The notes beneath the pieces are model-generated. The model did no database searches. It was not told the origin of the DNA and saw only the letters and a list, made by a program, of their open reading frames with translations. The translations under genes and the position numbers were made by a program. A stretch of 64,000 bases of DNA from Verrucomicrobiales bacterium (GTDB lineage: Bacteria > Verrucomicrobiota > Verrucomicrobiia > Verrucomicrobiales > DEV007), in assembly GCA_002698785.1 (NCBI GenBank), contig PAAG01000038.1, positions 62,001 through 126,000 of the forward strand. The letters are read 5' to 3'. Shown here in pieces: positions 1 through 64,000 of the stretch (its first letter is position 1; every line of letters starts with the position of its first letter).

Positions 1-204
1 GGCGCTGGTGGATTTCTGGGAGTGGTTCTGGGGCTGGCGATTCCTATTTTGATCAGTCATTTCGCTGAGATGAAAACGATCATCGAATTCTGGGCTCCCA
101 CGCTGGCATTCACGATCTCTGTTGTGATCGGTGTTTTGTTCGGTATTTACCCTGCCTTCCGTGCTGCCGATATGAACCCCGTTGAAGCGTTGCGGCACGA
201 GTAA
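1..204 (+). CDS. MacB/FtsX-type ABC transporter permease, C-terminal end (partial)
   Basis: Only the last 67 residues are inside the window; the reading frame is open from base 1, so the gene starts upstream. The fragment has two hydrophobic segments and ends in IYPAFRAADMNPVEALRHE. The pattern PAxxAAxxxPxEALR is the hallmark C-terminus of MacB/LolC-type FtsX permeases, which work with a MacB ATPase to move lipoproteins, peptides or antibiotics across or out of the inner membrane. The substrate cannot be told from this end. A strong hairpin follows the stop codon. Confidence 0.85.
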   Translation, partial: GAGGFLGVVLGLAIPILISHFAEMKTIIEFWAPTLAFTISVVIGVLFGIYPAFRAADMNPVEALRHE

Positions 205-208
205 ACAA

Positions 209-237
209 AAAACCCGGCGAGGATATCGCCGGGTTTC
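209..237 (+). terminator. Rho-independent terminator, probably bidirectional
   Basis: Perfect inverted repeat AACCCGGCGA (211-220) / TCGCCGGGTT (226-235) with a 5-base loop. It is preceded by a run of A and followed by TTTCT, so it can work on both strands. It sits between the end of the MacB-like gene and the end of the convergent EF-hand gene. Confidence 0.85.
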
Positions 238-267
238 TGTATGTTCGGGGTGGTGTTGAGGAAATGG

Positions 268-1206
268 TTAGGCCTTTGTATCTGAGTCGCTCTCAGATTT
301 TTCCATTTCGGGGCGCTTCTTCTCCGGTGGTGCAGAATATTTTCGCATTTCGCCGTAAACTTTTTCGAGTTCGGATTTGCTCACAAGCCCGTCTGCATCG
401 GTATCGGCTTTGCGGAGTTTGCTCCACATTTCGCCGGGGACTTCGCTTTCGGCCAATTTGCCGTCCTTGTCTTCGTCGTAGCGAGAAAAGATTGCGACTG
501 GTCCGCCTGATGTAGCTCCCGCTCTGCCTCCGGGGCCTTTGCCACCTTCGCCGCGCATTCCTCTCATTGCCGCAAAACCTGCTGCCATTTCTTCTTTTGT
601 CAGGACTCCGTCGTTATCTTTGTCCATGCGGCTCATTCGCTCCCATGCCTGTTCGGGGACTTCATCTTTGGAAATGTCACCGTCACCGTTCTTATCTGCG
701 CGTTTCAGGAAATCTGCACCTTTGCCTTTCCCTTTTCCGGGACCCTCTGCGGAACCGGGGCGACCTTCCGGACGGCCTGCAGCGACTTCTTCTTTGGTTA
801 CTGCGCCGTCCTTATCGGAGTCGAGACGGGAAATGCGCGACCATACTTCGGCGGGCAACTCGTCTTCAGTGAGTTTTCCGTCGCTGTTCTTATCGGCGCG
901 CTGAAAAAGTTCTCCGGGATTTCCTTTTGGACCACCTGGTCCCTTGCCTTTGCCGCCACCGGGTCGACCTGCCATCAATTCCTGTGGGCTGATCATGCCG
1001 TCGTTGTCTTTGTCGAGGCGGCTCATTCGTTCCCAACGTTCTCCTGCCTCTTCTTTGGAGATGGACTTGTCGTCGTTGGTGTCGAGTTGTTTGAAAAAGG
1101 AACCGTCTCCTTTTCCTCTGCCAGGTTTGCCTGCGCCCTCGTCAGCTGCCCAAGTGGGGGAGATGAGAGCGAGAGATGCAGATATCGTGAGTGCGATGTG
1201 CTTCAT
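268..1206 (-). CDS. Secreted EF-hand repeat protein, eight calcium loops
   Basis: 312 residues with a cleavable signal peptide (MKHIALTISASLALISPTWA, cut near 20/21). Eight 12-residue EF-hand loops of the form DxDxDGxxxxxE begin near residues 42, 65, 105, 129, 171, 195, 244 and 268, arranged as four pairs. The pairs are separated by Gly/Lys/Pro-rich linkers of about 20-40 residues. The protein is probably a periplasmic or extracellular Ca2+ binder; no enzyme domain is visible. The first loop has Lys where the central Gly is expected (DTNDDKSISKEE). The C-terminus is charged and probably disordered. It is transcribed alone, convergent with the MacB-like gene. Confidence 0.88.
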   Translation of the reverse strand: MKHIALTISASLALISPTWAADEGAGKPGRGKGDGSFFKQLDTNDDKSISKEEAGERWERMSRLDKDNDGMISPQELMAGRPGGGKGKGPGGPKGNPGELFQRADKNSDGKLTEDELPAEVWSRISRLDSDKDGAVTKEEVAAGRPEGRPGSAEGPGKGKGKGADFLKRADKNGDGDISKDEVPEQAWERMSRMDKDNDGVLTKEEMAAGFAAMRGMRGEGGKGPGGRAGATSGGPVAIFSRYDEDKDGKLAESEVPGEMWSKLRKADTDADGLVSKSELEKVYGEMRKYSAPPEKKRPEMEKSESDSDTKA

Positions 1207-1281
1207 AACTAGATCGTTTGATTCGATCCATGTAACACCGCGATTGAAAGCAAGTTTCGTTTTCTGAGGAAAAGTGTTTTT

Positions 1282-2304
1282 CTACGCTCTCTTTCGACGT
1301 GTGACTACGTGCTTCGCCACGACGTCTCCGACAGCTCCGGTGAGGATTACGGCTCCAATGATTGCGAACTCGATGTTCTGTGGAATCTCGTCCACCAGGG
1401 TAATCATATTCCGAAGCAGTTGAATGAGCGCTGCTCCTATGACAACTCCCAGGATAGTGCCCGAGCCTCCGCGCAGACTGCAGCCGCCCAGGACTGCCGC
1501 AGCAATGGCGAATAGTTCGTAGAAATTGCCGAAGTCATTCGGTTGGCCGGAATTGGAATCGAGTACGAACAAAAGCCCTCCAAATCCCGCAAGCATTGCA
1601 GAAATGACATAGGCAGAAACAATCACTTTGTTAGTGTTGATGCCGCTGTAGCGGGCGGCGTCTTCGTTGTTTCCCAATGCCAGAAGATGGCGTCCAAAAA
1701 CGGTTCGATTCAGCAGGATTGCAGCGAGGATTGCTATCACGAACAGGATGAGAAAAGGAATGGGAATTCCGAATTCTGAAGTGATTGGGATTTCTCCGTT
1801 GGCTAGCCACTTCAGCCACTGCAGTTCGTCTCCCAGTCCGGCGGTCTGATCGTGGGTGAAACCGCGAGTGATTCCCCGGTACATGAGTAGCCCGCACAGG
1901 GTCACGATGAAAGGTTGCAACTTTAGCCCTGTGATGAGCAACCCGTGGAACAGACCGATGAGGAGAATGACCACAATGGTTACCGGAAGAACAATCCACA
2001 CAGAGTATCCTTGAACGACGGCGAACCATGGGAACCCAACACCAACAAGACAGATGACAGACCCAATCGAAAGGTCGATTCCGCCAGTGATAATCACGAA
2101 TGCAACACCAACTGCGATGATCCCGTAAAGGCCTGTTCTGCGCAGCAGGTTTTCGTGATTTCCCGATGACATGAACACGTTCCTGCCGGTGAGAAGATCG
2201 CTCATCAGCCATGTTGCCAGGTAGACAGCAATGAGAAGGATCGAAATGCCGAGGATTCGCTTCATGGGTGCCCAGCTATTATCGGGTTGGCGATTTTCTG
2301 TCAA
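1282..2304 (-). CDS. Ribose/sugar-type ABC transporter permease (RbsC family)
   Basis: 340 residues, polytopic, with the BPD_transp_2 features of RbsC/XylH-type permeases: GVAFVIITGGIDLSIGSV near residues 60-78 and GIxTNKVxVxxYVISAxLAG in the EAA-like loop near 220-240. It would form the inner-membrane channel of a monosaccharide importer with an ATPase and a periplasmic binding protein. Neither partner is next to it, so it is an orphan or an outlying gene of a split system. The TTG start at 2304 is preferred because GGAAGGA lies six bases upstream; an ATG at 2265 (MKRILGIS) has no such site. Substrate unknown. Confidence 0.85.
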   Translation of the reverse strand: MTENRQPDNSWAPMKRILGISILLIAVYLATWLMSDLLTGRNVFMSSGNHENLLRRTGLYGIIAVGVAFVIITGGIDLSIGSVICLVGVGFPWFAVVQGYSVWIVLPVTIVVILLIGLFHGLLITGLKLQPFIVTLCGLLMYRGITRGFTHDQTAGLGDELQWLKWLANGEIPITSEFGIPIPFLILFVIAILAAILLNRTVFGRHLLALGNNEDAARYSGINTNKVIVSAYVISAMLAGFGGLLFVLDSNSGQPNDFGNFYELFAIAAAVLGGCSLRGGSGTILGVVIGAALIQLLRNMITLVDEIPQNIEFAIIGAVILTGAVGDVVAKHVVTRRKRA

Positions 2305-2310
2305 CGGTCA

Positions 2311-2317
2311 TCCTTCC
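2311..2317 (-). promoter_or_regulatory. Strong Shine-Dalgarno that selects a TTG start
   Basis: On the minus strand GGAAGGA (2317-2311) lies six bases before TTG at 2304. An ATG directly abuts the motif, out of frame, and opens a 10-codon ORF ending just before the in-frame ATG at 2265. The placement supports translation from TTG. Confidence 0.5.
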
Positions 2318-2379
2318 CGTAAGAAGGGTAGACAGAAATCTGCCTTTGCGTTTTCGGGGCTCGCAGGCAAAGTCCCCGC

Positions 2380-3063
2380 ATGTCGAGCGATGAACCAAAT
2401 CCTAGAGAAGGCAGGGGATCCCCCATGCCGGGGTGCATTATCCTGTCGGCGATCATCGTGATCTTCGGTGGCCTGATCGTCCTGTATGCGGTTGTTGGGA
2501 TGTATCAGACGAAGGAGATCGATACGTTTACCCAGGAAGAACCCGCTGTCATTGAAGTGCCTCAACCCACCCGGGCGGAGGTGGAAAGCGCGAAAGGAAA
2601 GCTTGAGACGATTGAGAAAGCTGTGGCGGAAGAACGCTCGGAACGGGTTTTGTTCACTGCGGAAGATTTGAATGCCATGATTGCCACTTTGGAAATTGCG
2701 AAAGACTTCCGAGGCGAGACGATCATCGAATCTATCGATTCGAGAGGCATTTTCGCCCGAATGGCTCAGCCGATGCGGAAAGGCATTATTCGGAAGGGAT
2801 TTCGGTATCTCAATGGAACATTCCTATTCAAGCCCGAGTTGCGACGCAGGACTGTCGCATTCACCGTGAGCGATATCCGAGCTGACGAGGGAAGTGTGCC
2901 GCAGGGATTTATCGATAATTATGCCGTGATCGACTTTTTCCGGATTGATCCCAAGAATGAGGCAATCGAAGCGAATATTGACGGAATTGTCGCGGTTTAC
3001 GTCGAAGATGGTCATCTAGTCGTGGAAACGGGCGTTCGGCACGAGGATGAGTCTGCCGAATAG
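2380..3063 (+). CDS. Conserved-looking single-pass membrane protein, unknown function
   Basis: 227 residues. A short Pro/Gly-rich N-terminus is followed by one transmembrane helix (about 18-42). Then comes a charged helical stretch (60-90, AEVESAKGKLETIEKAVAEE) and a mixed alpha/beta soluble domain to the end. The soluble part is probably periplasmic (N-in). I do not recognise the family. It is divergent from the RbsC-like permease with only 75 bases between the two starts, so they share a promoter region. An in-frame ATG at 2425 directly before the helix is an alternative start. Confidence 0.7.
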   Translation: MSSDEPNPREGRGSPMPGCIILSAIIVIFGGLIVLYAVVGMYQTKEIDTFTQEEPAVIEVPQPTRAEVESAKGKLETIEKAVAEERSERVLFTAEDLNAMIATLEIAKDFRGETIIESIDSRGIFARMAQPMRKGIIRKGFRYLNGTFLFKPELRRRTVAFTVSDIRADEGSVPQGFIDNYAVIDFFRIDPKNEAIEANIDGIVAVYVEDGHLVVETGVRHEDESAE

Positions 3064-3151
3064 ACCGGAAAAGATACTCGAATCCATCTTGACCGCGCTC
3101 GTCGTTTTCTTACTGTCGAAGCGTAACAATCAAACCGACCCAGACTAAATT

Positions 3152-3646
3152 ATGGCACTTTCCGTAGGTAACAAGTCACCCGATTTTGAACTCACCACGA
3201 TTGGTGAAAATGGACCTGAAGTAGTTCGACTTGCTGACAATCTCGGCGAAGGGAACATTCTTCTTCTTTTCGTTCCCATGGCATTCACTGGAGTTTGCAC
3301 CCAGGAATTCTGCTCAGTGACGAGCGAACTCTCCGAGTATTCAGATCTGAATGCCAAGGTCTTCGGAATCAGCGGAGATAATCCGTTTGCGCAGCAGAAC
3401 TGGAAAGAGAAGGAAAATATCGAGATTACCCTTCTGAGTGACTACGAGCACGAAGTGGCGAAGGCTTACGATGTGGCATACGACAGCTTCCTTCCTGCGA
3501 AGAACCTTTTCATGGGCGGTGTTCCCAAGCGTTCTGCTTACATCGTCGACAAAGAAGGCATCATCCAATACGCCGAAAGCAGCGATAGCCCCGGAGATTT
3601 GCCGGATTTCGACGCAATCAAGGCCAAGCTGAAAGAGCTCAGCTGA
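3152..3646 (+). CDS. Peroxiredoxin (AhpE/BCP type)
   Basis: 164 residues, thioredoxin fold. The active-site motif PMAFTGVCTQEFC (42-54) fits the peroxiredoxin PxxxTxxC signature, with Cys49 as the peroxidatic Cys. Cys54 is five residues later, the spacing of the intramolecular disulfide in E. coli BCP, so a 2-Cys cycle inside one subunit is possible. The enzyme would reduce H2O2 or organic hydroperoxides in the cytoplasm using thioredoxin. No signal peptide. Not in an obvious operon, although it lies 187 bases before aconitase, an oxidant-sensitive Fe-S enzyme. Confidence 0.9.
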   Translation: MALSVGNKSPDFELTTIGENGPEVVRLADNLGEGNILLLFVPMAFTGVCTQEFCSVTSELSEYSDLNAKVFGISGDNPFAQQNWKEKENIEITLLSDYEHEVAKAYDVAYDSFLPAKNLFMGGVPKRSAYIVDKEGIIQYAESSDSPGDLPDFDAIKAKLKELS

Positions 3647-3801
3647 GGTGGGGGCACGTTGCTACTGCCTGAGGTACTGCAAATTAGAGCACGTGCAGAT
3701 TCGGTTTCACGGAAATCACCGTTGAATCGGTCTGTTTCGTGCTTTACCAATTATCCCGCCCTTTTCTGAGATAAGGCGGATTGGGATTTTCAGATACCAA
3801 G

Positions 3802-3815
3802 GAATTTAGAAATTC
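3802..3815. promoter_or_regulatory. Small inverted repeat in the acnA leader
   Basis: GAATTT-AG-AAATTC, a 6-base inverted repeat, ends 18 bases before the acnA ATG in an AT-rich leader. It could be an operator or simply a weak hairpin near the ribosome site. Nothing in the sequence identifies a regulator. Confidence 0.25.
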
Positions 3816-3833
3816 TACTATCGATAAAAAGAA

Positions 3834-6686
3834 ATGAGTTTTGACGTTGAAAGGACATTCACCACCGGATCCGGTGCAGAGGGGCGATATTTTTCACTTC
3901 CAGCTCTCGCCGAGTCTGGTGTTGCTCCCAATCTAAAGAGTCTTCCGGTCAGTATTCGAATTGTTCTGGAGTCTGTGCTCCGAAATTGCGATGGACTGAA
4001 AGTCACTGAGGACGACGTCAAAAATCTAGCCAGCTACAATGCCGCTTCTCCTGGCGACTACGAAATTCCTTTCACCGTAGCTAGAATCGTTCTTCAGGAT
4101 TTCACTGGTGTTCCTCTCTTGGTCGACGTAGCAGCGATGCGCGATGCTGCTGTCGCAAAAGGAGCACCTGCGGAGAAAGTTGAGCCGCTGGTTCCGGTTG
4201 ACCTGGTGGTTGACCACTCCGTTCAGGTTGATTTCGCGGGTTCTCAGGCAGCGCTCGATCGCAATATGGCCATCGAGTTCATCCGAAACCGTGAGCGGTA
4301 TGAGTTTCTGAAATGGGGCCAGCAGGCTTTTGATACGTTTTCTGTGGTTCCTCCCGGAATCGGTATCGTTCACCAGGTGAACCTTGAGTATCTCGCCAAA
4401 GGAGTTCTCTCCAAGAACGGTGTCTACTATCCCGATACCTTGGTAGGAACTGATTCACACACGACAATGATCAACGGCCTCGGTGTCGTTGGCTGGGGTG
4501 TGGGCGGCATTGAGGCCGAAGCTGGAATGCTGGGCCAGCCCGTCACTTTCCTCGTCCCCGAGGTGGTTGGCGTGTATCTCCACGGTGCCCTTGCCGAAGG
4601 TGTCACTGCGACAGATCTGACTCTTCGGGTGACGGAAATGCTTCGTGCCCACGGTGTAGTCGGTAAGTTTGTGGAATTCCACGGTCCGGGTGCCAAGGCG
4701 CTGTCTCTCCCGGACCGCGCTACCATCGCGAACATGGCTCCCGAATACGGGGCCACTATGGGATTCTTCCCGATTGATGAAGAAACCATCAACTATCTCC
4801 GCGGAACAGGTCGTTCCGAAGAGCTTTGCACTACGGTAGAAAACTATTTCAAAGCGCAGGATCTGTTTGGCATCCCTGAAAAGGGAGAGTGTGAATACAC
4901 TGACCTTCTTGAACTCGATCTTTCGACCATCGTTCCGGCTGTGGCTGGACCGAAGCGCCCTCAGGATCGAATCGATGTTCCGGAACTTGGCAGCAAGTTC
5001 AATTCGCTTTTCACCGCAGGTGCCGGCGACGGAGGTTTCGGCCTTAGCGAAGACCAGCGCAATACCCGCGTAGCGGTGGAGATGCCGGAGCCAGCCGGCT
5101 ATGCTGTCGGCTCTCTCCTGGAAGGACCTAGCCCCGGTGTGGAACAGAACCGTGCGGAGATGACCACTAATCGCCCTGCTCCCGATACGGTTCTCGCAGA
5201 TGAGGCGTTCGATCCCATCAGCACGGAACTGGCTCATGGTTCCGTCCTAATTGCTGCGATCACATCCTGCACTAATACTTCGAACCCAAGTGTAATGCTC
5301 GCGGCAGGCTTGGTTGCGAAGAAAGCGAATGAGAAGGGGCTCACAATCGCTCCTTATGTGAAAACTTCACTCGGGCCTGGCTCACGTGTAGTTACCGACT
5401 ACCTGAATGCTACCGGCCTTCAGGAAGAGTTGGACACTCTCGGATTCCAGACGGTCGGGTATGGTTGCACGACGTGCATCGGTAACTCTGGACCACTCCA
5501 CCCAGCGATTGAAGGTGCAATCAAAGAAGGTGATCTCGTCTGTGCCTCCGTTCTTTCCGGAAACCGAAACTTTGAAGCTCGTGTCCACGGATCGATTCGC
5601 GCGAATTTCCTGATGTCGCCTCCTCTGGTCGTTGCCTATGCACTGGCTGGTCGGGTGGATCTCGATCTTACTTCTGATCCCATCGGTTCCGATGCAGAAG
5701 GAAATCCTATCTTCCTCGCAGACATCTGGCCGACTCAGGATGAGGTTCGTGAGCAACTCGCGCTCGCTCTCAAGCCAGAGGTATACGAGACTCTTTACGG
5801 CAACGTTGATACTGCTAACCCCAAATGGGGTGAAATTGACGGGACCACTGGAGCGACATACGAATGGGATGAAAAATCCACTTATGTGCAGTCGCCGCCT
5901 TTCTTCGATTCGAAAGAAGGAGAGAGTGAAGATATCATTGGCGCACGTCCTTTGGGTATTTTTGGTGATTCTGTAACGACGGACCACATTTCGCCTGCTG
6001 GTGCGATTAAGGAAACATCTCCGGCCGGAAAATACCTCATCGAGAATGGCGTCGAGAAAGCGCAGTTCAACTCCTACGGTGCTCGTCGTGGAAATGACCG
6101 TGTAATGACTCGCGGAACTTTTGCGAACGTTCGAATCAAGAACCTGATGTGCCCCGGAATCGAAGGTGGTTATACCCAGTATTTCGGACCGTCTGATGTT
6201 GATGCTCCAGATGTGGAGATCGACTCATTCGACGGGGCTAAGTCGACCTTCATTTACAATGCATCGATGGCCTATCAGGCCGAAGGCACTCCTCTGGTTG
6301 TGATCGGCGGAGAAGATTACGGCATGGGAAGTAGCCGCGACTGGGCTGCTAAAGGGACACGTCTCCTCGGCGTTCAAGCTGTGGTAACGAAATCTTTTGA
6401 GCGGATTCACCGTTCAAACCTGATTGGTATGGGTGTGCTTCCGCTGAACTTTGTGGATACAGCGGACTACGATAAGGTGAAGGACCTGGTAGACGCGACC
6501 TTTGATATCACGGGCATTGCTGGTGAGTTGAAGCCGATGCAAGGAGCAACGTTGGTTGCGCACAAGAGTGATGGTTCGACTGTGGAAGTGCCGTTGAAGG
6601 TTCGTCTCGATACCCCAGCCGAAGTCGAATACTACAATGCGGGAGGCATCTTGCCTTACGTATTGGGCCAGATCATCGAGAGCTGA
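3834..6686 (+). CDS. acnA: Aconitate hydratase A
   Basis: 950 residues, slightly longer than most AcnA/IRP1-type aconitases. It interconverts citrate and isocitrate in the TCA cycle with a [4Fe-4S] cluster. The cluster ligands are Cys479 ([13 protein letters not shown]) and Cys545/Cys548 ([13 protein letters not shown]). N-terminal substrate-binding motifs such as [25 protein letters not shown] are intact. The C-terminal swivel domain is present with [17 protein letters not shown] and [15 protein letters not shown] at 3834 has only a weak ribosome site. Stand-alone gene; a strong hairpin follows at 6755-6786. Confidence 0.97.
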
Positions 6687-6691
6687 TCTGC

Positions 6692-7078
6692 TCAACGCAA
6701 TGGCCCCCTATAATTGATGTTGGGCTTAGGGGCTCGATATCGGGGGCCGAGTCGGGGACCTGTCTTTACTAAGGACAGGTCTCTTTGGTCTCTAACGTAG
6801 TGTATCGTCAGGATGGTGATGATCGTGACTGCGACGATCACTCCAACCCAGCCCATTGTCTCGGGTGACAGAGCGGTTTCAAAGGGGTGCAATATCCAGT
6901 TTACTCCACGGAGAATGAATGTAACTGCGAGAACGCAGATTGCCCCAAGAGGAATAATGACCAGCGGGGCGAAAACCGTCGCCAGTATTGCTTGTCCCCA
7001 GTTACGGTGAGCCCACCTCATAGCGACCAGGAAAACGACGTAGGCAAGTAGGGTCGCACCGAAAAGGAAGTCGATCAT
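6692..7078 (-). CDS. Small polytopic membrane protein, unknown function
   Basis: 128 residues with about three hydrophobic segments (roughly 3-22, 28-57, 73-95) and a basic, Pro/Arg-rich C-terminal tail of about 30 residues that is probably cytoplasmic. I do not recognise the family. It converges on acnA with only five bases between the stop codons; the acnA terminator hairpin lies inside its 3' coding end. Its start is about 100 bases from the divergent M48 peptidase gene. Confidence 0.65.
   Translation of the reverse strand: MIDFLFGATLLAYVVFLVAMRWAHRNWGQAILATVFAPLVIIPLGAICVLAVTFILRGVNWILHPFETALSPETMGWVGVIVAVTIITILTIHYVRDQRDLSLVKTGPRLGPRYRAPKPNINYRGPLR
6755..6786 (+). terminator. Probable acnA terminator inside the opposite gene
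   Basis: GACCTGTC (6757-6764) pairs with GACAGGTC (6774-6781). Inner TTT/AAG pairing (one G-T wobble) extends the stem to 11 pairs around an ACT loop, and TCTTT follows. It starts about 70 bases after the acnA stop, within the 3' end of the convergent membrane-protein gene. Confidence 0.6.
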
Positions 7079-7175
7079 TCTCGGAGGATATCGTGCCGGG
7101 TGGAGAGGATCTGTTATAATCAGATTGCCTGTTTGGAATTGCCTAGTATAGAACTTTCTGTTCTTGATCCAAATT

Positions 7176-9116
7176 ATGGGATGGTTACTTTCCGCTGAAG
7201 AGAAGCATCAACTTATTGAGTCGTATGAGGATCAGATGCGGACGAATCCTTTTGGGTTTCGTTGGAAAGTATTTGGTCTTGTTGCTTTGGGATATGCATT
7301 CGTTTGGGGAGTATTGTTTCTCAATATTCTTTTCCTGGCAGGCCTTGTGTGGGTAGTGGTTCAGCATGGATTTCACTGGTGGTTAATTCCTGCTTTCGGA
7401 CTCGCTTTGTCGTTCGTAATCGCGACTGTAAGAAGTTTGTTGGTTCGTTTGCCGCAGCCCGGCGGTCTACTCATCGATGAACAAGAGTTCCCGTTTTTGC
7501 ACCAGAAGGTAAAGGAACTCCGGAAGCCTCTGAAGCTGCGGAAAAAAGAGGTTCATCTTCTAATCGATTGGGAATTCAATGCCTATGCGGCATCACGACC
7601 CAAGTTCGGATTGTTCGGTCCTGAGCGCTTCTATGTTTGCCTGGGATTGCCGCTGATCGGCACCTTGAATGAGGAACAACTGACAGCAGTTCTGGCGCAT
7701 GAGCTGGCACACCTATCCAGGAAGCAGCGGCGTATGTCGTCTCGTTTATTCCGTATCGACGGAACGTGGTCAGAACTGTTGGTGCGCCTGGAGAAGCATC
7801 GAATCAGCGGCTTCCCATTTCGTGCATTTACAAAATGGTATGTGCAATATCTGGGCGCGGCTGGGCTCGTAGCGTTTCGCGCTGCCGAACTTGAGGCGGA
7901 TGATCTTGCCGCAGCAGCAGTAGGAGATCGGGCAATGGCCGAAGCTAATCTTAGGGTTGCTACGAGGGGGGCTTTGGTTGTGGCGCCATACTGGGAGTTC
8001 GTCTGGAGTAAGGCGCCAACTGTCGAATTGCCTGCGGTAAAGTCAGTGAGCGGACTGATCCAGCGGTTGAAAGAGCCAATTTCACTTGAGGATGCTGTGA
8101 TCGAGTTGCGGTGGAGTCTTGGTGAGAGAACTCGTGCGACAGATACTCATCCGAGTTTGTTCGAGCGATTGCAGAGACAGGGTGTGACGCCCCCTGAGAC
8201 GGAAGATGAACTGAAAAACTTTGTGGCTTCATGGAACCTGACGAGACCAGAATCCTGTGTGACGAAAGTGATTAACAAAGGGGAAAGGGAGGCAGAAATT
8301 ATTCTCGATATTGTCTGGGAATACCTGAATCTACTTCCGTGGAAGGTCAGGCACGAAGAATCAAAAATTCTCGTGCCGATGATGCTTAAACTCGATCAGG
8401 AGTGGAAAGAAAAAGGTGGGCTGGGAAAAGAAAAGGCATGGAAACGTGCGGCGTTGACGCTCGATCTCCACGGGCTGAAAAAGTCCATAGCGATGCTGGA
8501 ATATGTGATCGATGTCGATGCAGAGAATCCTGACGCAAATTTTGTCTATGGTCAGCACCTGTTGCGACATTTCGATGACGCCGGAATCGAACATGTCGAG
8601 AAAGCAATGCAGAATGATCCCCTGAATTTTCGAAAACAGGGGCTGGAGACCTTAGCTGATTACTATCGCAGAAAGAAGAATGACAAGAAGTATGAAGAGT
8701 TGTTACAGGAATCGTTTTCGGCTGCCGATGAGTTTGAGCTGGCTCTGAAAGAGCGGGACGAAAAAGTTTCGCCCGGTGACAGGTTTGCTGAGCATGGACT
8801 GTCTTCGGAAGATTTGTCAGAATTGGAGGAAATGTTTTCGGACCTCGATTTCATCAAACAAGTGTTTCTAGTCAGGAAAGAGGTAAAGCATGTTCCAGGT
8901 AGCCCGCTCTATGTCTTTCTCTTGGTTACCCGGAAGACCTGGGGTAAGTCTCGCAAGTCGCTGCGAACACTGTTGGCGACCAATCTGGCCTTCGCCAGAT
9001 CCATGCAACTCTACTTTTCGAATGAACTCGGGTACAGCGTTACTCGAAAGATTCACAAAGTGCCAGGAAGTCGAATCTATCGCTACAGCAGAAAGCGAAA
9101 TAAGAAAAAGGCTTAG
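7176..9116 (+). CDS. M48-family zinc metallopeptidase with C-terminal TPR-like region
   Basis: 646 residues from ATG 7176; an in-frame TTG at 7164 is less likely. Two transmembrane helices (about 30-60 and 66-88) precede the catalytic motif HELAH (175-179); Glu238 in AELEADD is the likely third zinc ligand, as in HtpX/Ste24. The protease belongs to the CAAX-prenyl-protease/HtpX-like M48 group, which degrades membrane or envelope proteins. Residues about 380-560 are helical and TPR-like. It overlaps the convergent oppC-like gene by four bases, so the two transcripts run into each other. Confidence 0.82.
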   Translation: MGWLLSAEEKHQLIESYEDQMRTNPFGFRWKVFGLVALGYAFVWGVLFLNILFLAGLVWVVVQHGFHWWLIPAFGLALSFVIATVRSLLVRLPQPGGLLIDEQEFPFLHQKVKELRKPLKLRKKEVHLLIDWEFNAYAASRPKFGLFGPERFYVCLGLPLIGTLNEEQLTAVLAHELAHLSRKQRRMSSRLFRIDGTWSELLVRLEKHRISGFPFRAFTKWYVQYLGAAGLVAFRAAELEADDLAAAAVGDRAMAEANLRVATRGALVVAPYWEFVWSKAPTVELPAVKSVSGLIQRLKEPISLEDAVIELRWSLGERTRATDTHPSLFERLQRQGVTPPETEDELKNFVASWNLTRPESCVTKVINKGEREAEIILDIVWEYLNLLPWKVRHEESKILVPMMLKLDQEWKEKGGLGKEKAWKRAALTLDLHGLKKSIAMLEYVIDVDAENPDANFVYGQHLLRHFDDAGIEHVEKAMQNDPLNFRKQGLETLADYYRRKKNDKKYEELLQESFSAADEFELALKERDEKVSPGDRFAEHGLSSEDLSELEEMFSDLDFIKQVFLVRKEVKHVPGSPLYVFLLVTRKTWGKSRKSLRTLLATNLAFARSMQLYFSNELGYSVTRKIHKVPGSRIYRYSRKRNKKKA

Positions 9117-10033
9117 TCTTTCGAACTCTTTGGATCAAGTGCGTCACGCAAACCGTCTCCGAGGAAGTTCAGGCTAAAGAGGGTAAGGCCGAAGAGAATG
9201 GCGGGATACACCAGTAGACCAGGGTCGCTGGCCATCCGGTCGGCGCCCTCTTTGATCAGGCTTCCCCAGCTTGCATTGGGAGGCTGGACGCCGAGACCGA
9301 GGAAGCTCAATATTGCCTCAAGACGCATCACTGCAGGTACGGTTAGGGTCGTGTAGACGATCACCGGACCGACTGTGTTTGGAATGAGATGGCGAAATAT
9401 GATTCGGCTCTGGGAGAGCCCCATGCTTCGTGCTGCTTCGACGAACTCCTGGTTTTTCAGTGAATTCACCTGGCCTCGGACGATACGAGCCATGGTCAGC
9501 CATTCTACGGCTCCAATGCAGACGAAAAGGAGCCACAATTTATTTCCGAAGTAGGTTGTCAGAATGATCACGATGATCATGAATGGCAGCGCATAGAGGA
9601 TATCGACGATGCGCATCATGATGGAATCAGTTCTTCCTCCTACATATCCTGACACAGCGCCATAGATGACTCCGATTGTAAGCGATACCGCAGTCGCGAG
9701 AAAGCCGACTGCCAGTGAAACTCGCCCTCCATGTAACATGCGGGAAAAGATGTCTCGACCGAGATGATCACTACCGAGGAAGTAGGATACTTCCGCATTT
9801 TCCATCGATGTAGCACTGGAGAGTGCAGGCATCGATTGAAGGTCCGGATGGGTGATGTTTGGATCTGAGATTCCCGGGAAAAGAGGCAGCAAAAAACATA
9901 AGAAAACGACGCCTACAAAAAACCACAGACTGGCCATCGCGAGGTGGTTCTTCTTCAGGCGCAGCCATGCGTCCCTTCCGAGAGAGGAACCTTTCTCGAT
10001 CACGTTTCCGTTTCTTTGAGCTGCGATTGGCAT
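9113..10033 (-). CDS. Peptide ABC transporter permease, OppC/DppC type
   Basis: 306 residues with about six transmembrane helices and a long N-terminal extension typical of OppC. The EAA loop is AARSMGLSQSRIIFRHLIPNT, and ETxLSFLGLG-type pairing is seen as EAILSFLGLGVQPPNASWG. It is the third gene of an oppA-oppB-oppC set importing oligo- or dipeptides across the inner membrane. It starts one base after the oppB-like stop. No oppD/oppF follows; the next gene downstream is on the other strand. Confidence 0.92.
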   Translation of the reverse strand: MPIAAQRNGNVIEKGSSLGRDAWLRLKKNHLAMASLWFFVGVVFLCFLLPLFPGISDPNITHPDLQSMPALSSATSMENAEVSYFLGSDHLGRDIFSRMLHGGRVSLAVGFLATAVSLTIGVIYGAVSGYVGGRTDSIMMRIVDILYALPFMIIVIILTTYFGNKLWLLFVCIGAVEWLTMARIVRGQVNSLKNQEFVEAARSMGLSQSRIIFRHLIPNTVGPVIVYTTLTVPAVMRLEAILSFLGLGVQPPNASWGSLIKEGADRMASDPGLLVYPAILFGLTLFSLNFLGDGLRDALDPKSSKD

Positions 10034-10034
10034 G

Positions 10035-10961
10035 TTAGTTACGAGAGCGTGTGCGAGGGTCGAGCCAGGCTTGGACGACGTCGACGAAGAAATTCATTAC
10101 GAGGATTAGAACGGCAAATACAGTGACTGTGCCGTTGATCAGCCAGTAGTCGCGATTGGTTGCTGCTTTGATGAAGTGTTGTCCCAAGCCAGGGAGGCCG
10201 AAGACTGTTTCCACTACGAAGGAACCTCCTATCAAGCCTGCTAGAGCAGGGCCCAGATAGGCGACGACAGGAGTGATTCCGCCTCGAAAGGCATGCTTGA
10301 AGAGAACTTTCATGGGGGCGACACCCTTCGCTTTCGCTGTTCTGATGAAATCCTGGTGCAGGACGTCTAACATGCTTCCGCGAGTCAGGCGTGCGATGTA
10401 TGCGGAGTAGTAAAGGCCGAGTGTAAGGGCACCGAGAAACCACGCCGAACTGTTTTCCCAGAGTGCTACATCGAACAACCCTAGGTTCAAAGCTAGCAAC
10501 TCACCAAGAAGAGGAGCGATCACGAACGTGGGAAGGCAGATTCCAAGCATGGCTATTGCCATGAGCGTGTAGTCGATTGCCGTATTTCGTTTTGCCGCGG
10601 CAAACACTCCAACAGGGACACCTATCAGAAGGGCTATGATGAGGCCAACGATACCGAGCATGAAGGATACGGGAAACCCCTCTGCAATGACTTCATTGAC
10701 TGAGAAGCCCTTGTTTCCAAGAGAAGGGCCAAGATCACCTTGAATGAGGCGGCCGAGATAAAGGAAGTACTGAATATGCAGATCTTTGTCGAAACCGTAG
10801 TTCTTGTTCATCTGCTCGATCAGATGTTCGGGCACGGCCTTCTCGTCCAGGAATGGCCCTCCTGGCGCAAGGCGTGCCAGGAAAAAGGTCAATGTAATGA
10901 TACAGAGCAGCGCGAACAGTGATTGTCCGAAGCGGGAGAGGATGTATCGGGCAGTCTCCAT
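10035..10961 (-). CDS. Peptide ABC transporter permease, OppB/DppB type
   Basis: 308 residues from ATG 10961. The TTG at 10979 would overlap the oppA-like gene by 11 bases and adds only MPIDFI. The start METARYILSRFGQSLFALL, the LARLAPGGPF motif and the GLPGLGQHFIKAA segment after the EAA loop (RTAKAKGVAPMKVLFKHAFR) are classic OppB/DppB features. It pairs with the downstream OppC-like permease to form the transmembrane pore. Confidence 0.92.
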   Translation of the reverse strand: METARYILSRFGQSLFALLCIITLTFFLARLAPGGPFLDEKAVPEHLIEQMNKNYGFDKDLHIQYFLYLGRLIQGDLGPSLGNKGFSVNEVIAEGFPVSFMLGIVGLIIALLIGVPVGVFAAAKRNTAIDYTLMAIAMLGICLPTFVIAPLLGELLALNLGLFDVALWENSSAWFLGALTLGLYYSAYIARLTRGSMLDVLHQDFIRTAKAKGVAPMKVLFKHAFRGGITPVVAYLGPALAGLIGGSFVVETVFGLPGLGQHFIKAATNRDYWLINGTVTVFAVLILVMNFFVDVVQAWLDPRTRSRN

Positions 10962-10968
10962 AATGAAA

Positions 10969-12630
10969 TCAATCGGCAATCAAATCGATGTGTTTGTATG
11001 GATGATTGTCCAGTAGGAGAGGGTTCCAGTTCTTCACATCTGGATGGAGCAGATAGACCCGAGTATACCAGTAAATGGGAAGGACGGGGAGCTCTTCGAG
11101 AAGAACAGATTCTGCCTCCTTCATCTTTTTGTAGCGCTCTTTCGGATCGCTGATCCTACCGCTTTCTTTCATCAAGCGGTCGTAGTCAGCATTCGACCAT
11201 CCCGTGTTGTTATTGGAGTCATTCGAGACCCACATGCTGAGGAACGTGTTTGGATCGACGTAGTCGCCTATCCACCCTGCCCGAGAAACTTCGTAGTTCA
11301 CGTCGTGCACTGTCTGTTGGAACACTTTCCACTCCTGGTTTTCAATTTTCACCTTTTCGATTCCCAGTGTCTTCTTCCACATGTCCTGAATGGCGACTGC
11401 GATGGACTTGTGGGCTTCTGAGGTATTGATGATGATCGTGAATTCCGGCACTTCCGCACCATTGGAGTAACCTGCTTTCTTTAAATGCTCTTTTGCTTTG
11501 TCAGGATCGAACTTGACCACATTCGGAGGGTCGTATCCTGCTTCTGATGGAGGAGTGAACCCATACGCTGGCTGTTGGCCGCCCATGGTCACGTATTTCA
11601 CGATTGTTTCCTGATTGATGGAATAGGCGAGCGCTTTTCGAAAATCCAGGTTGTCCATCGGCGGTCGCGTGACATTGCACCGGTAGAAGTAAACCCCTGC
11701 ATAAGTTTCGATTCGGAGAGGGGAGTTCTCCATCTCTTTATACCGCTCAATCAAGTTCTGCGGCATGGTGTAGGTGTAATGGATCAGGTCGTTTCGGAAG
11801 GCCTTCTCTTCTGTGAACACATTGTCCAGCGGATAAAAATTGATCCCTTTCGGCTTAACGGATTCCTTGTCCCAATAATATGGATTGGGGCGAACTTTGA
11901 CGTAAGCGTTTATCCTCCAGTCAGTGAGGTAAAAGGCACCGTTGCTCACCGAGTTTCCCGGCTTTTGCCATTCCGTATACGGATCGGTCATTTTACCGAA
12001 TGATTCGATCGTAGGGCGGTGAACGGGCAGCCAAGTGGTGTGCTTTACGACATCCGGGAAGTACGGCGCCGGACTTTCCAGGGTGCAGACCAACTCAAAA
12101 TCATTCACTGCTTTTACGCCGACCTTCGAGAAATCTTCGATCTCCCGTTTATTGTAGGCTTCTCCGTTTTTCAGAAAATAGAGCATCGAAGCATAGGGCG
12201 CGGCCATGTCAGGATGCAAAATCCGATTGTAAGCGTAGACGAAATCGTGCGCCGTCACCGGATCGCCGTTGGACCACTTGGCGTTCTTTCGAAGGAAGAA
12301 CCTCCATTCCGAAAAGTCCTCGTTTGACTCCCAGCGCTCCGCTACTCCTGGTTCATGGAGCATATCATTGGAGGGATGATAGGTGACCAGCCCCTCAAAC
12401 ATTGCTCGAAGAATGTTCGCATCTCCGACGGAGGAAACGATGTGAGGATCCAACGCCTTCGGCTCACCTCCGTTCCCCAGAAGCAGGATCTTTTCGCGCG
12501 TCGCGACGTCGACCTTCGTTTCAGTTCGGCATCCGGCTAGCAAAGAGCATGCGACGATTGCAGCCAATCCCGTCCTGATCGAGGAGGAAATCCGCCGAAG
12601 AAAGACGGCTGTGGGAAATGGGCGAATCAT
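10969..12630 (-). CDS. Peptide-binding lipoprotein, OppA/DppA type
   Basis: 553 residues, SBP_bac_5 family. The lipoprotein signal ends in LLAGC with Cys34 as the lipidated residue. Family landmarks include GNGGEPKALDPH, WRFFLRKNAKWSNGDPVTAHDFVYAYNRIL near 130-155, and ALAYSINQETI. It would capture peptides outside the inner membrane and deliver them to the OppB/OppC pore encoded next. It is first in the operon and divergent from the GYF2-AIM24 gene. Confidence 0.92.
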   Translation of the reverse strand: MIRPFPTAVFLRRISSSIRTGLAAIVACSLLAGCRTETKVDVATREKILLLGNGGEPKALDPHIVSSVGDANILRAMFEGLVTYHPSNDMLHEPGVAERWESNEDFSEWRFFLRKNAKWSNGDPVTAHDFVYAYNRILHPDMAAPYASMLYFLKNGEAYNKREIEDFSKVGVKAVNDFELVCTLESPAPYFPDVVKHTTWLPVHRPTIESFGKMTDPYTEWQKPGNSVSNGAFYLTDWRINAYVKVRPNPYYWDKESVKPKGINFYPLDNVFTEEKAFRNDLIHYTYTMPQNLIERYKEMENSPLRIETYAGVYFYRCNVTRPPMDNLDFRKALAYSINQETIVKYVTMGGQQPAYGFTPPSEAGYDPPNVVKFDPDKAKEHLKKAGYSNGAEVPEFTIIINTSEAHKSIAVAIQDMWKKTLGIEKVKIENQEWKVFQQTVHDVNYEVSRAGWIGDYVDPNTFLSMWVSNDSNNNTGWSNADYDRLMKESGRISDPKERYKKMKEAESVLLEELPVLPIYWYTRVYLLHPDVKNWNPLLLDNHPYKHIDLIAD

Positions 12631-12736
12631 TAGGTCAGGTAGTGTTCGCTAAACCCAGTGGCGTTTCAATATCGAATTCTTCGCGGTTCTTTCTTTGATT
12701 CTTTTCGGTTCTCCCATAGGCTCCCAACTAATCGAT

Positions 12737-13762
12737 ATGAAGACTTGGCACTACGCAAACTCAAGCAGCGATCAAGCACAGGCACCGGAAACCGAACTTC
12801 CGGGACTTGTCGAAAAAGGGGCAATCACTCCTCAGACAAAGGTCTGGAGTTCGGGGATGGCGAATTGGGAGGCTGCTGGTGAGGTATTACCGCAACTCTT
12901 CGGGCACTCTGCGTCTCCTGCAGGGCCTCCTCCAGTTCCAGCCGGGCCGCCAGTCGCAGCGGCAGCTATGCAGGTTTCTCACGAAATCGATTACGAGATT
13001 TTCGGTGATGACATGCAGATCGTGGAGGTGGAGTTGGACCCCGGTGAGACGGTGATCGCCGAGGCTGGAGCGATGAACTACCTAGAGCCCGATATCACAT
13101 TTGAAGCCAAGATGGGAGACGGCAGTACTCCTAACGAAGGTATGATGGGGAAATTACTTTCCGTAGGGAAAAGGGCTTTGACAGGAGAGTCGATTTTTAT
13201 GACTCACTTTACTCACTCAGGTGGTGGCGGGAAACGCCGCGCTGCCTTTGCGGCACCATTTCCCGGAAAGATTATTCCAATTGATCTCAAGGAAGTCGGT
13301 GGTGAGATCACATGTCAGAAAGACTCCTTCCTGTGTGCCGCATTTGGGACTCAGGTGACAATCGCGTTCAATAGAAAGCTGGGTGCAGGTTTCTTTGGCG
13401 GAGAAGGCTTTATCCTCCAGAAATTGAGAGGAGATGGAAAAGCCTTCGTTCATGCTGGCGGAACAATCACCGAGCGTGTCCTGAACGGGGAAACTCTTCG
13501 CGTTGATACGGGTTGTCTCGTGGCTTTTTCACCCGGTATCGAATACAACATCGAAAGAGCCGGAAACTTGAAGTCGATGTTCTTCGGCGGAGAGGGGCTT
13601 TTCCTTGCGACCTTGACGGGACACGGAAAAGTGTGGCTTCAGAGCCTGCCGTTCTCTCGTCTCGCCGACCGAGTCATCAAGTCTGCGCCAGCTGCCGGAG
13701 GCAAAGCTCAGGGCGAAGGCAGTGTGCTCGGTGGTCTGGGGCGCTTAATTGACGGGGATTAG
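12737..13762 (+). CDS. GYF_2 domain fused to AIM24/TIGR00266-family protein
   Basis: 341 residues from ATG 12737, where the GYF_2 domain begins ([13 protein letters not shown], ending [11 protein letters not shown]). The frame is open 14 codons further up, but that stretch does not look coding. A Pro/Ala linker (about 60-85) joins it to an AIM24-like beta-helix (about 90-330), with [23 protein letters not shown] near the start and [20 protein letters not shown] later. Bacterial AIM24 proteins are poorly characterised; GYF_2 domains are thought to bind membrane-associated partners. It ends four bases into the convergent export-protein gene. Confidence 0.8.
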
Positions 13763-14907
13763 AATCCTCCCGCATTGATCGTAACCCCTGCGGAGCCTGT
13801 CTGGCCGAGGACTCCCAGTCCTTCCTGGACAGCTACTGCCTGGGCGGCAGTTACAAGAACGGCTTCAAGATAGTCGTCGAGTTTCGACCAGGGGCTCTTG
13901 GGCACCCAGAGAATGTCTCCGCCCTCGATCGCGAGGTCAGGCTCGTTCCCTTTCATGATGGAGCGCAGGTTGACCACGGCCACCTTTGGGTTGTGAGTTC
14001 CGCCTCGAATAATGAGCGCTTTTGTCACAATGGCTTCGACATTCGGTCCTCCTGCAGCGGCCACGGCTGACACAACGGTAGCGCCGCGCTCATAGAAAAC
14101 TGGGCCCGGACGATTCACTGCTCCGAGGACGTAGATGGAACGACCCGTTAGGGATGGGACAAAAATGTAGTCTCCACCTTTTACGTAGACGTTCTGTGAC
14201 ATGTCTCCCTCGCGGATCAGCTTGTCGAAGTTCACCGGCAGGAGGTTGCCGTTGCGAATGAGGATGGCACGTTCGAGATCGGCTGCCTCGGGATTGCTGA
14301 CTTCGACACCATCACGGTTGGAAAGAAGGCCGCCTCCGCTGGAAATGGCGTCGATCAGTGTCGTTGGCTTTTTGATTGGATAGGTGCCTGGCGTCTGGAC
14401 CTGCCCAAGCATCCAGAAGCGCTGACTATCCGCATCGGCCACATTTACTGTGACGATCGGGTTCACGTAGTCATCCTTGAGCTGGTGAGAAAGCTGTGTC
14501 GAGATTTCATGTAGCGTCTTTCCCTTAGCGTTGATTCCTTGAGCGACGTTGTAGTAAAGCATGCCGTCAGGAAGAACCCGCGCCTTTGCTCGCGAGTCTG
14601 CGTCTTCCGCGATTTCGATATCGAGGATGTCTCCCGGGCCGACACGATAAGCGCCCGAAGGAGCCTGCAGTAGGCTCGGGTCGAGCTTTCGGTCGAAATT
14701 GAATTGTTTGAAATCGGGCTCGTCGGGAATCTTCTTGAGCGCTTCTTCCGCGGTAATTTCTCCTTCTGGAGCCTCATACGGAGCAAAGTTAGCAGCTGTC
14801 TGGAATTCGCGGTGCGTCGGCTGTAGATGCACGCACGAAGATAGGAGGAGTGACAGGCAGCAAAGGACTGCCAAATGAAGTGAATAGGGACTCAGGAAAC
14901 GCTTCAT
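13759..14907 (-). CDS. Polysaccharide export lipoprotein (Wza/KpsD-like, SLBB)
   Basis: 382 residues. Lipoprotein signal LLLSSC with Cys25 lipidated. Poly_export domain (about 75-170: [29 protein letters not shown]) is followed by two SLBB-type domains (about 175-350) with [18 protein letters not shown] and [12 protein letters not shown]. It would form or contribute to the outer-membrane channel for exopolysaccharide. It follows another export protein by 20 bases, so the two are probably cotranscribed. No glycosyltransferase or Wzc kinase is nearby. Confidence 0.88.
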
Positions 14908-14927
14908 ATTGTCGGGGATGTCTGAAT

Positions 14928-15992
14928 TTAGTTTCCGAGATTGATGGAGTTGTAACTCTGGTTCATTGCTTCCGCGGTCACGGTTTGCATGAAGGTGACG
15001 ATGGCGCTGTCGAGAACTCGCTCGACCATCTCGAATGGGCGTTTTGCAACGAAGATAATGTCTTTGTTTTGCAATTCGATATCCGGCTCTTTTCCTGTGA
15101 GAATGGATTTCACATTAACAATCTGCGTTTCAGGATTGTGGATCGATCCGCGGATGAGCAGGACTCGCATACGAAACGCTTCGTCAGAGAAACCGCCCGC
15201 TTCGCCGATCGCTTGTGTGATCGTTAGTTTGACCGGCATTTTGCGGCGTCCTGCCTCGTTTACGGAACCGAGCACGTAGACTTCGTTGTCGAGGTTGGAA
15301 GCAACGTAAATGTAGTCATCTGGCTCAAGGTAGGCGTTCTGGCTGAAGTCACCTTCGTAATAAAGGGATGCCAGATTCACCGCGAGCTTCTTACCGCGAC
15401 GAGCTACAAAAGAGCGTTCGAAATCCGCCAGTTCAAAAGCCGAACCGCGAACCGTGCCCACCTGGATTCCCTGAGCCATGGCGATGCCTTCCAGAATCGA
15501 GGTAGGGCGGTCGAGAGTGTAGCTTCCCGGTTTCTGGACGCGACCAATGATGGAGAAATTTTTGCTCGCGATAGTGGATGCCGAGATGATCACTTTCACA
15601 TTCTTCTGATACTTAGAGAGCTCCGCCTCGATTCGCTTGCGCAGTTGATCGGGGGTAAGGCCTTTTGCACGAACAGCAATCGCCTGGAGGTAGCTCACCG
15701 TACCGTCGGGAGCGATAGTCACATTATCCCGGGTCAAATCAGGGCGGTCGTAGATTGAAAAAGTCAGCACGTCACCCGGTCCGAGGGTGTACCGTGTCTG
15801 CCACGCTGGAATTGCGGTCGGCTTTACCCTGACTTCCTTTACTAAACAGTTATCGTTTTCGACTGGTTTTAGTTCAACCCAGTAGTCGCCCGGCTGGTTT
15901 CCCACCGGCATTGAACGAACACGAGGTTCACCTGAATTCGTTGCCGAACTCAGAAGAAAGAGAAGAGAAACAAATGTGAAGAAGAACTTCAT
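14928..15992 (-). CDS. Polysaccharide biosynthesis/export protein (SLBB), non-lipoprotein paralogue
   Basis: 354 residues from ATG 15992; the preceding codon is a GTG. The signal peptide MKFFFTFVSLLFLLSSA lacks a lipobox Cys, unlike the neighbour. Poly_export domain (YTLGPGDVLTFSIYDRPDLT, about 65-150) and two SLBB repeats (VQKPGSYTLDRPTSILEGIA; VNEAGRRKMPVKLTITQAIGE) follow. It shares layout with the downstream lipoprotein and is probably a diverged duplicate. A mixed export channel is possible but not shown by sequence. Confidence 0.87.
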   Translation of the reverse strand: MKFFFTFVSLLFLLSSATNSGEPRVRSMPVGNQPGDYWVELKPVENDNCLVKEVRVKPTAIPAWQTRYTLGPGDVLTFSIYDRPDLTRDNVTIAPDGTVSYLQAIAVRAKGLTPDQLRKRIEAELSKYQKNVKVIISASTIASKNFSIIGRVQKPGSYTLDRPTSILEGIAMAQGIQVGTVRGSAFELADFERSFVARRGKKLAVNLASLYYEGDFSQNAYLEPDDYIYVASNLDNEVYVLGSVNEAGRRKMPVKLTITQAIGEAGGFSDEAFRMRVLLIRGSIHNPETQIVNVKSILTGKEPDIELQNKDIIFVAKRPFEMVERVLDSAIVTFMQTVTAEAMNQSYNSINLGN

Positions 15993-16201
15993 CACTTGGA
16001 ATTTCGCTCATCTTAACCATAAAGTCTATCGATTTATCATAAAAACTATAAAAATAATGAAAATAAGGCAAGGCTAAGGCTTTGAAGAAGGGCGGAGGAT
16101 TGGCTGAAACTTATTCGAATTTCTAATTTTAAAATTTCTTGGAAGCTTGGTCTAAAATATGCTAGCGTCGCAATTAACTCCTTGGATAAGGCCCCCCTGT
16201 C
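15993..16201. promoter_or_regulatory. AT-rich divergent promoter region of the export genes and rpoN
   Basis: About 210 bases of AT-rich sequence separate the two divergent genes. For rpoN a possible sigma-70 promoter is TTGGCT (16100-16105) and TAATTT (16124-16129) with an 18-base spacer. A TAAAAT lies at 16153-16158. No GG-N10-GC sigma-54 element was seen. The assignment is weak because AT-rich DNA gives many such matches. Confidence 0.3.
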
Positions 16202-17611
16202 ATGCCCGAACAGCGGTTCGATCAACATCAATCATTACTGCAACAGCAGACGATAGCGCCACAGATGCAGCAGAGTCTGCAACTGCTTCAGACGCCTACG
16301 CTTGAGTTGCGTCACCTTGTGCAACAGGAACTCGTGGAGAATCCGACGCTTGAGGAAGAGAATACTGATATCTCACTCGACGAAGCGAGCAGCTCTTCTG
16401 AAGACGACGATTTTGACAAGGAGTTCGCAGAGCTCTCCCAGTTGGACGAAGAATGGCGAGAGTATATGGCGCAGTCCAGAATGTCAGCTCCTCGAAAAGA
16501 GGATGCAGACGAAAAGCACCAGTTCGTGATGGATTCGCTGGTCGAGCCTATCACGCTTCAGGAGCATTTGCTGAATCAGCTCAGTTTTGCGGACGCAGAC
16601 AAAACTCTCCGGGAATTGTCGGAAATGCTCATCGGGAATATCGACGAGAATGGATTTCTCCAAGTCGATCTGGAAGAACTCTGTTTCGACATGGGGATCC
16701 CGATGGACGATCTCGAAGATGCGAGAACCCTCGTCCAGAGCTTTGATCCCGTTGGTGTAGGCGCGAGCGATTTGAGAGAGTGTCTCCTGATCCAGCTCGA
16801 ACGCCTCGGGAAACATCACAGTCTCGAATATCGAGTGGTCGACCATCACCTCGATGACCTTGCGCGGAAGCGTTATCCGCAGATCGCGAAAAAGCTCAGC
16901 GTCACGCCTGAGCAAATCACCAAGGCAGCAGAATTTATTGCAGCTCTGGACCCAAGGCCGGGAAGCCGTTTCGGCGGCGACACCAATACCTATGTGACCC
17001 CTGACGTTTCCGTGGAAAAAATCGGCGACGAGTGGGTGGTTACGATGAACAACGAGCAGATTCCTCGTCTTCGTATTAGCAACGCCTACAAGGATCTCAT
17101 GGCGAATAACAATGGGCGCGAGGCGCGTTCCTACATTCGCGACAAGATCCGGGCAGGGAAATTTCTGATTAAGAGTATCCACCAGCGCCAGCAGACGATT
17201 CGCTCGATTGCGACTGAAATCGTGAAGCGCCAGCCAGGTTTTTTCGATAAGGGACCTTCTCGTCTGAAGCCGATGAACATGGCCCAGATCGCCGATGAAG
17301 TGGGCGTCCATGAGACAACGGTGAGCCGCGCCGTTTCCGGCAAATACATGTCGACGCCGCACGGGGTGTTCGAGATGAAGTATTTCTTCACCACGGGCTA
17401 CCAAACCGAGGACGGGGAAACGCTTAGCAACACCAGTGTGAAGCAGACTTTGGCAGAGTTGATTGCGAATGAGGAACCGCGTAAGCCTCTCAGCGATCAG
17501 CGATTGGTGGAGGAACTCGGCAAACGCGGAGTAACAATCGCTCGCCGTACCGTGGCCAAATATCGGGAGGAACTGCACATCCTTCCCAGCCACATGCGCC
17601 GTAGCTATTGA
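16202..17611 (+). CDS. rpoN: RNA polymerase sigma-54 factor
   Basis: 469 residues. Region I is Gln/Leu-rich (QSLLQQQTIAPQMQQSLQLL, about 11-30) and is followed by an acidic region II. The core-binding domain contains DPVGVGASDLRECLLIQL near 180. The HTH and the RpoN box ARRTVAKYRE (447-456) are intact, so DNA recognition of -24/-12 promoters should be normal. It directs transcription that needs an AAA+ activator; no such activator is in this window. Monocistronic by position. Confidence 0.97.
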   Translation: MPEQRFDQHQSLLQQQTIAPQMQQSLQLLQTPTLELRHLVQQELVENPTLEEENTDISLDEASSSSEDDDFDKEFAELSQLDEEWREYMAQSRMSAPRKEDADEKHQFVMDSLVEPITLQEHLLNQLSFADADKTLRELSEMLIGNIDENGFLQVDLEELCFDMGIPMDDLEDARTLVQSFDPVGVGASDLRECLLIQLERLGKHHSLEYRVVDHHLDDLARKRYPQIAKKLSVTPEQITKAAEFIAALDPRPGSRFGGDTNTYVTPDVSVEKIGDEWVVTMNNEQIPRLRISNAYKDLMANNNGREARSYIRDKIRAGKFLIKSIHQRQQTIRSIATEIVKRQPGFFDKGPSRLKPMNMAQIADEVGVHETTVSRAVSGKYMSTPHGVFEMKYFFTTGYQTEDGETLSNTSVKQTLAELIANEEPRKPLSDQRLVEELGKRGVTIARRTVAKYREELHILPSHMRRSY

Positions 17612-17692
17612 TCGGACACTTTTCTGGATGGCGCGATTGCCATCATTTCGTGTTTGAAACCATCCTCACGCTTTGTCAATTTCTGGCCCACT

Positions 17693-19036
17693 ATGAGAAA
17701 CCTTCTTCTGCCCGCTGCCATTCTTGGCCTTCTTTCACCCGCATTCTCAGAGGACTGGCCCCAGTTTCAGGGACCGAGCCGAAAAGGGATCTCAAGTGAA
17801 ACCGGCCTCAATCTCTCTGGTTGGGACAAAAATCCTCCCGAGGTCATGTGGACGAAAACTCTGAACGAAGGTTTCGGGGGAGCTGCTATTGCTGACGGAG
17901 AGGTGTTCTTCGTAGATCGTGATCTAGGCGAAACAGATCGTTTGATCTGCGCCGATCTGAAGACTGGAGAGGAAAAGTGGGAATTCAAATTCGATTACGA
18001 CGGAAAGCTTCCCTTTCCCGGCAGTCGCGGAGTTCCCCTTGTTCGGAGTGATGCCGTCTATTTTGTGAGTGGTTTCGGGCAGGTGTTTCGAATTAACCGT
18101 GAAACACACGAGGCAGATTGGATGATCTCCATTCAAGACGAATACGATGCGCCTCCTCCAAAGTGGGGCTGGGCCCAGAGTGTCGTAGCGGTGGGTGATA
18201 CCGCCATCGTTCCTGCCATGAGTGAGGACGTCGGCCTGATTGGGCTCGATATGAAAACAGGGGAGGAAAAGTGGAGAACCGAAGGGTTTGGAGACACCCA
18301 TTCGACTCCAACGGTTTTGAATCTTCACGGGGTTGAGCAGGCTGTTCTGGTTGCAACGAAACGCGACGGGGATTCCGGTGTGGGAACCACAATCAGTGTT
18401 GAGCCGGAGACAGGCGAGGTTCTGTGGAAGACTGATCTCTATTTCAACAAGATTCCAATTCCTTTCCCAACGAAAGTCACAGAAGAGCTTGTTTTCCTTA
18501 CCGGTGGCTACGGGAACGGAAGCTGCATGATCAAGGTCACGAAAGATGGGGACGACTGGAACGTGGAAAAGGTTTTCGACATGATTCAGGGAACCCAGAT
18601 CCATCCTCCATTTGTCATAGGCGACTACATCTACTTTTTGGCGAACGAGAACGACAATCACAAAGGCGAGGCACGTAAGACGGGAGGCCTGATGTGCATG
18701 GACTTTGACGGCAACATTCAATGGCACACTGGAGATGAGCCTTTTATGGGCCGCGGCAATATGATTCTCGTCGACGGACACCTCTTAATCCAGGATGGCG
18801 AAGTCGGTTATCTTCGCTCTGTTGTTCCATCGCCTGATGGCTACAAGGAAGTAGGCTTGTTCGACTCCTTTGGAAAAAAGGAGGAAGTCGATAAGGAAAT
18901 TGCCATGCAGGTGGAGAGAGAACGCGAAATCATCAAGATTCCAGACTTCAAGTATTGGTCTCCCATGGCGTTGAGCGATGGTTACCTCATTGTTCGAGGA
19001 CAGGACACTATGAAGTGTCTCGATCTCAATCCTTGA
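17693..19036 (+). CDS. Secreted PQQ-like beta-propeller protein (BamB-like)
   Basis: 447 residues from ATG 17693, which gives the signal peptide MRNLLLPAAILGLLSPAFS; the frame is open 13 codons upstream but those lack signal character. The mature protein begins with WPQFQGPSRKG, a common start in secreted planctomycete/verrucomicrobial PQQ-propeller proteins. Repeats such as ADLKTGEEKWEF, GLDMKTGEEKWRT and SVEPETGEVLWKT are propeller blades. No catalytic PQQ or dehydrogenase motif was recognised, so it is more likely a scaffold or binding protein. It follows rpoN by 81 bases. Confidence 0.85.
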   Translation: MRNLLLPAAILGLLSPAFSEDWPQFQGPSRKGISSETGLNLSGWDKNPPEVMWTKTLNEGFGGAAIADGEVFFVDRDLGETDRLICADLKTGEEKWEFKFDYDGKLPFPGSRGVPLVRSDAVYFVSGFGQVFRINRETHEADWMISIQDEYDAPPPKWGWAQSVVAVGDTAIVPAMSEDVGLIGLDMKTGEEKWRTEGFGDTHSTPTVLNLHGVEQAVLVATKRDGDSGVGTTISVEPETGEVLWKTDLYFNKIPIPFPTKVTEELVFLTGGYGNGSCMIKVTKDGDDWNVEKVFDMIQGTQIHPPFVIGDYIYFLANENDNHKGEARKTGGLMCMDFDGNIQWHTGDEPFMGRGNMILVDGHLLIQDGEVGYLRSVVPSPDGYKEVGLFDSFGKKEEVDKEIAMQVEREREIIKIPDFKYWSPMALSDGYLIVRGQDTMKCLDLNP

Positions 19037-19063
19037 GAATCTTCCATTGTTCTCTCGGAAAGA

Positions 19064-19085
19064 GTGAATGCCAATTGGCATTCAC
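19064..19085. promoter_or_regulatory. Perfect 22-base palindrome upstream of the second Opp-like operon
   Basis: Arms GTGAATGCC and GGCATTCAC flank a central AATT, giving a perfect dyad of 22 bases. It begins 28 bases after the PQQ-propeller stop and ends 26 bases before the transporter start. A 9-bp hairpin with a poor T-tail could be a terminator. The full symmetry also suits a dimeric repressor site. Confidence 0.45.
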
Positions 19086-19111
19086 AATGCCTTTCATTAT
19101 AGTGGAAGTGC

Positions 19112-21217
19112 ATGTTCTGGTTGCGATCGCTTCTCTATGCCACACCTCTGGCGTTGGCCTTCGCCGGTACATGGCTATTTCAGCGAGTGAGCGAGCTGCA
19201 GGCCAGTTCAGATAAGCTCGCCTTGGTCACTGCGATTCGGGAACCTGTAGGGTTTCTGAATCCGTTGTTCCCGCAATCTGGAGTGACCAGAGAGGTCTCC
19301 GACTTGTTATTCGAGCCACTATTGGTTCGGGATGATGATTTGAAGTTAAGACCCAACCTGATCAATAAGTGGCGGTTTCAGACAGTGGTCGTCATTCGCT
19401 GTGCCAGCGAAGAAGCCGCGGGAGAATCTGAGGCGATGATTCGGTCTGGGGAATACCTGGAGGATGGGTTGAGAGCAGTGGCTATCGATAGACAGGGAAC
19501 CGTATTGACGATTGCATTGGAGGGATTTGAATCGGGCATCGATCAAAAGCTGCTATCGAATTTCGATCCCGAAAATCTCGGGGATTATTTGCTGGTTCGG
19601 TTGCAGATGAAGCACTCAATCCGGGAATCGTTTGAGACATTCCTTCAAACGTCGGTAGAAAAGGGGCAGATCAAAATGCTGGAGTATCGGGGGGATACTG
19701 GTGTGGATCTTTTCGTCCGAGGAGACACTGACCTTTTTCTGAGAGAGTTAGAGCTCTACTACGAGTCAAACATGAGTCTGTCTCCTGAGATCGAATTGGC
19801 CGGAGAGCGATGCCACACAATGTCCCACGAGATGTTGGTAGAGTTGCGGGGAGATGTGGTTTGGCATGATGGGACCCCATTTACGACGAAGGACCTCATA
19901 TTCTCGTATCAAGAATTGACTCGATCCGGGTCCCCGCTGCCCCTTGGAGACTCGTTCTGGTTTGTCGAGTCATTGGAGGCAATGGATTCGTCTCGCCTTG
20001 TTGTCCGGTGCCGTGATACTCCGGCAATCATGTTAGAGTCGTGGGAAAAATTGCCTGTCTTGCCTTCTCATCTGTTCGAGGAGTCTGGTTTGAGTAACGA
20101 GGCGCTAACCAGTTTTTCGGAGTACCCCGTCGGGAATGGGCCTTATCGACTAATTGAAAGAAGGCGAGATGGAGGCGCACTCCTCGAAAGAAACGACGGC
20201 TACTATCGCGCTCTTCCTGTTGAACAGTATCTATCGTATAAGAAATTCGGATCTCTCGAAGCGACATTGCTAGCGCTTCGTTCCGGACAGATCGATGCGA
20301 TCGTCCCCGAAGAGAGATTTTCTGATTGGGCGGAGAGAAACCCGGGAACAATTCGGCAGATCCGTGGTATGCCGCGATTTCAGCATTTCATTGCCTGGAA
20401 TTTGGATGAAGGGCCCATCGCGAATCAGGAAGTGCGTGCAGGCCTTGCTCAAGCAGTAAATCTGGAACAGTTGTTACGTGATACGACGACGGAATTTGAG
20501 CAGCCTGTGACCAGTTTGTTCTACTCAGGTGTGCCGTACTGCGATGCGGAAATGCCTCTTCCTCTCTTCACACCAAGAGGTGCAGAAAATCGATTAGACG
20601 AGGCAGGCTACGAGATGGATGAGGCCAGTGGTATGCGGTTGAGCGAATCGGGAGAACCGCTTGAGTTCGTGCTGACTGTGAATGAGGAAAATCCGGAGCA
20701 CATTCGTTTGGCAAATGGTGTTGCAGAACAGTGGGCGGCTCTGGGCGTCACTGTAAAGGTGGAGCGACTTCCTTGGGCAAGGATTCTTTCAGAGCGGCTT
20801 TCCACTCGTGATTTCGACGGAGTGCTTCTGAGTTGGGAATTACCATTTGAGCGCGATCGTTTTACCACCTGGCATTCCAGTGAGGCGGGAGAAGGAGGGG
20901 CAAATTTCTGCGGTTTGAAGAATGATGTGGTCGATTCCTGTGTGGAAGAACTTCGATACGAAAGGGAAGAAGAGAAGGTTCTTGAGCTCACAGAGAGGTT
21001 GCAACGAGAGATTGCGCGTGTTCAGCCTTGCCTGTTTCTATGTGATTCGGGGCGCATCATTTCTGTCAGAAAAGATGGAATTGTCGTTGTGCGGACAGGG
21101 GTAGGAGGCGAGCGGAACGTGGTTCCGTTAGGGATCGGAAAGTCAGGGCTTGAGAGTTCCCGACCTTGGTGGGTGAGGAAAGAAGCGATTAATCAGGAAA
21201 AAGTATCTCCCGAATGA
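19112..21217 (+). CDS. Peptide-type ABC substrate-binding protein, membrane-anchored, enlarged
   Basis: 701 residues, SBP_bac_5 family, but about 150 longer than a usual OppA. The N-terminus MFWLRSLLYATPLALAFAG is hydrophobic without a lipobox, so it is an anchor or an unusual signal peptide. Family landmarks are spread out: IREPVGFLNPLFPQSG near 50, DVVWHDGTPFTTKDLIFSYQ near 250, and GLAQAVNLEQLL near 450. The extra length lies between about residues 85 and 225. GGAAG upstream supports ATG 19112. Its stop overlaps the next start (ATGA). It is the first gene of a four-gene transporter operon. Confidence 0.8.
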   Translation: MFWLRSLLYATPLALAFAGTWLFQRVSELQASSDKLALVTAIREPVGFLNPLFPQSGVTREVSDLLFEPLLVRDDDLKLRPNLINKWRFQTVVVIRCASEEAAGESEAMIRSGEYLEDGLRAVAIDRQGTVLTIALEGFESGIDQKLLSNFDPENLGDYLLVRLQMKHSIRESFETFLQTSVEKGQIKMLEYRGDTGVDLFVRGDTDLFLRELELYYESNMSLSPEIELAGERCHTMSHEMLVELRGDVVWHDGTPFTTKDLIFSYQELTRSGSPLPLGDSFWFVESLEAMDSSRLVVRCRDTPAIMLESWEKLPVLPSHLFEESGLSNEALTSFSEYPVGNGPYRLIERRRDGGALLERNDGYYRALPVEQYLSYKKFGSLEATLLALRSGQIDAIVPEERFSDWAERNPGTIRQIRGMPRFQHFIAWNLDEGPIANQEVRAGLAQAVNLEQLLRDTTTEFEQPVTSLFYSGVPYCDAEMPLPLFTPRGAENRLDEAGYEMDEASGMRLSESGEPLEFVLTVNEENPEHIRLANGVAEQWAALGVTVKVERLPWARILSERLSTRDFDGVLLSWELPFERDRFTTWHSSEAGEGGANFCGLKNDVVDSCVEELRYEREEEKVLELTERLQREIARVQPCLFLCDSGRIISVRKDGIVVVRTGVGGERNVVPLGIGKSGLESSRPWWVRKEAINQEKVSPE

Positions 21218-22071
21218 CTCGAATGATTCTCCATCGACTGCTGATAGCGGTTATCAGGCTGGGGATTGCGGCGGCATTCCTGATCTTGTTGGTTGAAGTG
21301 GGGTATGTGCTGCTCGGAGGGGCCGACCGACATGTCTGGGATCTTTCCTCTTATCGAGACCACTCGGCAGGTGCGGAAATCGTCGTGACAGGTTGGGGTG
21401 ACAAGTGGAAGAGTGCCTCCACCCATACGCTGCTGGTGCTGGCACTCGCTTATGGGGGGGCTCTGTTAGTGGGATATATCTGGGGTGTGCTTGCGGCGAG
21501 ATGGCGTCGAATGGGTGGAAAATATTTATTGTCCGCAATCTTCAGTGCGTTTGCCGCTGTTCCGCCCTTCTGGTTCGCAATTGCCGTGGCAATTTTCTCT
21601 TATTTCTCCTGGCAGCGCCCAGGATTTGCGGATGACTGGGTGGTGGACCAGGGGCCGGATGTGCTCTCATGGTGGAATGCCGCAGTGGTAGCTTTGCCAG
21701 CGATGGCAGCGGCAACCGGATGGCAGATTCGAGCCGTCGCCGAAGTGCTTGAGAAGGAGGCGGGATTACCCTACGTGCGAGGGCTGTTTTACTCGGGGTA
21801 TTCTGACGAAAACATATTCTACGGAAATGTTTTCCGGAGGTCTCTGCCCGATTTGGTTGCCCTTATTGACAGTACTCTGCCATTTCTACTTGGGTGTATC
21901 ATCTACGTCGAATGGGCATTCCGATACGCAGGAATCGGACGGCTATTCGTGGAAGGTGTCAGGCAGGGGATTTATGAGGATATCCTCATGGGTGGGGTTT
22001 GGATGGCGATTGTCGTATGCATTGCCCGGTTTTGTCGCGAAGTGATTGCTGGACTCTTGAAGAAATCATAG
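21214..22071 (+). CDS. ABC transporter permease, divergent OppB-like
   Basis: 285 residues with about six transmembrane helices. The EAA-type loop reads EKEAGLPYVRGLFYSGYSDE and is followed by FRRSLPDLVALIDSTLPFLL and YAGIGRLFVEGV, matching the order in OppB/DppB but with low similarity to the OppB-like gene at 10035. It overlaps the substrate-binding gene by four bases (ATGA), implying coupled translation. Confidence 0.78.
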   Translation: MTRMILHRLLIAVIRLGIAAAFLILLVEVGYVLLGGADRHVWDLSSYRDHSAGAEIVVTGWGDKWKSASTHTLLVLALAYGGALLVGYIWGVLAARWRRMGGKYLLSAIFSAFAAVPPFWFAIAVAIFSYFSWQRPGFADDWVVDQGPDVLSWWNAAVVALPAMAAATGWQIRAVAEVLEKEAGLPYVRGLFYSGYSDENIFYGNVFRRSLPDLVALIDSTLPFLLGCIIYVEWAFRYAGIGRLFVEGVRQGIYEDILMGGVWMAIVVCIARFCREVIAGLLKKS

Positions 22072-22073
22072 GG

Positions 22074-22955
22074 ATGGGGAATCGGAGAAAATCGAAATCA
22101 GAATTGTGGGCGAATCAGGCGCTCGCAAAGCTCTGGCAGTTGCGGTTTGTTCTTTTTCTCGCGAGCTTGTATCTGCTTCTCGCTGGTTGGTTATTTTCCG
22201 GGGCTCATAATGTCGGGGTTCGTCCGTCGGATGTTTACACTGTTTCTGAGATCCCTGCCTGGAAGGCTCCTGACGCAGAACATTGGTTTGGCACGACCGG
22301 TACAGGGCTGGATCTTTTCCGCCTCAGTTGGGTGGGAATGGCGACGTCGTTTTCTGTTGCTGCGGTGGCCGCGGCTCTTGGAATCGGCCTTGCACATCTC
22401 CTCGTGGCGCTGTTTGTCTTCGATCCGGGAGAGAAGCGATTTCGTTTGCTGAATTCGGCGTGTCGCTCCGTGGGGATCTTGCCGGCAATGGCAGTTCTCA
22501 TTGTGTTAGCAGGAGGTTCCGGAGGGAAGCAGGAAGTAGTGATTATTGTCCTCGCTTTTCTTGTCTGTTTGCATCTGGCTCCCGTTATCGCAAACTGGTT
22601 TCGAGAGGGGGAAGAAGGTTTTGATGTGCTTGCCGCGTATGCGTTAGGGTTGTCTCGATTGGAAATTGTCAGGGGCAGGGTTTCGCGGAAAGTGATTCGA
22701 AGGTATCCGGGGATATTCGCCGCGCTGGTTCCCAGCCTTATGCTGGTTGAGACCGCATTATCATTTCTGGGAATGGGTGGCGATAGGATTACTTGTGGAT
22801 CTTTGATTGCTTACGGCCAGGGGTTGATCATTGAGGCTCCCTGGATGGCTCTTTATCCGGGAATCATGGCCAGTGTTGTTGTCCTCGCTTTTTCCCTGTT
22901 AGGTTGGCTGGTAAATCGAGCGGTCCGTGCCGAGCAAATTGTGCGTTTTCTGTGA
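22074..22955 (+). CDS. ABC transporter permease, OppC-like
   Basis: 293 residues from ATG 22074, two bases after the previous stop. A basic N-terminus (MGNRRKSKSE) and a first helix near 25-42 are followed by a periplasmic loop with EHWFGTTGTGLDLF, the OppC-type HxxGTDxxGRDxxSR motif in degenerate form. The EAA loop is AAYALGLSRLEIVRGRVSRK, then VETALSFLGMG. It would pair with the preceding permease. Confidence 0.8.
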   Translation: MGNRRKSKSELWANQALAKLWQLRFVLFLASLYLLLAGWLFSGAHNVGVRPSDVYTVSEIPAWKAPDAEHWFGTTGTGLDLFRLSWVGMATSFSVAAVAAALGIGLAHLLVALFVFDPGEKRFRLLNSACRSVGILPAMAVLIVLAGGSGGKQEVVIIVLAFLVCLHLAPVIANWFREGEEGFDVLAAYALGLSRLEIVRGRVSRKVIRRYPGIFAALVPSLMLVETALSFLGMGGDRITCGSLIAYGQGLIIEAPWMALYPGIMASVVVLAFSLLGWLVNRAVRAEQIVRFL

Positions 22956-23860
22956 TGAACGAATCTGAGGAACCTTTGCTTGAGATTGAGAACCTGACTG
23001 TCGAGAGATCTCTTCCGATGGGAGAAAAGGCGATCGGATTACGAAATATTTCGCTGAAGCTTATGCCAGGAGAGGTTGTCATCCTTGCAGGAGAAGCGGG
23101 GAGCGGAAAATCTCTTTTTACACGTGTCATCGCAGGGGACCCCGGTGGGCGAACCAAGATTCTCAACGGCACAGTCCGGTTTGAGGGAAAAGACCTGCTG
23201 AGAGCGAAGCAGAAGCAAAAACGAAGACACCGGTCGCGGGCAATCGCGATGATTAATCGCCACCCGCAAGATCAATTCAATCCCGACCGAACTGTCCAAC
23301 AGTGGTTACGCGATGCAGCGCGCCTTGCATATGGACCCGTCGATAAGGAGCGGCCGAAAGACTGGAGTGAGTTGTTTTACTCGGTAGGCATTATCGAGCC
23401 GGAGAGAATATTGCCCCGTCGAATGTGTGATTTGCCAGCGCTGCTGCTTCAGCGACTCATGTTGATGAAAGCTCTAATTTCCAAATCGAGCCTGATTGTA
23501 TGTGATGAGGCTACAACAGACATGGATCGGATTGCCGCGAATACTTTTCTCGAAGTGCTTCTCCAAGTTCAAAAGGAGTATGGTGTGACGTTGTTAATGA
23601 CGACAGGAAACCTCACCGGGATGAGTGAGGTGGCAGATCGTGTCGCGATACTTTTCGACGGGGCGATTCTGGAGAGTGGACCTGTCGACGATGTTTTTGC
23701 TCGGCCCTCGTTTGATTACACCCGCGAGTTTCTTGGGTGTAGCCCTAAGATTACTCATTACCCGAGAGAATTGCCCACCATAAGCCGTGAAGCGATCGCC
23801 GAAGCCGAAGAGGCAATTCATTCGGGGGAATCAATCGAACTGGGAGGGGCAACCGGGTAA
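22955..23860 (+). CDS. OppD-like ABC ATPase with degenerate catalytic motifs
   Basis: 301 residues from ATG 22955, which shares one base with the previous stop. The Walker A is normal (GEAGSGKS, 46-53) and the Walker B is normal (LIVCDEATTD, Asp184-Glu185). The Q-loop Gln is replaced by Arg102 (MINRHPQD). The LSGGQ signature is replaced by LPALL (160-164), though QR follows as usual. The switch His is replaced by Thr217 (MTTGN). The protein can probably bind ATP but should be weak or inactive as a homodimer. The last 43 bases overlap the convergent methyltransferase gene. It is the only ATPase in the operon. Confidence 0.82.
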   Translation: MNESEEPLLEIENLTVERSLPMGEKAIGLRNISLKLMPGEVVILAGEAGSGKSLFTRVIAGDPGGRTKILNGTVRFEGKDLLRAKQKQKRRHRSRAIAMINRHPQDQFNPDRTVQQWLRDAARLAYGPVDKERPKDWSELFYSVGIIEPERILPRRMCDLPALLLQRLMLMKALISKSSLIVCDEATTDMDRIAANTFLEVLLQVQKEYGVTLLMTTGNLTGMSEVADRVAILFDGAILESGPVDDVFARPSFDYTREFLGCSPKITHYPRELPTISREAIAEAEEAIHSGESIELGGATG

Positions 23861-24855
23861 GCGAGCAGCGCATCGGGAATCGAGCCGATTTCGGATTCTC
23901 TGCTGGAACGTTGGAGAAGGCAGACAAAACCACCGGCGCCATTCGACCGATGTGGATAGATCCGATAGCTGGGAAATTCGCTGAGGGTTGACCGATATTC
24001 TGCCAAGTGCGGGACTTTCAAAGGGGTGAAGTCGGGATGATCTGCCACGAACTTTTCAATAGCTCCTTCGTTTTCCCGCTGGCTAAACGTACACGTGGAA
24101 TAGAAAAGGAACCCACCGGATCGAACCGTTTCGGAACAGGAGGAGAGGATTTTGCGCTGCCTCCTCGCGTTGCCCTTTACGATGGATGGATGGAAACATC
24201 CTTGCACATCCTGTCCTTTCGCGAGGAGTGATTGGCCAGAGCAGGGCGCGTCTACGAGGCAGAGATCAAACGCATGCCTGGCTTGTTCGGCCAATTCATG
24301 AACTGGCATTCGCTGGGTGTAGGCATTGGGGATTCGGCACCGGGTCAGATTATGACGTAGCATGCCGAGGCGCTTCCCTTCTACTTCGTTGGAAAGGAGC
24401 AGTCCGGGTTTCAGAAGAGTAGAGCAAAGTATCGATTTCCCGCCAGGGGCGGCGCAGGCGTCTAATACGGTGGGAGATGAATCGATTTGATCGCTCAGGG
24501 CGAGGAGCGCTGATCCAGTGAGAACGGAGGAATAGTCGAGGCTGTAGAGTAGTCCGTCCCGGTAGGCGCGTGATTTTCCCGCTTTCTCCTCCGGTTCCAG
24601 AAGGTCGATTTCCCCGGGGAGCCACGATGGTAAACCCTCCCGAGGCTGAAGTTTGAGTTCGTCGGTTCTCTCGCCGGAAGTCCAGATAACGGCGTTTCCT
24701 TTGGGGGGGGGAGAAAGAAGGGAGTCAAGAAACTCGATTTGCTCCGATTCCGCGTCCGGAAACAGCGCAATGGCGGTTTTCTGCATTAAGTTGGTGGGTT
24801 CTTTCCTTGCCATGACTCCGGGATGCGGTTCTATCCGTAATCGCCTTTCGATCAT
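23818..24855 (-). CDS. RNA 5-methylcytosine methyltransferase (RsmB/RsmF/NOL1 family)
   Basis: 345 residues from ATG 24855; ATGs at 24813 and 24786 are also possible, and the short 25-base gap to mrp slightly favours a downstream start. The SAM-binding motif is DACAAPGGKS. The catalytic pair is VDAPCSG (motif IV) and YSTCTFSQRENE, whose Cys is the nucleophile (motif VI). It methylates cytosine in rRNA or tRNA using S-adenosylmethionine; the target base is unknown. There is no fused PUA or NusB domain of clear type. A 9-base G run at 24703-24711 encodes SPPPK near the N-terminus. Confidence 0.87.
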   Translation of the reverse strand: MIERRLRIEPHPGVMARKEPTNLMQKTAIALFPDAESEQIEFLDSLLSPPPKGNAVIWTSGERTDELKLQPREGLPSWLPGEIDLLEPEEKAGKSRAYRDGLLYSLDYSSVLTGSALLALSDQIDSSPTVLDACAAPGGKSILCSTLLKPGLLLSNEVEGKRLGMLRHNLTRCRIPNAYTQRMPVHELAEQARHAFDLCLVDAPCSGQSLLAKGQDVQGCFHPSIVKGNARRQRKILSSCSETVRSGGFLFYSTCTFSQRENEGAIEKFVADHPDFTPLKVPHLAEYRSTLSEFPSYRIYPHRSNGAGGFVCLLQRSSRESEIGSIPDALLAYPVAPPSSIDSPE

Positions 24856-24880
24856 CTACGATGATTTCGGTATTTGGAAA

Positions 24881-25933
24881 ATGATTACAGAAGATTTGAT
24901 TCGAGAAAAACTGGGAACGGTAAGTTACCCTGGATTCAGCAGAGACATTGTTTCGTTTGGACTTGTAAAAGAGGTCCTTGTCGACGGAAGCGACGTCACG
25001 GTAAAGCTGAGTCTTGCCACCCGTGATCCGGCCATCCCTCGAACGATTCATGAGAATGTGGAAAATGCTCTCAGTGCCGTGGAGGGCCTTGGAAAGGTTT
25101 CGATTGATTTCGATATTCAGGACCCGCCCGACCCGGTCACTGGCGGAGATCCCGCAGCAGGCCAGTCCAGCATTCCCGGGGTGAAGAAAATCATCGCTGT
25201 GGCCAGCGGTAAAGGCGGAGTGGGTAAATCCACGGTTTCGACCAATCTTGCGATCGCACTTGCTAAGACGGGAGCCAGCGTTGGTTTGTGCGATTGCGAT
25301 CTCTACGGGCCCAGTATCGCGCTGATGCTTGGTGCACAGAATGAGCAGCCGATGGCGACGGATCAAAATGAGATTGTTCCCATTGAAGCGCACGGGATCA
25401 AATCCATCTCCATGGGTTATCTTCTGAGTGACGATTCTCCCGTGATCGTACGCGGCCCACTCGCTACACGGTATACCCAGCAGTTTCTTCGACAGTGTCT
25501 CTGGGGTGAACTCGACTATCTCATTCTCGACCTCCCTCCCGGAACGGGAGATATCCAACTGACGATCGTTCAGACGGTGGCAGTCGATGCGGCGGTTATC
25601 GTAACGACTCCGCAGGAAGTCGCATTGATCGATGCACGAAAAGCGGTTGGCATGTTCCAGAAGGTGAACGTGCCGATTGCGGGCATCGTTGAGAACATGG
25701 CCTGGTTCGAATGTGCCCACGGAGAGAAATATCCGATTTTCGGAGAAGGCGGTGGAGCCAAGGAAGCAGCGAGACTTGGTGTTCCACTGCTGGGGCAGAT
25801 ACCTCTCGATCCTCCTACTCGTGAGGGAGGAGATTCCGGTGTACCGGTTGCGACCAAAGATTCTGCTGAGAACAAGGTTTCTGCGGCATTTGCCGATCTC
25901 GCAGGCAGCCTCTCGGGATCGCTGGCCAAGTAA
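24881..25933 (+). CDS. mrp: Mrp/ApbC-family Fe-S carrier P-loop ATPase
   Basis: 350 residues from ATG 24881; the frame is open far upstream, but that part is antisense to the methyltransferase. An N-terminal MIP18/DUF59 domain (1-85) is followed by a ParA/MinD-type ATPase with the deviant Walker A ASGKGGVGKST near 107-117. The signature DCDLYGPSI and the LDLPPGTGD motif are intact. Mrp proteins bind and pass on [4Fe-4S] clusters. The C-terminal CxxC that holds the cluster in ApbC is reduced here to Cys278-A-H-Gly281 (WFECAHGEKY). It is followed by a sulfatase gene, separated by a strong hairpin. Confidence 0.92.
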   Translation: MITEDLIREKLGTVSYPGFSRDIVSFGLVKEVLVDGSDVTVKLSLATRDPAIPRTIHENVENALSAVEGLGKVSIDFDIQDPPDPVTGGDPAAGQSSIPGVKKIIAVASGKGGVGKSTVSTNLAIALAKTGASVGLCDCDLYGPSIALMLGAQNEQPMATDQNEIVPIEAHGIKSISMGYLLSDDSPVIVRGPLATRYTQQFLRQCLWGELDYLILDLPPGTGDIQLTIVQTVAVDAAVIVTTPQEVALIDARKAVGMFQKVNVPIAGIVENMAWFECAHGEKYPIFGEGGGAKEAARLGVPLLGQIPLDPPTREGGDSGVPVATKDSAENKVSAAFADLAGSLSGSLAK

Positions 25934-25961
25934 TGGGATTGGCTTTCTTGCGAGGTTGACG

Positions 25962-25995
25962 ATGGGGCGGGCCATCGCCATGGTACCCGCCCCAT
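25962..25995 (+). promoter_or_regulatory. GC-rich hairpin enclosing the sulfatase start codon
   Basis: ATGGGGCGGG (25962-25971) pairs with CCCGCCCCAT (25986-25995). An inner CCAT/ATGG stem (72-75 with 80-83) closes a CGCC loop, with TA bulged. The start codon ATG is 25994-25996, so its first two bases lie in the stem and the ribosome site is buried. No T-run follows, so it is not a standard terminator. Confidence 0.55.
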
Positions 25996-27385
25996 GAAAA
26001 AATCCCTCTCCTCCCTGATATTTGGTGCCCTTAGCCTGCTGGTTTCCCTGTCCGGGATATCGGCCGAAAAACCAAATATCATTTACATCCTTCTGGATGA
26101 CGCTGGATACGGCGATCTCAGTTGCTACGGGCAGACGAAATTCAGCACTCCGAATATCGACCGCCTCGCTACGGAGGGGATGAAGTTCACCCAGCATTAT
26201 TCCGGTAGCACGGTCTGTGCACCTACCCGTTGCTCGCTGATGACCGGAGTCCACGTCGGGCACGCTTATGTGCGTGGGAACCGGGAAGTGAAGCCAGAGG
26301 GGCAGGCACCCATGCCGGCTGATATTGTTACCATCCCACGTCTTCTGAAGAAGGCTGGCTACACTACCTCTATGTTCGGAAAGTGGGGACTAGGTGCGCC
26401 TGGTTCGGAGAGCGATCCGATGGAGCACTTTGACCGTTTTTATGGCTACAATTGCCAAAGGGAGGCACACACTTACTATCCAGATCATCTCTGGAGCGAT
26501 CGTGAGCGAGTCGAGCTCGATGGCGAGACGTACTCACACGATCTCATCATGGAGGAGGCGGAAGAATTTCTGCGGGAAAACAAGGAAGGTCCATTTTTCG
26601 CCTACCTGTCAGTAATCATTCCTCACGCCGCGATGCACGTTCCTGAGGATTACATGGCTCCTTTCAGGGAGAAGTTTCCCGAGTTTGAAGACACCATTGG
26701 GAGATACAGCGGTCCAGAGGTGCGGAATCCTATCGCAGCCTTTGCAGGGATGATGAAGAAACTCGACGACGGTGTCGGTGAGGTCCTTGCATTGCTGGAG
26801 GAATTAGGAATCGATGAAAATACCCTGGTGATCCTGAGTTCCGACAATGGTCCGCATCAGGAGGGCGGGCACGATCCTGATTTCTTCGATAGCAATGGTC
26901 CATTGACCGGCTACAAGCGCGACCTCACGGAAGGCGGCATTCGTGCGCCCATGCTGGCTCGTTGGCCGGGTAAAATTGAGGCGGGAACCGAAAGCGAATT
27001 GATCTCAGCGCATTGGGATATGCTTCCCACTTTCTGTGAACTCGCCGGGGTTGAGCCGACAGAAGAAACGGACGGTATCTCGATGGTGAATGAACTTCTC
27101 GGTGAAGAGGGGCAGGAAAAACACGATTACCTCTATTGGGAGTTTTACGAGCGCGGCGGAAAGAAAGCGGCTCGATGGGGAGACTGGAAGGCCATCCAGC
27201 TTAACATTGCCAAAAACCCCGACAGCCCCATAGCGATTTACAATCTCGCCAAAGATTTACAGGAAGAGAATGATGTTTCCGCCGACCATCCAGAATTGGT
27301 CGAAAAAGCCAAGGCCATCTTCGCCGAAGCCCACACGCCTTCTCCGAACTGGGAGTTCAAGGTGAAGGCAAAAAAAAAGAAGTAA
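25994..27385 (+). CDS. Secreted sulfatase (Cys-type, arylsulfatase family)
   Basis: 463 residues with signal peptide MKKSLSSLIFGALSLLVSLS. The metal ligands Asp35-Asp36 lie in ILLDDAGYGD. The formylglycine motif is CAPTR (Cys75-Arg79), so an activating FGE is needed; none is in the window. It resembles arylsulfatase A-type enzymes of marine Verrucomicrobiota that desulfate algal polysaccharides; the substrate is unknown. The 3' end encodes KVKAKKKK and contains a nine-A run just before the stop. The imelysin gene follows after two bases. Confidence 0.93.
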   Translation: MKKSLSSLIFGALSLLVSLSGISAEKPNIIYILLDDAGYGDLSCYGQTKFSTPNIDRLATEGMKFTQHYSGSTVCAPTRCSLMTGVHVGHAYVRGNREVKPEGQAPMPADIVTIPRLLKKAGYTTSMFGKWGLGAPGSESDPMEHFDRFYGYNCQREAHTYYPDHLWSDRERVELDGETYSHDLIMEEAEEFLRENKEGPFFAYLSVIIPHAAMHVPEDYMAPFREKFPEFEDTIGRYSGPEVRNPIAAFAGMMKKLDDGVGEVLALLEELGIDENTLVILSSDNGPHQEGGHDPDFFDSNGPLTGYKRDLTEGGIRAPMLARWPGKIEAGTESELISAHWDMLPTFCELAGVEPTEETDGISMVNELLGEEGQEKHDYLYWEFYERGGKKAARWGDWKAIQLNIAKNPDSPIAIYNLAKDLQEENDVSADHPELVEKAKAIFAEAHTPSPNWEFKVKAKKKK

Positions 27386-27420
27386 CGGTGGCTGATACCT
27401 GCCGGGATATCGTCCGGCAG
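27370..27420 (+). promoter_or_regulatory. Candidate -1 frameshift or slippage site linking sulfatase to imelysin
   Basis: Nine A residues (27370-27378) create in-frame slippery heptamers A AAA AAA (27370-27376) and A AAA AAG (27373-27379). Two codons later is the sulfatase TAA (27383-27385). In the -1 frame the reading runs GAA GTA ACG GTG and on through the whole imelysin gene. An SD-like AAGGTG lies at 27359-27364. A 7-bp stem CTGCCGG/CCGGCAG (27399-27405 with 27414-27420) lies downstream; its 19-base spacing is longer than usual. Confidence 0.4.
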
Positions 27421-28470
27421 TATGGCAAGATCGTTCACGCGACATACAGCGATTCTCTGTCAGAAGCGGAGCGTCTGGAAAAGGCCCTTCAAGCTTTTGT
27501 AGCCGATCCGACGGAAGAGACTCTGGCGGCGGCCAAGACAGAGTGGGTGGATGCGCGGCATCCCTACCTTCAGTCGGAGGCATTTCGTTTTTATGCGGGG
27601 CCAATCGATGACGAGGATGGGCCCGAGCCCATGATCAATGGGTGGCCGATGGACGAGTTCTACATCGATTACGTCGAGGGTTCTTCGGAGTCGGGGATCA
27701 TCAATGAGACTTCTGTGTTTCCTGAGATCACAAAGGAGCTGATTGCGACGATGAATGAAAAGGCGGGAGAGACGGCGATCACTTCCGGGTTTCATGCGAT
27801 CGAGTTTCTTCTCTGGGGACAGGACCACAATGATGATGGTCCCGGGGACCGTCCGGTTTCAGACTACGTTGATGGTCCAAATGCGGAGCGGAGGGGGACG
27901 TACCTGTTGGCTTGTGCAGATTTGCTTACAGATCATCTGGAGGGGCTTGTGGCGGAGTGGGCACCTGACCAGCCTGGGAATTTCCGAGCAGAGTTTGAAG
28001 CCAAGCCGCCAGTTGCTGCCGCTCGCGAGATTCTCTATGGGATCCACACGTTGAGTGGAAAGGAGCTGGCGGGAGAGCGACTTCTCGTTGCGTGGGACAC
28101 GCAGGCACAGGAGGACGAGCACAGCTGTTTCAGCGATATGACTCACCTCGATGTGCAGTGTGACGCCCAAGGGATCGCGAATGTGTATCGGGGAAGCTAT
28201 CGGAAGCTGGATGGGGGTAACGTCACCGGTCCGGGGATACGAGCTCTGGTGAGGACGTTACTTCCTGATCGTTTGGAGGAATTCGACGGGAAAGTGGCCG
28301 AAATGTTGAGAAATGTTAAGGTAATTCCTGCGCCGTTCGATCAGGCGATATTAGGGGATGATGAAAGTCTGGGACGTCAGAGCATTTTCTCGGCAGTGAT
28401 CAGTCTTGAGGATTTCGCGGCAATGCTTTCTGAACTGGACCGGGAGTTGGTCAGACGGCCCGGGCCATAA
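27388..28470 (+). CDS. Imelysin-family protein without its own signal peptide
   Basis: 360 residues read from GTG 27388. Helical imelysin/IrpA-like (M75) domain; the conserved GxHxxE motif is seen as SGFHAIEFLLWGQD near 131-144. Other landmarks are SEAFRFYAGPID (about 50-61) and ETSVFPEITKE. Such proteins sit in the periplasm or on the cell surface and are linked to iron uptake, but here the N-terminus MADTCRDIVRQYG enters the domain directly with no export signal. The frame is open upstream through the end of the sulfatase gene, which raises the possibility of a frameshift fusion. A bacterioferritin gene follows. Confidence 0.85.
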   Translation: MADTCRDIVRQYGKIVHATYSDSLSEAERLEKALQAFVADPTEETLAAAKTEWVDARHPYLQSEAFRFYAGPIDDEDGPEPMINGWPMDEFYIDYVEGSSESGIINETSVFPEITKELIATMNEKAGETAITSGFHAIEFLLWGQDHNDDGPGDRPVSDYVDGPNAERRGTYLLACADLLTDHLEGLVAEWAPDQPGNFRAEFEAKPPVAAAREILYGIHTLSGKELAGERLLVAWDTQAQEDEHSCFSDMTHLDVQCDAQGIANVYRGSYRKLDGGNVTGPGIRALVRTLLPDRLEEFDGKVAEMLRNVKVIPAPFDQAILGDDESLGRQSIFSAVISLEDFAAMLSELDRELVRRPGP

Positions 28471-28522
28471 GGAACATGCGCGATCGTGGAAGTATTTTTC
28501 AGTTGCATTGAACGTTCTTATT

Positions 28523-28541
28523 GCGAATAAGTCTCATTATC
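28523..28541 (+). promoter_or_regulatory. Fur-box-like operator upstream of bacterioferritin
   Basis: GCGAATAAGTCTCATTATC matches the 19-base Fur consensus GATAATGATAATCATTATC at 13 positions, with a perfect TCATTATC half. It overlaps a plausible promoter: TTGCAT (28503-28508), 17 bases, AATAAG (28526-28531). It lies 64 bases before the bacterioferritin start. Iron-dependent control of bfr/bfd is therefore likely, by inference. Confidence 0.55.
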
Positions 28542-28604
28542 CGTAGTGGACTTGGGTCGTTTCTCTGGTTGCGCAGGCAGTCGATGAGGCGATTCGTGAG
28601 ATGT

Positions 28605-29087
28605 ATGAAAGGTAATCCAGAAGTAATTGACGCTCTTAACGCTGGCCTCACGATCGAATTGACGGCTATTAACCAATATTTTATCTGCTCTAAGATGTGT
28701 GCGGACTGGGGGCTGAATAAGCTCGCCAAGCATTTTTACGATGAATCCATCGAAGAAATGAAGCACGCCGAAGAAGTGATCGACCGAATTCTCTATCTTG
28801 ATGGGGTTCCGGAGATCGCTCGCTATGACAAGATTCTCGTTGGCGACAATCCCAAGCAGCAGATCCAAGACAGTCTCACATTGGAGTCCAAGGGGGTAGC
28901 GACCTACAACGAAGGGGTTCAGCTCTGCATCGAGGCCAAAGATGCAGGAACCAGAGACCTAATGGAGCGAATGGTGGTCGAATCCGAGGAGAGCATCGAC
29001 TGGTGCGAATCCCAGTTCGACATGATCGAACTCGTCGGGCTCGAGCGCTACCTGTCCCAGCATTTTGGTGAATCAGAGGGCGACTGA
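28605..29087 (+). CDS. bfr: Bacterioferritin with altered ferroxidase site
   Basis: 160 residues from ATG 28605 (MKGNPEVIDALNAG), the usual Bfr start and length; the upstream open frame covers the promoter. Ferroxidase ligands Glu18, Glu51 and His54 are present, and Glu93 matches E. coli Glu94. The haem ligand Met52 is present. The remaining pair, E. coli Glu127 and His130 in DEEGHIDW, align with Ser126 and Ser129 in ESEESIDW, so half the di-iron site is lost. It may store iron or bind haem with reduced oxidation, or work with a second ferritin subunit. A Fur-like box precedes it and Bfd follows. Confidence 0.9.
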   Translation: MKGNPEVIDALNAGLTIELTAINQYFICSKMCADWGLNKLAKHFYDESIEEMKHAEEVIDRILYLDGVPEIARYDKILVGDNPKQQIQDSLTLESKGVATYNEGVQLCIEAKDAGTRDLMERMVVESEESIDWCESQFDMIELVGLERYLSQHFGESEGD

Positions 29088-29104
29088 GATCGTCCAATCG
29101 CAAC

Positions 29105-29401
29105 ATGAATCAAACCGAGCTCATACCGACATGTAGATTCGCTGTCAAAAGTGAAGACAGCGGGATTCTTTGTCATTGTGCTCAGGTTAAGGAAGCTACC
29201 GTACATCGCGCCGTTCAAGAAGGCGTGGTGGACTCGGTAGAGTCCGTGATGGCTGAAACGGGCGCCGGCACCGGTTGCCGCGCCTGTCATTGCCGTATTA
29301 ACAGGGTCCTGAGCGGTTTGCCTGCGCAGTGCGGGGGGCGCTTTGATCGCTGTCACGGATGTGGGTGCATTTCGGCGCTTTGCGCCTGTGAAGCAGCCTA
29401 A
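29105..29401 (+). CDS. bfd: Bacterioferritin-associated ferredoxin-like protein with Cys-rich tail
   Basis: 98 residues. The BFD-type [2Fe-2S] motif is CHC (Cys23, Cys25) and CRAC (Cys58, Cys61) with the expected spacing. Bfd reduces the core of bacterioferritin to release iron, which fits its position 17 bases after bfr. An N-terminal extension (1-20) and a C-terminal tail of about 25 residues are unusual. The tail holds six Cys (76, 83, 86, 88, 93, 95) and two His/Asp residues and might bind extra metal. Probably cotranscribed with bfr. Confidence 0.87.
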   Translation: MNQTELIPTCRFAVKSEDSGILCHCAQVKEATVHRAVQEGVVDSVESVMAETGAGTGCRACHCRINRVLSGLPAQCGGRFDRCHGCGCISALCACEAA

Positions 29402-29402
29402 T

Positions 29403-29424
29403 CCGGGGAGCGTTATTTCCCCGG
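29403..29424. terminator. Hairpin between convergent bfd and cyclase genes
   Basis: CCGGGGA (29403-29409) and TCCCCGG (29418-29424) form a 7-bp GC-rich stem with an 8-base loop. It spans the few bases between the two stop codons and enters the 3' end of the cyclase gene. There is no long T-run, so termination strength is uncertain. Confidence 0.45.
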
Positions 29425-31110
29425 CAATGTCCAGACGGGGGAGAAGTCGCGCCCTTCGTTGAGCATCGCTTCCACGACTCGTGCCATCAGTTGGAGGCAT
29501 GGTCCATCATTTGGCGATGCCAGCAGGATATCGCCTAGAATCGACGAAGCCTGATGGAAGTTTCGAGATTCAAAATGCTCGAGAGCCTGTTCGAACGTTT
29601 TTGCTCTTGTGCCCCAGTCTTCCGGTGCCTGGGGTGGTTTCAGTTCGAATAGGTGGACCGGCGCCTGGATGTTCTGAACACGAACCTGGCAGAGCCGTCG
29701 GGTAGGGAAATCTTCCGGGAGTTTCTTCGCGGTGTCACCGGTAACCAACAGCGAAGTTTTCAGGTATTTCGTCGCGCCCTGGACGCGACTGGCGAGGTTT
29801 ACTGTCGTGCCGAGCGGGCCGTATTTGAATTTCCGGTGGGTACCCACATTGCCCACAAGTGCCTCACCCGTGTTGACCCCGATTCCCACGTTCGTTTCCG
29901 CGCCAACAATGGGCTGCCACTTCTTGTTGATCTCGGGAAGGCGTTCCAGGATTTCCAAGGCTGTACGGCAGCCGAGTTCCGCGTGGTCCGGTTGTTCGTT
30001 GGGTGCGCCCCACATAGCCATCAGTTCATCGCCTGTGTAGTCCACCAGAACTCCGCCGTGGTCGATTACAACTGAGGAAAATTCCCCCATGACGCCGCTG
30101 AGCCAGTCGATCGTGTGTGAGGCCCCCATCCGCTCGCTGATCGATGAAAAACGTCTGATATCGCAAAACAGGACGGTCACCTCTGCCTGGCGTGCCTGCA
30201 TTTTCATTGGGTCGGGATTACGGGCCAGTTCACGTGCGAGCTCCGGGGTGAAGTGCTGCTCGAAGACTTTTTCCCGGAGGCGTTTCTTTTCGAGGCTGGC
30301 GCTGAGGCGAGCCATAAGAAGGGCGGGGCGGATAGGACGGGACAGAAAGTCCTCGGCCCCGATCTCGATACACCGAACCGCGTCCTGTTCCTCCTGCAGG
30401 CCGGTTACGACGATGACGGGGGTATGCCGAAGGTGCCCGGATTCCCTGAGGCGAGCGAGAACTTCGAAACCGTCCATGCGGGGCATCTCGATATCGAGAA
30501 GGACGGCGTCGTATGCAGTGTTCTCAATGGCTGTGATCGCCTCTTCGCCGTTCGTTGCGAAATCCATGGTGAACCCGCATCGAGTGAGGAGTCGGTCGAG
30601 AATCTCCCGGTTCTCTGCCTGGTCGTCCGCTATCAGGATGTGTGCTCCCTCAGCAATTCCTTCGGGAATGTTGCATTCGAACTTACTCCCATGGAGCGAG
30701 ATCTTTCCCGGGACGGTGGATTCTGCAACTATGCTGAGGCAACTTTCGAGATGTTCGAGCAGGGACTCGGTGAGAGAGAATATGGGCTCGGGTGGGGTGG
30801 ATATGCGGATCAATTGCGCGACACCGAAGAGGCGGTTCAATTGATTCCGTGCGTCGTGGCGACCGGATCGGAGGTGGTCACTGGAGTCGAAATCGTCGCT
30901 GACCTCTATCTCCCTCGGAAACCATGTATCCAGTTGGTCGCGAAATCCGCAAGCGTTCACCGCGATTTGGTGAAGGTCCTTTTCGAGTTGTGCCGGAGAA
31001 TCGCTGTCGAGGGAGGGAAAAGAATCGGCCAATTCGCAGAGACGGTCAGCCGCGGGATCCAAGCGATCCCTGATTTTTCCAAATACCTCGACGACCGTAA
31101 TTTCCGACAT
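29413..31110 (-). CDS. DHp-like / response-regulator / class III nucleotide cyclase protein
   Basis: 565 residues, cytoplasmic. The N-terminal helical part has an H-box-like HDARNQLNRLFGVAQLI near 84-100, but no HATPase domain follows. A REC domain (about 157-275) has IADDQ and the phospho-acceptor Asp in LLDIEMPRMDG; the usual KP is RP (FLSRPI). A short coiled linker leads to a class III adenylate/guanylate cyclase domain (about 310-490) with VLFCDIRRFS and VDYTGDELMAMWGAP. The C-terminal 60 residues look TPR-like. It should make a cyclic nucleotide under phosphorylation control. The adenine-selecting Lys is Asp here, so substrate is uncertain. Confidence 0.85.
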   Translation of the reverse strand: MSEITVVEVFGKIRDRLDPAADRLCELADSFPSLDSDSPAQLEKDLHQIAVNACGFRDQLDTWFPREIEVSDDFDSSDHLRSGRHDARNQLNRLFGVAQLIRISTPPEPIFSLTESLLEHLESCLSIVAESTVPGKISLHGSKFECNIPEGIAEGAHILIADDQAENREILDRLLTRCGFTMDFATNGEEAITAIENTAYDAVLLDIEMPRMDGFEVLARLRESGHLRHTPVIVVTGLQEEQDAVRCIEIGAEDFLSRPIRPALLMARLSASLEKKRLREKVFEQHFTPELARELARNPDPMKMQARQAEVTVLFCDIRRFSSISERMGASHTIDWLSGVMGEFSSVVIDHGGVLVDYTGDELMAMWGAPNEQPDHAELGCRTALEILERLPEINKKWQPIVGAETNVGIGVNTGEALVGNVGTHRKFKYGPLGTTVNLASRVQGATKYLKTSLLVTGDTAKKLPEDFPTRRLCQVRVQNIQAPVHLFELKPPQAPEDWGTRAKTFEQALEHFESRNFHQASSILGDILLASPNDGPCLQLMARVVEAMLNEGRDFSPVWTLPGK

Positions 31111-31152
31111 TACTACACTGTGCCGACGAATGAGGGCTTGCGCTATGAAAAA

Positions 31153-31674
31153 TCAGGACTGTTTCAGGGACCGAAACATGATGAAATCGTCCATGACGAA
31201 TCCTCCTCCGATGTCGGCGCAGTCCTCACGAATGATTTCGAACTGATTCTTTCGGTAGAACGCGATCGCCTTCTGGTTATTGCGATTTACGCGGAGTTCT
31301 ACCCCGGATACCCCTTTTTCTGTGAGAAGTTCGAAAAGGGCTGCAAAGGCCTTAGAGCCATAGCCAGAGCGCTGGAAATCGGGAAGGAGATAGAATTTGT
31401 GCAGGTGGGCAATTCTTCCTCTCTCGATTGGTCCGATAGCTAGGAACCCCACGCGATCAGGGACTTCGAGCCAGTAGTAGTGGATGTTGCCTTCGCGAAT
31501 TTCCCGGGTCAGCGTCTCGAGGGAATACATCCACCCCAGCATGTAATCGATCTGTCTCTGGGTGATGATGTCGCCGTATGCGGTCGGCCAGGTCTTTTCT
31601 GCTACATGCCGTATCTGGAGCGACTCGTTTTCGGCAACGGGTGAAAGAGAGACCGTCTGAGGAATGGGGGACAT
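31153..31674 (-). CDS. GNAT-family N-acetyltransferase
   Basis: 173 residues. The acetyl-CoA binding motif A is seen as LHKFYLLPDFQRSGYGSKAF (Q/RxxGxG/A form), followed by the GVSGVELRVNRNNQKAIAFYRKNQF segment with the usual N-x-x-A-x-x-F-Y pattern. It transfers an acetyl group to an amine on a small molecule or protein; the target cannot be read from sequence. It lies 42 bases upstream of the cyclase gene on the same strand. Confidence 0.88.
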   Translation of the reverse strand: MSPIPQTVSLSPVAENESLQIRHVAEKTWPTAYGDIITQRQIDYMLGWMYSLETLTREIREGNIHYYWLEVPDRVGFLAIGPIERGRIAHLHKFYLLPDFQRSGYGSKAFAALFELLTEKGVSGVELRVNRNNQKAIAFYRKNQFEIIREDCADIGGGFVMDDFIMFRSLKQS

Positions 31675-31801
31675 AAGAGCAGGAAATCGAAAATGTGTCG
31701 AAATTGCGTATCCTACCGCGGGACCGTTCCGTAAAAGGTGAGGGAGGTTGGTATACCAATCAATTGACTTCCGCTGAAATCAGGCTTTTTTCCCCGCGAG
31801 C

Positions 31802-32503
31802 ATGAGCGACGAAACTCAAAATTCGACTGACAGCATCAGTTCCGTAATCGGTAAGGTGTTCTTTTATCTTGTCCCCGTGTCACTGATCGTGATGCTTGGG
31901 ATTGTGGGCGTAGCTTTCCTTGGGGGAAGTGGCCCGGAAAAACCAGAGGAAGAGAAGGAGACTGCCGCAGCGCCAGCTCCTGCTGCACCCGCTGTAGCAG
32001 AAGCGAAGGAAGAAGCCCCGGCAACGGAAGGTGCGGCTGCGGAAACTGCCGCAGCGGCTCCCGCGCCAGCTGCTGAAGAGGCGAGTGCCGCTGCTGCTGT
32101 CGACCCAGAGGTCATGAAGCTCGGTCAGACAAGCTATGCGACCTGCGCAGCATGCCACGGTCCGGACGGAAAAGGTTTGAAAGCAGGCCCGGCTCTCATG
32201 GCGCCGAGCCTGGTTGGTTCAGAAGTTTTGCTGGGGGATCCTGATCTTTCCCTACTCGTGGTCCTCAAGGGGATTGCGAAGGAAAACATGGACTTTATGG
32301 GCGTGATGGCACCTCTCGGGGCTGCGCTCGATGATCAGAAGCTCGCTGCCGTTCTTACTTACACTCGTAATAGCTGGGGAAACAGCGCCCCTGCTGTGAC
32401 TGTCGAGCAGGCTGCCGCCGCTCGTGAGAAGTTCGCAGATGTAAACGCCCCAGCCGGAGTGAAGCGAGGAGAACTGGAAAAGATCGTCTCCGAGCACAAG
32501 TAA
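31802..32503 (+). CDS. Membrane-anchored monohaem cytochrome c
   Basis: 233 residues. One N-terminal transmembrane helix (about 18-41) is followed by an Ala/Pro/Glu linker (about 45-100) and a cytochrome c domain with haem motif CAACH (115-119). FMGVMAPLG near 160-168 offers the Met ligand, and the C-terminal helix LAAVLTYTRNSWGN is typical of class I c cytochromes fused or linked to oxidases. It probably shuttles electrons on the periplasmic face of the membrane. No oxidase genes are adjacent; cytochrome c maturation genes lie 3 kb away. Confidence 0.87.
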   Translation: MSDETQNSTDSISSVIGKVFFYLVPVSLIVMLGIVGVAFLGGSGPEKPEEEKETAAAPAPAAPAVAEAKEEAPATEGAAAETAAAAPAPAAEEASAAAAVDPEVMKLGQTSYATCAACHGPDGKGLKAGPALMAPSLVGSEVLLGDPDLSLLVVLKGIAKENMDFMGVMAPLGAALDDQKLAAVLTYTRNSWGNSAPAVTVEQAAAAREKFADVNAPAGVKRGELEKIVSEHK

Positions 32504-32513
32504 GCCCGGAAGG

Positions 32514-32723
32514 TTAGTCCGAGCTGGTTCCCGCTGATCGGAACTGGTTAATCGAAGCGACGTAGGCGTAGCCCGCGTCGCTTAATTTTTGTTCCAGTGA
32601 CTCTTTGTCGAGGTCGTGAGTTGCCACGAGGTCTTCAAGGTCTTCAAAATCGTTTCTGAGCGCCGTATTCACGAGCCCCACCAGGAGGTGGGGATCCATG
32701 CTCTGGAAGTTTGAAAGCTTCAT
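32514..32723 (-). CDS. Small DUF4250-family protein
   Basis: 69 residues. The pattern MDPHLLVGLVNTALRNDFEDLEDL, with AGYAYVASINQFR near the end, matches the small DUF4250 family found in several bacterial phyla. No function is known. Its ATG overlaps the stop of pyruvate kinase by four bases, so the two are translated together. Convergent with the cytochrome c gene, 10 bases away. Confidence 0.72.
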   Translation of the reverse strand: MKLSNFQSMDPHLLVGLVNTALRNDFEDLEDLVATHDLDKESLEQKLSDAGYAYVASINQFRSAGTSSD

Positions 32724-34126
32724 GCTCGTCGAAGAAGAATGGCGTCGGTGTCGAAATCTTCGTTCAACACGTCGCTGAGAATCACTACGGGATCGCCTTC
32801 TTCGATTTCTTTGCGTTTCTTCAGGAACTCTATCGCCTGGCGAATGCTGTCATCCGGATTTTCGGCAAACTCCATCTGATACGGCCGAACTCCACGGTTG
32901 AGATGGAGGGAGCGAACGACTTTGTCATCTGGCGAGAAGGCAAATATATTGGCTTTCTCGGGACGTTGGTGGGCGGTGTAGTTTGCGAGAACCCCTCGAG
33001 CGGTAAAGATGATGATGCTGGCATCGTCCAGCGAGTTGGCTAGGACGACGGCGGATTTTACGGTGAACTGCTTTTCCGTTCGCAGGTCGATGTCGGCGCA
33101 GAAATTTGCTCCGGGTTCTTTTTCCATGCGCCTGGCGATACGATCGAGAACATCGATGCATTTGATTGGGTATTGGCCAACCGAAGTTTCTCCGCTGACC
33201 ATAACGGCGTCTGCCTGCTCGAATACTGCATTTGCTACGTCAGAGACTTCGGCGCGGGTAGGAACAGGGTTTTCAACCATGGACTCAAGCATGTGGGTGG
33301 CCACGATGACTTTTCGCCCGATGCGAGCCGCTTCTTTGAGGATGGCACGCTGGATTACAGGAAGTTCTTCAATGTGAACCTCGATGCCCAGGTCTCCCCG
33401 GGCGACCATAACGGCATCTGTTTCACGAATAATGTCGGAGAGGTTGCGCACTGCTTCCTGATCTTCGATTTTTGCGACTATGTTGGCAGCACAATGTCGT
33501 TCTTCCAGCTGTTCCCGGAGGTAGCGAATGTGGGCTGCATCGCGCACGAAGCTAATGGCGACGTAATCGACATCGAGTTCGGCAGCGATGTCGAGGTCGA
33601 GGAGATCCTTTTTGGTGAGAGCAGGGAGATTTACGCGGATGCCTGGAAGGTTGATGTGGCGGCGGGACCCCATTTTTCCGTCTGTCAGCACTTCGCAGAT
33701 CAGTCGGCCCGTTTCGATTTTGCGCACCTTGAAGTGGATCTCCCCGTTGTCGACGAGCATGACGTCGTCGACGGACACGTCTTCAAAGAGCTTGTCATAA
33801 TTCGTAGTGACGGAAATTGGCTGGGAAGGCTCCAGGTCTGAATTTCGAAATTCGACCGTTTCCCCTTTGGATAGTGACAACTTTTCTTCGACATCTCCCG
33901 TGCGAATCGATGGCCCCTGCAGGTCGACGAGGGTTGCCACGCTTTTGTCGAGAGCGGAGGACTGTTCGCGTATGTATTTTACGGTGTCCCGAGTCCAATC
34001 ATGGGAAGCATGGCTCATGTTCAGCCGAAAAACGTTTACGCCGGCTTCGATGAGTTCTTTGATCTTTTCCGGAGACTGGGTCGCCGGGCCAAGGGTGGAG
34101 ATGATTTTTGTTTTACGGAAATTCAT
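32720..34126 (-). CDS. pyk: Pyruvate kinase
   Basis: 468 residues, cytoplasmic. It converts phosphoenolpyruvate and ADP to pyruvate and ATP. The N-terminus has TLGPATQSPEKI and FRLNMSHASH. The catalytic and metal-binding region VAKIEDQEAV, VARGDLGIEV and ATHMLESMVENPVPTRAEVSD is intact, as is VMVSGETSVGQYP. The C-terminal regulatory domain is present. It is followed by a coupled DUF4250 gene. The leader has an 8-base C run on the coding strand, 9-16 bases before the ATG. Confidence 0.97.
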   Translation of the reverse strand: MNFRKTKIISTLGPATQSPEKIKELIEAGVNVFRLNMSHASHDWTRDTVKYIREQSSALDKSVATLVDLQGPSIRTGDVEEKLSLSKGETVEFRNSDLEPSQPISVTTNYDKLFEDVSVDDVMLVDNGEIHFKVRKIETGRLICEVLTDGKMGSRRHINLPGIRVNLPALTKKDLLDLDIAAELDVDYVAISFVRDAAHIRYLREQLEERHCAANIVAKIEDQEAVRNLSDIIRETDAVMVARGDLGIEVHIEELPVIQRAILKEAARIGRKVIVATHMLESMVENPVPTRAEVSDVANAVFEQADAVMVSGETSVGQYPIKCIDVLDRIARRMEKEPGANFCADIDLRTEKQFTVKSAVVLANSLDDASIIIFTARGVLANYTAHQRPEKANIFAFSPDDKVVRSLHLNRGVRPYQMEFAENPDDSIRQAIEFLKKRKEIEEGDPVVILSDVLNEDFDTDAILLRRA

Positions 34127-34230
34127 AGCTTGGTGGGGGGGGAGCGGGTGCTTCCCTGTGCTACACCGGTCCGCAATAATTGGACCAGCGAAATCTTCGC
34201 CACGTTACGTTTCTGTGGGAAAGTGCCACC

Positions 34231-35295
34231 TCATTTTACTCGCCAGACTTCGACGACGCGATTCGGTGGTAAGTCTGAGGTGCTAAAACGCTTTGTCTGG
34301 CCAAAATAGACGGCCTGAACATCTTTTCCCTCTGCTTTAGCCAGCTCAACGATCTGCTGAGCGACATTCGAAGCACGCTCGGAAGAAAGCTCATAGTTTT
34401 GTTTTGCTTCGCCATCAACGGATGCATATCCGACGACGAGGTATTTTGCCCCACCTTCTGACGCGCCCAGCTTTTCGGAGAGTTTCGTTTTTTCTCCCTC
34501 TACGACCTCTGCGGATCCTGAGGTGAAAGGAACCAAGTGCATGGCTTCCGTCTGTCCTTCTTTCGCGAGCTCTGCATACACTTTCTCGCGATCGTCGGGA
34601 GTATCACCCATGCTGCGGAGGCGAATAAAGAGAGGGCGAACAGCCGGATCGAGTTTTGCTGGATCGTTCACGAGGAGGGGGAGATCCAGCGCTGGAAATT
34701 CTACGGCGCGCTTCAGCTGTTCTCCGTATTTCGCCTGATCGAGGCTCGATTTCAGTGTGTTGATCTCGGTTTCGAGGGCTTTCTTTGCTGCTGCGCAATC
34801 TTTCTTTTCTTCGTCCAACTGGTTCTGCAGAGACTCGACTTTCTTTTTTAATCCATCTGTGTCCGCGGTGCCCGCTTCTGCAGTGAGGGTCGCTATTTTC
34901 GCCTCAAGCGCGCTGTTCTTCTCTCTCAGTGCTTGTTCGCTTGTATTCGCCTCTCCGAGTTTTGCTTCCAGTTCTTTGATGTTGCTTCGTAGCCCGGGGA
35001 CGTTTGCTTCTTTCCACCGTGACTGAAGAGCACTTGCTTTGTCTGAAAGTGAGCGAATCACTTCTTGCGACTCTTTCAGCTTCAAGGCGAGTTCGGCTCG
35101 ACGTGCCGATTCTTCTGCAAGTTCGTCTTTCAACTGCTCTACCTGGGGAGCGGGGACGGGAGAGATTTTCGGATGAGTTGTGGATGAACAGCCTCCTGCT
35201 CCGAAGATCCATGCTGTGAAAGACAGGGCTGTCAAACCGCTAAGCACGGCGAACACAGACGCCCCCAATTCATTCGAGATTCGAAACTCGGCCAT
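34231..35295 (-). CDS. Membrane-anchored coiled-coil protein with OmpA-like C-terminus
   Basis: 354 residues from ATG 35295; TTG 35304 would add three residues. One hydrophobic segment (about 10-33) ends in GAGGCSS, which could be a signal anchor or a lipobox (Cys36). A long coiled coil (about 53-195) follows. The C-terminal 110 residues resemble an OmpA/MotB domain: LVPFTSGSAEVVEGEKTKL, then GYASVDGEAKQNYELSSERA, the usual peptidoglycan-contact loop and helix. It probably links the membrane to the cell wall. Confidence 0.75.
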   Translation of the reverse strand: MAEFRISNELGASVFAVLSGLTALSFTAWIFGAGGCSSTTHPKISPVPAPQVEQLKDELAEESARRAELALKLKESQEVIRSLSDKASALQSRWKEANVPGLRSNIKELEAKLGEANTSEQALREKNSALEAKIATLTAEAGTADTDGLKKKVESLQNQLDEEKKDCAAAKKALETEINTLKSSLDQAKYGEQLKRAVEFPALDLPLLVNDPAKLDPAVRPLFIRLRSMGDTPDDREKVYAELAKEGQTEAMHLVPFTSGSAEVVEGEKTKLSEKLGASEGGAKYLVVGYASVDGEAKQNYELSSERASNVAQQIVELAKAEGKDVQAVYFGQTKRFSTSDLPPNRVVEVWRVK

Positions 35296-35375
35296 GAAGG
35301 ACAACTAATGACCGAAATTTCACGATGCAACTGAACAGGTGTGATTTTCCGCTCACACTGACATCGGCGTTGTGA

Positions 35376-35397
35376 TCGAGTTCCAGAGGGAACTCGA
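35376..35397 (-). terminator. Strong hairpin after the ccsBA-peptide cluster
   Basis: TCGAGTTCC (35376-35384) and GGAACTCGA (35389-35397) form a perfect 9-bp stem with a 4-base loop. On the minus strand it starts six bases after the stop of the 27-residue ORF. There is no T-run, but its position suggests a transcript end or 3' stabiliser. Confidence 0.5.
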
Positions 35398-35403
35398 AAT
35401 GAA

Positions 35404-35487
35404 TTATCCCTTTACGAGATACCCGAACGCGAGAGCGCCGAGAGCAAGAAAGGTGATTGCGATAACGATTCCTAGGAAGATTGCCAT
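35404..35487 (-). CDS. Candidate 27-residue transmembrane peptide
   Basis: An ATG-to-TAA ORF encoding MAIFLGIVIAITFLALGALA plus FGYLVKG: one ideal transmembrane helix ending in a short basic tail. It lies 58 bases after the ccsA-like stop on the same strand and directly before a strong hairpin. No clear Shine-Dalgarno is present. It could be a small subunit or assembly factor for a cytochrome complex, by analogy with CcoS- or CydX-size peptides, but no specific similarity is claimed. Confidence 0.4.
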   Translation of the reverse strand: MAIFLGIVIAITFLALGALAFGYLVKG

Positions 35488-35545
35488 GGCCGAGACAGTA
35501 GGCAGAGTTTCTGGAAATGCCAGTCAGAAAATTGGGTAGAAATTC

Positions 35546-37588
35546 TCACGCTGGCAATGGTTTCGACGGAGGAGGATCGCTTCTGCCCGGTTTTTTCTTT
35601 CTAGAGCGTTCCACAAACCAGGAGATTGCACCCATCACGAGAAAGACAGCCATGATCATCCACGAGAGGTAAAGGGAGCGCCAAACGCCCTCGGTAAACC
35701 CGTAGCTGTGAAGACCGACGCCGAGGTTATTGACTCCCCACCAACTGAACGTGACTATTCCGCCGAGGAGTACGGCATTCATGTGAACTCCAATCTCGCG
35801 GATCCATCCAGCCATGCGGCCGTGAAGAATAACGAGGGTCCAGAGACAAATCATGAGTGCTCCGTTTTCCTTGGGATCCCAGCCCCAGAAGCGGCCCCAG
35901 CTGTAGTTGGCCCAGATTCCTCCGAGAACGGTTCCGACGAGTGAAAAGAAGAGGCAGAAGCAGATGATTCCGTAGTTCATGCGTGTCAGCACGCGAAGGA
36001 AGTCTTTGTTGCGCTTGCCGGCGAAATCCATGAACAGGCGGACACTCAAATAGAGCATGCCAATGAGGGCGGCAATCATCCCGGCGGCGTATCCGATGTT
36101 AATGATCGTTACATGTGTCCAGAGCCAGAAGTTGGTGTCCAGCACGGCGACTAACTGCCCCATGGTATCGGTCGCTTCTTTTGCCTCATATTTGATCGAG
36201 AGGAACATCCCGGCGACTCCACTGAAAACAGCGAGCAGGGTGCCTACTCCGATTCGAGTGACGACCTCTATGAACAAGCCAAGGAATACGGCGACTGCGG
36301 TAATGAACAGAACGGTGTCGTATAGGTTTGTGATCGGCGGACGGTCTCGGATAATACAGCGCAGGGAAATCCCATAGACATTGAGGACAAGGCCAGCGAT
36401 TGCGAGGAGGCTCGCAAGAATGATCATGATACGGCCGTAAGCGCTGGCGGGAGAGAGCCAACTGAGGGCGGTGATGACAAAAGCGATGATGAAAAAGACT
36501 AACGCCCTTGTGAACCATTTGCCTCGGTAGAGCTGGACCTCTAATGCGGAGTGCTCTCCTTCGCCTCGTTCGGTAGCAATGGATTTCTGGTTGGCGCCGT
36601 ATTCATCGAGGGCTTTCTGGAATTGTTCGGGGCCTGCTTTCTGAGCGTCCACCAGCTCCTGAATGCTCTGCAATTGTTCCTTGGCCCATGGGCGCGCCTC
36701 TTTCGATTCGAGGCCTTTGATTAGGACATCTCCTGCGGAGAGCCATTCTTCTGTCTCGTTGCTCTCCGGAGGGACGATATTCAGGCCTCTCGCCGAGCTG
36801 GCGTGGAAAAAGAATAGGCGCAACGCACCGGAGAACATGGCTTCATCTTCATCGCCAGACGGTGGCTGCTGGATGACTTGAACAAGTTGATTGATTGTCA
36901 TCTCAGGCATTCTATCGAGCATTTCGATGGGATCGATTTTTGCCGAAAGCGCTACCAATTCATCGGGGAGGATATTTTCGTTTACCAGAAACTCACCGGG
37001 GCGGGTAAACCCAAACTGACCGAGGAGATATTCAAACGCGCTGACATTCCTTCCCAGGTTCAAGACCATGCCCTCGATACGGTCGAGTTCGAACTGAGGG
37101 TCCTTCTCGCTCTGCTCGTGCTGTTGTTGCTTCTCGGCGTATTGCTGGGCCAGTTCGGCCAGGCGAGCTCTGCCAGGGAGCAACTCGTTGTACGAGTATT
37201 TGTCCCGCTTTGATTTCGGCGAAACTCCGATCTGCACGACGGTCTCTGAGTCGTCGATGGTGAAGATCGGCATGTCTTTCGCGATTTCTCCGCGAAAAAG
37301 CACGTCGAGCAGCCACTCTGCATAATGGAGGCTGTGGCTCTCTCCGTCCTGTGTGCTGAATGATGCGCTGGTTCGTCCGCTGAACTGAAGGAGTTTGAAG
37401 CGTGCGACTGTGTAGATCGGTTTTACCCGGCCATCGTCCTGGATCAGGATGTGCTCAAAAGCGTGCACCGTTTCCGGCGACCATGCCTCGTAGTTGGGAA
37501 GAACGGATTCGGGAGCATCGCGGGCTTCGAGACAAACGGGGGCCGCGAGAATGAGGGAAAGTGTGGCAAGTATGTGTCTGAGTTTCAT
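35546..37588 (-). CDS. ccsA: Cytochrome c biogenesis protein CcsA/ResC type, with large N-terminal region
   Basis: 680 residues from ATG 37588, which overlaps the ResB-like stop (ATGA) and gives a signal-like start MKLRHILATLSLILA. About 350 residues of periplasmic sequence (up to about 360) precede roughly nine helices. The haem-handling WWD motif is WGRFWGWDPKENGAL near 590, and conserved His residues flank it (THVTIINIGY; LHGRM). With ResB it carries haem across the membrane and attaches it to CxxCH apocytochromes (system II). The N-terminal region resembles the ResB/CcsA-linked extension seen in Bacteroidota and Verrucomicrobiota. Confidence 0.9.
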   Translation of the reverse strand: MKLRHILATLSLILAAPVCLEARDAPESVLPNYEAWSPETVHAFEHILIQDDGRVKPIYTVARFKLLQFSGRTSASFSTQDGESHSLHYAEWLLDVLFRGEIAKDMPIFTIDDSETVVQIGVSPKSKRDKYSYNELLPGRARLAELAQQYAEKQQQHEQSEKDPQFELDRIEGMVLNLGRNVSAFEYLLGQFGFTRPGEFLVNENILPDELVALSAKIDPIEMLDRMPEMTINQLVQVIQQPPSGDEDEAMFSGALRLFFFHASSARGLNIVPPESNETEEWLSAGDVLIKGLESKEARPWAKEQLQSIQELVDAQKAGPEQFQKALDEYGANQKSIATERGEGEHSALEVQLYRGKWFTRALVFFIIAFVITALSWLSPASAYGRIMIILASLLAIAGLVLNVYGISLRCIIRDRPPITNLYDTVLFITAVAVFLGLFIEVVTRIGVGTLLAVFSGVAGMFLSIKYEAKEATDTMGQLVAVLDTNFWLWTHVTIINIGYAAGMIAALIGMLYLSVRLFMDFAGKRNKDFLRVLTRMNYGIICFCLFFSLVGTVLGGIWANYSWGRFWGWDPKENGALMICLWTLVILHGRMAGWIREIGVHMNAVLLGGIVTFSWWGVNNLGVGLHSYGFTEGVWRSLYLSWMIMAVFLVMGAISWFVERSRKKKPGRSDPPPSKPLPA

Positions 37589-38826
37589 GCCGTTTTTGGT
37601 TTGGATTTTGACTGGAAGGATTTCACGACGAAGCCAACCAGCATCATGAAAAAGTGGACGAGGAGACCTGCCCCGGTGATGCAGAGTGCGATGAGGGGCC
37701 ACTGGTCTGCCGGGTTGTTTGCTACTGCGAACTGGGAATACATGCGGTCGCCGGGTTGAGATCCGGCCGGGCCGAAGGATTCTTGAAAGAAGGTATATCC
37801 CTCGTAACGCATGGGTTCGTTCATTTTGATCTCGAGAGAGGTGTCGGATTTCCCTTCCTCAAACCGAGTCACTCGGCTTTCGTAATTTCGAGCCATGCTC
37901 ATGCCGGGGTGTTGTTCGAAGATAAATTCATCCAGCTGAACCTCGAAGGGGACGGTCCATGATTTCTTGGCCAGAAGGGCTCCGTATTTTTGCCCCTCGA
38001 CTTCGAAGATGAAGGGCATGGGTTTTTCTCCCGGGTCAAACTTGTAGGAACCTGCCCAGAGGATCGTTTCGATCGGCTTTTCGTCGCCTGTGGGTTGGAT
38101 TTCGAGGTAGCAACCAGGTAGGTTTTGCTCTGCTTCCTTTGACTTATCCTGGGGAGCGAGTTTGAAACCATCGATTTGTTTTGCCTGGACGCCGGCGGCG
38201 ATTGGCGCGGATACGGGGACAGGCATCGCGTTTGATGAGTATCCGTTGATAACGATGTCGAAAGGTAGGCCATTGCCCGGGATGGAACGCTGCTCGTTCG
38301 ATTTGATCGACTGCAGGGCTTCTGATGGATAGACGAAGAGCTTTTCGGCTTTGTTCTCTTCAGTCAGCTTGATGATCTCCAACTGCCACTTCCGGTAGCT
38401 TTCGACGCGATTGGTCTTCATCCCCGGATACATGGCCATATATCCATCTGTTGCGAAGGCATAGGTGACGAACCCTCCGGCCAATAGGAGGAGCATTCCA
38501 ATATGGGAGATGAGAAGTCCGAGGCCCTTCAGTCGCTTGCGGACTTTCACGATCGCTCCGAGAACCATGTTGAAGAACAGGATGAACATCAAGGGAAGGC
38601 CGCCGGGGAGAACGATGGGGATACTGCCGATTTTGTCGGTAAAGAGGAAGGAGTAGAAATATTTCTCCTTCGCTGCGTGGAGTCCGTGATTTACCTGCCC
38701 CAGTGTGCCAAACAGGGTGACCAGAGTCATCAGGATGAGTACGACCGTGGCCAGTTTGTAGGACGAGAGGAACCGGTAAACCAGAAGGAGGAAATTGTCT
38801 GGGGTGTCTTTTTTCTGCGTTGCCAT
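37585..38826 (-). CDS. resB: ResB/Ccs1-type cytochrome c biogenesis protein
   Basis: 413 residues. Three N-terminal helices (about 17-35, 68-90, 103-125) with LTLFGTLGQVNHG-like sequence, then a large periplasmic beta domain and a last helix near 385-405. This is the layout of ResB/Ccs1, which works with CcsA in system II haem delivery. It is followed by ccsA with a four-base overlap and preceded by a lipoprotein gene seven bases upstream, so the three form one operon. Confidence 0.88.
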   Translation of the reverse strand: MATQKKDTPDNFLLLVYRFLSSYKLATVVLILMTLVTLFGTLGQVNHGLHAAKEKYFYSFLFTDKIGSIPIVLPGGLPLMFILFFNMVLGAIVKVRKRLKGLGLLISHIGMLLLLAGGFVTYAFATDGYMAMYPGMKTNRVESYRKWQLEIIKLTEENKAEKLFVYPSEALQSIKSNEQRSIPGNGLPFDIVINGYSSNAMPVPVSAPIAAGVQAKQIDGFKLAPQDKSKEAEQNLPGCYLEIQPTGDEKPIETILWAGSYKFDPGEKPMPFIFEVEGQKYGALLAKKSWTVPFEVQLDEFIFEQHPGMSMARNYESRVTRFEEGKSDTSLEIKMNEPMRYEGYTFFQESFGPAGSQPGDRMYSQFAVANNPADQWPLIALCITGAGLLVHFFMMLVGFVVKSFQSKSKPKTA

Positions 38827-38833
38827 CTGGGGA

Positions 38834-39499
38834 TCAGTTCGTTTGAACGTCGAGGGAGGAGGTGAACTGGTCGAATTCTTCGATGTTTGCTTCGACGAGT
38901 TCTTTGGGGCCTGTCATTTTTACAAATGCTGCTCCGGCTTCGGAGGAGAGTATGAGACCGACCAGGCGGTAGTTTTCATACGTTTCGGTGCTTCCCATGC
39001 CGGGAGAAAAACTGCCATCCACTGTTACGTAGGTCGCCTCTGTTCCGAACAGAGGCTTGGTGGGGAGAGCGTTGACTTCCTCTTCTGTTATGGGTTCGGC
39101 ACCCATCTGGCCCCGCCAGCGATTGACATTGGCGAGGAGACCTCCGCCAGCGCCGGGAAGACGCGCGAGGTAGCACTCGCCTTTGTCGTTTTCGCCAAAT
39201 CGAAAGGTCACCACGCGCATCATGGAAGCGGGCTGTTCCGTCCAGCCTTCAGGGGTGTCGTAGACCAGCTGCTGGGCGGCACCTTCGGAAGACGATGTCT
39301 CTGCGCTATTGGCCATAGAACGGTACCGGAAGCGCTCGGTGCTGGAATCTGCAATTTTAAAACTGGGATACGCCGTATTCGGGTCCTTCTCAATCAAGAC
39401 GGCTTCTGAATGGTCTTCGATGCATGAGGTGAGGGTAAGAAGAAGCATTCCAGCCAAGAGGCAGGATGGTTTCAGTAGCTTGGTCATCAGGGAATACAT
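38834..39499 (-). CDS. Lipoprotein of unknown function upstream of the ccs genes
   Basis: 221 residues from ATG 39499, or 217 from ATG 39487. Lipoprotein signal LLLTLTSC (Cys26). The mature part is soluble with a segment TPEGWTEQPASMMRVVTFRF and GLLANVNRWRGQMGAEPITEEE that resembles a family of verrucomicrobial/planctomycete envelope proteins, but I cannot name its function. It is the first gene of the ResB/CcsA operon, so a role in cytochrome maturation is possible from context only. Confidence 0.75.
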   Translation of the reverse strand: MYSLMTKLLKPSCLLAGMLLLTLTSCIEDHSEAVLIEKDPNTAYPSFKIADSSTERFRYRSMANSAETSSSEGAAQQLVYDTPEGWTEQPASMMRVVTFRFGENDKGECYLARLPGAGGGLLANVNRWRGQMGAEPITEEEVNALPTKPLFGTEATYVTVDGSFSPGMGSTETYENYRLVGLILSSEAGAAFVKMTGPKELVEANIEEFDQFTSSLDVQTN

Positions 39500-39599
39500 T
39501 CTGGTTGTCGTGTATTACGACGGTAAAGCGACGCAATGCGCCGGAAAATGGTCCCGTTTTGCGGGATTAAAAGGCGGAAACGCCTCCGGGGGTGGAATT

Positions 39600-41573
39600 T
39601 CAGGCCTTCTTTTTCTCTTCGGTCTGCTCTTTCGCTGGAGCAGGCGGAGTATCAGGCTTGGGAGCATCTGCCTTTTTCGGGGGAGGGGTGTCTGCTTTTT
39701 TGGGTTGAGTAGTCTCTTTTTTCGGTGCCGGTGGGGTATCCTGCTTAGATTTCTTCGCGTCGGCTTTGGGCTCGGGCTTTTTCGCCTCGGTTTTTGCTTC
39801 TGGTTTCGGAGGAGCGGGCTTTGTTTCGGTTTTCTTCTCTTCCTTCTTAGGCGCAGGTTTGGCTGGAGCTGTTTTGGCCTCGGGTTTCTTCGCTTCAGGC
39901 TTTTTCGGCTCCGTCTTCTTCTCCTCGGGCTTTTTCTCTTCAGGCTTGGGAGCTGGCTTTTCCTCTTCTTTCTCGGGCTCTGCTGCTTCTGGCTGAGCGG
40001 AAGCGAGTTCAGCACCTGTGTTGATTTCGAGGTTTACGCTGCGTTCGAAAGCTCTTGCCTCTGCTGGATCTGCTTTAGTCTGCCACAGGTAGACCTTTTT
40101 CAGGTTGGGTAAGGTGGTGAAGGTTTCGAAAATGCCGTTTCCTACCTCAGTGGAGTAGAGATTGAGGTATTCCAGATCGGTGAGTCCTTTGAGTTGGGCG
40201 ATACCGCTGTCCGTCACTTTGGTGTTTTCCAGGTGCAGGCGTTCGAGGCCTCTCATTTTACCCACTGTCTTGAGCCCTTCGTCGGTGATCTGGCTGCGAG
40301 CGAGGTCGAGCCAGATGACTTGGTCAGCGACTGGTTCGAGCAATTTGAGTTGTTCGTCGCCGAACTCTTTTGCCGCGTTGATGACATTTACGCGAAGCCT
40401 CTCGTCTTCGGCCGAAATTGGCATGACGGAGAAATGGTATTTTTCTGCTGCAGAAAGGACGTCGGCCATGCGCTGTTCCTGCTCTTCTGGTGACAGTGTG
40501 TCCCAGACGGATTCGTAGGTTGCTACGGCTATGTCTGCTGCTTCTTCCTGTGATTCGGCATGGATTGCTGCTACCGCGAGTGCAGTTGACTCAATTTCTG
40601 GATCTTCACCCAGTTCGGCCACGGTTAGTTCCTTCTTAGCTCCAGCGTCGATCCAGTAGGTCAGGAGTTTTGTTTCCTCTTCTGTGAGGGGTTCGCCTTT
40701 GGGCGGCATGAATTCGTCATCATCAGGATCGAGGGTTACGCGCACAATCAGTTCGGAATCGAAGGCGTTTCCAGGCTCGACGGTGGGGTAGTCCGATCCT
40801 TCCGCACCGGCCATGAGAAGGTCGAAGGTGTCCATGCGGAGCTTCCCTTTGATCTTGTTCTCGTTGTGGCACTCGTTGCATTTGGCCTCAAGGATGGGGA
40901 CGACGAACTCGTTGTAGACAACTCGTTCGCCAAGCGGCACTTCTTCGGCTTCTTCGCCGGTACCCTCGCCCTCGGCGGTCGGTTCTTCGTGATGAGCAAG
41001 GCCAACGAGGAGCATTGGCTTCAGTTGTTCTGGCGCGTGCTCGGTGAGGTAATCGGCCTCGTGTACCATCGCTCCGCCAAAGTGGCCACTTGCGGCTGTT
41101 GTGAAGGCAGCGCCAAGGAGGGAGAGAGAGTAGATGGAACGTATGCCTTTGAGGCAGAAAACGAGTGCCAACAAGGTGAAGACGACCACGGCCAGTCCAT
41201 AGTACATGTGGAGATCGACGGCCTTGCCAGCAAACCCTTCCACCTGCATCAGGAGATATCCCATGACGGTAGCGGCGATGCTGGTGAGGAAGCCCAACCA
41301 GAGGACAAATGGGATAGATTTCCTGAGGTGAGAGAATGCCGTGAAATACGACAGAAACTCCATGATCAGGGCAAGGAAGATGATCCCAATCGGGAAATGC
41401 ACAAAAAGAACGTGGAACCTGCCAATGAAATTCAGGAAGCCGCCTCCGTCTCCCTCACTGTTTCGATAGGCATACCACGTAACGCCAAGGAACACTGCCC
41501 AAAGGGCACCGAGGAACAGGGCCAGCAGTGTTCCTCGTTTTCCCGGTTTTTCGTGCTTTACGAAAGTACTCAT
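39600..41573 (-). CDS. DUF2231 membrane - planctomycete cytochrome c - leucine-rich repeat protein
   Basis: 657 residues. Five helices in a DUF2231-like module (about 15-163) are followed by a PSCyt1-type haem domain with CNECH (232-236) and MPPKGEPLTEEE near 295. Four or so leucine-rich repeats (about 425-510: ITDEGLKTVGKMRGLERLHL, VTDSGIAQLKGLTDLEYLNL) come next. The last 140 residues are almost pure Pro, Glu, Lys and Ala. The protein is probably a membrane redox protein with periplasmic haem and LRR parts; the reaction is unknown. It lies upstream of the ccs operon, 100 bases away. Confidence 0.82.
   Translation of the reverse strand: MSTFVKHEKPGKRGTLLALFLGALWAVFLGVTWYAYRNSEGDGGGFLNFIGRFHVLFVHFPIGIIFLALIMEFLSYFTAFSHLRKSIPFVLWLGFLTSIAATVMGYLLMQVEGFAGKAVDLHMYYGLAVVVFTLLALVFCLKGIRSIYSLSLLGAAFTTAASGHFGGAMVHEADYLTEHAPEQLKPMLLVGLAHHEEPTAEGEGTGEEAEEVPLGERVVYNEFVVPILEAKCNECHNENKIKGKLRMDTFDLLMAGAEGSDYPTVEPGNAFDSELIVRVTLDPDDDEFMPPKGEPLTEEETKLLTYWIDAGAKKELTVAELGEDPEIESTALAVAAIHAESQEEAADIAVATYESVWDTLSPEEQEQRMADVLSAAEKYHFSVMPISAEDERLRVNVINAAKEFGDEQLKLLEPVADQVIWLDLARSQITDEGLKTVGKMRGLERLHLENTKVTDSGIAQLKGLTDLEYLNLYSTEVGNGIFETFTTLPNLKKVYLWQTKADPAEARAFERSVNLEINTGAELASAQPEAAEPEKEEEKPAPKPEEKKPEEKKTEPKKPEAKKPEAKTAPAKPAPKKEEKKTETKPAPPKPEAKTEAKKPEPKADAKKSKQDTPPAPKKETTQPKKADTPPPKKADAPKPDTPPAPAKEQTEEKKKA
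39606..40010 (-). repeat. Low-complexity Pro/Glu/Lys/Ala coding tract
   Basis: About 135 codons of irregular short repeats such as KPEEKKPEEKK and KPAPKKEEKK make up the C-terminus of the DUF2231-PSCyt1-LRR protein. It is coding low complexity, not a spaced repeat array. It is probably disordered and extended, perhaps spanning the periplasm or cell wall. Confidence 0.7.
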
Positions 41574-41714
41574 GTAGAAGCTTCGTCTTTGCTGAACGGG
41601 GGGTCAATCGCGTGTTAGCGTGCAGTAATAACACTTATGGGTGACACATTAGGTGGCGTGTATCTGTTGGGGTAATTCTCATACTCATTGAAAGAACCGG
41701 AATCACCCGGGCGT

Positions 41715-41810
41715 ATGAGTAAAAGTGCATTGCAGGGCAAAAAAAAGCAGATTAAAGAAACGTTTTACCCCGGCGGTGCCGAATACCGTTTGAGGGAGAT
41801 TGGGTTGTAA
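41715..41810 (+). CDS. Candidate 31-residue basic peptide upstream of mpl
   Basis: ATG-to-TAA ORF encoding MSKSALQGKKKQIKETFYPG then GAEYRLREIGL. It is basic at the N-terminus and ends 17 bases before the mpl start. No strong Shine-Dalgarno; GGAA lies about 13 bases upstream. Composition looks coding rather than random. It may be a real microprotein or a leader peptide for mpl. The rest of the 41574-41827 gap shows no other clear feature. Confidence 0.35.
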   Translation: MSKSALQGKKKQIKETFYPGGAEYRLREIGL

Positions 41811-41827
41811 AAATTTCCTCGAAGAGA

Positions 41828-43228
41828 ATGAGCGAGAAAAACGGATCGGTACCACATTTGTATTTCATGGGTATTTGCGGAACGGCGATGGGGTCGGTTG
41901 CCGCTGCTTTCCGCGACGCGGGATATCGTGTAACCGGTTCGGATTCACAGGTCTACGATCCGATGAAGTTGTTTCTCGAGGGGCGTGGAATCGAGATTCT
42001 GAATGGATACAAAGCCGAAAATCTCCCTGAGGATGCGGATCTGTTTGTTATCGGGAATGCACAGAGCCGTGGAAATCCGGAAGTGGAAGAGGTCTTGCGG
42101 AAAAAGGCGCATTTCATTTCTCTGCCAGAGTTACTGCGAGAGCAGATCCTGAGAGGGAAACGAAATTTTGTGGTGAGCGGTACCCATGGGAAAACGACAA
42201 CGTCTTCTTTGTTGACTTGGATTTTCGAATCTGCCGGACAGAATCCGAATTTCGTGATCGGAGGGCTTCCCGGGAATTTGAAACAAGGTGCCCGTTTTAC
42301 CGATTCAGATATCACGGTTCTCGAGGGGGATGAGTATGACTCGGCTTTTTTCGACAAGCGCTCGAAATTCATCCATTACCTGCCAGAGGTCGCGATCGTG
42401 AATAACATCGAGTTCGATCATGCTGATATTTATGAAAGTCTCGACGCGATCAAGCGATCCTTCGGGCACATGCTTCGTCTCGTCCCTGATAATGGGTTGA
42501 TCATCATTAATGGTGACGATGAGAATTGTGACGATGTCTTTGCGAAAGAGGGGCATGCACCGCGGAAGAGGGTAGGGCTTTCGAAAGAGTGTGAGGCTCG
42601 GATTGAAGATATCGACTACCAGCCAGACGGAACGGAATTCACGATTGAGGGGGAACGTTACCGGATCCCCATGAATGGAGAGTTTAATGTTCGCAACGCG
42701 GCGATGGCGGTTACGGCGGCCCGTTTTGGCGGGGTGGAGCCGGAGGCGATTCGAGTTGCTCTGAATTCTTTCGAGGGAATCAAGAGAAGGCAGGAAGTGC
42801 GTGGGGTCACGGAGAGAAATATCACGGTAATCGATGATTTTGGTCATCACCCGACTGCGATTCGCGAGGCGGTAACCGGGATTCGGAAGAAATACAACGG
42901 TTCGCGTTTGTGGGCTGTTTTTGAACCAAGGTCCAATACAACTCGCAGGAATGTTTTCCAAGAGGCTCTGCCTGAGGCACTCGCGCATGCCGATGCGGTG
43001 TGTATTGCTCAGGTCGCAAGAGCGGATTCACTTGCTGAAAATGAGCGACTTGATACGGATCTGCTGATGAAGACCCTACAGGACAGCGGCACTCCTGCCT
43101 TCTACGAGCCTAACGCAGATGCGATTGTCGAAAGGTTAAAGACAGAGGCGCTGGATGACGATGTCATTATTGTTTTCAGCAATGGTGGATTTGATGGGAT
43201 TCACGATAAAATCCTCAATAATCTGTAG
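41828..43228 (+). CDS. mpl: UDP-MurNAc:L-alanyl-gamma-D-glutamyl-meso-diaminopimelate ligase
   Basis: 466 residues, Mur ligase family. N-terminal GICGTAMGSVAAAFRDAGYRVTG, the ATP-binding motif GTHGKTTTSSL (near 118-128) and IDDFGHHPTAI in the C-terminal part are typical of Mpl. It recycles tripeptide from old peptidoglycan by joining it to UDP-MurNAc with ATP. The length and the GICGTAMG start favour Mpl over MurC. GAAGAG just upstream supports the ATG at 41828. Cytoplasmic. Confidence 0.92.
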   Translation: MSEKNGSVPHLYFMGICGTAMGSVAAAFRDAGYRVTGSDSQVYDPMKLFLEGRGIEILNGYKAENLPEDADLFVIGNAQSRGNPEVEEVLRKKAHFISLPELLREQILRGKRNFVVSGTHGKTTTSSLLTWIFESAGQNPNFVIGGLPGNLKQGARFTDSDITVLEGDEYDSAFFDKRSKFIHYLPEVAIVNNIEFDHADIYESLDAIKRSFGHMLRLVPDNGLIIINGDDENCDDVFAKEGHAPRKRVGLSKECEARIEDIDYQPDGTEFTIEGERYRIPMNGEFNVRNAAMAVTAARFGGVEPEAIRVALNSFEGIKRRQEVRGVTERNITVIDDFGHHPTAIREAVTGIRKKYNGSRLWAVFEPRSNTTRRNVFQEALPEALAHADAVCIAQVARADSLAENERLDTDLLMKTLQDSGTPAFYEPNADAIVERLKTEALDDDVIIVFSNGGFDGIHDKILNNL

Positions 43229-43280
43229 TAACTAGAATTTATCATTCGCCGTTTCTTTGGATTTGTCGTACTTTCCGACG

Positions 43281-44156
43281 GTGAAGCGTATACTATTTCG
43301 AATTCTTCTCGCATCGGCTCTCTCAGGGAGTTCAATGGCGTGGGCTGATACGCACGATCATAGTCATCAGCACGACCATGGGGAACAGCATGATCACGGA
43401 GTTCAGCACAAGGATGGAGAAGAACGAGTTGTTTCGCTACGAGCTAAATACACGATCGGCAGAGATGGAAATCTGACGGTTGCCCAGCAGTTTGAGCTTC
43501 AAGTCGATGGAAATCGCTTCGAGAGAGGGCCATGCCTTTCTTTCCTTACTGTCTATCAGGGGCCGGGAGGACTGATTCTCGACAACCGCATGTCGATTCA
43601 ATCTGTGCGCCGGAATGGAAATCCTGAGCCATATCACATTGAATTCATTGATGGGATGAATTTGCTCTTCATCGGAGACGAGGGGGCAAAGCTAGAACAT
43701 GGCATCCACCAATACGAAGTTGAATACTCAGCGGATGGCGATTGGAAGAGTGAGAAAGGAAGTCTTGCTGGTGCTTTTGATGTACTCGAGTCTTTCCAGA
43801 AACTTGAGGTCGATAATGCATCTATCCAGTTTGAGTTTCCGGAAGGGACCGAAATCCGACATGCTTCTGTTGCCCTGACTGGTCACGAGGGAGTTGATCG
43901 TGGATACCGGTTCGAAGTTGTGCCTTTAGGGTTCACAATCGAGACGACCGGAAAACTGCGCCACGATCATCAATTCTTTTTGAATCTCGTTCTTTCAGAA
44001 GATGGTTTTGTTCCGGAGAGCCGGTGGTTGACCGTGATGCAGCAACACCCCAAGCTGCCCATTTCGGCATTTACAGGCTTTGCGCTCTGTTGGGCTCTTG
44101 TTCTGATTCTTAGCCGAGCGAGGCAAAAGAGGACTTCTTCTCTTGTCGCTTCCTGA
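43281..44156 (+). CDS. Envelope protein with His-rich N-terminus, DUF2207-like
   Basis: 291 residues from GTG 43281, which starts the signal peptide VKRILFRILLASALSGSSMA; a TTG at 43257 is also in frame. Directly after cleavage comes a His/Asp-rich stretch with nine His in about 22 residues (HDHSHQHDHGEQ...). A beta-rich domain (about 50-250) with LILDNRMSIQSVRRNG and GIHQYEVEYSADG resembles DUF2207 N-terminal regions. One helix near 268-285 anchors the C-terminus. The His cluster suggests Zn, Ni or Cu binding. It follows mpl by about 50 bases. Confidence 0.68.
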   Translation: MKRILFRILLASALSGSSMAWADTHDHSHQHDHGEQHDHGVQHKDGEERVVSLRAKYTIGRDGNLTVAQQFELQVDGNRFERGPCLSFLTVYQGPGGLILDNRMSIQSVRRNGNPEPYHIEFIDGMNLLFIGDEGAKLEHGIHQYEVEYSADGDWKSEKGSLAGAFDVLESFQKLEVDNASIQFEFPEGTEIRHASVALTGHEGVDRGYRFEVVPLGFTIETTGKLRHDHQFFLNLVLSEDGFVPESRWLTVMQQHPKLPISAFTGFALCWALVLILSRARQKRTSSLVAS

Positions 44157-44198
44157 CATCTTTCGATGTGCTGATGTAAGGTGGCCTAGGTCTTGTCA

Positions 44199-45599
44199 TC
44201 ACCTCGACCGCAATTCCTTTTCGAGATCTGGAATTGTTTCTTTGTATTTCGGTGAGTCGATGATGTTCTTGCTTTCGAGCGGATCACTCTGGTGATCGTA
44301 AAGTTCCCGAGCGACAATCTCTCCCGATTTCAGCGAGCGCCACTCCGTGTATCGGAATCGGTCTGTACGAATGGATCGGCCTTTTGCACCTTTTCGATTG
44401 AACTCACTGTATGCAGACTTTCGAACCGAGGAGTCCGGGTTCGTAAGGACGGACGCAAAGCTTTTTCCCTCAAGGTGCGTTGGCAGATCGAGTCCGGCGG
44501 CTTCGCAGAGAGAAGGGTAGAGATCGACCAGTTCCGTGAGCGCGTTGGTATTTCCGTTTTTCACCGAAGGACCGGAAACGATCAAGGGGACTCTGGTAGC
44601 GACTTCGAAATTGGTGTGCTTTGACCAGAGGGAATGGTCACCGAGATGGTAGCCGTGATCTGAGGTGAAAATGATAAGGGTGTTCTCTCGTTGTCCGGTC
44701 TCCTCAAGCGCTCGGAGAATTCGGCCGGTGAGGGCGTCGATATAGCTAACACACGCATAATAGGCATGCCGTGTTTTTCGCGCTAGTTCGTCAGGCATGG
44801 GACCCGACTCGGGTATGCCAGAAAAGGAGCGGACATAGTTCCAGTCGTGAACTGCGAAGGCGCGCGGCACGTTCTCGGGTGGGCTTGGAATCGGAGAAAG
44901 TGGGATGTTCTCCCGAGTGTAGAGGTCCCAGTATTTTGTCGGGGCGTTGAAAGGAGTGTGCGGTTTGTGAAAACCGACCATGTAGAAAAATGGTTTTCCC
45001 TCCGGTGCAGAGCGAATGGCCTCCACTGCCTTGCTGGCAGTGATTCCATCTTCGTAGGCTTCGTCCGGGACGTCTGCTGCCTCAAAGAGAGGATTGCCTT
45101 TGTTCTCCGGATCGCTGCGATTGATAATGGGGTGCTTGTCCTTGTTTTCGGGAAGGGCGTAGTGCTTTGGTGGTGGAAAGAAGTGAGGCCTGCTCCAGGA
45201 TGGTGGGTCGTCCTGACCATTGTGGAGGATTTTCCCGAACCCTTGGGTGTGCCAGCCGTGTTGCTTGAACCACTCGGGAAGCGAAGGGATTTTGGGATGA
45301 CTTTTGCGAAAGGTGTTTTCGGCATTGGTTCTTCCCAGGTTTGCGGGCATGAGGCCGGAGAAGAAACTGTTTCGAGAAGGCCAACAGACTGCTTTCTGGC
45401 AGTAGGCTCGATCGAAGCGAAGACCACTTTTGGCGAGTGCGTCGATGGTAGGTGTGATCGCGACAGGTGACCCATAACAACCAAGCTCAGTCCGGAGATC
45501 ATCCGCGATAATGAAAAGGACGTTCGGTCGGGCTTGTGCGTTGCTTTGCAGAACAACTGCGAAGCAAAAGAGGGTAAAGAAAAGAGTCCGGGGGAACAT
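44199..45599 (-). CDS. Secreted sulfatase (Cys-type, iduronate-2-sulfatase/choline-sulfatase-like)
   Basis: 466 residues with signal peptide MFPRTLFFTLFCFAVVLQSN. Metal ligands Asp33-Asp34 (FIIADDLR) and the formylglycine motif CWPSR (Cys72-Arg76). SDHGYHLGDHSLWSKHT near 320 matches the iduronate-2-sulfatase-like group common in planctomycetes and Verrucomicrobiota. It would remove sulfate esters from glycans outside the inner membrane. Divergent from the ECF sigma operon with 165 bases between starts, so joint control is plausible. Confidence 0.92.
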   Translation of the reverse strand: MFPRTLFFTLFCFAVVLQSNAQARPNVLFIIADDLRTELGCYGSPVAITPTIDALAKSGLRFDRAYCQKAVCWPSRNSFFSGLMPANLGRTNAENTFRKSHPKIPSLPEWFKQHGWHTQGFGKILHNGQDDPPSWSRPHFFPPPKHYALPENKDKHPIINRSDPENKGNPLFEAADVPDEAYEDGITASKAVEAIRSAPEGKPFFYMVGFHKPHTPFNAPTKYWDLYTRENIPLSPIPSPPENVPRAFAVHDWNYVRSFSGIPESGPMPDELARKTRHAYYACVSYIDALTGRILRALEETGQRENTLIIFTSDHGYHLGDHSLWSKHTNFEVATRVPLIVSGPSVKNGNTNALTELVDLYPSLCEAAGLDLPTHLEGKSFASVLTNPDSSVRKSAYSEFNRKGAKGRSIRTDRFRYTEWRSLKSGEIVARELYDHQSDPLESKNIIDSPKYKETIPDLEKELRSR

Positions 45600-45674
45600 G
45601 TTACAAACAATACTCCTGAGATTGTCGGATTTGCCCGTGCAATGGAACGTATTTCTCTTTTTGCGGACTTCCGA

Positions 45675-45693
45675 TACCCTGACGAAAAGGGTA
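45675..45693. promoter_or_regulatory. Inverted repeat between sulfatase and sigma factor genes
   Basis: TACCCT (45675-45680) and AGGGTA (45688-45693) flank GACGAAA in the 165-base divergent region. GGAAC at 45644-45648 resembles an ECF -35 element, but no convincing -10 was found. A regulatory role is possible only. Confidence 0.25.
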
Positions 45694-45764
45694 GGTTTAC
45701 GAGATTTTGAGAAAAATTGGGCAATTTCGACCGAGGCACGGAGTTACCCAGTTGAGCACTTCTC

Positions 45765-46307
45765 ATGGAGAACCCTGAAACAGAAGAACGATACGAGCAG
45801 TTTGTGCGGTTGTTTACCCGTTGCGAGCCTTCGCTGCGTGCGTTCGTGCGTTCCTTATTGTTTTCATGGGATGATGTCGATGAGGTGATGCAGAACACTG
45901 GTCTGGTGCTCTGGCGAAAATTTTCGGACTTCGACCCAGATACCGATTTTATGAAGTGGGCCTGCGTGGTGGCTCGCTTTGAGGTGCTGGCATGGCGCCG
46001 CGATAAGGCTCGAGACAGGCATGTGTTTGACGAAGATGTCATCAACTTGCTGGCTGAAGAAGCCGCTGTGAACCTCGATCGTTTTTCCAATCAACGACAT
46101 GCTTTGGAGAAATGTCTCAAGAAGCTGCCCGACAATCTGCGGAAGATTGTACTGGCTGCCTACGAGCCGGGTGTGAAACTGAACGAAGTCGCGGAGGAGC
46201 TTGGGAAGAGCGCAACGGCATTTTACAAAATGCTGAATCGCACGAGAGCGAAATTGCAGGAATGCATCCATGTGGAAACCGCCGCGGATAGGGGAGGTGC
46301 AGGATGA
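45765..46307 (+). CDS. ECF-like sigma factor (Rhodopirellula/Verrucomicrobium type)
   Basis: 180 residues. Region 2 runs about 20-85 (RSLLFSWDDVDEVMQNTGLVLWRKFSDFD; VVARFEVLAWRRDKARD) and region 4 about 110-165 (LEKCLKKLPDNLRKIVLAAY; LNEVAEELGKSATAFYKMLNRTR). The sequence fits the lineage-specific TIGR02989-type family of planctomycetes and Verrucomicrobia. It is followed by a membrane FecR-LamG protein whose ATG overlaps its stop (ATGA), the usual sigma/anti-sigma arrangement. Confidence 0.9.
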   Translation: MENPETEERYEQFVRLFTRCEPSLRAFVRSLLFSWDDVDEVMQNTGLVLWRKFSDFDPDTDFMKWACVVARFEVLAWRRDKARDRHVFDEDVINLLAEEAAVNLDRFSNQRHALEKCLKKLPDNLRKIVLAAYEPGVKLNEVAEELGKSATAFYKMLNRTRAKLQECIHVETAADRGGAG

Positions 46308-47845
46308 GCGATCGCTTTGAAGAGTTGGCTCAAGCCTGGTTGAACGGGGCAATGTCCGATGCGGAATCTGACGAGTTGCAGGACATGTTGCGCAGTTCGG
46401 ATGAATGCCGGGAGCGTTTGCTCGACTTTGCCTCCCTGGATGCAGGACTTCGCGATTTTGCTTCGCAGGCAACGGGAGATGTGTGGAGCGATCACCCGGA
46501 CGATAAGCCAAACGTCATTTCCTTCTCGACCTTCGGCTGGCTTGCAGCAGCAGCGGTTGTTGCAATCTCCACATTCGTTTTCTTCTTTCTCGCTCTGAAT
46601 AAAGAGGACGAAATGATGGGGAAAGGGTACGCAGTCCTGACTCGTTCGGTCGATGTTGAGTGGGAGGGGAAGAGTTTCGAAGCGGGTGACATCATCCCGG
46701 AGGGACGTATTCAACTGAATTCAGGAGTTGCTCAGATTGAGTTTTTCGGTGGTGCGACGCTCGTGATTGAAGGTCCGGGGGATTTGGATATCCGATCAGC
46801 TTCGGAGGCATTTTGCCGTTCTGGAAAACTGCGTGCGAGTGTGCCGCCGGCCGCTCGCGGATTTGTGATCGATACGCCTGATGGAAAGGTTGTCGACCTG
46901 GGAACGGAATTTGGGCTGGAGATAGGAGACAAGGGGGCGCCCGAAGTCCACGTCTTTGACGGAAAAGTAGAGCTTCATCGAGAAGGGAGTGTCAGGGAGA
47001 TTGTCGATGGTGAAGCTGTATCTGGTGACAGCGAGTTGACTGCCGACCGTTCTCGATTTGTTAGTGCGTTGGATCTGGATAGCCAGGTCGCTGAGTCGAA
47101 CAGTGCCCTTTTTGAGAGGTGGCGGGAATTCAGTCGGACCGTAAGGCGAGATCCGAGAGTGCTGGCGTATTTTCCAATGGACCAGCCAGGTTCCTGGAAT
47201 CGCCGACTGTTCAACGAAGCCACGACCGGTTCTGAGATCGATGGTGCCATTGTGGGAGCCAATCGGGTGCCTGGCCGTTGGGAGGACCTGGGGAAAAGCG
47301 CGGTTGAATTTACTCCTATGGGGAGTCGCGTGCGACTGGCTATCCCAGGGGAGTTCGAATCACTAACCTTCATGTGCTGGGTTCGTGTCGATTCTCTTGA
47401 TCGTGTGTACAATGCACTTTTCCTGACAGATAGCTATCAACCGGGAGAGAGCCACTGGCAGATCCAGGAAGATGGGCGGGTATTGTTCTCGTTTTTACAC
47501 AGCCCTAAGAACAACTGTATGTCGAGGTCCCCGGTGGTCTGGGATATTTCAAAGAGTGGTCAGTGGATGCATCTTGCTGCGGTTCTCGATCTCGAGAAGC
47601 AGGTAATCCGGCACTATGCTGATGGAGAGTTGACTCTCGAAGACCCGATCGGAAACCGATATCGAATTTCAAAAACCAGATTAGGGCATGGTGAAATTGG
47701 GAACTGGGGACTACCCAATTCCCCCGAGAAGGACTGGTTCGCGATTCGAAACTTGAATGGCCGTATTGATGAGTTTGCTATTTATGCCGATGCGTTGACG
47801 TCGGATGAAATTGCCGAAATCTATCGTGTCGGAAACCCCCACTGA
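46304..47845 (+). CDS. Transmembrane FecR-domain protein with C-terminal LamG, probable anti-sigma factor
   Basis: 513 residues. A cytoplasmic N-terminal domain (1-72) with LAQAWLNGAMSDAESDEL and SSDECRERLLDFASLD resembles anti-sigma regions. One helix (about 74-97) leads to a FecR-like domain (about 105-230), with VIDTPDGKVVDLGTEFGLEI. A LamG/concanavalin-like lectin domain (about 275-513) follows, with FTPMGSRVRLAIPGEFESLTF and RIDEFAIYADALTSDEI. It probably holds the coupled sigma factor and senses a carbohydrate or protein outside through LamG. No TonB receptor is nearby. It starts inside the sigma gene stop. Confidence 0.85.
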   Translation: MSDRFEELAQAWLNGAMSDAESDELQDMLRSSDECRERLLDFASLDAGLRDFASQATGDVWSDHPDDKPNVISFSTFGWLAAAAVVAISTFVFFFLALNKEDEMMGKGYAVLTRSVDVEWEGKSFEAGDIIPEGRIQLNSGVAQIEFFGGATLVIEGPGDLDIRSASEAFCRSGKLRASVPPAARGFVIDTPDGKVVDLGTEFGLEIGDKGAPEVHVFDGKVELHREGSVREIVDGEAVSGDSELTADRSRFVSALDLDSQVAESNSALFERWREFSRTVRRDPRVLAYFPMDQPGSWNRRLFNEATTGSEIDGAIVGANRVPGRWEDLGKSAVEFTPMGSRVRLAIPGEFESLTFMCWVRVDSLDRVYNALFLTDSYQPGESHWQIQEDGRVLFSFLHSPKNNCMSRSPVVWDISKSGQWMHLAAVLDLEKQVIRHYADGELTLEDPIGNRYRISKTRLGHGEIGNWGLPNSPEKDWFAIRNLNGRIDEFAIYADALTSDEIAEIYRVGNPH

Positions 47846-47848
47846 CCT

Positions 47849-50596
47849 ATGTGTAAGCGAATTTTCTTTATCCTAACATTATTCTGCATTCTTCCTGCGT
47901 TTGGCAAAGAGCCAACCAAAGGAGAGAAGCTGTTTGCGCTGAAGGTGAAGCCTCTTTTCGCGGAGAAATGCAATGCCTGCCATGGAGACGATCCCGAGAA
48001 GATCAAAGGAGACCTCGACATGCTTTCCCGTAAAGCGATTCTCCAAGGAGGCGATTACTTTGCCGACGAAGTGCTGATTCCTGGAAAAGGAGAGGAGAGT
48101 TTTCTCTACCTCGTGACGAAGAGGACAGAGGAGGATTATGAGATGCCGCCGAAGGAAGCGGACCAATTAACTGAAGAGCAGCAATGGTGGATTCGCGACT
48201 GGATCAATGAGGGGGCACCCTGGCCAACTGATGAACGTGTCGCGCTGATCCAGGAAAAGTATGCAGAAGGCGTGAAGATGACTACTTCCGGAGGACTCAG
48301 TGACGAGTGGACGGATCGGCGTTACAAGAAAGAGGACTTGTGGGCCTACCAACCCGTGGTACGACCTGAGGTGCCGGGGAAGGGGCATCCGGTCGATGCA
48401 TTCCTAAATGCGAAACTGACCGAGCTGGAGATCGAGGCCGCGCCCGAGGCAGAGCCCCGATTGTTGATACGTCGGGCGACTTTCGACTTGTTGGGACTGC
48501 CACCGAAACCGGAAGAGGTGACCGATTTTCTTGCTGCCTGGGAAACGGACAAGGAAGCTGCGTGGGCTGATTTGGTAGAGCGCTTGCTTTCCAGTCCTCA
48601 CTATGGAGAGCAATGGGGAAGACATTGGCTGGATGTAGTGCGGTATGCGGACAGTTCGGGCTTTGCCAATGACTATGAGAGACCGAATACTTGGAGGTAT
48701 CGGGACTACGTGATTCGTGCGTTTAATGAGGATAAGCCATACGATCAATTTGTCCGTGAACAGATCGCCGGGGATGAGATCGGAAAGCGAGAAGATGTAG
48801 AAATGTTAGTTGCGACTGGGTTTCTTCGAATGGGGCCCTGGGAGCACACGGGGATGAGCGTAGCGAAGGTGACGCGTCAGCAATTTCTCGACGATGTGAC
48901 TGACTCTGTGGGGCAGGTTTTCCTGGCACATGCTCTGCAATGCGCCCGCTGTCATGACCACAAGTTCGATCCGGTTCCGACGCGCGACTATTATTCGATG
49001 CAGGCGATTTTTGCGACAACCCAGTTTTCTGAGGTGAAAACGAACTGGCTGCCCGAGGAGAATCTTGAAGGGATGGAAGAGGATAAGCGCTATCACGAAA
49101 TGCGAAAGAAGGCGAACGAGGACCTGCTGGCTTCGCTTACTGAAAAGCAGTTGGAGTACGAAGCGAAATGGTTTGAAGAAAAAGGTCTTCCTTGGAAGTC
49201 AAAGCAGGAAGCGAAAAAGGCAGGGGCGAAGCCGAAAGATCTTCCAGGAGGAAAGCTGTTTGAAAAGCCGGAGGAATTCGGGATGGAGCGTATCGGGCGG
49301 AAGTGGCAGAACCGCTTTGGTTGGGAAATGGATCGATACGAACCGGTTGCTTACACGGTCTACAACGGGAAGACCCGCCCGATGAAGAATAACTACAACC
49401 GCATTGCTATGCCGAAGAATCCGATGGGTGAAGGGGAGTTGGAAGAGACGGCGATTCTCGGAGGAGGTGATCCTTTCTCTCCAACAATTCCGGTAGAACC
49501 TGCCGTTTTGTCAGCTGTCCCGGGTGGACTGGAATTTGATGTCCCGGACACGGTCGAAGGTCGTAGAACTGCTCTTGCGAACTGGATTGCTGATCCTGAG
49601 AACAGCCTTACTTCGCGGGTGATGGTGAACCGCATCTGGCAATATCACTTTGGCCAGGCGATTGCTGGAAACCCAAACAGTTTCGGTGCGACGGGGAAGA
49701 AGCCGACACACCCGGAATTGCTGGATTGGCTGGCTTCGGAGTTTGTGGAAAAAGGCTGGTCGATCAAGGAGATGCACCGACTGATTATGAGTTCGGATGC
49801 CTATCGCCGATCAACCTCTCATCCCGAGCCGGATGTCGTGAAGGAGAAAGATCCCGAGGGAACGAGCTACGCTGCGTTTCTTCCTCGGCGGCTCGCTGCA
49901 GAAGAAATTCGTGATGCTTCGCTAGCCGTTTCGGGTGAGTTGAATACTGAGGCGGGGGGAATCCCTATTCGTCCTGACATGAACATGGAAGCTGCACTGC
50001 AACCAAGGATGATCATGGGGACATTTGCCCCAAGCTATGTTCCTAATCCGAAACCAGAACAGCGGAATCGCCGAACGATCTATGCTCACAAAACCCGTGG
50101 ACATCGGGATCCTTTTCTTGAGGTCTTCAATCAGCCGGGGCCGGACCTTTCCTGCGAAATGCGAGATACCTCGAATGTGACGCCACAGGTATTCACGCTG
50201 TTTAATAGCGAGGAGTCAATGGACCGAGCGCTCGCGTTTGCCGACCGGGTGTTGGAGGAGGTCGATGATGAAAATGCTGCGGTAACGCGAGCTTTCCAGC
50301 TTGCCTATGGTCGCGCTCCGAATGGAGAAGAACTGGACGCTTCGCTCGATCACTGGCGGCAAATGATCGCAGAGCAGGAAGGACTCGATTTTGAACCGCG
50401 TGAGTTTCCGACGGAGGTTGTCCGCGAAGCGAACGAGGAGAACACCGGTGAGTTCTTCTCATTTACCGAGAAGCTTTTTGTCTTCGAAGACTACGAGCCG
50501 GATTTGCAGCCGAGTGAAGTCGATGCTCGAACGCGTGCATTTGCGGATCTGTGTCTGGTTCTCCTGAATTCAAACGAATTTGTCTACGTTTACTGA
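47849..50596 (+). CDS. Secreted PSCyt1-DUF1549-DUF1553 (PSD1-type) protein
   Basis: 915 residues with a signal peptide (MCKRIFFILTLFCILPAFG). Planctomycete cytochrome C domain with CNACH (41-45) and MPPKEADQLTEEQ. DUF1549 (about 175-385) includes a second haem-like motif CARCH (365-369) followed by DHKFDPVPTRDYY. DUF1553 (about 590-860) has VMVNRIWQYHFG and HPELLDWLASEF. The function of this very common planctomycete/verrucomicrobial family is unknown; two CxxCH motifs point to a redox role. It is always paired with DUF1501, as here. Confidence 0.93.
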   Translation: MCKRIFFILTLFCILPAFGKEPTKGEKLFALKVKPLFAEKCNACHGDDPEKIKGDLDMLSRKAILQGGDYFADEVLIPGKGEESFLYLVTKRTEEDYEMPPKEADQLTEEQQWWIRDWINEGAPWPTDERVALIQEKYAEGVKMTTSGGLSDEWTDRRYKKEDLWAYQPVVRPEVPGKGHPVDAFLNAKLTELEIEAAPEAEPRLLIRRATFDLLGLPPKPEEVTDFLAAWETDKEAAWADLVERLLSSPHYGEQWGRHWLDVVRYADSSGFANDYERPNTWRYRDYVIRAFNEDKPYDQFVREQIAGDEIGKREDVEMLVATGFLRMGPWEHTGMSVAKVTRQQFLDDVTDSVGQVFLAHALQCARCHDHKFDPVPTRDYYSMQAIFATTQFSEVKTNWLPEENLEGMEEDKRYHEMRKKANEDLLASLTEKQLEYEAKWFEEKGLPWKSKQEAKKAGAKPKDLPGGKLFEKPEEFGMERIGRKWQNRFGWEMDRYEPVAYTVYNGKTRPMKNNYNRIAMPKNPMGEGELEETAILGGGDPFSPTIPVEPAVLSAVPGGLEFDVPDTVEGRRTALANWIADPENSLTSRVMVNRIWQYHFGQAIAGNPNSFGATGKKPTHPELLDWLASEFVEKGWSIKEMHRLIMSSDAYRRSTSHPEPDVVKEKDPEGTSYAAFLPRRLAAEEIRDASLAVSGELNTEAGGIPIRPDMNMEAALQPRMIMGTFAPSYVPNPKPEQRNRRTIYAHKTRGHRDPFLEVFNQPGPDLSCEMRDTSNVTPQVFTLFNSEESMDRALAFADRVLEEVDDENAAVTRAFQLAYGRAPNGEELDASLDHWRQMIAEQEGLDFEPREFPTEVVREANEENTGEFFSFTEKLFVFEDYEPDLQPSEVDARTRAFADLCLVLLNSNEFVYVY

Positions 50597-50619
50597 TTTT
50601 CACCCGACCCCCTAAGAGT

Positions 50620-52011
50620 ATGAATTCTCGACGCGATTTTCTTTACGGACTCACTTCCAGCCTGGGAAGCGTGGCCTTTTCTTCGATGCTTTCACGTGAC
50701 CTGATGGCTCATCCCGGACCGGGCGCGCAGGCCCTCCATTTTCCCAAAACGAAAGCGAAGCATTGTATCTTTCTTTACATGGAGGGTGGGCCTTCACATA
50801 TCGATACTTTCGATCCGAAACCGAAGCTCACGGATCTCCATTTGAAAGAGTTCACGAGAGAAGGCGAGAAGCAGTCAGCCATGTCGAGTGGAAAGCGCTA
50901 CTACGTGCAAAGCCCGTTCGATTTCATCAAGGCTGGAGAGAGTGGGGCGGACATGTGCACGCTTTGGGAAAACCTGAAGGATGTGGCTGACGACCTCTGT
51001 TTTTATCGCGGCATGCAGGTGGATTCGGTGAATCACCCGACGGCAAATTATCAGGCGAATACGGGGAATCAGTTTGGTGGTGATCCGGGAATCGGCGCAT
51101 GGGTCAATTATGGGCTTGGGACCGAGAATGAGGATCTGCCAGGATTTATCGTGTTGCCTGAGCTGGCGCATCCTCAGGGCGGTGCCGCAAACTGGGCGAA
51201 TGGCTATCTGCCGACGAGTTATCAAGGGACTCCACTGCGTCCAACAGGATCTCCCATTCTGGATATTCAGCCGCCGAAGGGCATTACTCGCGAGCACCAG
51301 CGGAAGAATCTCGATCTGCTGGCGAAGTTGAATCAAAGCCATGCCGAGGAGCATCCCTATCATGATGACCTTGTGGCGCGGATGAAGAATTATGAGTTGG
51401 CGTTTCGCATGCAGACTCAGGTGCCGAATACAGTGAATATCGATGCCGAGTCTGAGAAAACGAAAGAGATGTATGGGATCGGTTCTGAGCCTACTGACGA
51501 TGTAGGGCGTCGATGCCTGCTGGCCCGGAAGCTGGTCGAAAAGGGCGTGCGGTTTGTGCAGCTCTATGTGAGCACCTGGGACTCGCACGACTACATTGCA
51601 AAGGCCCATGGATCGCTGATTCCTCGAGTGGACAAACCGATTGCCGCTTTGATCAAAGACCTGAAGGATCGTGGACTATTGGAAGAGACTCTGATCGTGT
51701 GGATGGGCGAGTTTGGTCGGACTCCTGATAACGGTGTGCGAGGGGGAGGAAAAGCGTATGGTCGAGACCACAACCCGGATGCCATGACAGTCTGGATGGC
51801 CGGCGGAGGCGTGAATGCCGGACACACGATCGGAGCGACCGATGAGATAGGCGCAAAAGCGGTGGACCAAGTCCATCACGTTCGTGATTTTCACGTGACG
51901 CTTCTGCGTTTGTTAGGTCTCGATGATAACAAGCTGACGTACTATCACGCGGGGCGATTCAAACAACTGTCCCAGTTTGGTGGAACGGTAATCGACGATC
52001 TGATCGCGTAA
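50620..52011 (+). CDS. DUF1501 protein, Tat-exported, sulfatase/phosphatase-fold
   Basis: 463 residues from ATG 50620; the frame is open upstream into the PSD1 gene but lacks a signal. The N-terminus MNSRRDFLYGLTSS is a twin-arginine signal. DUF1501 proteins belong to the alkaline phosphatase/sulfatase-like superfamily; FLYMEGGPSHIDTFDPKP and WMGEFGRTPDNG hold the conserved acidic and His residues. No CxPxR motif is present, so it is not a formylglycine sulfatase. It follows the PSD1 gene by 23 bases and is presumably its partner. Confidence 0.92.
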   Translation: MNSRRDFLYGLTSSLGSVAFSSMLSRDLMAHPGPGAQALHFPKTKAKHCIFLYMEGGPSHIDTFDPKPKLTDLHLKEFTREGEKQSAMSSGKRYYVQSPFDFIKAGESGADMCTLWENLKDVADDLCFYRGMQVDSVNHPTANYQANTGNQFGGDPGIGAWVNYGLGTENEDLPGFIVLPELAHPQGGAANWANGYLPTSYQGTPLRPTGSPILDIQPPKGITREHQRKNLDLLAKLNQSHAEEHPYHDDLVARMKNYELAFRMQTQVPNTVNIDAESEKTKEMYGIGSEPTDDVGRRCLLARKLVEKGVRFVQLYVSTWDSHDYIAKAHGSLIPRVDKPIAALIKDLKDRGLLEETLIVWMGEFGRTPDNGVRGGGKAYGRDHNPDAMTVWMAGGGVNAGHTIGATDEIGAKAVDQVHHVRDFHVTLLRLLGLDDNKLTYYHAGRFKQLSQFGGTVIDDLIA

Positions 52012-52020
52012 CCGGTCCGG

Positions 52021-52764
52021 CTACTGGATGTCGAGAGGAGTAGTCTCGTTCGATACGCCGGTGTCAGCGATGGTCTGCGAAGAAGTATCGCGTTTCCAAA
52101 CTGCCTGAAAACGCTGGCTTCCATCTGGACGCTGGTAGGAATTGCTCTGAACCAAAGTGAATCCGTTCGAGGAATACGACTGAATATTTTCGACAAACTC
52201 ATCCTTCGATTGATCGACTCGATACTGCCATTCCCAGGAATCGGGCGAAGGCATTTTCTCGTAGCTGATTCGGAATTCGTGATTCTCCGATTCCCAGCGA
52301 CCTTCTACTGCGGTGATCCAATGGCCGCGTTGCCAGAAAGACTGCTCGTGGCCTTCATTTTGTGAGCGGATAAAAGAATCGAGGTCGGAAGGGGACATCC
52401 ATTCTGTAAAGGCGGGAGCTTTTGGTTGAGATAGAGCGACCAAGGAGCTCTCTCCTTTGGAGTGAATGGATGATACCGGAACTGACTCGACTGGAAGCGC
52501 TTGTATTTGTGAGTCGGATTTCTCTTCGGTTTCATCGGTCCCAAGGTCTTTCTCGGGAGCGTCTTCTGAAGCGGGGACAGTATTTTCCTCTACATTGCTG
52601 ACGATGGGCTCTTCACCTTCGGGAGCCGTCGGCTTGCTCTTGAAAAAGAACAGTGCCAGACCGAGAAGGAGAATACCGATCAATAAGGGCATGGCCACCG
52701 TACGTACTTCGTTCTGTCGACGATACGTCTGCTTGATGCCAGAAATGGGGTACTTTTCGTACAT
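52021..52764 (-). CDS. Single-pass membrane protein of unknown function
   Basis: 247 residues. A short basic cytoplasmic N-terminus (1-24) and one helix (about 25-41, PLLIGILLLGLALFFF) are followed by an acidic, Pro/Glu/Ser-rich linker (about 45-115) and a compact C-terminal domain (about 120-235) with ITAVEGRWESENHEFRISYE. I do not recognise the family. It lies 82 bases downstream of the AddA-like gene on the same strand and converges on the DUF1501 gene. Confidence 0.68.
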   Translation of the reverse strand: MYEKYPISGIKQTYRRQNEVRTVAMPLLIGILLLGLALFFFKSKPTAPEGEEPIVSNVEENTVPASEDAPEKDLGTDETEEKSDSQIQALPVESVPVSSIHSKGESSLVALSQPKAPAFTEWMSPSDLDSFIRSQNEGHEQSFWQRGHWITAVEGRWESENHEFRISYEKMPSPDSWEWQYRVDQSKDEFVENIQSYSSNGFTLVQSNSYQRPDGSQRFQAVWKRDTSSQTIADTGVSNETTPLDIQ

Positions 52765-52846
52765 CCGGGAGGGGGCGAAGGTTTCGCGTGGGTGTTATAA
52801 CGGTTAGACGTATGAAGGGCAATATAGATTCGCAAGAATTGGAATT

Positions 52847-55800
52847 TTACAGCTTCGCCACCTTTGCTGGATGAGTGAAAATGAGCGTGAGTTCGATAGA
52901 CTCGTCGGGGAGTAAGAGCATCTTTTTCAACACTTCACGATAGGTTTCGAGTTGGCCACGATACTTTTCGCAGGCGGATTCTATTTCTTTCGATTCTGAG
53001 ATTCGATCAGTCTTGAAATCGATGATTCGCGCTTTTTCCGGGATTCCATCGTGGCTTTTCTCAATCACAACTCGATCAAACGTTCCTGACAACCATTCAT
53101 TTCCAATGAGAATTTCGAAGCTCTTTTCCCGCCAGAGTTCCGAATTCCCGTCTGGGCGGCTCATGAGTCGCTGGACTTCTGTTTCTTCAAAACAATTTGC
53201 CACCTCGGCGAGAGCGGTCTCAATCTGCTCCGAATTGGTGATTGTTTGATCACGCCAATTCCAGGCTAGTGTCTCCATGGAGTTTGCGGAATACCACTCC
53301 AGCTCTTCAAACATGGAGTGAACCAAAGTTCCAAACTCACGGGCGTTGCTTCCTGATGGATGAAATATCTGGGCGGCAGGAACGGTGTATTCTTCCGAGC
53401 TGCTGGGTGTGCGCCGACGGGGGCGGAAACGGTCTGCCTCGAACTGAGGCAACGCGAGTGGTGGCTCCTCTTCTGGCGCGGCCTTACGCTCAAATCCCTT
53501 GAACCAGTTTCGATCTGTCCGGGGGGTGTCGCTCTGGTAACGTAGGATAGCTTCTGTCTCATGGAAGGTTGTGACTTCCTCCTCGAAATCCTCAGCAAGA
53601 ACCAGTTCGAGAAGCTTTACAAAGTTTTGCGATCGCGACGTTTTGGGGACTGGGTCTGTGATGAGATAGTTCGCGTAGCGTGCCCTTGTTAACGCCACGT
53701 AGAATTTGCACAGCGCTTCGTAGGCTGCTTCTGCTTCTTTGCTAGCGAGATGTTCGCTGAGGATGGGGTCTGCTTCTACAATAGGGCGGATTGGCAAATC
53801 GAGAACCCATTCGATCGATCGGTCCTTGTCTTCTTTGGCTCCAATTTCGCTGCGGGCGGTTGTGAGGGAGTTGCCCTTAAGATCGGGCAAGATAACCGCA
53901 TCGAATGTCAGGCCTTTCGACTTGTGGATGGTCATCACCTGAACTGCACTCGATGCGACGGGCTCCCGTGTGGTATGGCGCTCGATGTAGGCGAGGAAAT
54001 CGTCGATATCGCGACTTCCTTTTTCATCGAAGAGGCGGGCAGCCAATGCGAATTCTTCCGCACGCTCTTCTGTGAACTCATCTAGTGGCTGGCCGAATGC
54101 AGAACTGATTTGTTCGATGAAGGATCGTGTGACCGATTCGAAATCTGAATCGAAGAGAAGCTTTAACGTCTGGCTGCTGAGGGAGCCGGCTGTGAGATTG
54201 TCTCTTTTGATGATCTTTCTAAAGGGAGACATGTGGAGGTGCTCCCATGAAAAGGTGTCTCCCGGGTGTGCTGCGCAGCGAAAGTAGCTGACGATGGCGC
54301 GTGAGAGGGGATTGTCGGAAGCAATAAGAACGTCCGATTCGCTAACGACAGGGATTGAAGAGTGGGCGCGAATGTAATCTACCAGTTCGGTTCCATTTCG
54401 ATTCGTCTGCACGAGAATGGCACAGCTGATTCCACGTTCCACGGGCTGGATCTCTTCGAGAATGCCAACTACGAGAGCAAATGAATCCTCCTTCTCCAGC
54501 TTTTCGCCATCTGGTGGAATGGGATTGAGAAGACATGTGATGCCGGCGTCATCCTGATTGGTGGGCGCCACCGCATGGTCGTTCCATTCCCATTGGTCGA
54601 TGGTTTGTTCGGGAAGACCGAGTTTCTCCAGCTTTTCCCGATTGCCGAAAACCCGGTTAACGGGATCGATTACGTCGAATCCCGAACGCCACGATACATC
54701 GAGATTCCTAAGGGAAATCCGCTCTTCGTTGATGTTGTAGCGATTCTCGATCTCCCGGAATAACCTCGTGTCCCCACCTCGCCAGGCGTAGATGGCTTGT
54801 TTTACATCCCCCACTTGGAACAGGGAACGTCTTCCAGAGGTGTCCTGAACTACCTCATCGATGAGGTTTGCGATTACTTTCCATTGGGTAATGTTAGTGT
54901 CCTGGAACTCGTCGAGAAGCCAATGGTCGTAGCGGGCGTCGAGGCGGTAGTCAATCCGCAGCCGGTCGTCATCGCCAGGGATTTGTGAAAGAATAGCTGC
55001 GTTCGCTGACTGCTCTTTGTCCATACCCGCCAAGAGAAGTTGAAGATCCTGAAATGTGAGCTGACCCTGTCTGCGAATCTCATTCGCGTAGGTAGACTCG
55101 TAGAGGTGAAGCAGTTCCCAAATACCATGTGTTCGTTGCAGTTTTACAACCAGCTCACTGCCGACGATATACTGAACGAGTCTGCGAATGGATGTGCACT
55201 CGTCAGGATTGAATGAGTGAACCTTGCGATTGAATTTTATTTCAGCGTGTCCTGCGAGAATGTCCTTCCAGTTTGCCAAGAACGCTTTGAGCATATATTC
55301 GACTCTGCCTTTGATGGGGCTGCCGGGTTGATGCTCTGCCATTGCATCGCGAAATTCTTCCCAGTATTTCCAATTGATCTGTTTTGGATCGGGATTGGCC
55401 TCGAATGAGGCGAAGAGCTTCTCGAATTCTTCTTTGACGTCGATTCCGGAAGCAATCCACCCGCCACTACCGTCTTTCCAAACGGCTTTTGGGTTGCCCC
55501 ACTTTTCTCCCGATGACGCGCTGAGGTAGAGGTCGTGAAGGTCTTCGACGAATGTGTCGAGATAACGGACGATACGTGATTCTTCCTTCCCAAAGGTGGC
55601 TCTGCGAAAGGATTCCAGAAAGTCCTTCTGTGCTTTGGATGGATCTTTGGATTCGCCGGCCTGTCGTTCGAATACGGAACGATACACTTGGGCCTGGGCA
55701 AGGGCGCTCTGGTAGTCGTCCATCACTTCGAAATCGGCGGTCAGTCCGAATTCGGCGGGAAACGCGCGGAGGATATTGGAGAAAAGGGAATCGAGGGTGC

Positions 55801-56152
55801 CCAGGAAGAGGCGAGGCATCCGGGTGATGAAGATGCGAAGCAGTTTTCGATAATCGTCTGAATCGAGAGATTGCAAAACCGGGGCGAAAGGATCGTTGGA
55901 GTCCGCGGCCAGACTGGCCGCTTTTTTTGGATCCGCTGCTGCCTCTGCCAGCTTCACGAGGATGGAGTCAAAGAATTCGCCCGCTGCTTTGCGAGTGAAT
56001 GTTACGGCAACAATTCGCTCAGGTGTCACGGGGATATTGCTCTTCAATTGGAGCCCTAACAGAGCAATGTATCGGTTTGTGAGTTGCCACGTTTTACCGG
56101 AGCCCGCTGACGCGAGGATCATCTCATTGGGGATATTTCCGGTGAGCGGCAT
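52847..56152 (-). CDS. addA: AddA-like UvrD/RecB helicase-nuclease
   Basis: 1101 residues. Superfamily 1 helicase motifs: Walker A ASAGSGKT (14-21), LLDEFQDTN (motif II), QVGDVKQAIYAWRGGD (III), VQVMTIHKSKGLTFDAVILP (V) and FYVALTRARY (VI). The C-terminal PD-(D/E)XK nuclease has FGTLVHSMFEEL, SGTFDRVVIE, IIDFKTDR and QLETYREVL. With the AddB-like protein it should resect double-strand breaks for RecA-dependent repair. Its ATG overlaps the addB-like stop (ATGA). Confidence 0.9.
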   Translation of the reverse strand: MPLTGNIPNEMILASAGSGKTWQLTNRYIALLGLQLKSNIPVTPERIVAVTFTRKAAGEFFDSILVKLAEAAADPKKAASLAADSNDPFAPVLQSLDSDDYRKLLRIFITRMPRLFLGTLDSLFSNILRAFPAEFGLTADFEVMDDYQSALAQAQVYRSVFERQAGESKDPSKAQKDFLESFRRATFGKEESRIVRYLDTFVEDLHDLYLSASSGEKWGNPKAVWKDGSGGWIASGIDVKEEFEKLFASFEANPDPKQINWKYWEEFRDAMAEHQPGSPIKGRVEYMLKAFLANWKDILAGHAEIKFNRKVHSFNPDECTSIRRLVQYIVGSELVVKLQRTHGIWELLHLYESTYANEIRRQGQLTFQDLQLLLAGMDKEQSANAAILSQIPGDDDRLRIDYRLDARYDHWLLDEFQDTNITQWKVIANLIDEVVQDTSGRRSLFQVGDVKQAIYAWRGGDTRLFREIENRYNINEERISLRNLDVSWRSGFDVIDPVNRVFGNREKLEKLGLPEQTIDQWEWNDHAVAPTNQDDAGITCLLNPIPPDGEKLEKEDSFALVVGILEEIQPVERGISCAILVQTNRNGTELVDYIRAHSSIPVVSESDVLIASDNPLSRAIVSYFRCAAHPGDTFSWEHLHMSPFRKIIKRDNLTAGSLSSQTLKLLFDSDFESVTRSFIEQISSAFGQPLDEFTEERAEEFALAARLFDEKGSRDIDDFLAYIERHTTREPVASSAVQVMTIHKSKGLTFDAVILPDLKGNSLTTARSEIGAKEDKDRSIEWVLDLPIRPIVEADPILSEHLASKEAEAAYEALCKFYVALTRARYANYLITDPVPKTSRSQNFVKLLELVLAEDFEEEVTTFHETEAILRYQSDTPRTDRNWFKGFERKAAPEEEPPLALPQFEADRFRPRRRTPSSSEEYTVPAAQIFHPSGSNAREFGTLVHSMFEELEWYSANSMETLAWNWRDQTITNSEQIETALAEVANCFEETEVQRLMSRPDGNSELWREKSFEILIGNEWLSGTFDRVVIEKSHDGIPEKARIIDFKTDRISESKEIESACEKYRGQLETYREVLKKMLLLPDESIELTLIFTHPAKVAKL

Positions 56153-59106
56153 CAGGGGCAGGAAAGGTTAGAGTGGTCGACGGTATCTTCCGCTGTGGGG
56201 GAAAGGATATCGCGGAATTCATCCCATGCAGGCATCTGTTCGTTCGGAGGCCAGAAGATGCGGTTGCGAATGGAATCGATCACGCCTTCTGCGCAGGCGC
56301 GGGCCGATGCGAGAAGCTCTTCGTCGAGTGAGTTCCATACGTCGACTCTGATCTCGGCTTCTGTTTTTCCCAGGGTTACATAGCCTGCTGAAACTGGTGT
56401 GTCGGGGTATCTTTCTTGGAGAGCGATATGATAGAGGGGGACTTGCAGGTCTATCCAGCGAAGCCCTTTCCCTTTTTTGTCCTGACAAAGTGCCCAGTCA
56501 GGAAACATTTCGGGCGTCTCGTTGCGTTTTAATGTCGCGAGGTGGTAGCGATCAACCGTCTTGATACGGTTGTATTCCATGGGCGAGAATGTTTTGAAAT
56601 CAAGAACTCTCAGGCCCAACTCGGGGTGCTTCTCAATGCGATCGATGCGACCGCGGACCGGCATTCCGAGAATTTCGAAAGGGTGGTCGTCATCACTCAA
56701 GTCTGTTTCCGACTCGAAGATTTCCCACCCCTGAAGGCGCTGCTCTGCCTCTTGTTCGGCCCACCATCGGAGACGTTGCCGGGCAGATTCTCTCTGAATT
56801 ACAATGGGTGTTGCCAAGCGTTTTCCAAATCGTTGTGTCAGGTACCGGTCGAGTTCTTCTAGGAAGAAATCTGCAATTTCTGAACTGTCGCGAGACTGGC
56901 TGAGAGAAGGAGTTTTTGCGAACCTCTCCAGAGTGTCGTGAATCAAGTTGCCAAAATCGAGCGAGTCCATCTCTCGCTTGTCGATCTCGACGCTTTCCAT
57001 GCGTAGCCCCTGCTTCAGGTAAAATCGGAATGGGCAAGTGAGGTATTGCTTGAATGCCGTGACACTCAGTTTTTGAAAGATGCGATGGTCTTGATCAATG
57101 ACTCGTGGGGAAAGTTTCCAGGCAATAGAACGGGCAACCGGAGACCGGTCCAGTTCGTTGTCGCGAAACAAGTGCAACGTGCGAGAAGGGAGTTCGCTGT
57201 CCTGACATTGGAATAATAAACGAGATGGTCGTAGCGGATCCCCGCTGCTGCTTTGACGACCGAAAATCAGATCGGTTCTTGTCGATTCAGTGCGACGGGT
57301 TTCCAGCATCACTGTCAGTAGGAATGCATCGCGAGCGAATCGGTCATCATTGTGCTGTACGCCGAGGACTCGCCTTGCTGAATCCGGAAGAAAGGCATGA
57401 CTTACGATGGATTCGGGCACGACGTGATCATTCATTCCGGTAATGATGAGGTGAGGGGCGTCTTCCCACATCAGCTCAAGCCAACCCTGAAGGTCGATGT
57501 CGCCGGGCTCGCGTTCCGGATAGGTTCTAGAATCACGAAGAGCAGAATGAAGGATTTCGAACCGTGAGTTCAGATCAAATTTGTAATTCGACGACTCGGC
57601 CGCGATTCGAAAGTCTTCGGGAAATGAGTGAATCACTCCTGCAACGATGGTGAAAATGTCGCGCTTCGGGTCATGAGGAGAAAAGAAAGTTTCGGCAAAT
57701 ATTTCGCTGAGGTAATCGGTAAGAACCTCGGTGAAATCGCGTTTTTTGAATTGGCTGATCCAAGATATCATCCATTCAATTGCCGAAATGGTGTGAGCCT
57801 TTCCCTGTGCTGTTCGTTTCGCGGAAGCAAGGGCGTCGTTCAATGAGAAGGGGAGGGAAGCGATAGCCATGTCGTCCAGGTCACGGCGCAATTGTGTGGG
57901 CGTAACTCCCTTGCTGGAGTTCGATCGCAAAACGGATTCTGCAAAACCCGGACAACGGAGAAGCTGCAGCAAAGAAGAAAACGATTCTTTCGTTATCGCA
58001 TCCTGAGTTAGGCGGAGGAGGTAGCATAGCCCCTCTCGGTAAACGGCTTTACCAGCAGGATCGTAACTACCCATTCCTCGATTGGCGAGGTTCTGCTCGA
58101 TGGCCGGTGCTACTTCTGGATCGGGGATACCCAGTGCGACTGTCCCGGATGGATCATCATGGGACGACATGATAGACCACGCCTCCTCTGCCTGGCCGAG
58201 GGGTGTCGCTGCCTGATGGATGGTTGATTCAGGATCGGAAATCAGAACATCCCGATCGAGCCAGTCTTTCGGCAAAGGGCGCCCCGAGGTGTCGAAAGAT
58301 GTCTTTTCTTGATCCGGGGCGAACACGAGAATCTCCACCGGGAGGGACTTACTGTAGTGATCCAGTGCTCTCTTGGCCAGCGGGCTCATGTCGCTGAGGC
58401 CAGCAACATAGAGTTCGTTGACTTCATCCGGCAGAACGCCCTTTTCGACTGCGTTCAGTTTCGCTCTGCTTTCGTCTTCCCATCCAAGTGAAGTGGTTTT
58501 CTCGACGGCAAGAATTTCGAGTTGGGCGAGTTCCTCCCAGCGGATGGGTTCCATGTCGTGCCGAGCGAGGATACTGGCGGCCTCTTCGAAGGTGAGCGTC
58601 GAATCAGTCAGCAGTTTTCGGACGGAAAGAAGCTCTCGCGCATTGTCAGACGCCCATTTGTAATCCCGACGGACAGGATCGACTGGGAAAATCCTGCGGT
58701 AGGAGTGCAGATTGAGATCCAGAAGAAGGCCTGTCCAAATCAGTTCTGTAGCACGTGGGGAAGCGACCTTTCCTGCGGAGAGGGGAAGGCGATCGGGCGA
58801 TACGAGAAAGTCAGGAGTCACTACCAGTGGTGGGAAAACTGCGGCTTCGTTCTTTGCTGCAAAGATGGCCAGCGCTTCGCGAAGGCGGCGGCCAGCGTTT
58901 CTTGTAGGGACGACTACCAGTGCATCTGTAAGATCCAGAACACCTTCACCATTCCAATTTCTTGACAGGTATTCGACTAGCGAGGTTAAAGCTGGATTTT
59001 CCCAACCTAGGAACACGCGGGAGACAGTGTCAGGCTTTGTCGACTCAAACAGAGGGAGTTCGGGTTGTTCTTCTCGGTTGCTCCTGGGCATGGGGGGAAA
59101 GGTCAA
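56152..59106 (-). CDS. addB: AddB-like exonuclease subunit
   Basis: 984 residues from TTG 59106, which overlaps the trmH-like stop; ATG 59091 is the alternative. An inactivated helicase-like N-terminal part (VVPTRNAGRRLREAL, no P-loop) is followed by a C-terminal PD-(D/E)XK nuclease: FGNLIHDTLERFA, GRIDRIEKHPELGLRVLDFKTF and QVPLYHIAL. FKQYLTCPFRFYLKQ marks the start of the nuclease domain. This is the layout of AddB/RexB. It lies between the methylase and addA with overlaps on both sides. Confidence 0.83.
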   Translation of the reverse strand: MTFPPMPRSNREEQPELPLFESTKPDTVSRVFLGWENPALTSLVEYLSRNWNGEGVLDLTDALVVVPTRNAGRRLREALAIFAAKNEAAVFPPLVVTPDFLVSPDRLPLSAGKVASPRATELIWTGLLLDLNLHSYRRIFPVDPVRRDYKWASDNARELLSVRKLLTDSTLTFEEAASILARHDMEPIRWEELAQLEILAVEKTTSLGWEDESRAKLNAVEKGVLPDEVNELYVAGLSDMSPLAKRALDHYSKSLPVEILVFAPDQEKTSFDTSGRPLPKDWLDRDVLISDPESTIHQAATPLGQAEEAWSIMSSHDDPSGTVALGIPDPEVAPAIEQNLANRGMGSYDPAGKAVYREGLCYLLRLTQDAITKESFSSLLQLLRCPGFAESVLRSNSSKGVTPTQLRRDLDDMAIASLPFSLNDALASAKRTAQGKAHTISAIEWMISWISQFKKRDFTEVLTDYLSEIFAETFFSPHDPKRDIFTIVAGVIHSFPEDFRIAAESSNYKFDLNSRFEILHSALRDSRTYPEREPGDIDLQGWLELMWEDAPHLIITGMNDHVVPESIVSHAFLPDSARRVLGVQHNDDRFARDAFLLTVMLETRRTESTRTDLIFGRQSSSGDPLRPSRLLFQCQDSELPSRTLHLFRDNELDRSPVARSIAWKLSPRVIDQDHRIFQKLSVTAFKQYLTCPFRFYLKQGLRMESVEIDKREMDSLDFGNLIHDTLERFAKTPSLSQSRDSSEIADFFLEELDRYLTQRFGKRLATPIVIQRESARQRLRWWAEQEAEQRLQGWEIFESETDLSDDDHPFEILGMPVRGRIDRIEKHPELGLRVLDFKTFSPMEYNRIKTVDRYHLATLKRNETPEMFPDWALCQDKKGKGLRWIDLQVPLYHIALQERYPDTPVSAGYVTLGKTEAEIRVDVWNSLDEELLASARACAEGVIDSIRNRIFWPPNEQMPAWDEFRDILSPTAEDTVDHSNLSCP

Positions 59107-59768
59107 TCTTCTCGGCTATCCCAGAATTCGGATTCGATGAGATCGTGACGTCTTACGATGCGTCGATAGAAGGTGAGCGTCAGTTCTTTTTTTTCTTTTT
59201 CGCTAAGTCTCCATTCGAGTTCCGAGCTTCGCAGGCGCTCCGTCAAGCGGGACAGCGCTATCGCCAAGGTGACAGAGATGTTGTAGCTCTGAGTAAATCC
59301 GTACATCGGCAGCCGCAGCGTCATATCTGCTGAATCAAGTGCCTTCTGAGAGAGCCCTTTTTTCTCTGTGCCAAAAAGCAGTGCGACCGGGCGGTCGAGG
59401 GGGAGGCTGGAAAGGTCGTAGCCATCCTCTGCTGGCGATGTGGCGACGAGTGTATAACCCCGAGCTTTCAGCGTCTCGAGACAGCGGGAGGTTTGATGAT
59501 AATGGTTCAGGGAAAGCCACTTGGAACTACCCATGGAAACCTCATTGTTTGGCTCGTACGCATATTGTGATTCCACGATATGAACGTCCTGGATTCCAAG
59601 GCACTCGCAGCTACGCAGGCAGGCACTGGCGTTGTGTGGCTGGTACACATCTTCCAGCATCACGGTGATGTGGCGTGTGCGTTCGGCGAGTACGGTATCT
59701 ATCTGTTCCTCTTTATTCGAAGTGATATACACGCGAAGAAGATCGATGAGTTCTTCGTCGGTCGTCAT
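59103..59768 (-). CDS. SpoU/TrmH-family RNA 2'-O-methyltransferase
   Basis: 221 residues from ATG 59768; the frame is open 65 codons upstream but that part overlaps the transporter region and looks non-coding. SPOUT knot motifs are VMLEDVYQPHNASACLRSCE (motif 1, N...R), LLFGTEKKGLS (2) and LPMYGFTQSYNISVTLAIAL (3). The IPMxGFxQSxNxSV form and length fit TrmH, which methylates G18 in tRNA. Its end overlaps the addB-like start, so it heads the addBA operon. The transporter gene ends 40 bases upstream. Confidence 0.88.
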   Translation of the reverse strand: MTTDEELIDLLRVYITSNKEEQIDTVLAERTRHITVMLEDVYQPHNASACLRSCECLGIQDVHIVESQYAYEPNNEVSMGSSKWLSLNHYHQTSRCLETLKARGYTLVATSPAEDGYDLSSLPLDRPVALLFGTEKKGLSQKALDSADMTLRLPMYGFTQSYNISVTLAIALSRLTERLRSSELEWRLSEKEKKELTLTFYRRIVRRHDLIESEFWDSRED

Positions 59769-59808
59769 AAGGGCAGAAAGGGGAAAATGGAGGGGGTGTG
59801 AATCACGG

Positions 59809-61524
59809 TCAGGCGTCCCAGCGAGGCCGTTTAGACCCAAGGTAGGAAATGAAAAGGCCCGAGGCAATGTGAACCAACAGGACGACAAAGCACAGCCACA
59901 TCGGAGCGAGCCAAGTATCGGTGACTTCCCTGATGTAGCGGAGGTAATCTGATTCAGTACCATCCATGATTCCTGCCCAGCTCCAGTAGGCGGAAATGAA
60001 GGGGCGCGTTACCCAGCCGGCCCAGTTAGGCAGGGCCAGTATTGCTCCCGAGAGCGGAAGCTGGAAACCAACCAGATAAATGCTCAGAAGGGATGCCTGG
60101 TCTGCAGTTTTTGCGAGGGAAGAGATGCCAAGGCAAACGGCCGTCATAGCTCCATTTACACATAGGAGAAGCAAAAGGTGGAAGGCGAAGTTCTCCGACG
60201 GTATCTGACAAATGCTCTGCACAAACACGGCCATCCAGATCGATTGGATCAATACGAGAACGGAAAGAAATGCGGCTTTGCTGAGGATGTATGCAAGTGG
60301 TCGAACGCCTGCGAATTTCTCTTTTTCAAAGATATTTCGTTCGCCCGCGATTTCGCGAGCAGAGTTATTCGAGCCCATCAAGGTGAGAAGGATCACCTGG
60401 AACATGACAAGGCCGGAAACGACTCCTCCCAAGTTCAGATTGAATGTAAAGTTCTCCCGCTCCTGTTCGATTTCTGCGAGGGTTTCCGGGCGCGTTTCAG
60501 AAAGGCGATGGGTTTGTTCGACTCCATCCAGTTCGAAGATAATCACCAGGATGGGAAAAATCATCAGGATCGCGAATTGGAGCGCCATTTGTCCCCTATC
60601 CCGGAAGAATATTTTCCACCTTCGGAGAAAGAGGGTGAAGAACTGAATCGTCGCATTCGGGGTGATGGCTGAAACGGAAATGTTCGGATCACCGTGTGGG
60701 GCTGCGGGAATAGTGTCGTAGTAGGCAGATTTGTGTTTTTCCCAGCTCGCAGACCACTCAGCTGCCCCTCTTTTGGAAAGTTGTGAGTAAATCTCTTCTG
60801 CGTTTTCGACGCTGAAGTAGTGCTCTATGGCGCGAGGTGGGCCGTGGTAGGCCACTTTACCTTCGCTGAGCACAAGGACGGAATCGTAGAGATCAAGATT
60901 CGCCAGGCTGTGCGTCACGTTGATGACAAGGCGGTGTTCGTTCCTGCTCAGTTCGTGCATGAGGGAGACGATCTCCTGCTCACTCTTTGGATCGAGTCCG
61001 CTCGTGACTTCGTCACAGAGAAGCAAGACGGGATCGGTCACCAGTTCGAGGGCAAGCGATAGTCGTCTGCGCTGGCCACCGGACAGCACTTTTACCATTC
61101 TGTCCCGAATCTCATCGAGTCCTGTTGCCAGAAGAGTGTCATCAACAAGCTTTTCAAATTCTGATCTGCTTGCAGTTTTGGCCCGTAGCCGAACCGCATT
61201 TTCAATGTTCTCTTCTACCGTAAGGGATTCGTAGGCAATACTGAATTGCGGTACATAGCCAATCTCGGAATGTTCGAGGTCTCCCTCCTCTGACAGGTTG
61301 CGACCGTTCCAATGGATGCTGCCTGCTGTTTCCTGGTTTATCCCTGCAATCAGCTTCAGTAAAGTGGATTTCCCGCAACCAGAAGGACCCACGATCGCCA
61401 TGAAGTGGCCCGTCGGTACCTGTAGATTGATGTTCTCCAGCAAGTGAATTTCTTTCGACTGCTTTCGAATCGTGAAAAAGATATTGTGTAGTTCCAGCAC
61501 GCCGACACTTTTATCTTGTTCCAC
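59809..61524 (-). CDS. ABCG-like transporter: ATPase fused to ABC-2 membrane domain
   Basis: 571 residues from GTG 61524, chosen because AGGAA sits just upstream; TTG 61536 adds four residues. The ATPase (1-235) has Walker A GPSGCGKST, signature LSGGQRRR, Walker B LLLCDEVTSGLD and a switch His (NVTHSL). The C-terminal half (about 300-565) has about six helices of ABC-2/ABCG type. Half-transporters of this kind dimerise and export lipids or small molecules. The substrate is unknown. Confidence 0.88.
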   Translation of the reverse strand: MEQDKSVGVLELHNIFFTIRKQSKEIHLLENINLQVPTGHFMAIVGPSGCGKSTLLKLIAGINQETAGSIHWNGRNLSEEGDLEHSEIGYVPQFSIAYESLTVEENIENAVRLRAKTASRSEFEKLVDDTLLATGLDEIRDRMVKVLSGGQRRRLSLALELVTDPVLLLCDEVTSGLDPKSEQEIVSLMHELSRNEHRLVINVTHSLANLDLYDSVLVLSEGKVAYHGPPRAIEHYFSVENAEEIYSQLSKRGAAEWSASWEKHKSAYYDTIPAAPHGDPNISVSAITPNATIQFFTLFLRRWKIFFRDRGQMALQFAILMIFPILVIIFELDGVEQTHRLSETRPETLAEIEQERENFTFNLNLGGVVSGLVMFQVILLTLMGSNNSAREIAGERNIFEKEKFAGVRPLAYILSKAAFLSVLVLIQSIWMAVFVQSICQIPSENFAFHLLLLLCVNGAMTAVCLGISSLAKTADQASLLSIYLVGFQLPLSGAILALPNWAGWVTRPFISAYWSWAGIMDGTESDYLRYIREVTDTWLAPMWLCFVVLLVHIASGLFISYLGSKRPRWDA

Positions 61525-61608
61525 ACGTTCCTGCAATATCGGAAGGTCTTGATTTCCACTGATTGAAATTCACTTTACGCAGGGCCAAAACCCGTCGTCC
61601 TTTGCTTT

Positions 61609-63105
61609 ATGGCGAGTCAAAGACGCAGAGGAAAAAAATCTGGCAGGTCGGTCAATCCCCTGGTGGTGGTTCTAGTCACTGGCGGTGTTTTTCTTGTCCT
61701 TTTGGTCGTCGGGCTCCTCGTGGCAAAGTCGATGGTATACGGGTGGTTGAAAGGAGAAGGGCTGCGCGACTGGCTGGTAAAGGCGGCGCAAACGAACATG
61801 AAATCGCGGGTAGAGCTTGCGGAAATGAATTGGAGTGGTTCGGAAGTCTACAGTGATCGGTTTTTAGCAGAGGGATACCAGAAGGCGGCATTTTCAAAAT
61901 TGGAGCTCGATGGCATCAGAGCCAAGATCGGTGGGCTGCGCAACAAAGCGGTTATGATTCCGGATGTGACGGTGAACCGCCTGGAGATGGATTTTTCCAA
62001 TAAGCGACTCTCGCGACCGATGAGGGAATCCAGCCCTGGTTCTTCCTCCGCAAGCGAAGACGCAGCCGAAGAGGTGGCTGCGAAGGATGATGTTCCAGGC
62101 TGGCTCAGGAAATATCTTCCGAATCGGGTGGAGGTAGATGGGGTATCGATATCCTCGGCCAATATCTCAGTCGCAAATTCTGCAGGTCAGCAGGTCTTTG
62201 CACTTAGCGAAGTTCGCACAGAGATCATGCCGGATTTCGCCACAGCTGTTTGGGAGTTTGCGGGACGCGGTGGGAAAATGCAGGTCCTGGACCAGCCAGA
62301 GATTGAGTTAAAGGAGATGGGCCTGCGATGGAAGGAGTCAGAAATCTTTATCGATCAATGCTCCCTCGGGATTTACGAAAATGGACATATTGATGGTGTC
62401 GGCGAAATCGATTTCTCAGAGGAAGGGAGTTTCGATGTGGAGTTGACCGTATCTTCGATAGATGTGGACGAGTTGGTCGAAGGCGATTGGGAAAAAAGGC
62501 TGGGAGGAACAATCGAAGGGCCCGTGCGTATAACTGGGCAGCCGGGTGCTTTTGTGTATGAAGGCACGCTGAATATTAAGGAAGGGGTGATCGAATCTCT
62601 TCCGGTGCTGGATCGGGTCGCTCAATACACACGGGCAGATCAGTTCAAGCGGCTGGTTTTGAGCGAGGCAAAGACTGATTTCAAGAAAACGGGCGATACG
62701 GTTGAATTGCGCAATCTGGCGTTGCAATCGGACGGGCTGATACGAGTTGAGGGAAAAGTGGATATCACCGGGGAACAGCTCTCCGGAAATTTGCAGGTAG
62801 GAGTCACCCCAGGGACGATGCGCTGGATTCCCGGGGCAGAAAGAAAGATATTCACTGAGGATCGAGATGGATTCCGCTGGGCGCCCATGACGCTAGCCGG
62901 GACGGTAGGTGAGCCCAAAGAAGATCTGAGTGGACGGCTGATAGCTGCTGCTGGTGAGGCTATTGTAGAAGATTTGCCCAATGGTCTGCTTAATGAGGCT
63001 AAGAAATTTCTCGGTGGAGAAGACGATGGTTCATCGTCTTCCGAGGTGATCGAAAAGGGGCGGAAGTTGCTCGATTCGTTGACGCCGTTTCTGCAGGGGC
63101 AGTAA
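61609..63105 (+). CDS. AsmA-like envelope protein
   Basis: 498 residues. A basic N-terminus (SQRRRGKKSGRS) and one helix (about 19-42) are followed by a long periplasmic region. Segments GVIESLPVLDRVAQYTRADQF, DTVELRNLALQSDGLIRVEG and KVDITGEQLSGNLQVGVTPG match the beta-rich C-terminal part of AsmA/DUF3971-type proteins. Such proteins are thought to help carry lipids between the two membranes. Divergent from the ABCG-like gene and 157 bases before atpB. Confidence 0.72.
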   Translation: MASQRRRGKKSGRSVNPLVVVLVTGGVFLVLLVVGLLVAKSMVYGWLKGEGLRDWLVKAAQTNMKSRVELAEMNWSGSEVYSDRFLAEGYQKAAFSKLELDGIRAKIGGLRNKAVMIPDVTVNRLEMDFSNKRLSRPMRESSPGSSSASEDAAEEVAAKDDVPGWLRKYLPNRVEVDGVSISSANISVANSAGQQVFALSEVRTEIMPDFATAVWEFAGRGGKMQVLDQPEIELKEMGLRWKESEIFIDQCSLGIYENGHIDGVGEIDFSEEGSFDVELTVSSIDVDELVEGDWEKRLGGTIEGPVRITGQPGAFVYEGTLNIKEGVIESLPVLDRVAQYTRADQFKRLVLSEAKTDFKKTGDTVELRNLALQSDGLIRVEGKVDITGEQLSGNLQVGVTPGTMRWIPGAERKIFTEDRDGFRWAPMTLAGTVGEPKEDLSGRLIAAAGEAIVEDLPNGLLNEAKKFLGGEDDGSSSSEVIEKGRKLLDSLTPFLQGQ

Positions 63106-63142
63106 GCGGAGAGCCCTCCGATTTTATCCGTGTTCTGAAACC

Positions 63143-63160
63143 TTGTGAAATTTTTCACAA
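63143..63160. promoter_or_regulatory. 18-base palindrome upstream of the ATP synthase operon
   Basis: TTGTGAAATTTTTCACAA is a perfect dyad, 102 bases before atpB and 37 bases after the AsmA-like stop. TTGCGC (63168-63173) with a spaced TTTACG is a weak possible promoter. The dyad could be an operator of a dimeric regulator or a short hairpin. Confidence 0.35.
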
Positions 63161-63262
63161 AATCGTCTTGCGCCTGTAGTCGCATTGTTTACGGTGCGCC
63201 GAGACGGTAAGGACAACTGCTCACGATGCGCCCCCTATCCAACTGCCTGCCGGACTCGAAAC

Positions 63263-64000
63263 ATGGACATTAACGTTCCAGGTATCTATTTCAACCATAT
63301 GACCTCGATTCTCGCCGCGGGAGGAATTAGCGCGCCTGAGCTTAGCGATAAGATCTGGATCACTAATTCGATTTTTGTAGCGGCGATTGTTACGATCGCG
63401 CTCCTCTTCTTTGTTCGCATGGCGACCAAGAAGATGCAGTTGATTCCGAATCGGAAACAGAACTTCGTCGAGTTGGTCATCGAGTTCCTTTACGGTCAGG
63501 TGGAAGGCATTGTTGGGAAGCATGTTGCGCCAAAGGCCTTCCCGCTGCTTGCGACCATCTTTATCTTTATCATTACGGCGAACTGGTTCGGGCTTCTTCC
63601 TGGTGTGGGAACGCTCGGGTGGGGCGAAGGGCCCAGCCACGGTGTGATCGAGGAGATGCATACTCCGCTGCTGCGTCCTGCTACTGCGGACTTGAACATG
63701 ACTCTCGCTCTTGCTGTCGTTTTCATGTTCGTCTGGCTCTGGATCTCTGTTCGTGAATTGGGGCTCTGGGGAACGATTGTTCACATTTTTGGGCCTAAGG
63801 GCGGACTGGCGGGAAAGCTGAAGTTGGCGCTTATGCCTATCTTCCTTTTTGTCGGGGTCATCGAGGTCGTCTCAATTATCTTCCGCCCCGTATCTCTTTC
63901 GCTTCGATTGTTCGGTAATATTTACGCAGGGGAGACACTGCTCGTAACGATGAGCGGCCTGGGTGAGAATGTTTTTAACCTCGGCGGTTTCTGGGCATTT
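63263..64000 (+). CDS. atpB: F-type ATP synthase subunit a (partial, 3' end outside window)
   Basis: 246 codons are visible from ATG 63263, and the frame is still open at base 64000. Multiple helices; the proton-channel helix has SLSLRLFGNIYAGETLL, whose Arg is the essential residue facing the c-ring. AFPLLATIFIFIITANWFGLLPG in the N-terminal half is also typical. Subunit a conducts protons (or Na+) through the F0 motor of ATP synthase in the inner membrane. The rest of the atp operon should follow beyond the window. Confidence 0.95.
   Translation, partial: MDINVPGIYFNHMTSILAAGGISAPELSDKIWITNSIFVAAIVTIALLFFVRMATKKMQLIPNRKQNFVELVIEFLYGQVEGIVGKHVAPKAFPLLATIFIFIITANWFGLLPGVGTLGWGEGPSHGVIEEMHTPLLRPATADLNMTLALAVVFMFVWLWISVRELGLWGTIVHIFGPKGGLAGKLKLALMPIFLFVGVIEVVSIIFRPVSLSLRLFGNIYAGETLLVTMSGLGENVFNLGGFWAF

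Follow-up and report, generated by a model that had tools for sequence, protein, structure and literature searches.

A conserved A9 run at a sulfatase-imelysin junction in Verrucomicrobiales as a candidate site of fusion by slippage

The orfA/orfB layout of IS elements, with fusion of the two frames by slippage, is a familiar arrangement. Slippage at A runs is itself a known mechanism, described for dnaX of Thermus and tssM of Citrobacter. According to passages of PMC1088944, transcriptional slippage at nine adenines (A9) in Thermus thermophilus dnaX puts about half of the product into another length, and the second frame of IS elements needs frameshifting for its expression. In Citrobacter rodentium tssM1, an A11 run just before the stop codon was reported to undergo transcriptional frameshifting of about 25% (part of PMC4256274). 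For slippage by the ribosome, a passage of PMC5009743 states that the sole tRNA-Lys of E. coli contributes to the shiftiness of its dnaX site and that Thermus has two. The part of PMC3143127 that deals with the imelysin superfamily describes signal or lipoprotein signal peptides on most members, a GxHxxE motif and a tie to iron uptake.

As a slippage fusion, the sulfatase-imelysin pair described here appears to be new. A search that covered few subscription papers found no publication on such a pair, nor on an exported domain in a non-mobile operon that relies on slippage for its start and leader, and the main text of PMC3711429 contains neither "sulfatase" nor "imelysin."

The sulfatase-imelysin junction in the window

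The window, by which we mean the whole 64,000-nucleotide stretch of DNA that was analyzed (genome G000), contains a sulfatase gene followed by an imelysin frame. An initial annotation had proposed that recoding at an A run fuses the secreted sulfatase to the leaderless imelysin. It had described an A9 run with two heptamers in the sulfatase frame near the stop, a -1 frame that reads GAA GTA ACG GTG and stays open through the imelysin, and an imelysin GTG codon 2 bases after the sulfatase TAA. Each of these was confirmed when the coordinates were checked on the sequence, and the features of the junction are as follows.

25994..27385, + strand: sulfatase gene, zero frame, 463 amino acids, ending in KVKAKKKK before the stop (open reading frame; PF00884, E = 2.1e-63)
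25994..26065, + strand: N-terminal MKKSLSSLIFGALSLLVSLSGISA of the sulfatase, a likely Sec signal peptide (translation inspected by eye)
26216..26248, + strand: CAPTRCSLMTG, with C-x-P-T-R, the formylglycine-type sulfatase motif (sequence)
27359-27364, + strand: AAGGTG, 8 bases before the second heptamer (sequence)
27370..27378, + strand: A9 slippery run at the sulfatase end, next base G (sequence)
27370-27376, + strand: heptamer A AAA AAA in the sulfatase frame (sequence)
27373..27379, + strand: A AAA AAG, second heptamer of the sulfatase frame and candidate site of a -1 ribosomal slip (sequence)
27383-27385, + strand: sulfatase stop TAA (sequence)
27379..28470, + strand: predicted trans-frame segment of the fusion (-1 frame), EVTV plus the imelysin domain to its stop
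27388..28470, + strand: imelysin (Peptidase_M75) frame from the first GTG, 360 amino acids, no signal peptide (PF09375, E = 1.9e-63)
27400-27406 and 27413-27419, + strand: 7-bp stem with one G-T pair (sequence)
27787..27804, + strand: GFHAIE, imelysin GxHxxE motif (sequence)

The sulfatase falls in class S1 (PF00884), both the domain and the C-x-P-T-R motif being present, and its activity is predicted from these sequence features; the best PDB match was 7ana (E = 9.8e-118). The downstream frame has the PF09375 domain and the GxHxxE motif of the imelysin/M75 family, and its own signal peptide or lipobox is absent. The match to PDB entry 7xrx (E = 5.2e-67) begins at residue 6 of 360, so that the window frame amounts to an imelysin domain with little ahead of it. 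A single AAG codon separates the second heptamer from the sulfatase stop.

Just behind the imelysin lie a ferritin-like gene (PF00210, 28605-29084) and then a BFD-like [2Fe-2S] gene (PF04324, 29105-29398). Neither was seen by eye behind the imelysin in the G004, G025, and G026 stretches (the G006 contig ends), and the iron link drawn from these neighbors is suggestive only. Other long + strand homopolymers in the window are G9 at 24703, G8 at 34135, A8 at 41739, and T8 at 59187. The window genome also has a second, distant imelysin with 37% identity in a 436-amino-acid open frame (L014 1501-2481; G000:C2:238027-239007).

The A9 run and the -1 frame are conserved where the imelysin adjoins the sulfatase

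The comparison set comprised 33 genomes of one genus, the window genome included. An imelysin ortholog was found in six of the 33, the other five copies being 55-71% identical to that of the window, and in five genomes (G000, G004, G006, G025, and G026) the imelysin lay directly behind the same sulfatase. The contigs of G025 (JARGNG010000134.1), G026 (JARGOP010000050.1), G004 (JARGNI010000035.1), and G005 (CAJXQE010000257.1) are labelled as Verrucomicrobiales MAGs, and accession prefixes point to a single sequencing project for the assemblies of G004, G025, and G026. The fused set is to be read as five genomes, one genus, and one origin.

Exactly nine adenines were present in the sulfatase tail of all five fused genomes, starting 12 to 13 bases before the stop, and in all five the -1 frame continued through the imelysin (in G006, to the contig end). 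Alignment of the junction in relatives, which the initial annotation had suggested as a check, thus upheld both the run and the frame and supported A-run recoding of this gene pair. The junction reads AAA AAA AAA, then CAG or CCG, then the stop in the four relatives, and GCA AAA AAA AAG AAG and the stop in the window. A zero-frame heptamer of the form X XXY YYZ occurs in every one of the five genomes. All have A AAA AAA, which is followed by C in the four relatives, and the window alone also has A AAA AAG. In G004, G006, and G026 a T precedes the run and creates a -1-frame TAA overlapping the first As; the -1 frame is therefore open only from the run, and the shift must occur on the run. A signal peptide or leader on the imelysin was absent in all five genomes, and the sulfatase N-termini of G026, G004, and G006 resembled that of the window by eye (the G025 contig starts inside the gene).

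At 70% identity or more, at least 12 sulfatase orthologs were found (that of the window and those of 11 other genomes), at most 50 candidates per genome being scored; the other 21 of the 33 genomes may hold further ones. Seven of those found have no imelysin directly behind them; G029, at a contig end, was dropped, leaving six that were readable. None of the six had A9, the longest A run in the tail being 8 in G005, 7 in G024, 6 in G028 and in G012, and under 6 in G007 and G009. The distribution of A9 with and without an adjoining imelysin (five of five versus none of six) gave a Fisher p of 0.002 with kinship ignored. Within 1.5 kb behind the six readable unfused sulfatases no imelysin remnants were found, the best tblastn E value being 0.67.

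A relative with an ordinary leader on its imelysin and no A run had been named at the outset as evidence that would speak against a fusion. The one relative with an ordinary imelysin leader, G005, has a different layout: the gene pair does not adjoin, and the imelysin follows the sulfatase at a distance of about 4 kb. The gene order there (L019 105-6522, G005:C257) is sulfatase, solute-binding protein, ABC permease, ATPase, imelysin, and a di-heme peroxidase-type gene. The G005 layout is possibly close to the pre-fusion state.

Starts of the imelysin were sought as ATG, GTG, or TTG codons in its frame, positions being given relative to the first base of the sulfatase stop. The earliest such codons were GTG at +5 in G000, GTG at +29 in G025, GTG at +26 in G026, TTG at +17 in G006, and ATG at +263 in G004; no position was shared across the five genomes, and by eye no clear Shine-Dalgarno (SD) sequence was present in the 20 bases before any of them. 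The ATG of G004 is about 82 residues into the imelysin domain with no ATG, GTG, or TTG earlier, and the earlier candidates are only of a rare type such as ATT (+62). With none of the three codons before the interior of the domain, frameshifting looks to be the sole ordinary route to the imelysin of G004. A separate leaderless imelysin made from the window GTG, also part of the initial annotation, is doubtful, since the relatives do not keep this start and G004 lacks one before the interior of the domain.

The N-termini of imelysin homologs were read at 107 loci, with some places counted twice. A hydrophobic N-terminus was found in 94, four were cut by a contig end, and nine fell under the N-terminal cut: the four fused relatives (L005, L016, L017, and L018), four with a leader by eye (L008, L013, L056, and L073), and L053, which was undecided. 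L001 to L004 were not counted, as they duplicate the window, L016, L017, and L018. The homologs came from 26 of 386 genomes of the order (E ≤ 1e-80), 13 of 74 genomes of the family (E ≤ 1e-100), and the best 80 of at least 570 GTDB matches; outside the genus only stronger matches were taken, and they were checked for a leader only. The window frame has no leader and nearly all homologs read outside the fused set have a hydrophobic N-terminus, in agreement with the earlier description of a leaderless member of a normally exported family.

Chance, drift, and descent of the run

The imelysins of the five fused genomes gave pS values of 0.66-0.79 and pN values of 0.13-0.28 (the G006 frame is cut by the contig end). 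With pS saturated and pN low, these values show purifying selection on the imelysin and mark it as functional and old. Twelve Lys columns were common to all five genomes (11 in the sulfatase and 1 in the imelysin), and only one of these had the same codon throughout, with none being all AAA; among all invariant two-codon residues, the same codon was found in all five genomes at 24 of 152. The A9 run persists despite saturated synonymous sites and drifting Lys codons.

Pooled over 11 sulfatases, Lys was encoded by 156 AAA and 124 AAG codons, so that the chance of three consecutive AAA codons is 0.17 per genome, or 9e-4 for four genomes if these were independent, which they are not fully. The Lys-rich tail is present in most unfused sulfatase orthologs as well and is thus raw material rather than signal, A runs being easily acquired. 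Nor is A9 unique as a conserved block: the five genomes also share identical stretches of 8 bases at three other places in the sulfatase and at one in the imelysin. The A8 run of G005, where no imelysin adjoins, likewise weighs against the slippage reading.

Runs of at least nine As are rare in G000, with a raw count of four separate runs on both strands of the 7.0-Mb assembly, and nine relatives had 3 to 34 matches to A9 or longer with overlapping matches counted. The other runs in G000 are two A10 near the starts of open frames and one A9 inside a frame that is kinase-like by eye (G000:C27:129490-129498; around 1501 of L136). The latter is far from the frame end and may also slip. The A10 at G000:C56:45141-45150 (around 1501 of L140) lies right behind a C run and shortly before a frame, sulfatase-like by eye, with the leader MRNVLLLLLALTGITFGQDKPNILFIA.

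In the sulfatase tree, in which 3 of 13 inner branches were well supported, fused and unfused copies were mixed: G012 (no imelysin, A6) grouped with G026 and G006 (99/98), and G028 (no imelysin, A6) stood beside G004 (92/92). In the imelysin tree the five fused copies formed a single clade (100/100), which excluded the G005 copy. The placement of G000 differed between the two, with unfused copies in the sulfatase tree (96/97) and with G025 in the imelysin tree (90/86), and G025 was likewise placed differently. The simplest story that these sequences suggest is one origin followed by several losses of the imelysin, with A9 lost alongside; exchange of the region between lineages may be the alternative.

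Slippage, its alternatives, and the known systems

On this comparative evidence, we consider it quite probable that slippage at A9 yields both the sulfatase and an exported sulfatase-imelysin fusion, two products of one expression unit. Most messages or ribosomes would end at the sulfatase stop and give free sulfatase, and slippage at A9 on a fraction of them would lead into the -1 frame and give the fusion. Either RNA polymerase would add one A, producing an A10 message, or a ribosome with two tRNA-Lys would slip back one base, and the extra A and the -1 slip would result in essentially identical fusion proteins. The fusion would leave the cytoplasm on the sulfatase signal peptide, and its imelysin part may join in iron handling at the cell envelope. 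Slippage in the cell, its level, the export of the fusion, and the role of the imelysin in envelope iron handling are what we infer from sequence. The initial annotation had graded the fusion as a minor product, which is a guess; at the A9 and A11 sites in the literature, alternative product amounts to about 50% and 25%, respectively (passages of PMC1088944 and PMC4256274).

Slippage of RNA polymerase appears slightly likelier than a -1 tandem slip of the ribosome, and both may occur. The best anti-SD pairing before A9 was -6.8 in G000 (12 bases) and G026 (16 bases) and -5.9 in G025 (18 bases), and was weaker in G006 (-3.9, 15 bases) and G004 (-3.8, 6 bases). TGGGAG, the strongest SD-like element in G000 and G026, consists of Trp-Glu codons that G007 and G012 have without being fused, and the element thus has no tie to the fusion. 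AAGGTG and the 7-bp stem had been put forward as stimulators. Both are present in the window, 8 bases before the heptamer and at 27400-27419, respectively; in the relatives AAGGTG did not recur at a fixed place and no shared stem was found at that place, and the two were rejected as shared stimulators. The z-scores for folding of the downstream 50 nt ranged from -0.2 to -2.7 with structures that differed among the five genomes, and G026 alone was strongly folded downstream (80 nt, z = -4.3). No conserved downstream stem-loop was found among the five, the consensus fold having a covariation term of +0.64 (a penalty) and double changes at 12 of 27 pairs.

The non-recurring stimulators, together with the conserved length of nine, make us lean to transcriptional slippage, and a recheck of the upstream SD-like elements made this lean a little weaker. 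In G000, ARAGORN (run on loci covering all 63 tRNA matches) found one tRNA-Lys, with anticodon UUU, and none with CUU. Given this sole tRNA-Lys UUU, slippage by the ribosome is also plausible, and it is more so at the A AAA AAG of the window than at the A AAA AAA C of the four relatives.

The absence of an ordinary start in G004 also bears on translational coupling, in which ribosomes would restart a few bases after the sulfatase stop. The imelysin would then be a protein of its own, leaderless and cytoplasmic, and A9 a by-product of the Lys tail. Such a restart could use the window GTG 2 bases after TAA, and in four of the five genomes a GTG or TTG follows within 29 bases of the start of the stop codon; furthermore, Lys-rich tails also occur without the imelysin, and three AAA codons in a row are not rare (0.17). 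However, G004 offers no ATG, GTG, or TTG before about residue 82 of the domain, the starts of the other genomes are unshared in place and by eye have no clear Shine-Dalgarno sequence, A9 is missing from all six readable orthologs without an adjoining imelysin, and the imelysin family is mostly exported (part of PMC3143127). Coupling is therefore unlikely to account for the locus.

A permanent fusion switched on and off by DNA-level phase variation, with mutation of A9 to A10 in some cells, would suit a homopolymer near the end of a gene and an exported protein, and a passage of PMC1088944 deals with slippage at A runs during replication. Free switching should give some A8 or A10, however, and exactly A9 was found in five of five genomes, which makes this switch very unlikely. 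The uniform run length also argues against an artifact, whether an error of assembly or sequencing at a homopolymer or a chance A run between unrelated neighbors. Although the assemblies are drafts, at least three of the five being from metagenomes, the same length and frame recurred in five genomes at 64-71% imelysin identity, and only four runs of A9 or longer were counted in 7.0 Mb; an artifact would thus be a most improbable explanation.

Slippage at A9 remains our preferred reading. A further step, which we regard as possible though rather doubtful, is that A9 serves as a fixed-ratio device by which one secreted enzyme comes both free and with an iron-binding module attached. The imelysin would be made only by slippage and would rely on the sulfatase for promoter, start, and signal peptide, with a ratio that may answer to growth or iron. 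If this were true, a free-standing exported gene would have come to depend on slippage within a non-mobile operon and remained so over long divergence. If the fusion itself is real, one gene would give two exported proteins, and a whole domain with neither start nor leader of its own would live off slippage. Gene finders would call two genes here, placing the imelysin in the cytoplasm or dropping its start. The genus would also offer a small natural experiment on the origin of slippage-dependent fusions from Lys-rich tails and on their decay after loss of the second domain, and this suggests a search for headless domains behind other secreted enzymes with Lys tails.

Among the known systems, the IS orfA/orfB layout is similar in that expression of the second reading frame would depend on frameshifting. 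The genes here are a sulfatase and an imelysin, however, and by eye no mobile-element gene was recognized among the nearest neighbors in the fused genomes. E. coli dnaX shares with the window the A AAA AAG heptamer and a sole tRNA-Lys UUU, as found in G000 and described for E. coli in part of PMC5009743, but here the SD-like elements vary in place and strength, there is no common stem, and the relatives have A AAA AAA C. T. thermophilus dnaX is likewise a non-mobile gene with A9 on the coding strand in which extra As lead to two products (passages of PMC1088944 and PMC5009743); there the zero frame is the long one and slippage shortens the protein, whereas here slippage would be predicted to add a whole unrelated domain. 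In C. rodentium tssM1, according to part of its description, extra As extend the protein by a C-terminal domain whose coding sequence lies past the stop, and two length variants result. The domain appended in tssM1 is the C-terminus of the protein itself, whereas the domain considered here belongs to a separate, normally exported family, is without a leader, and recurs behind the run in five genomes.
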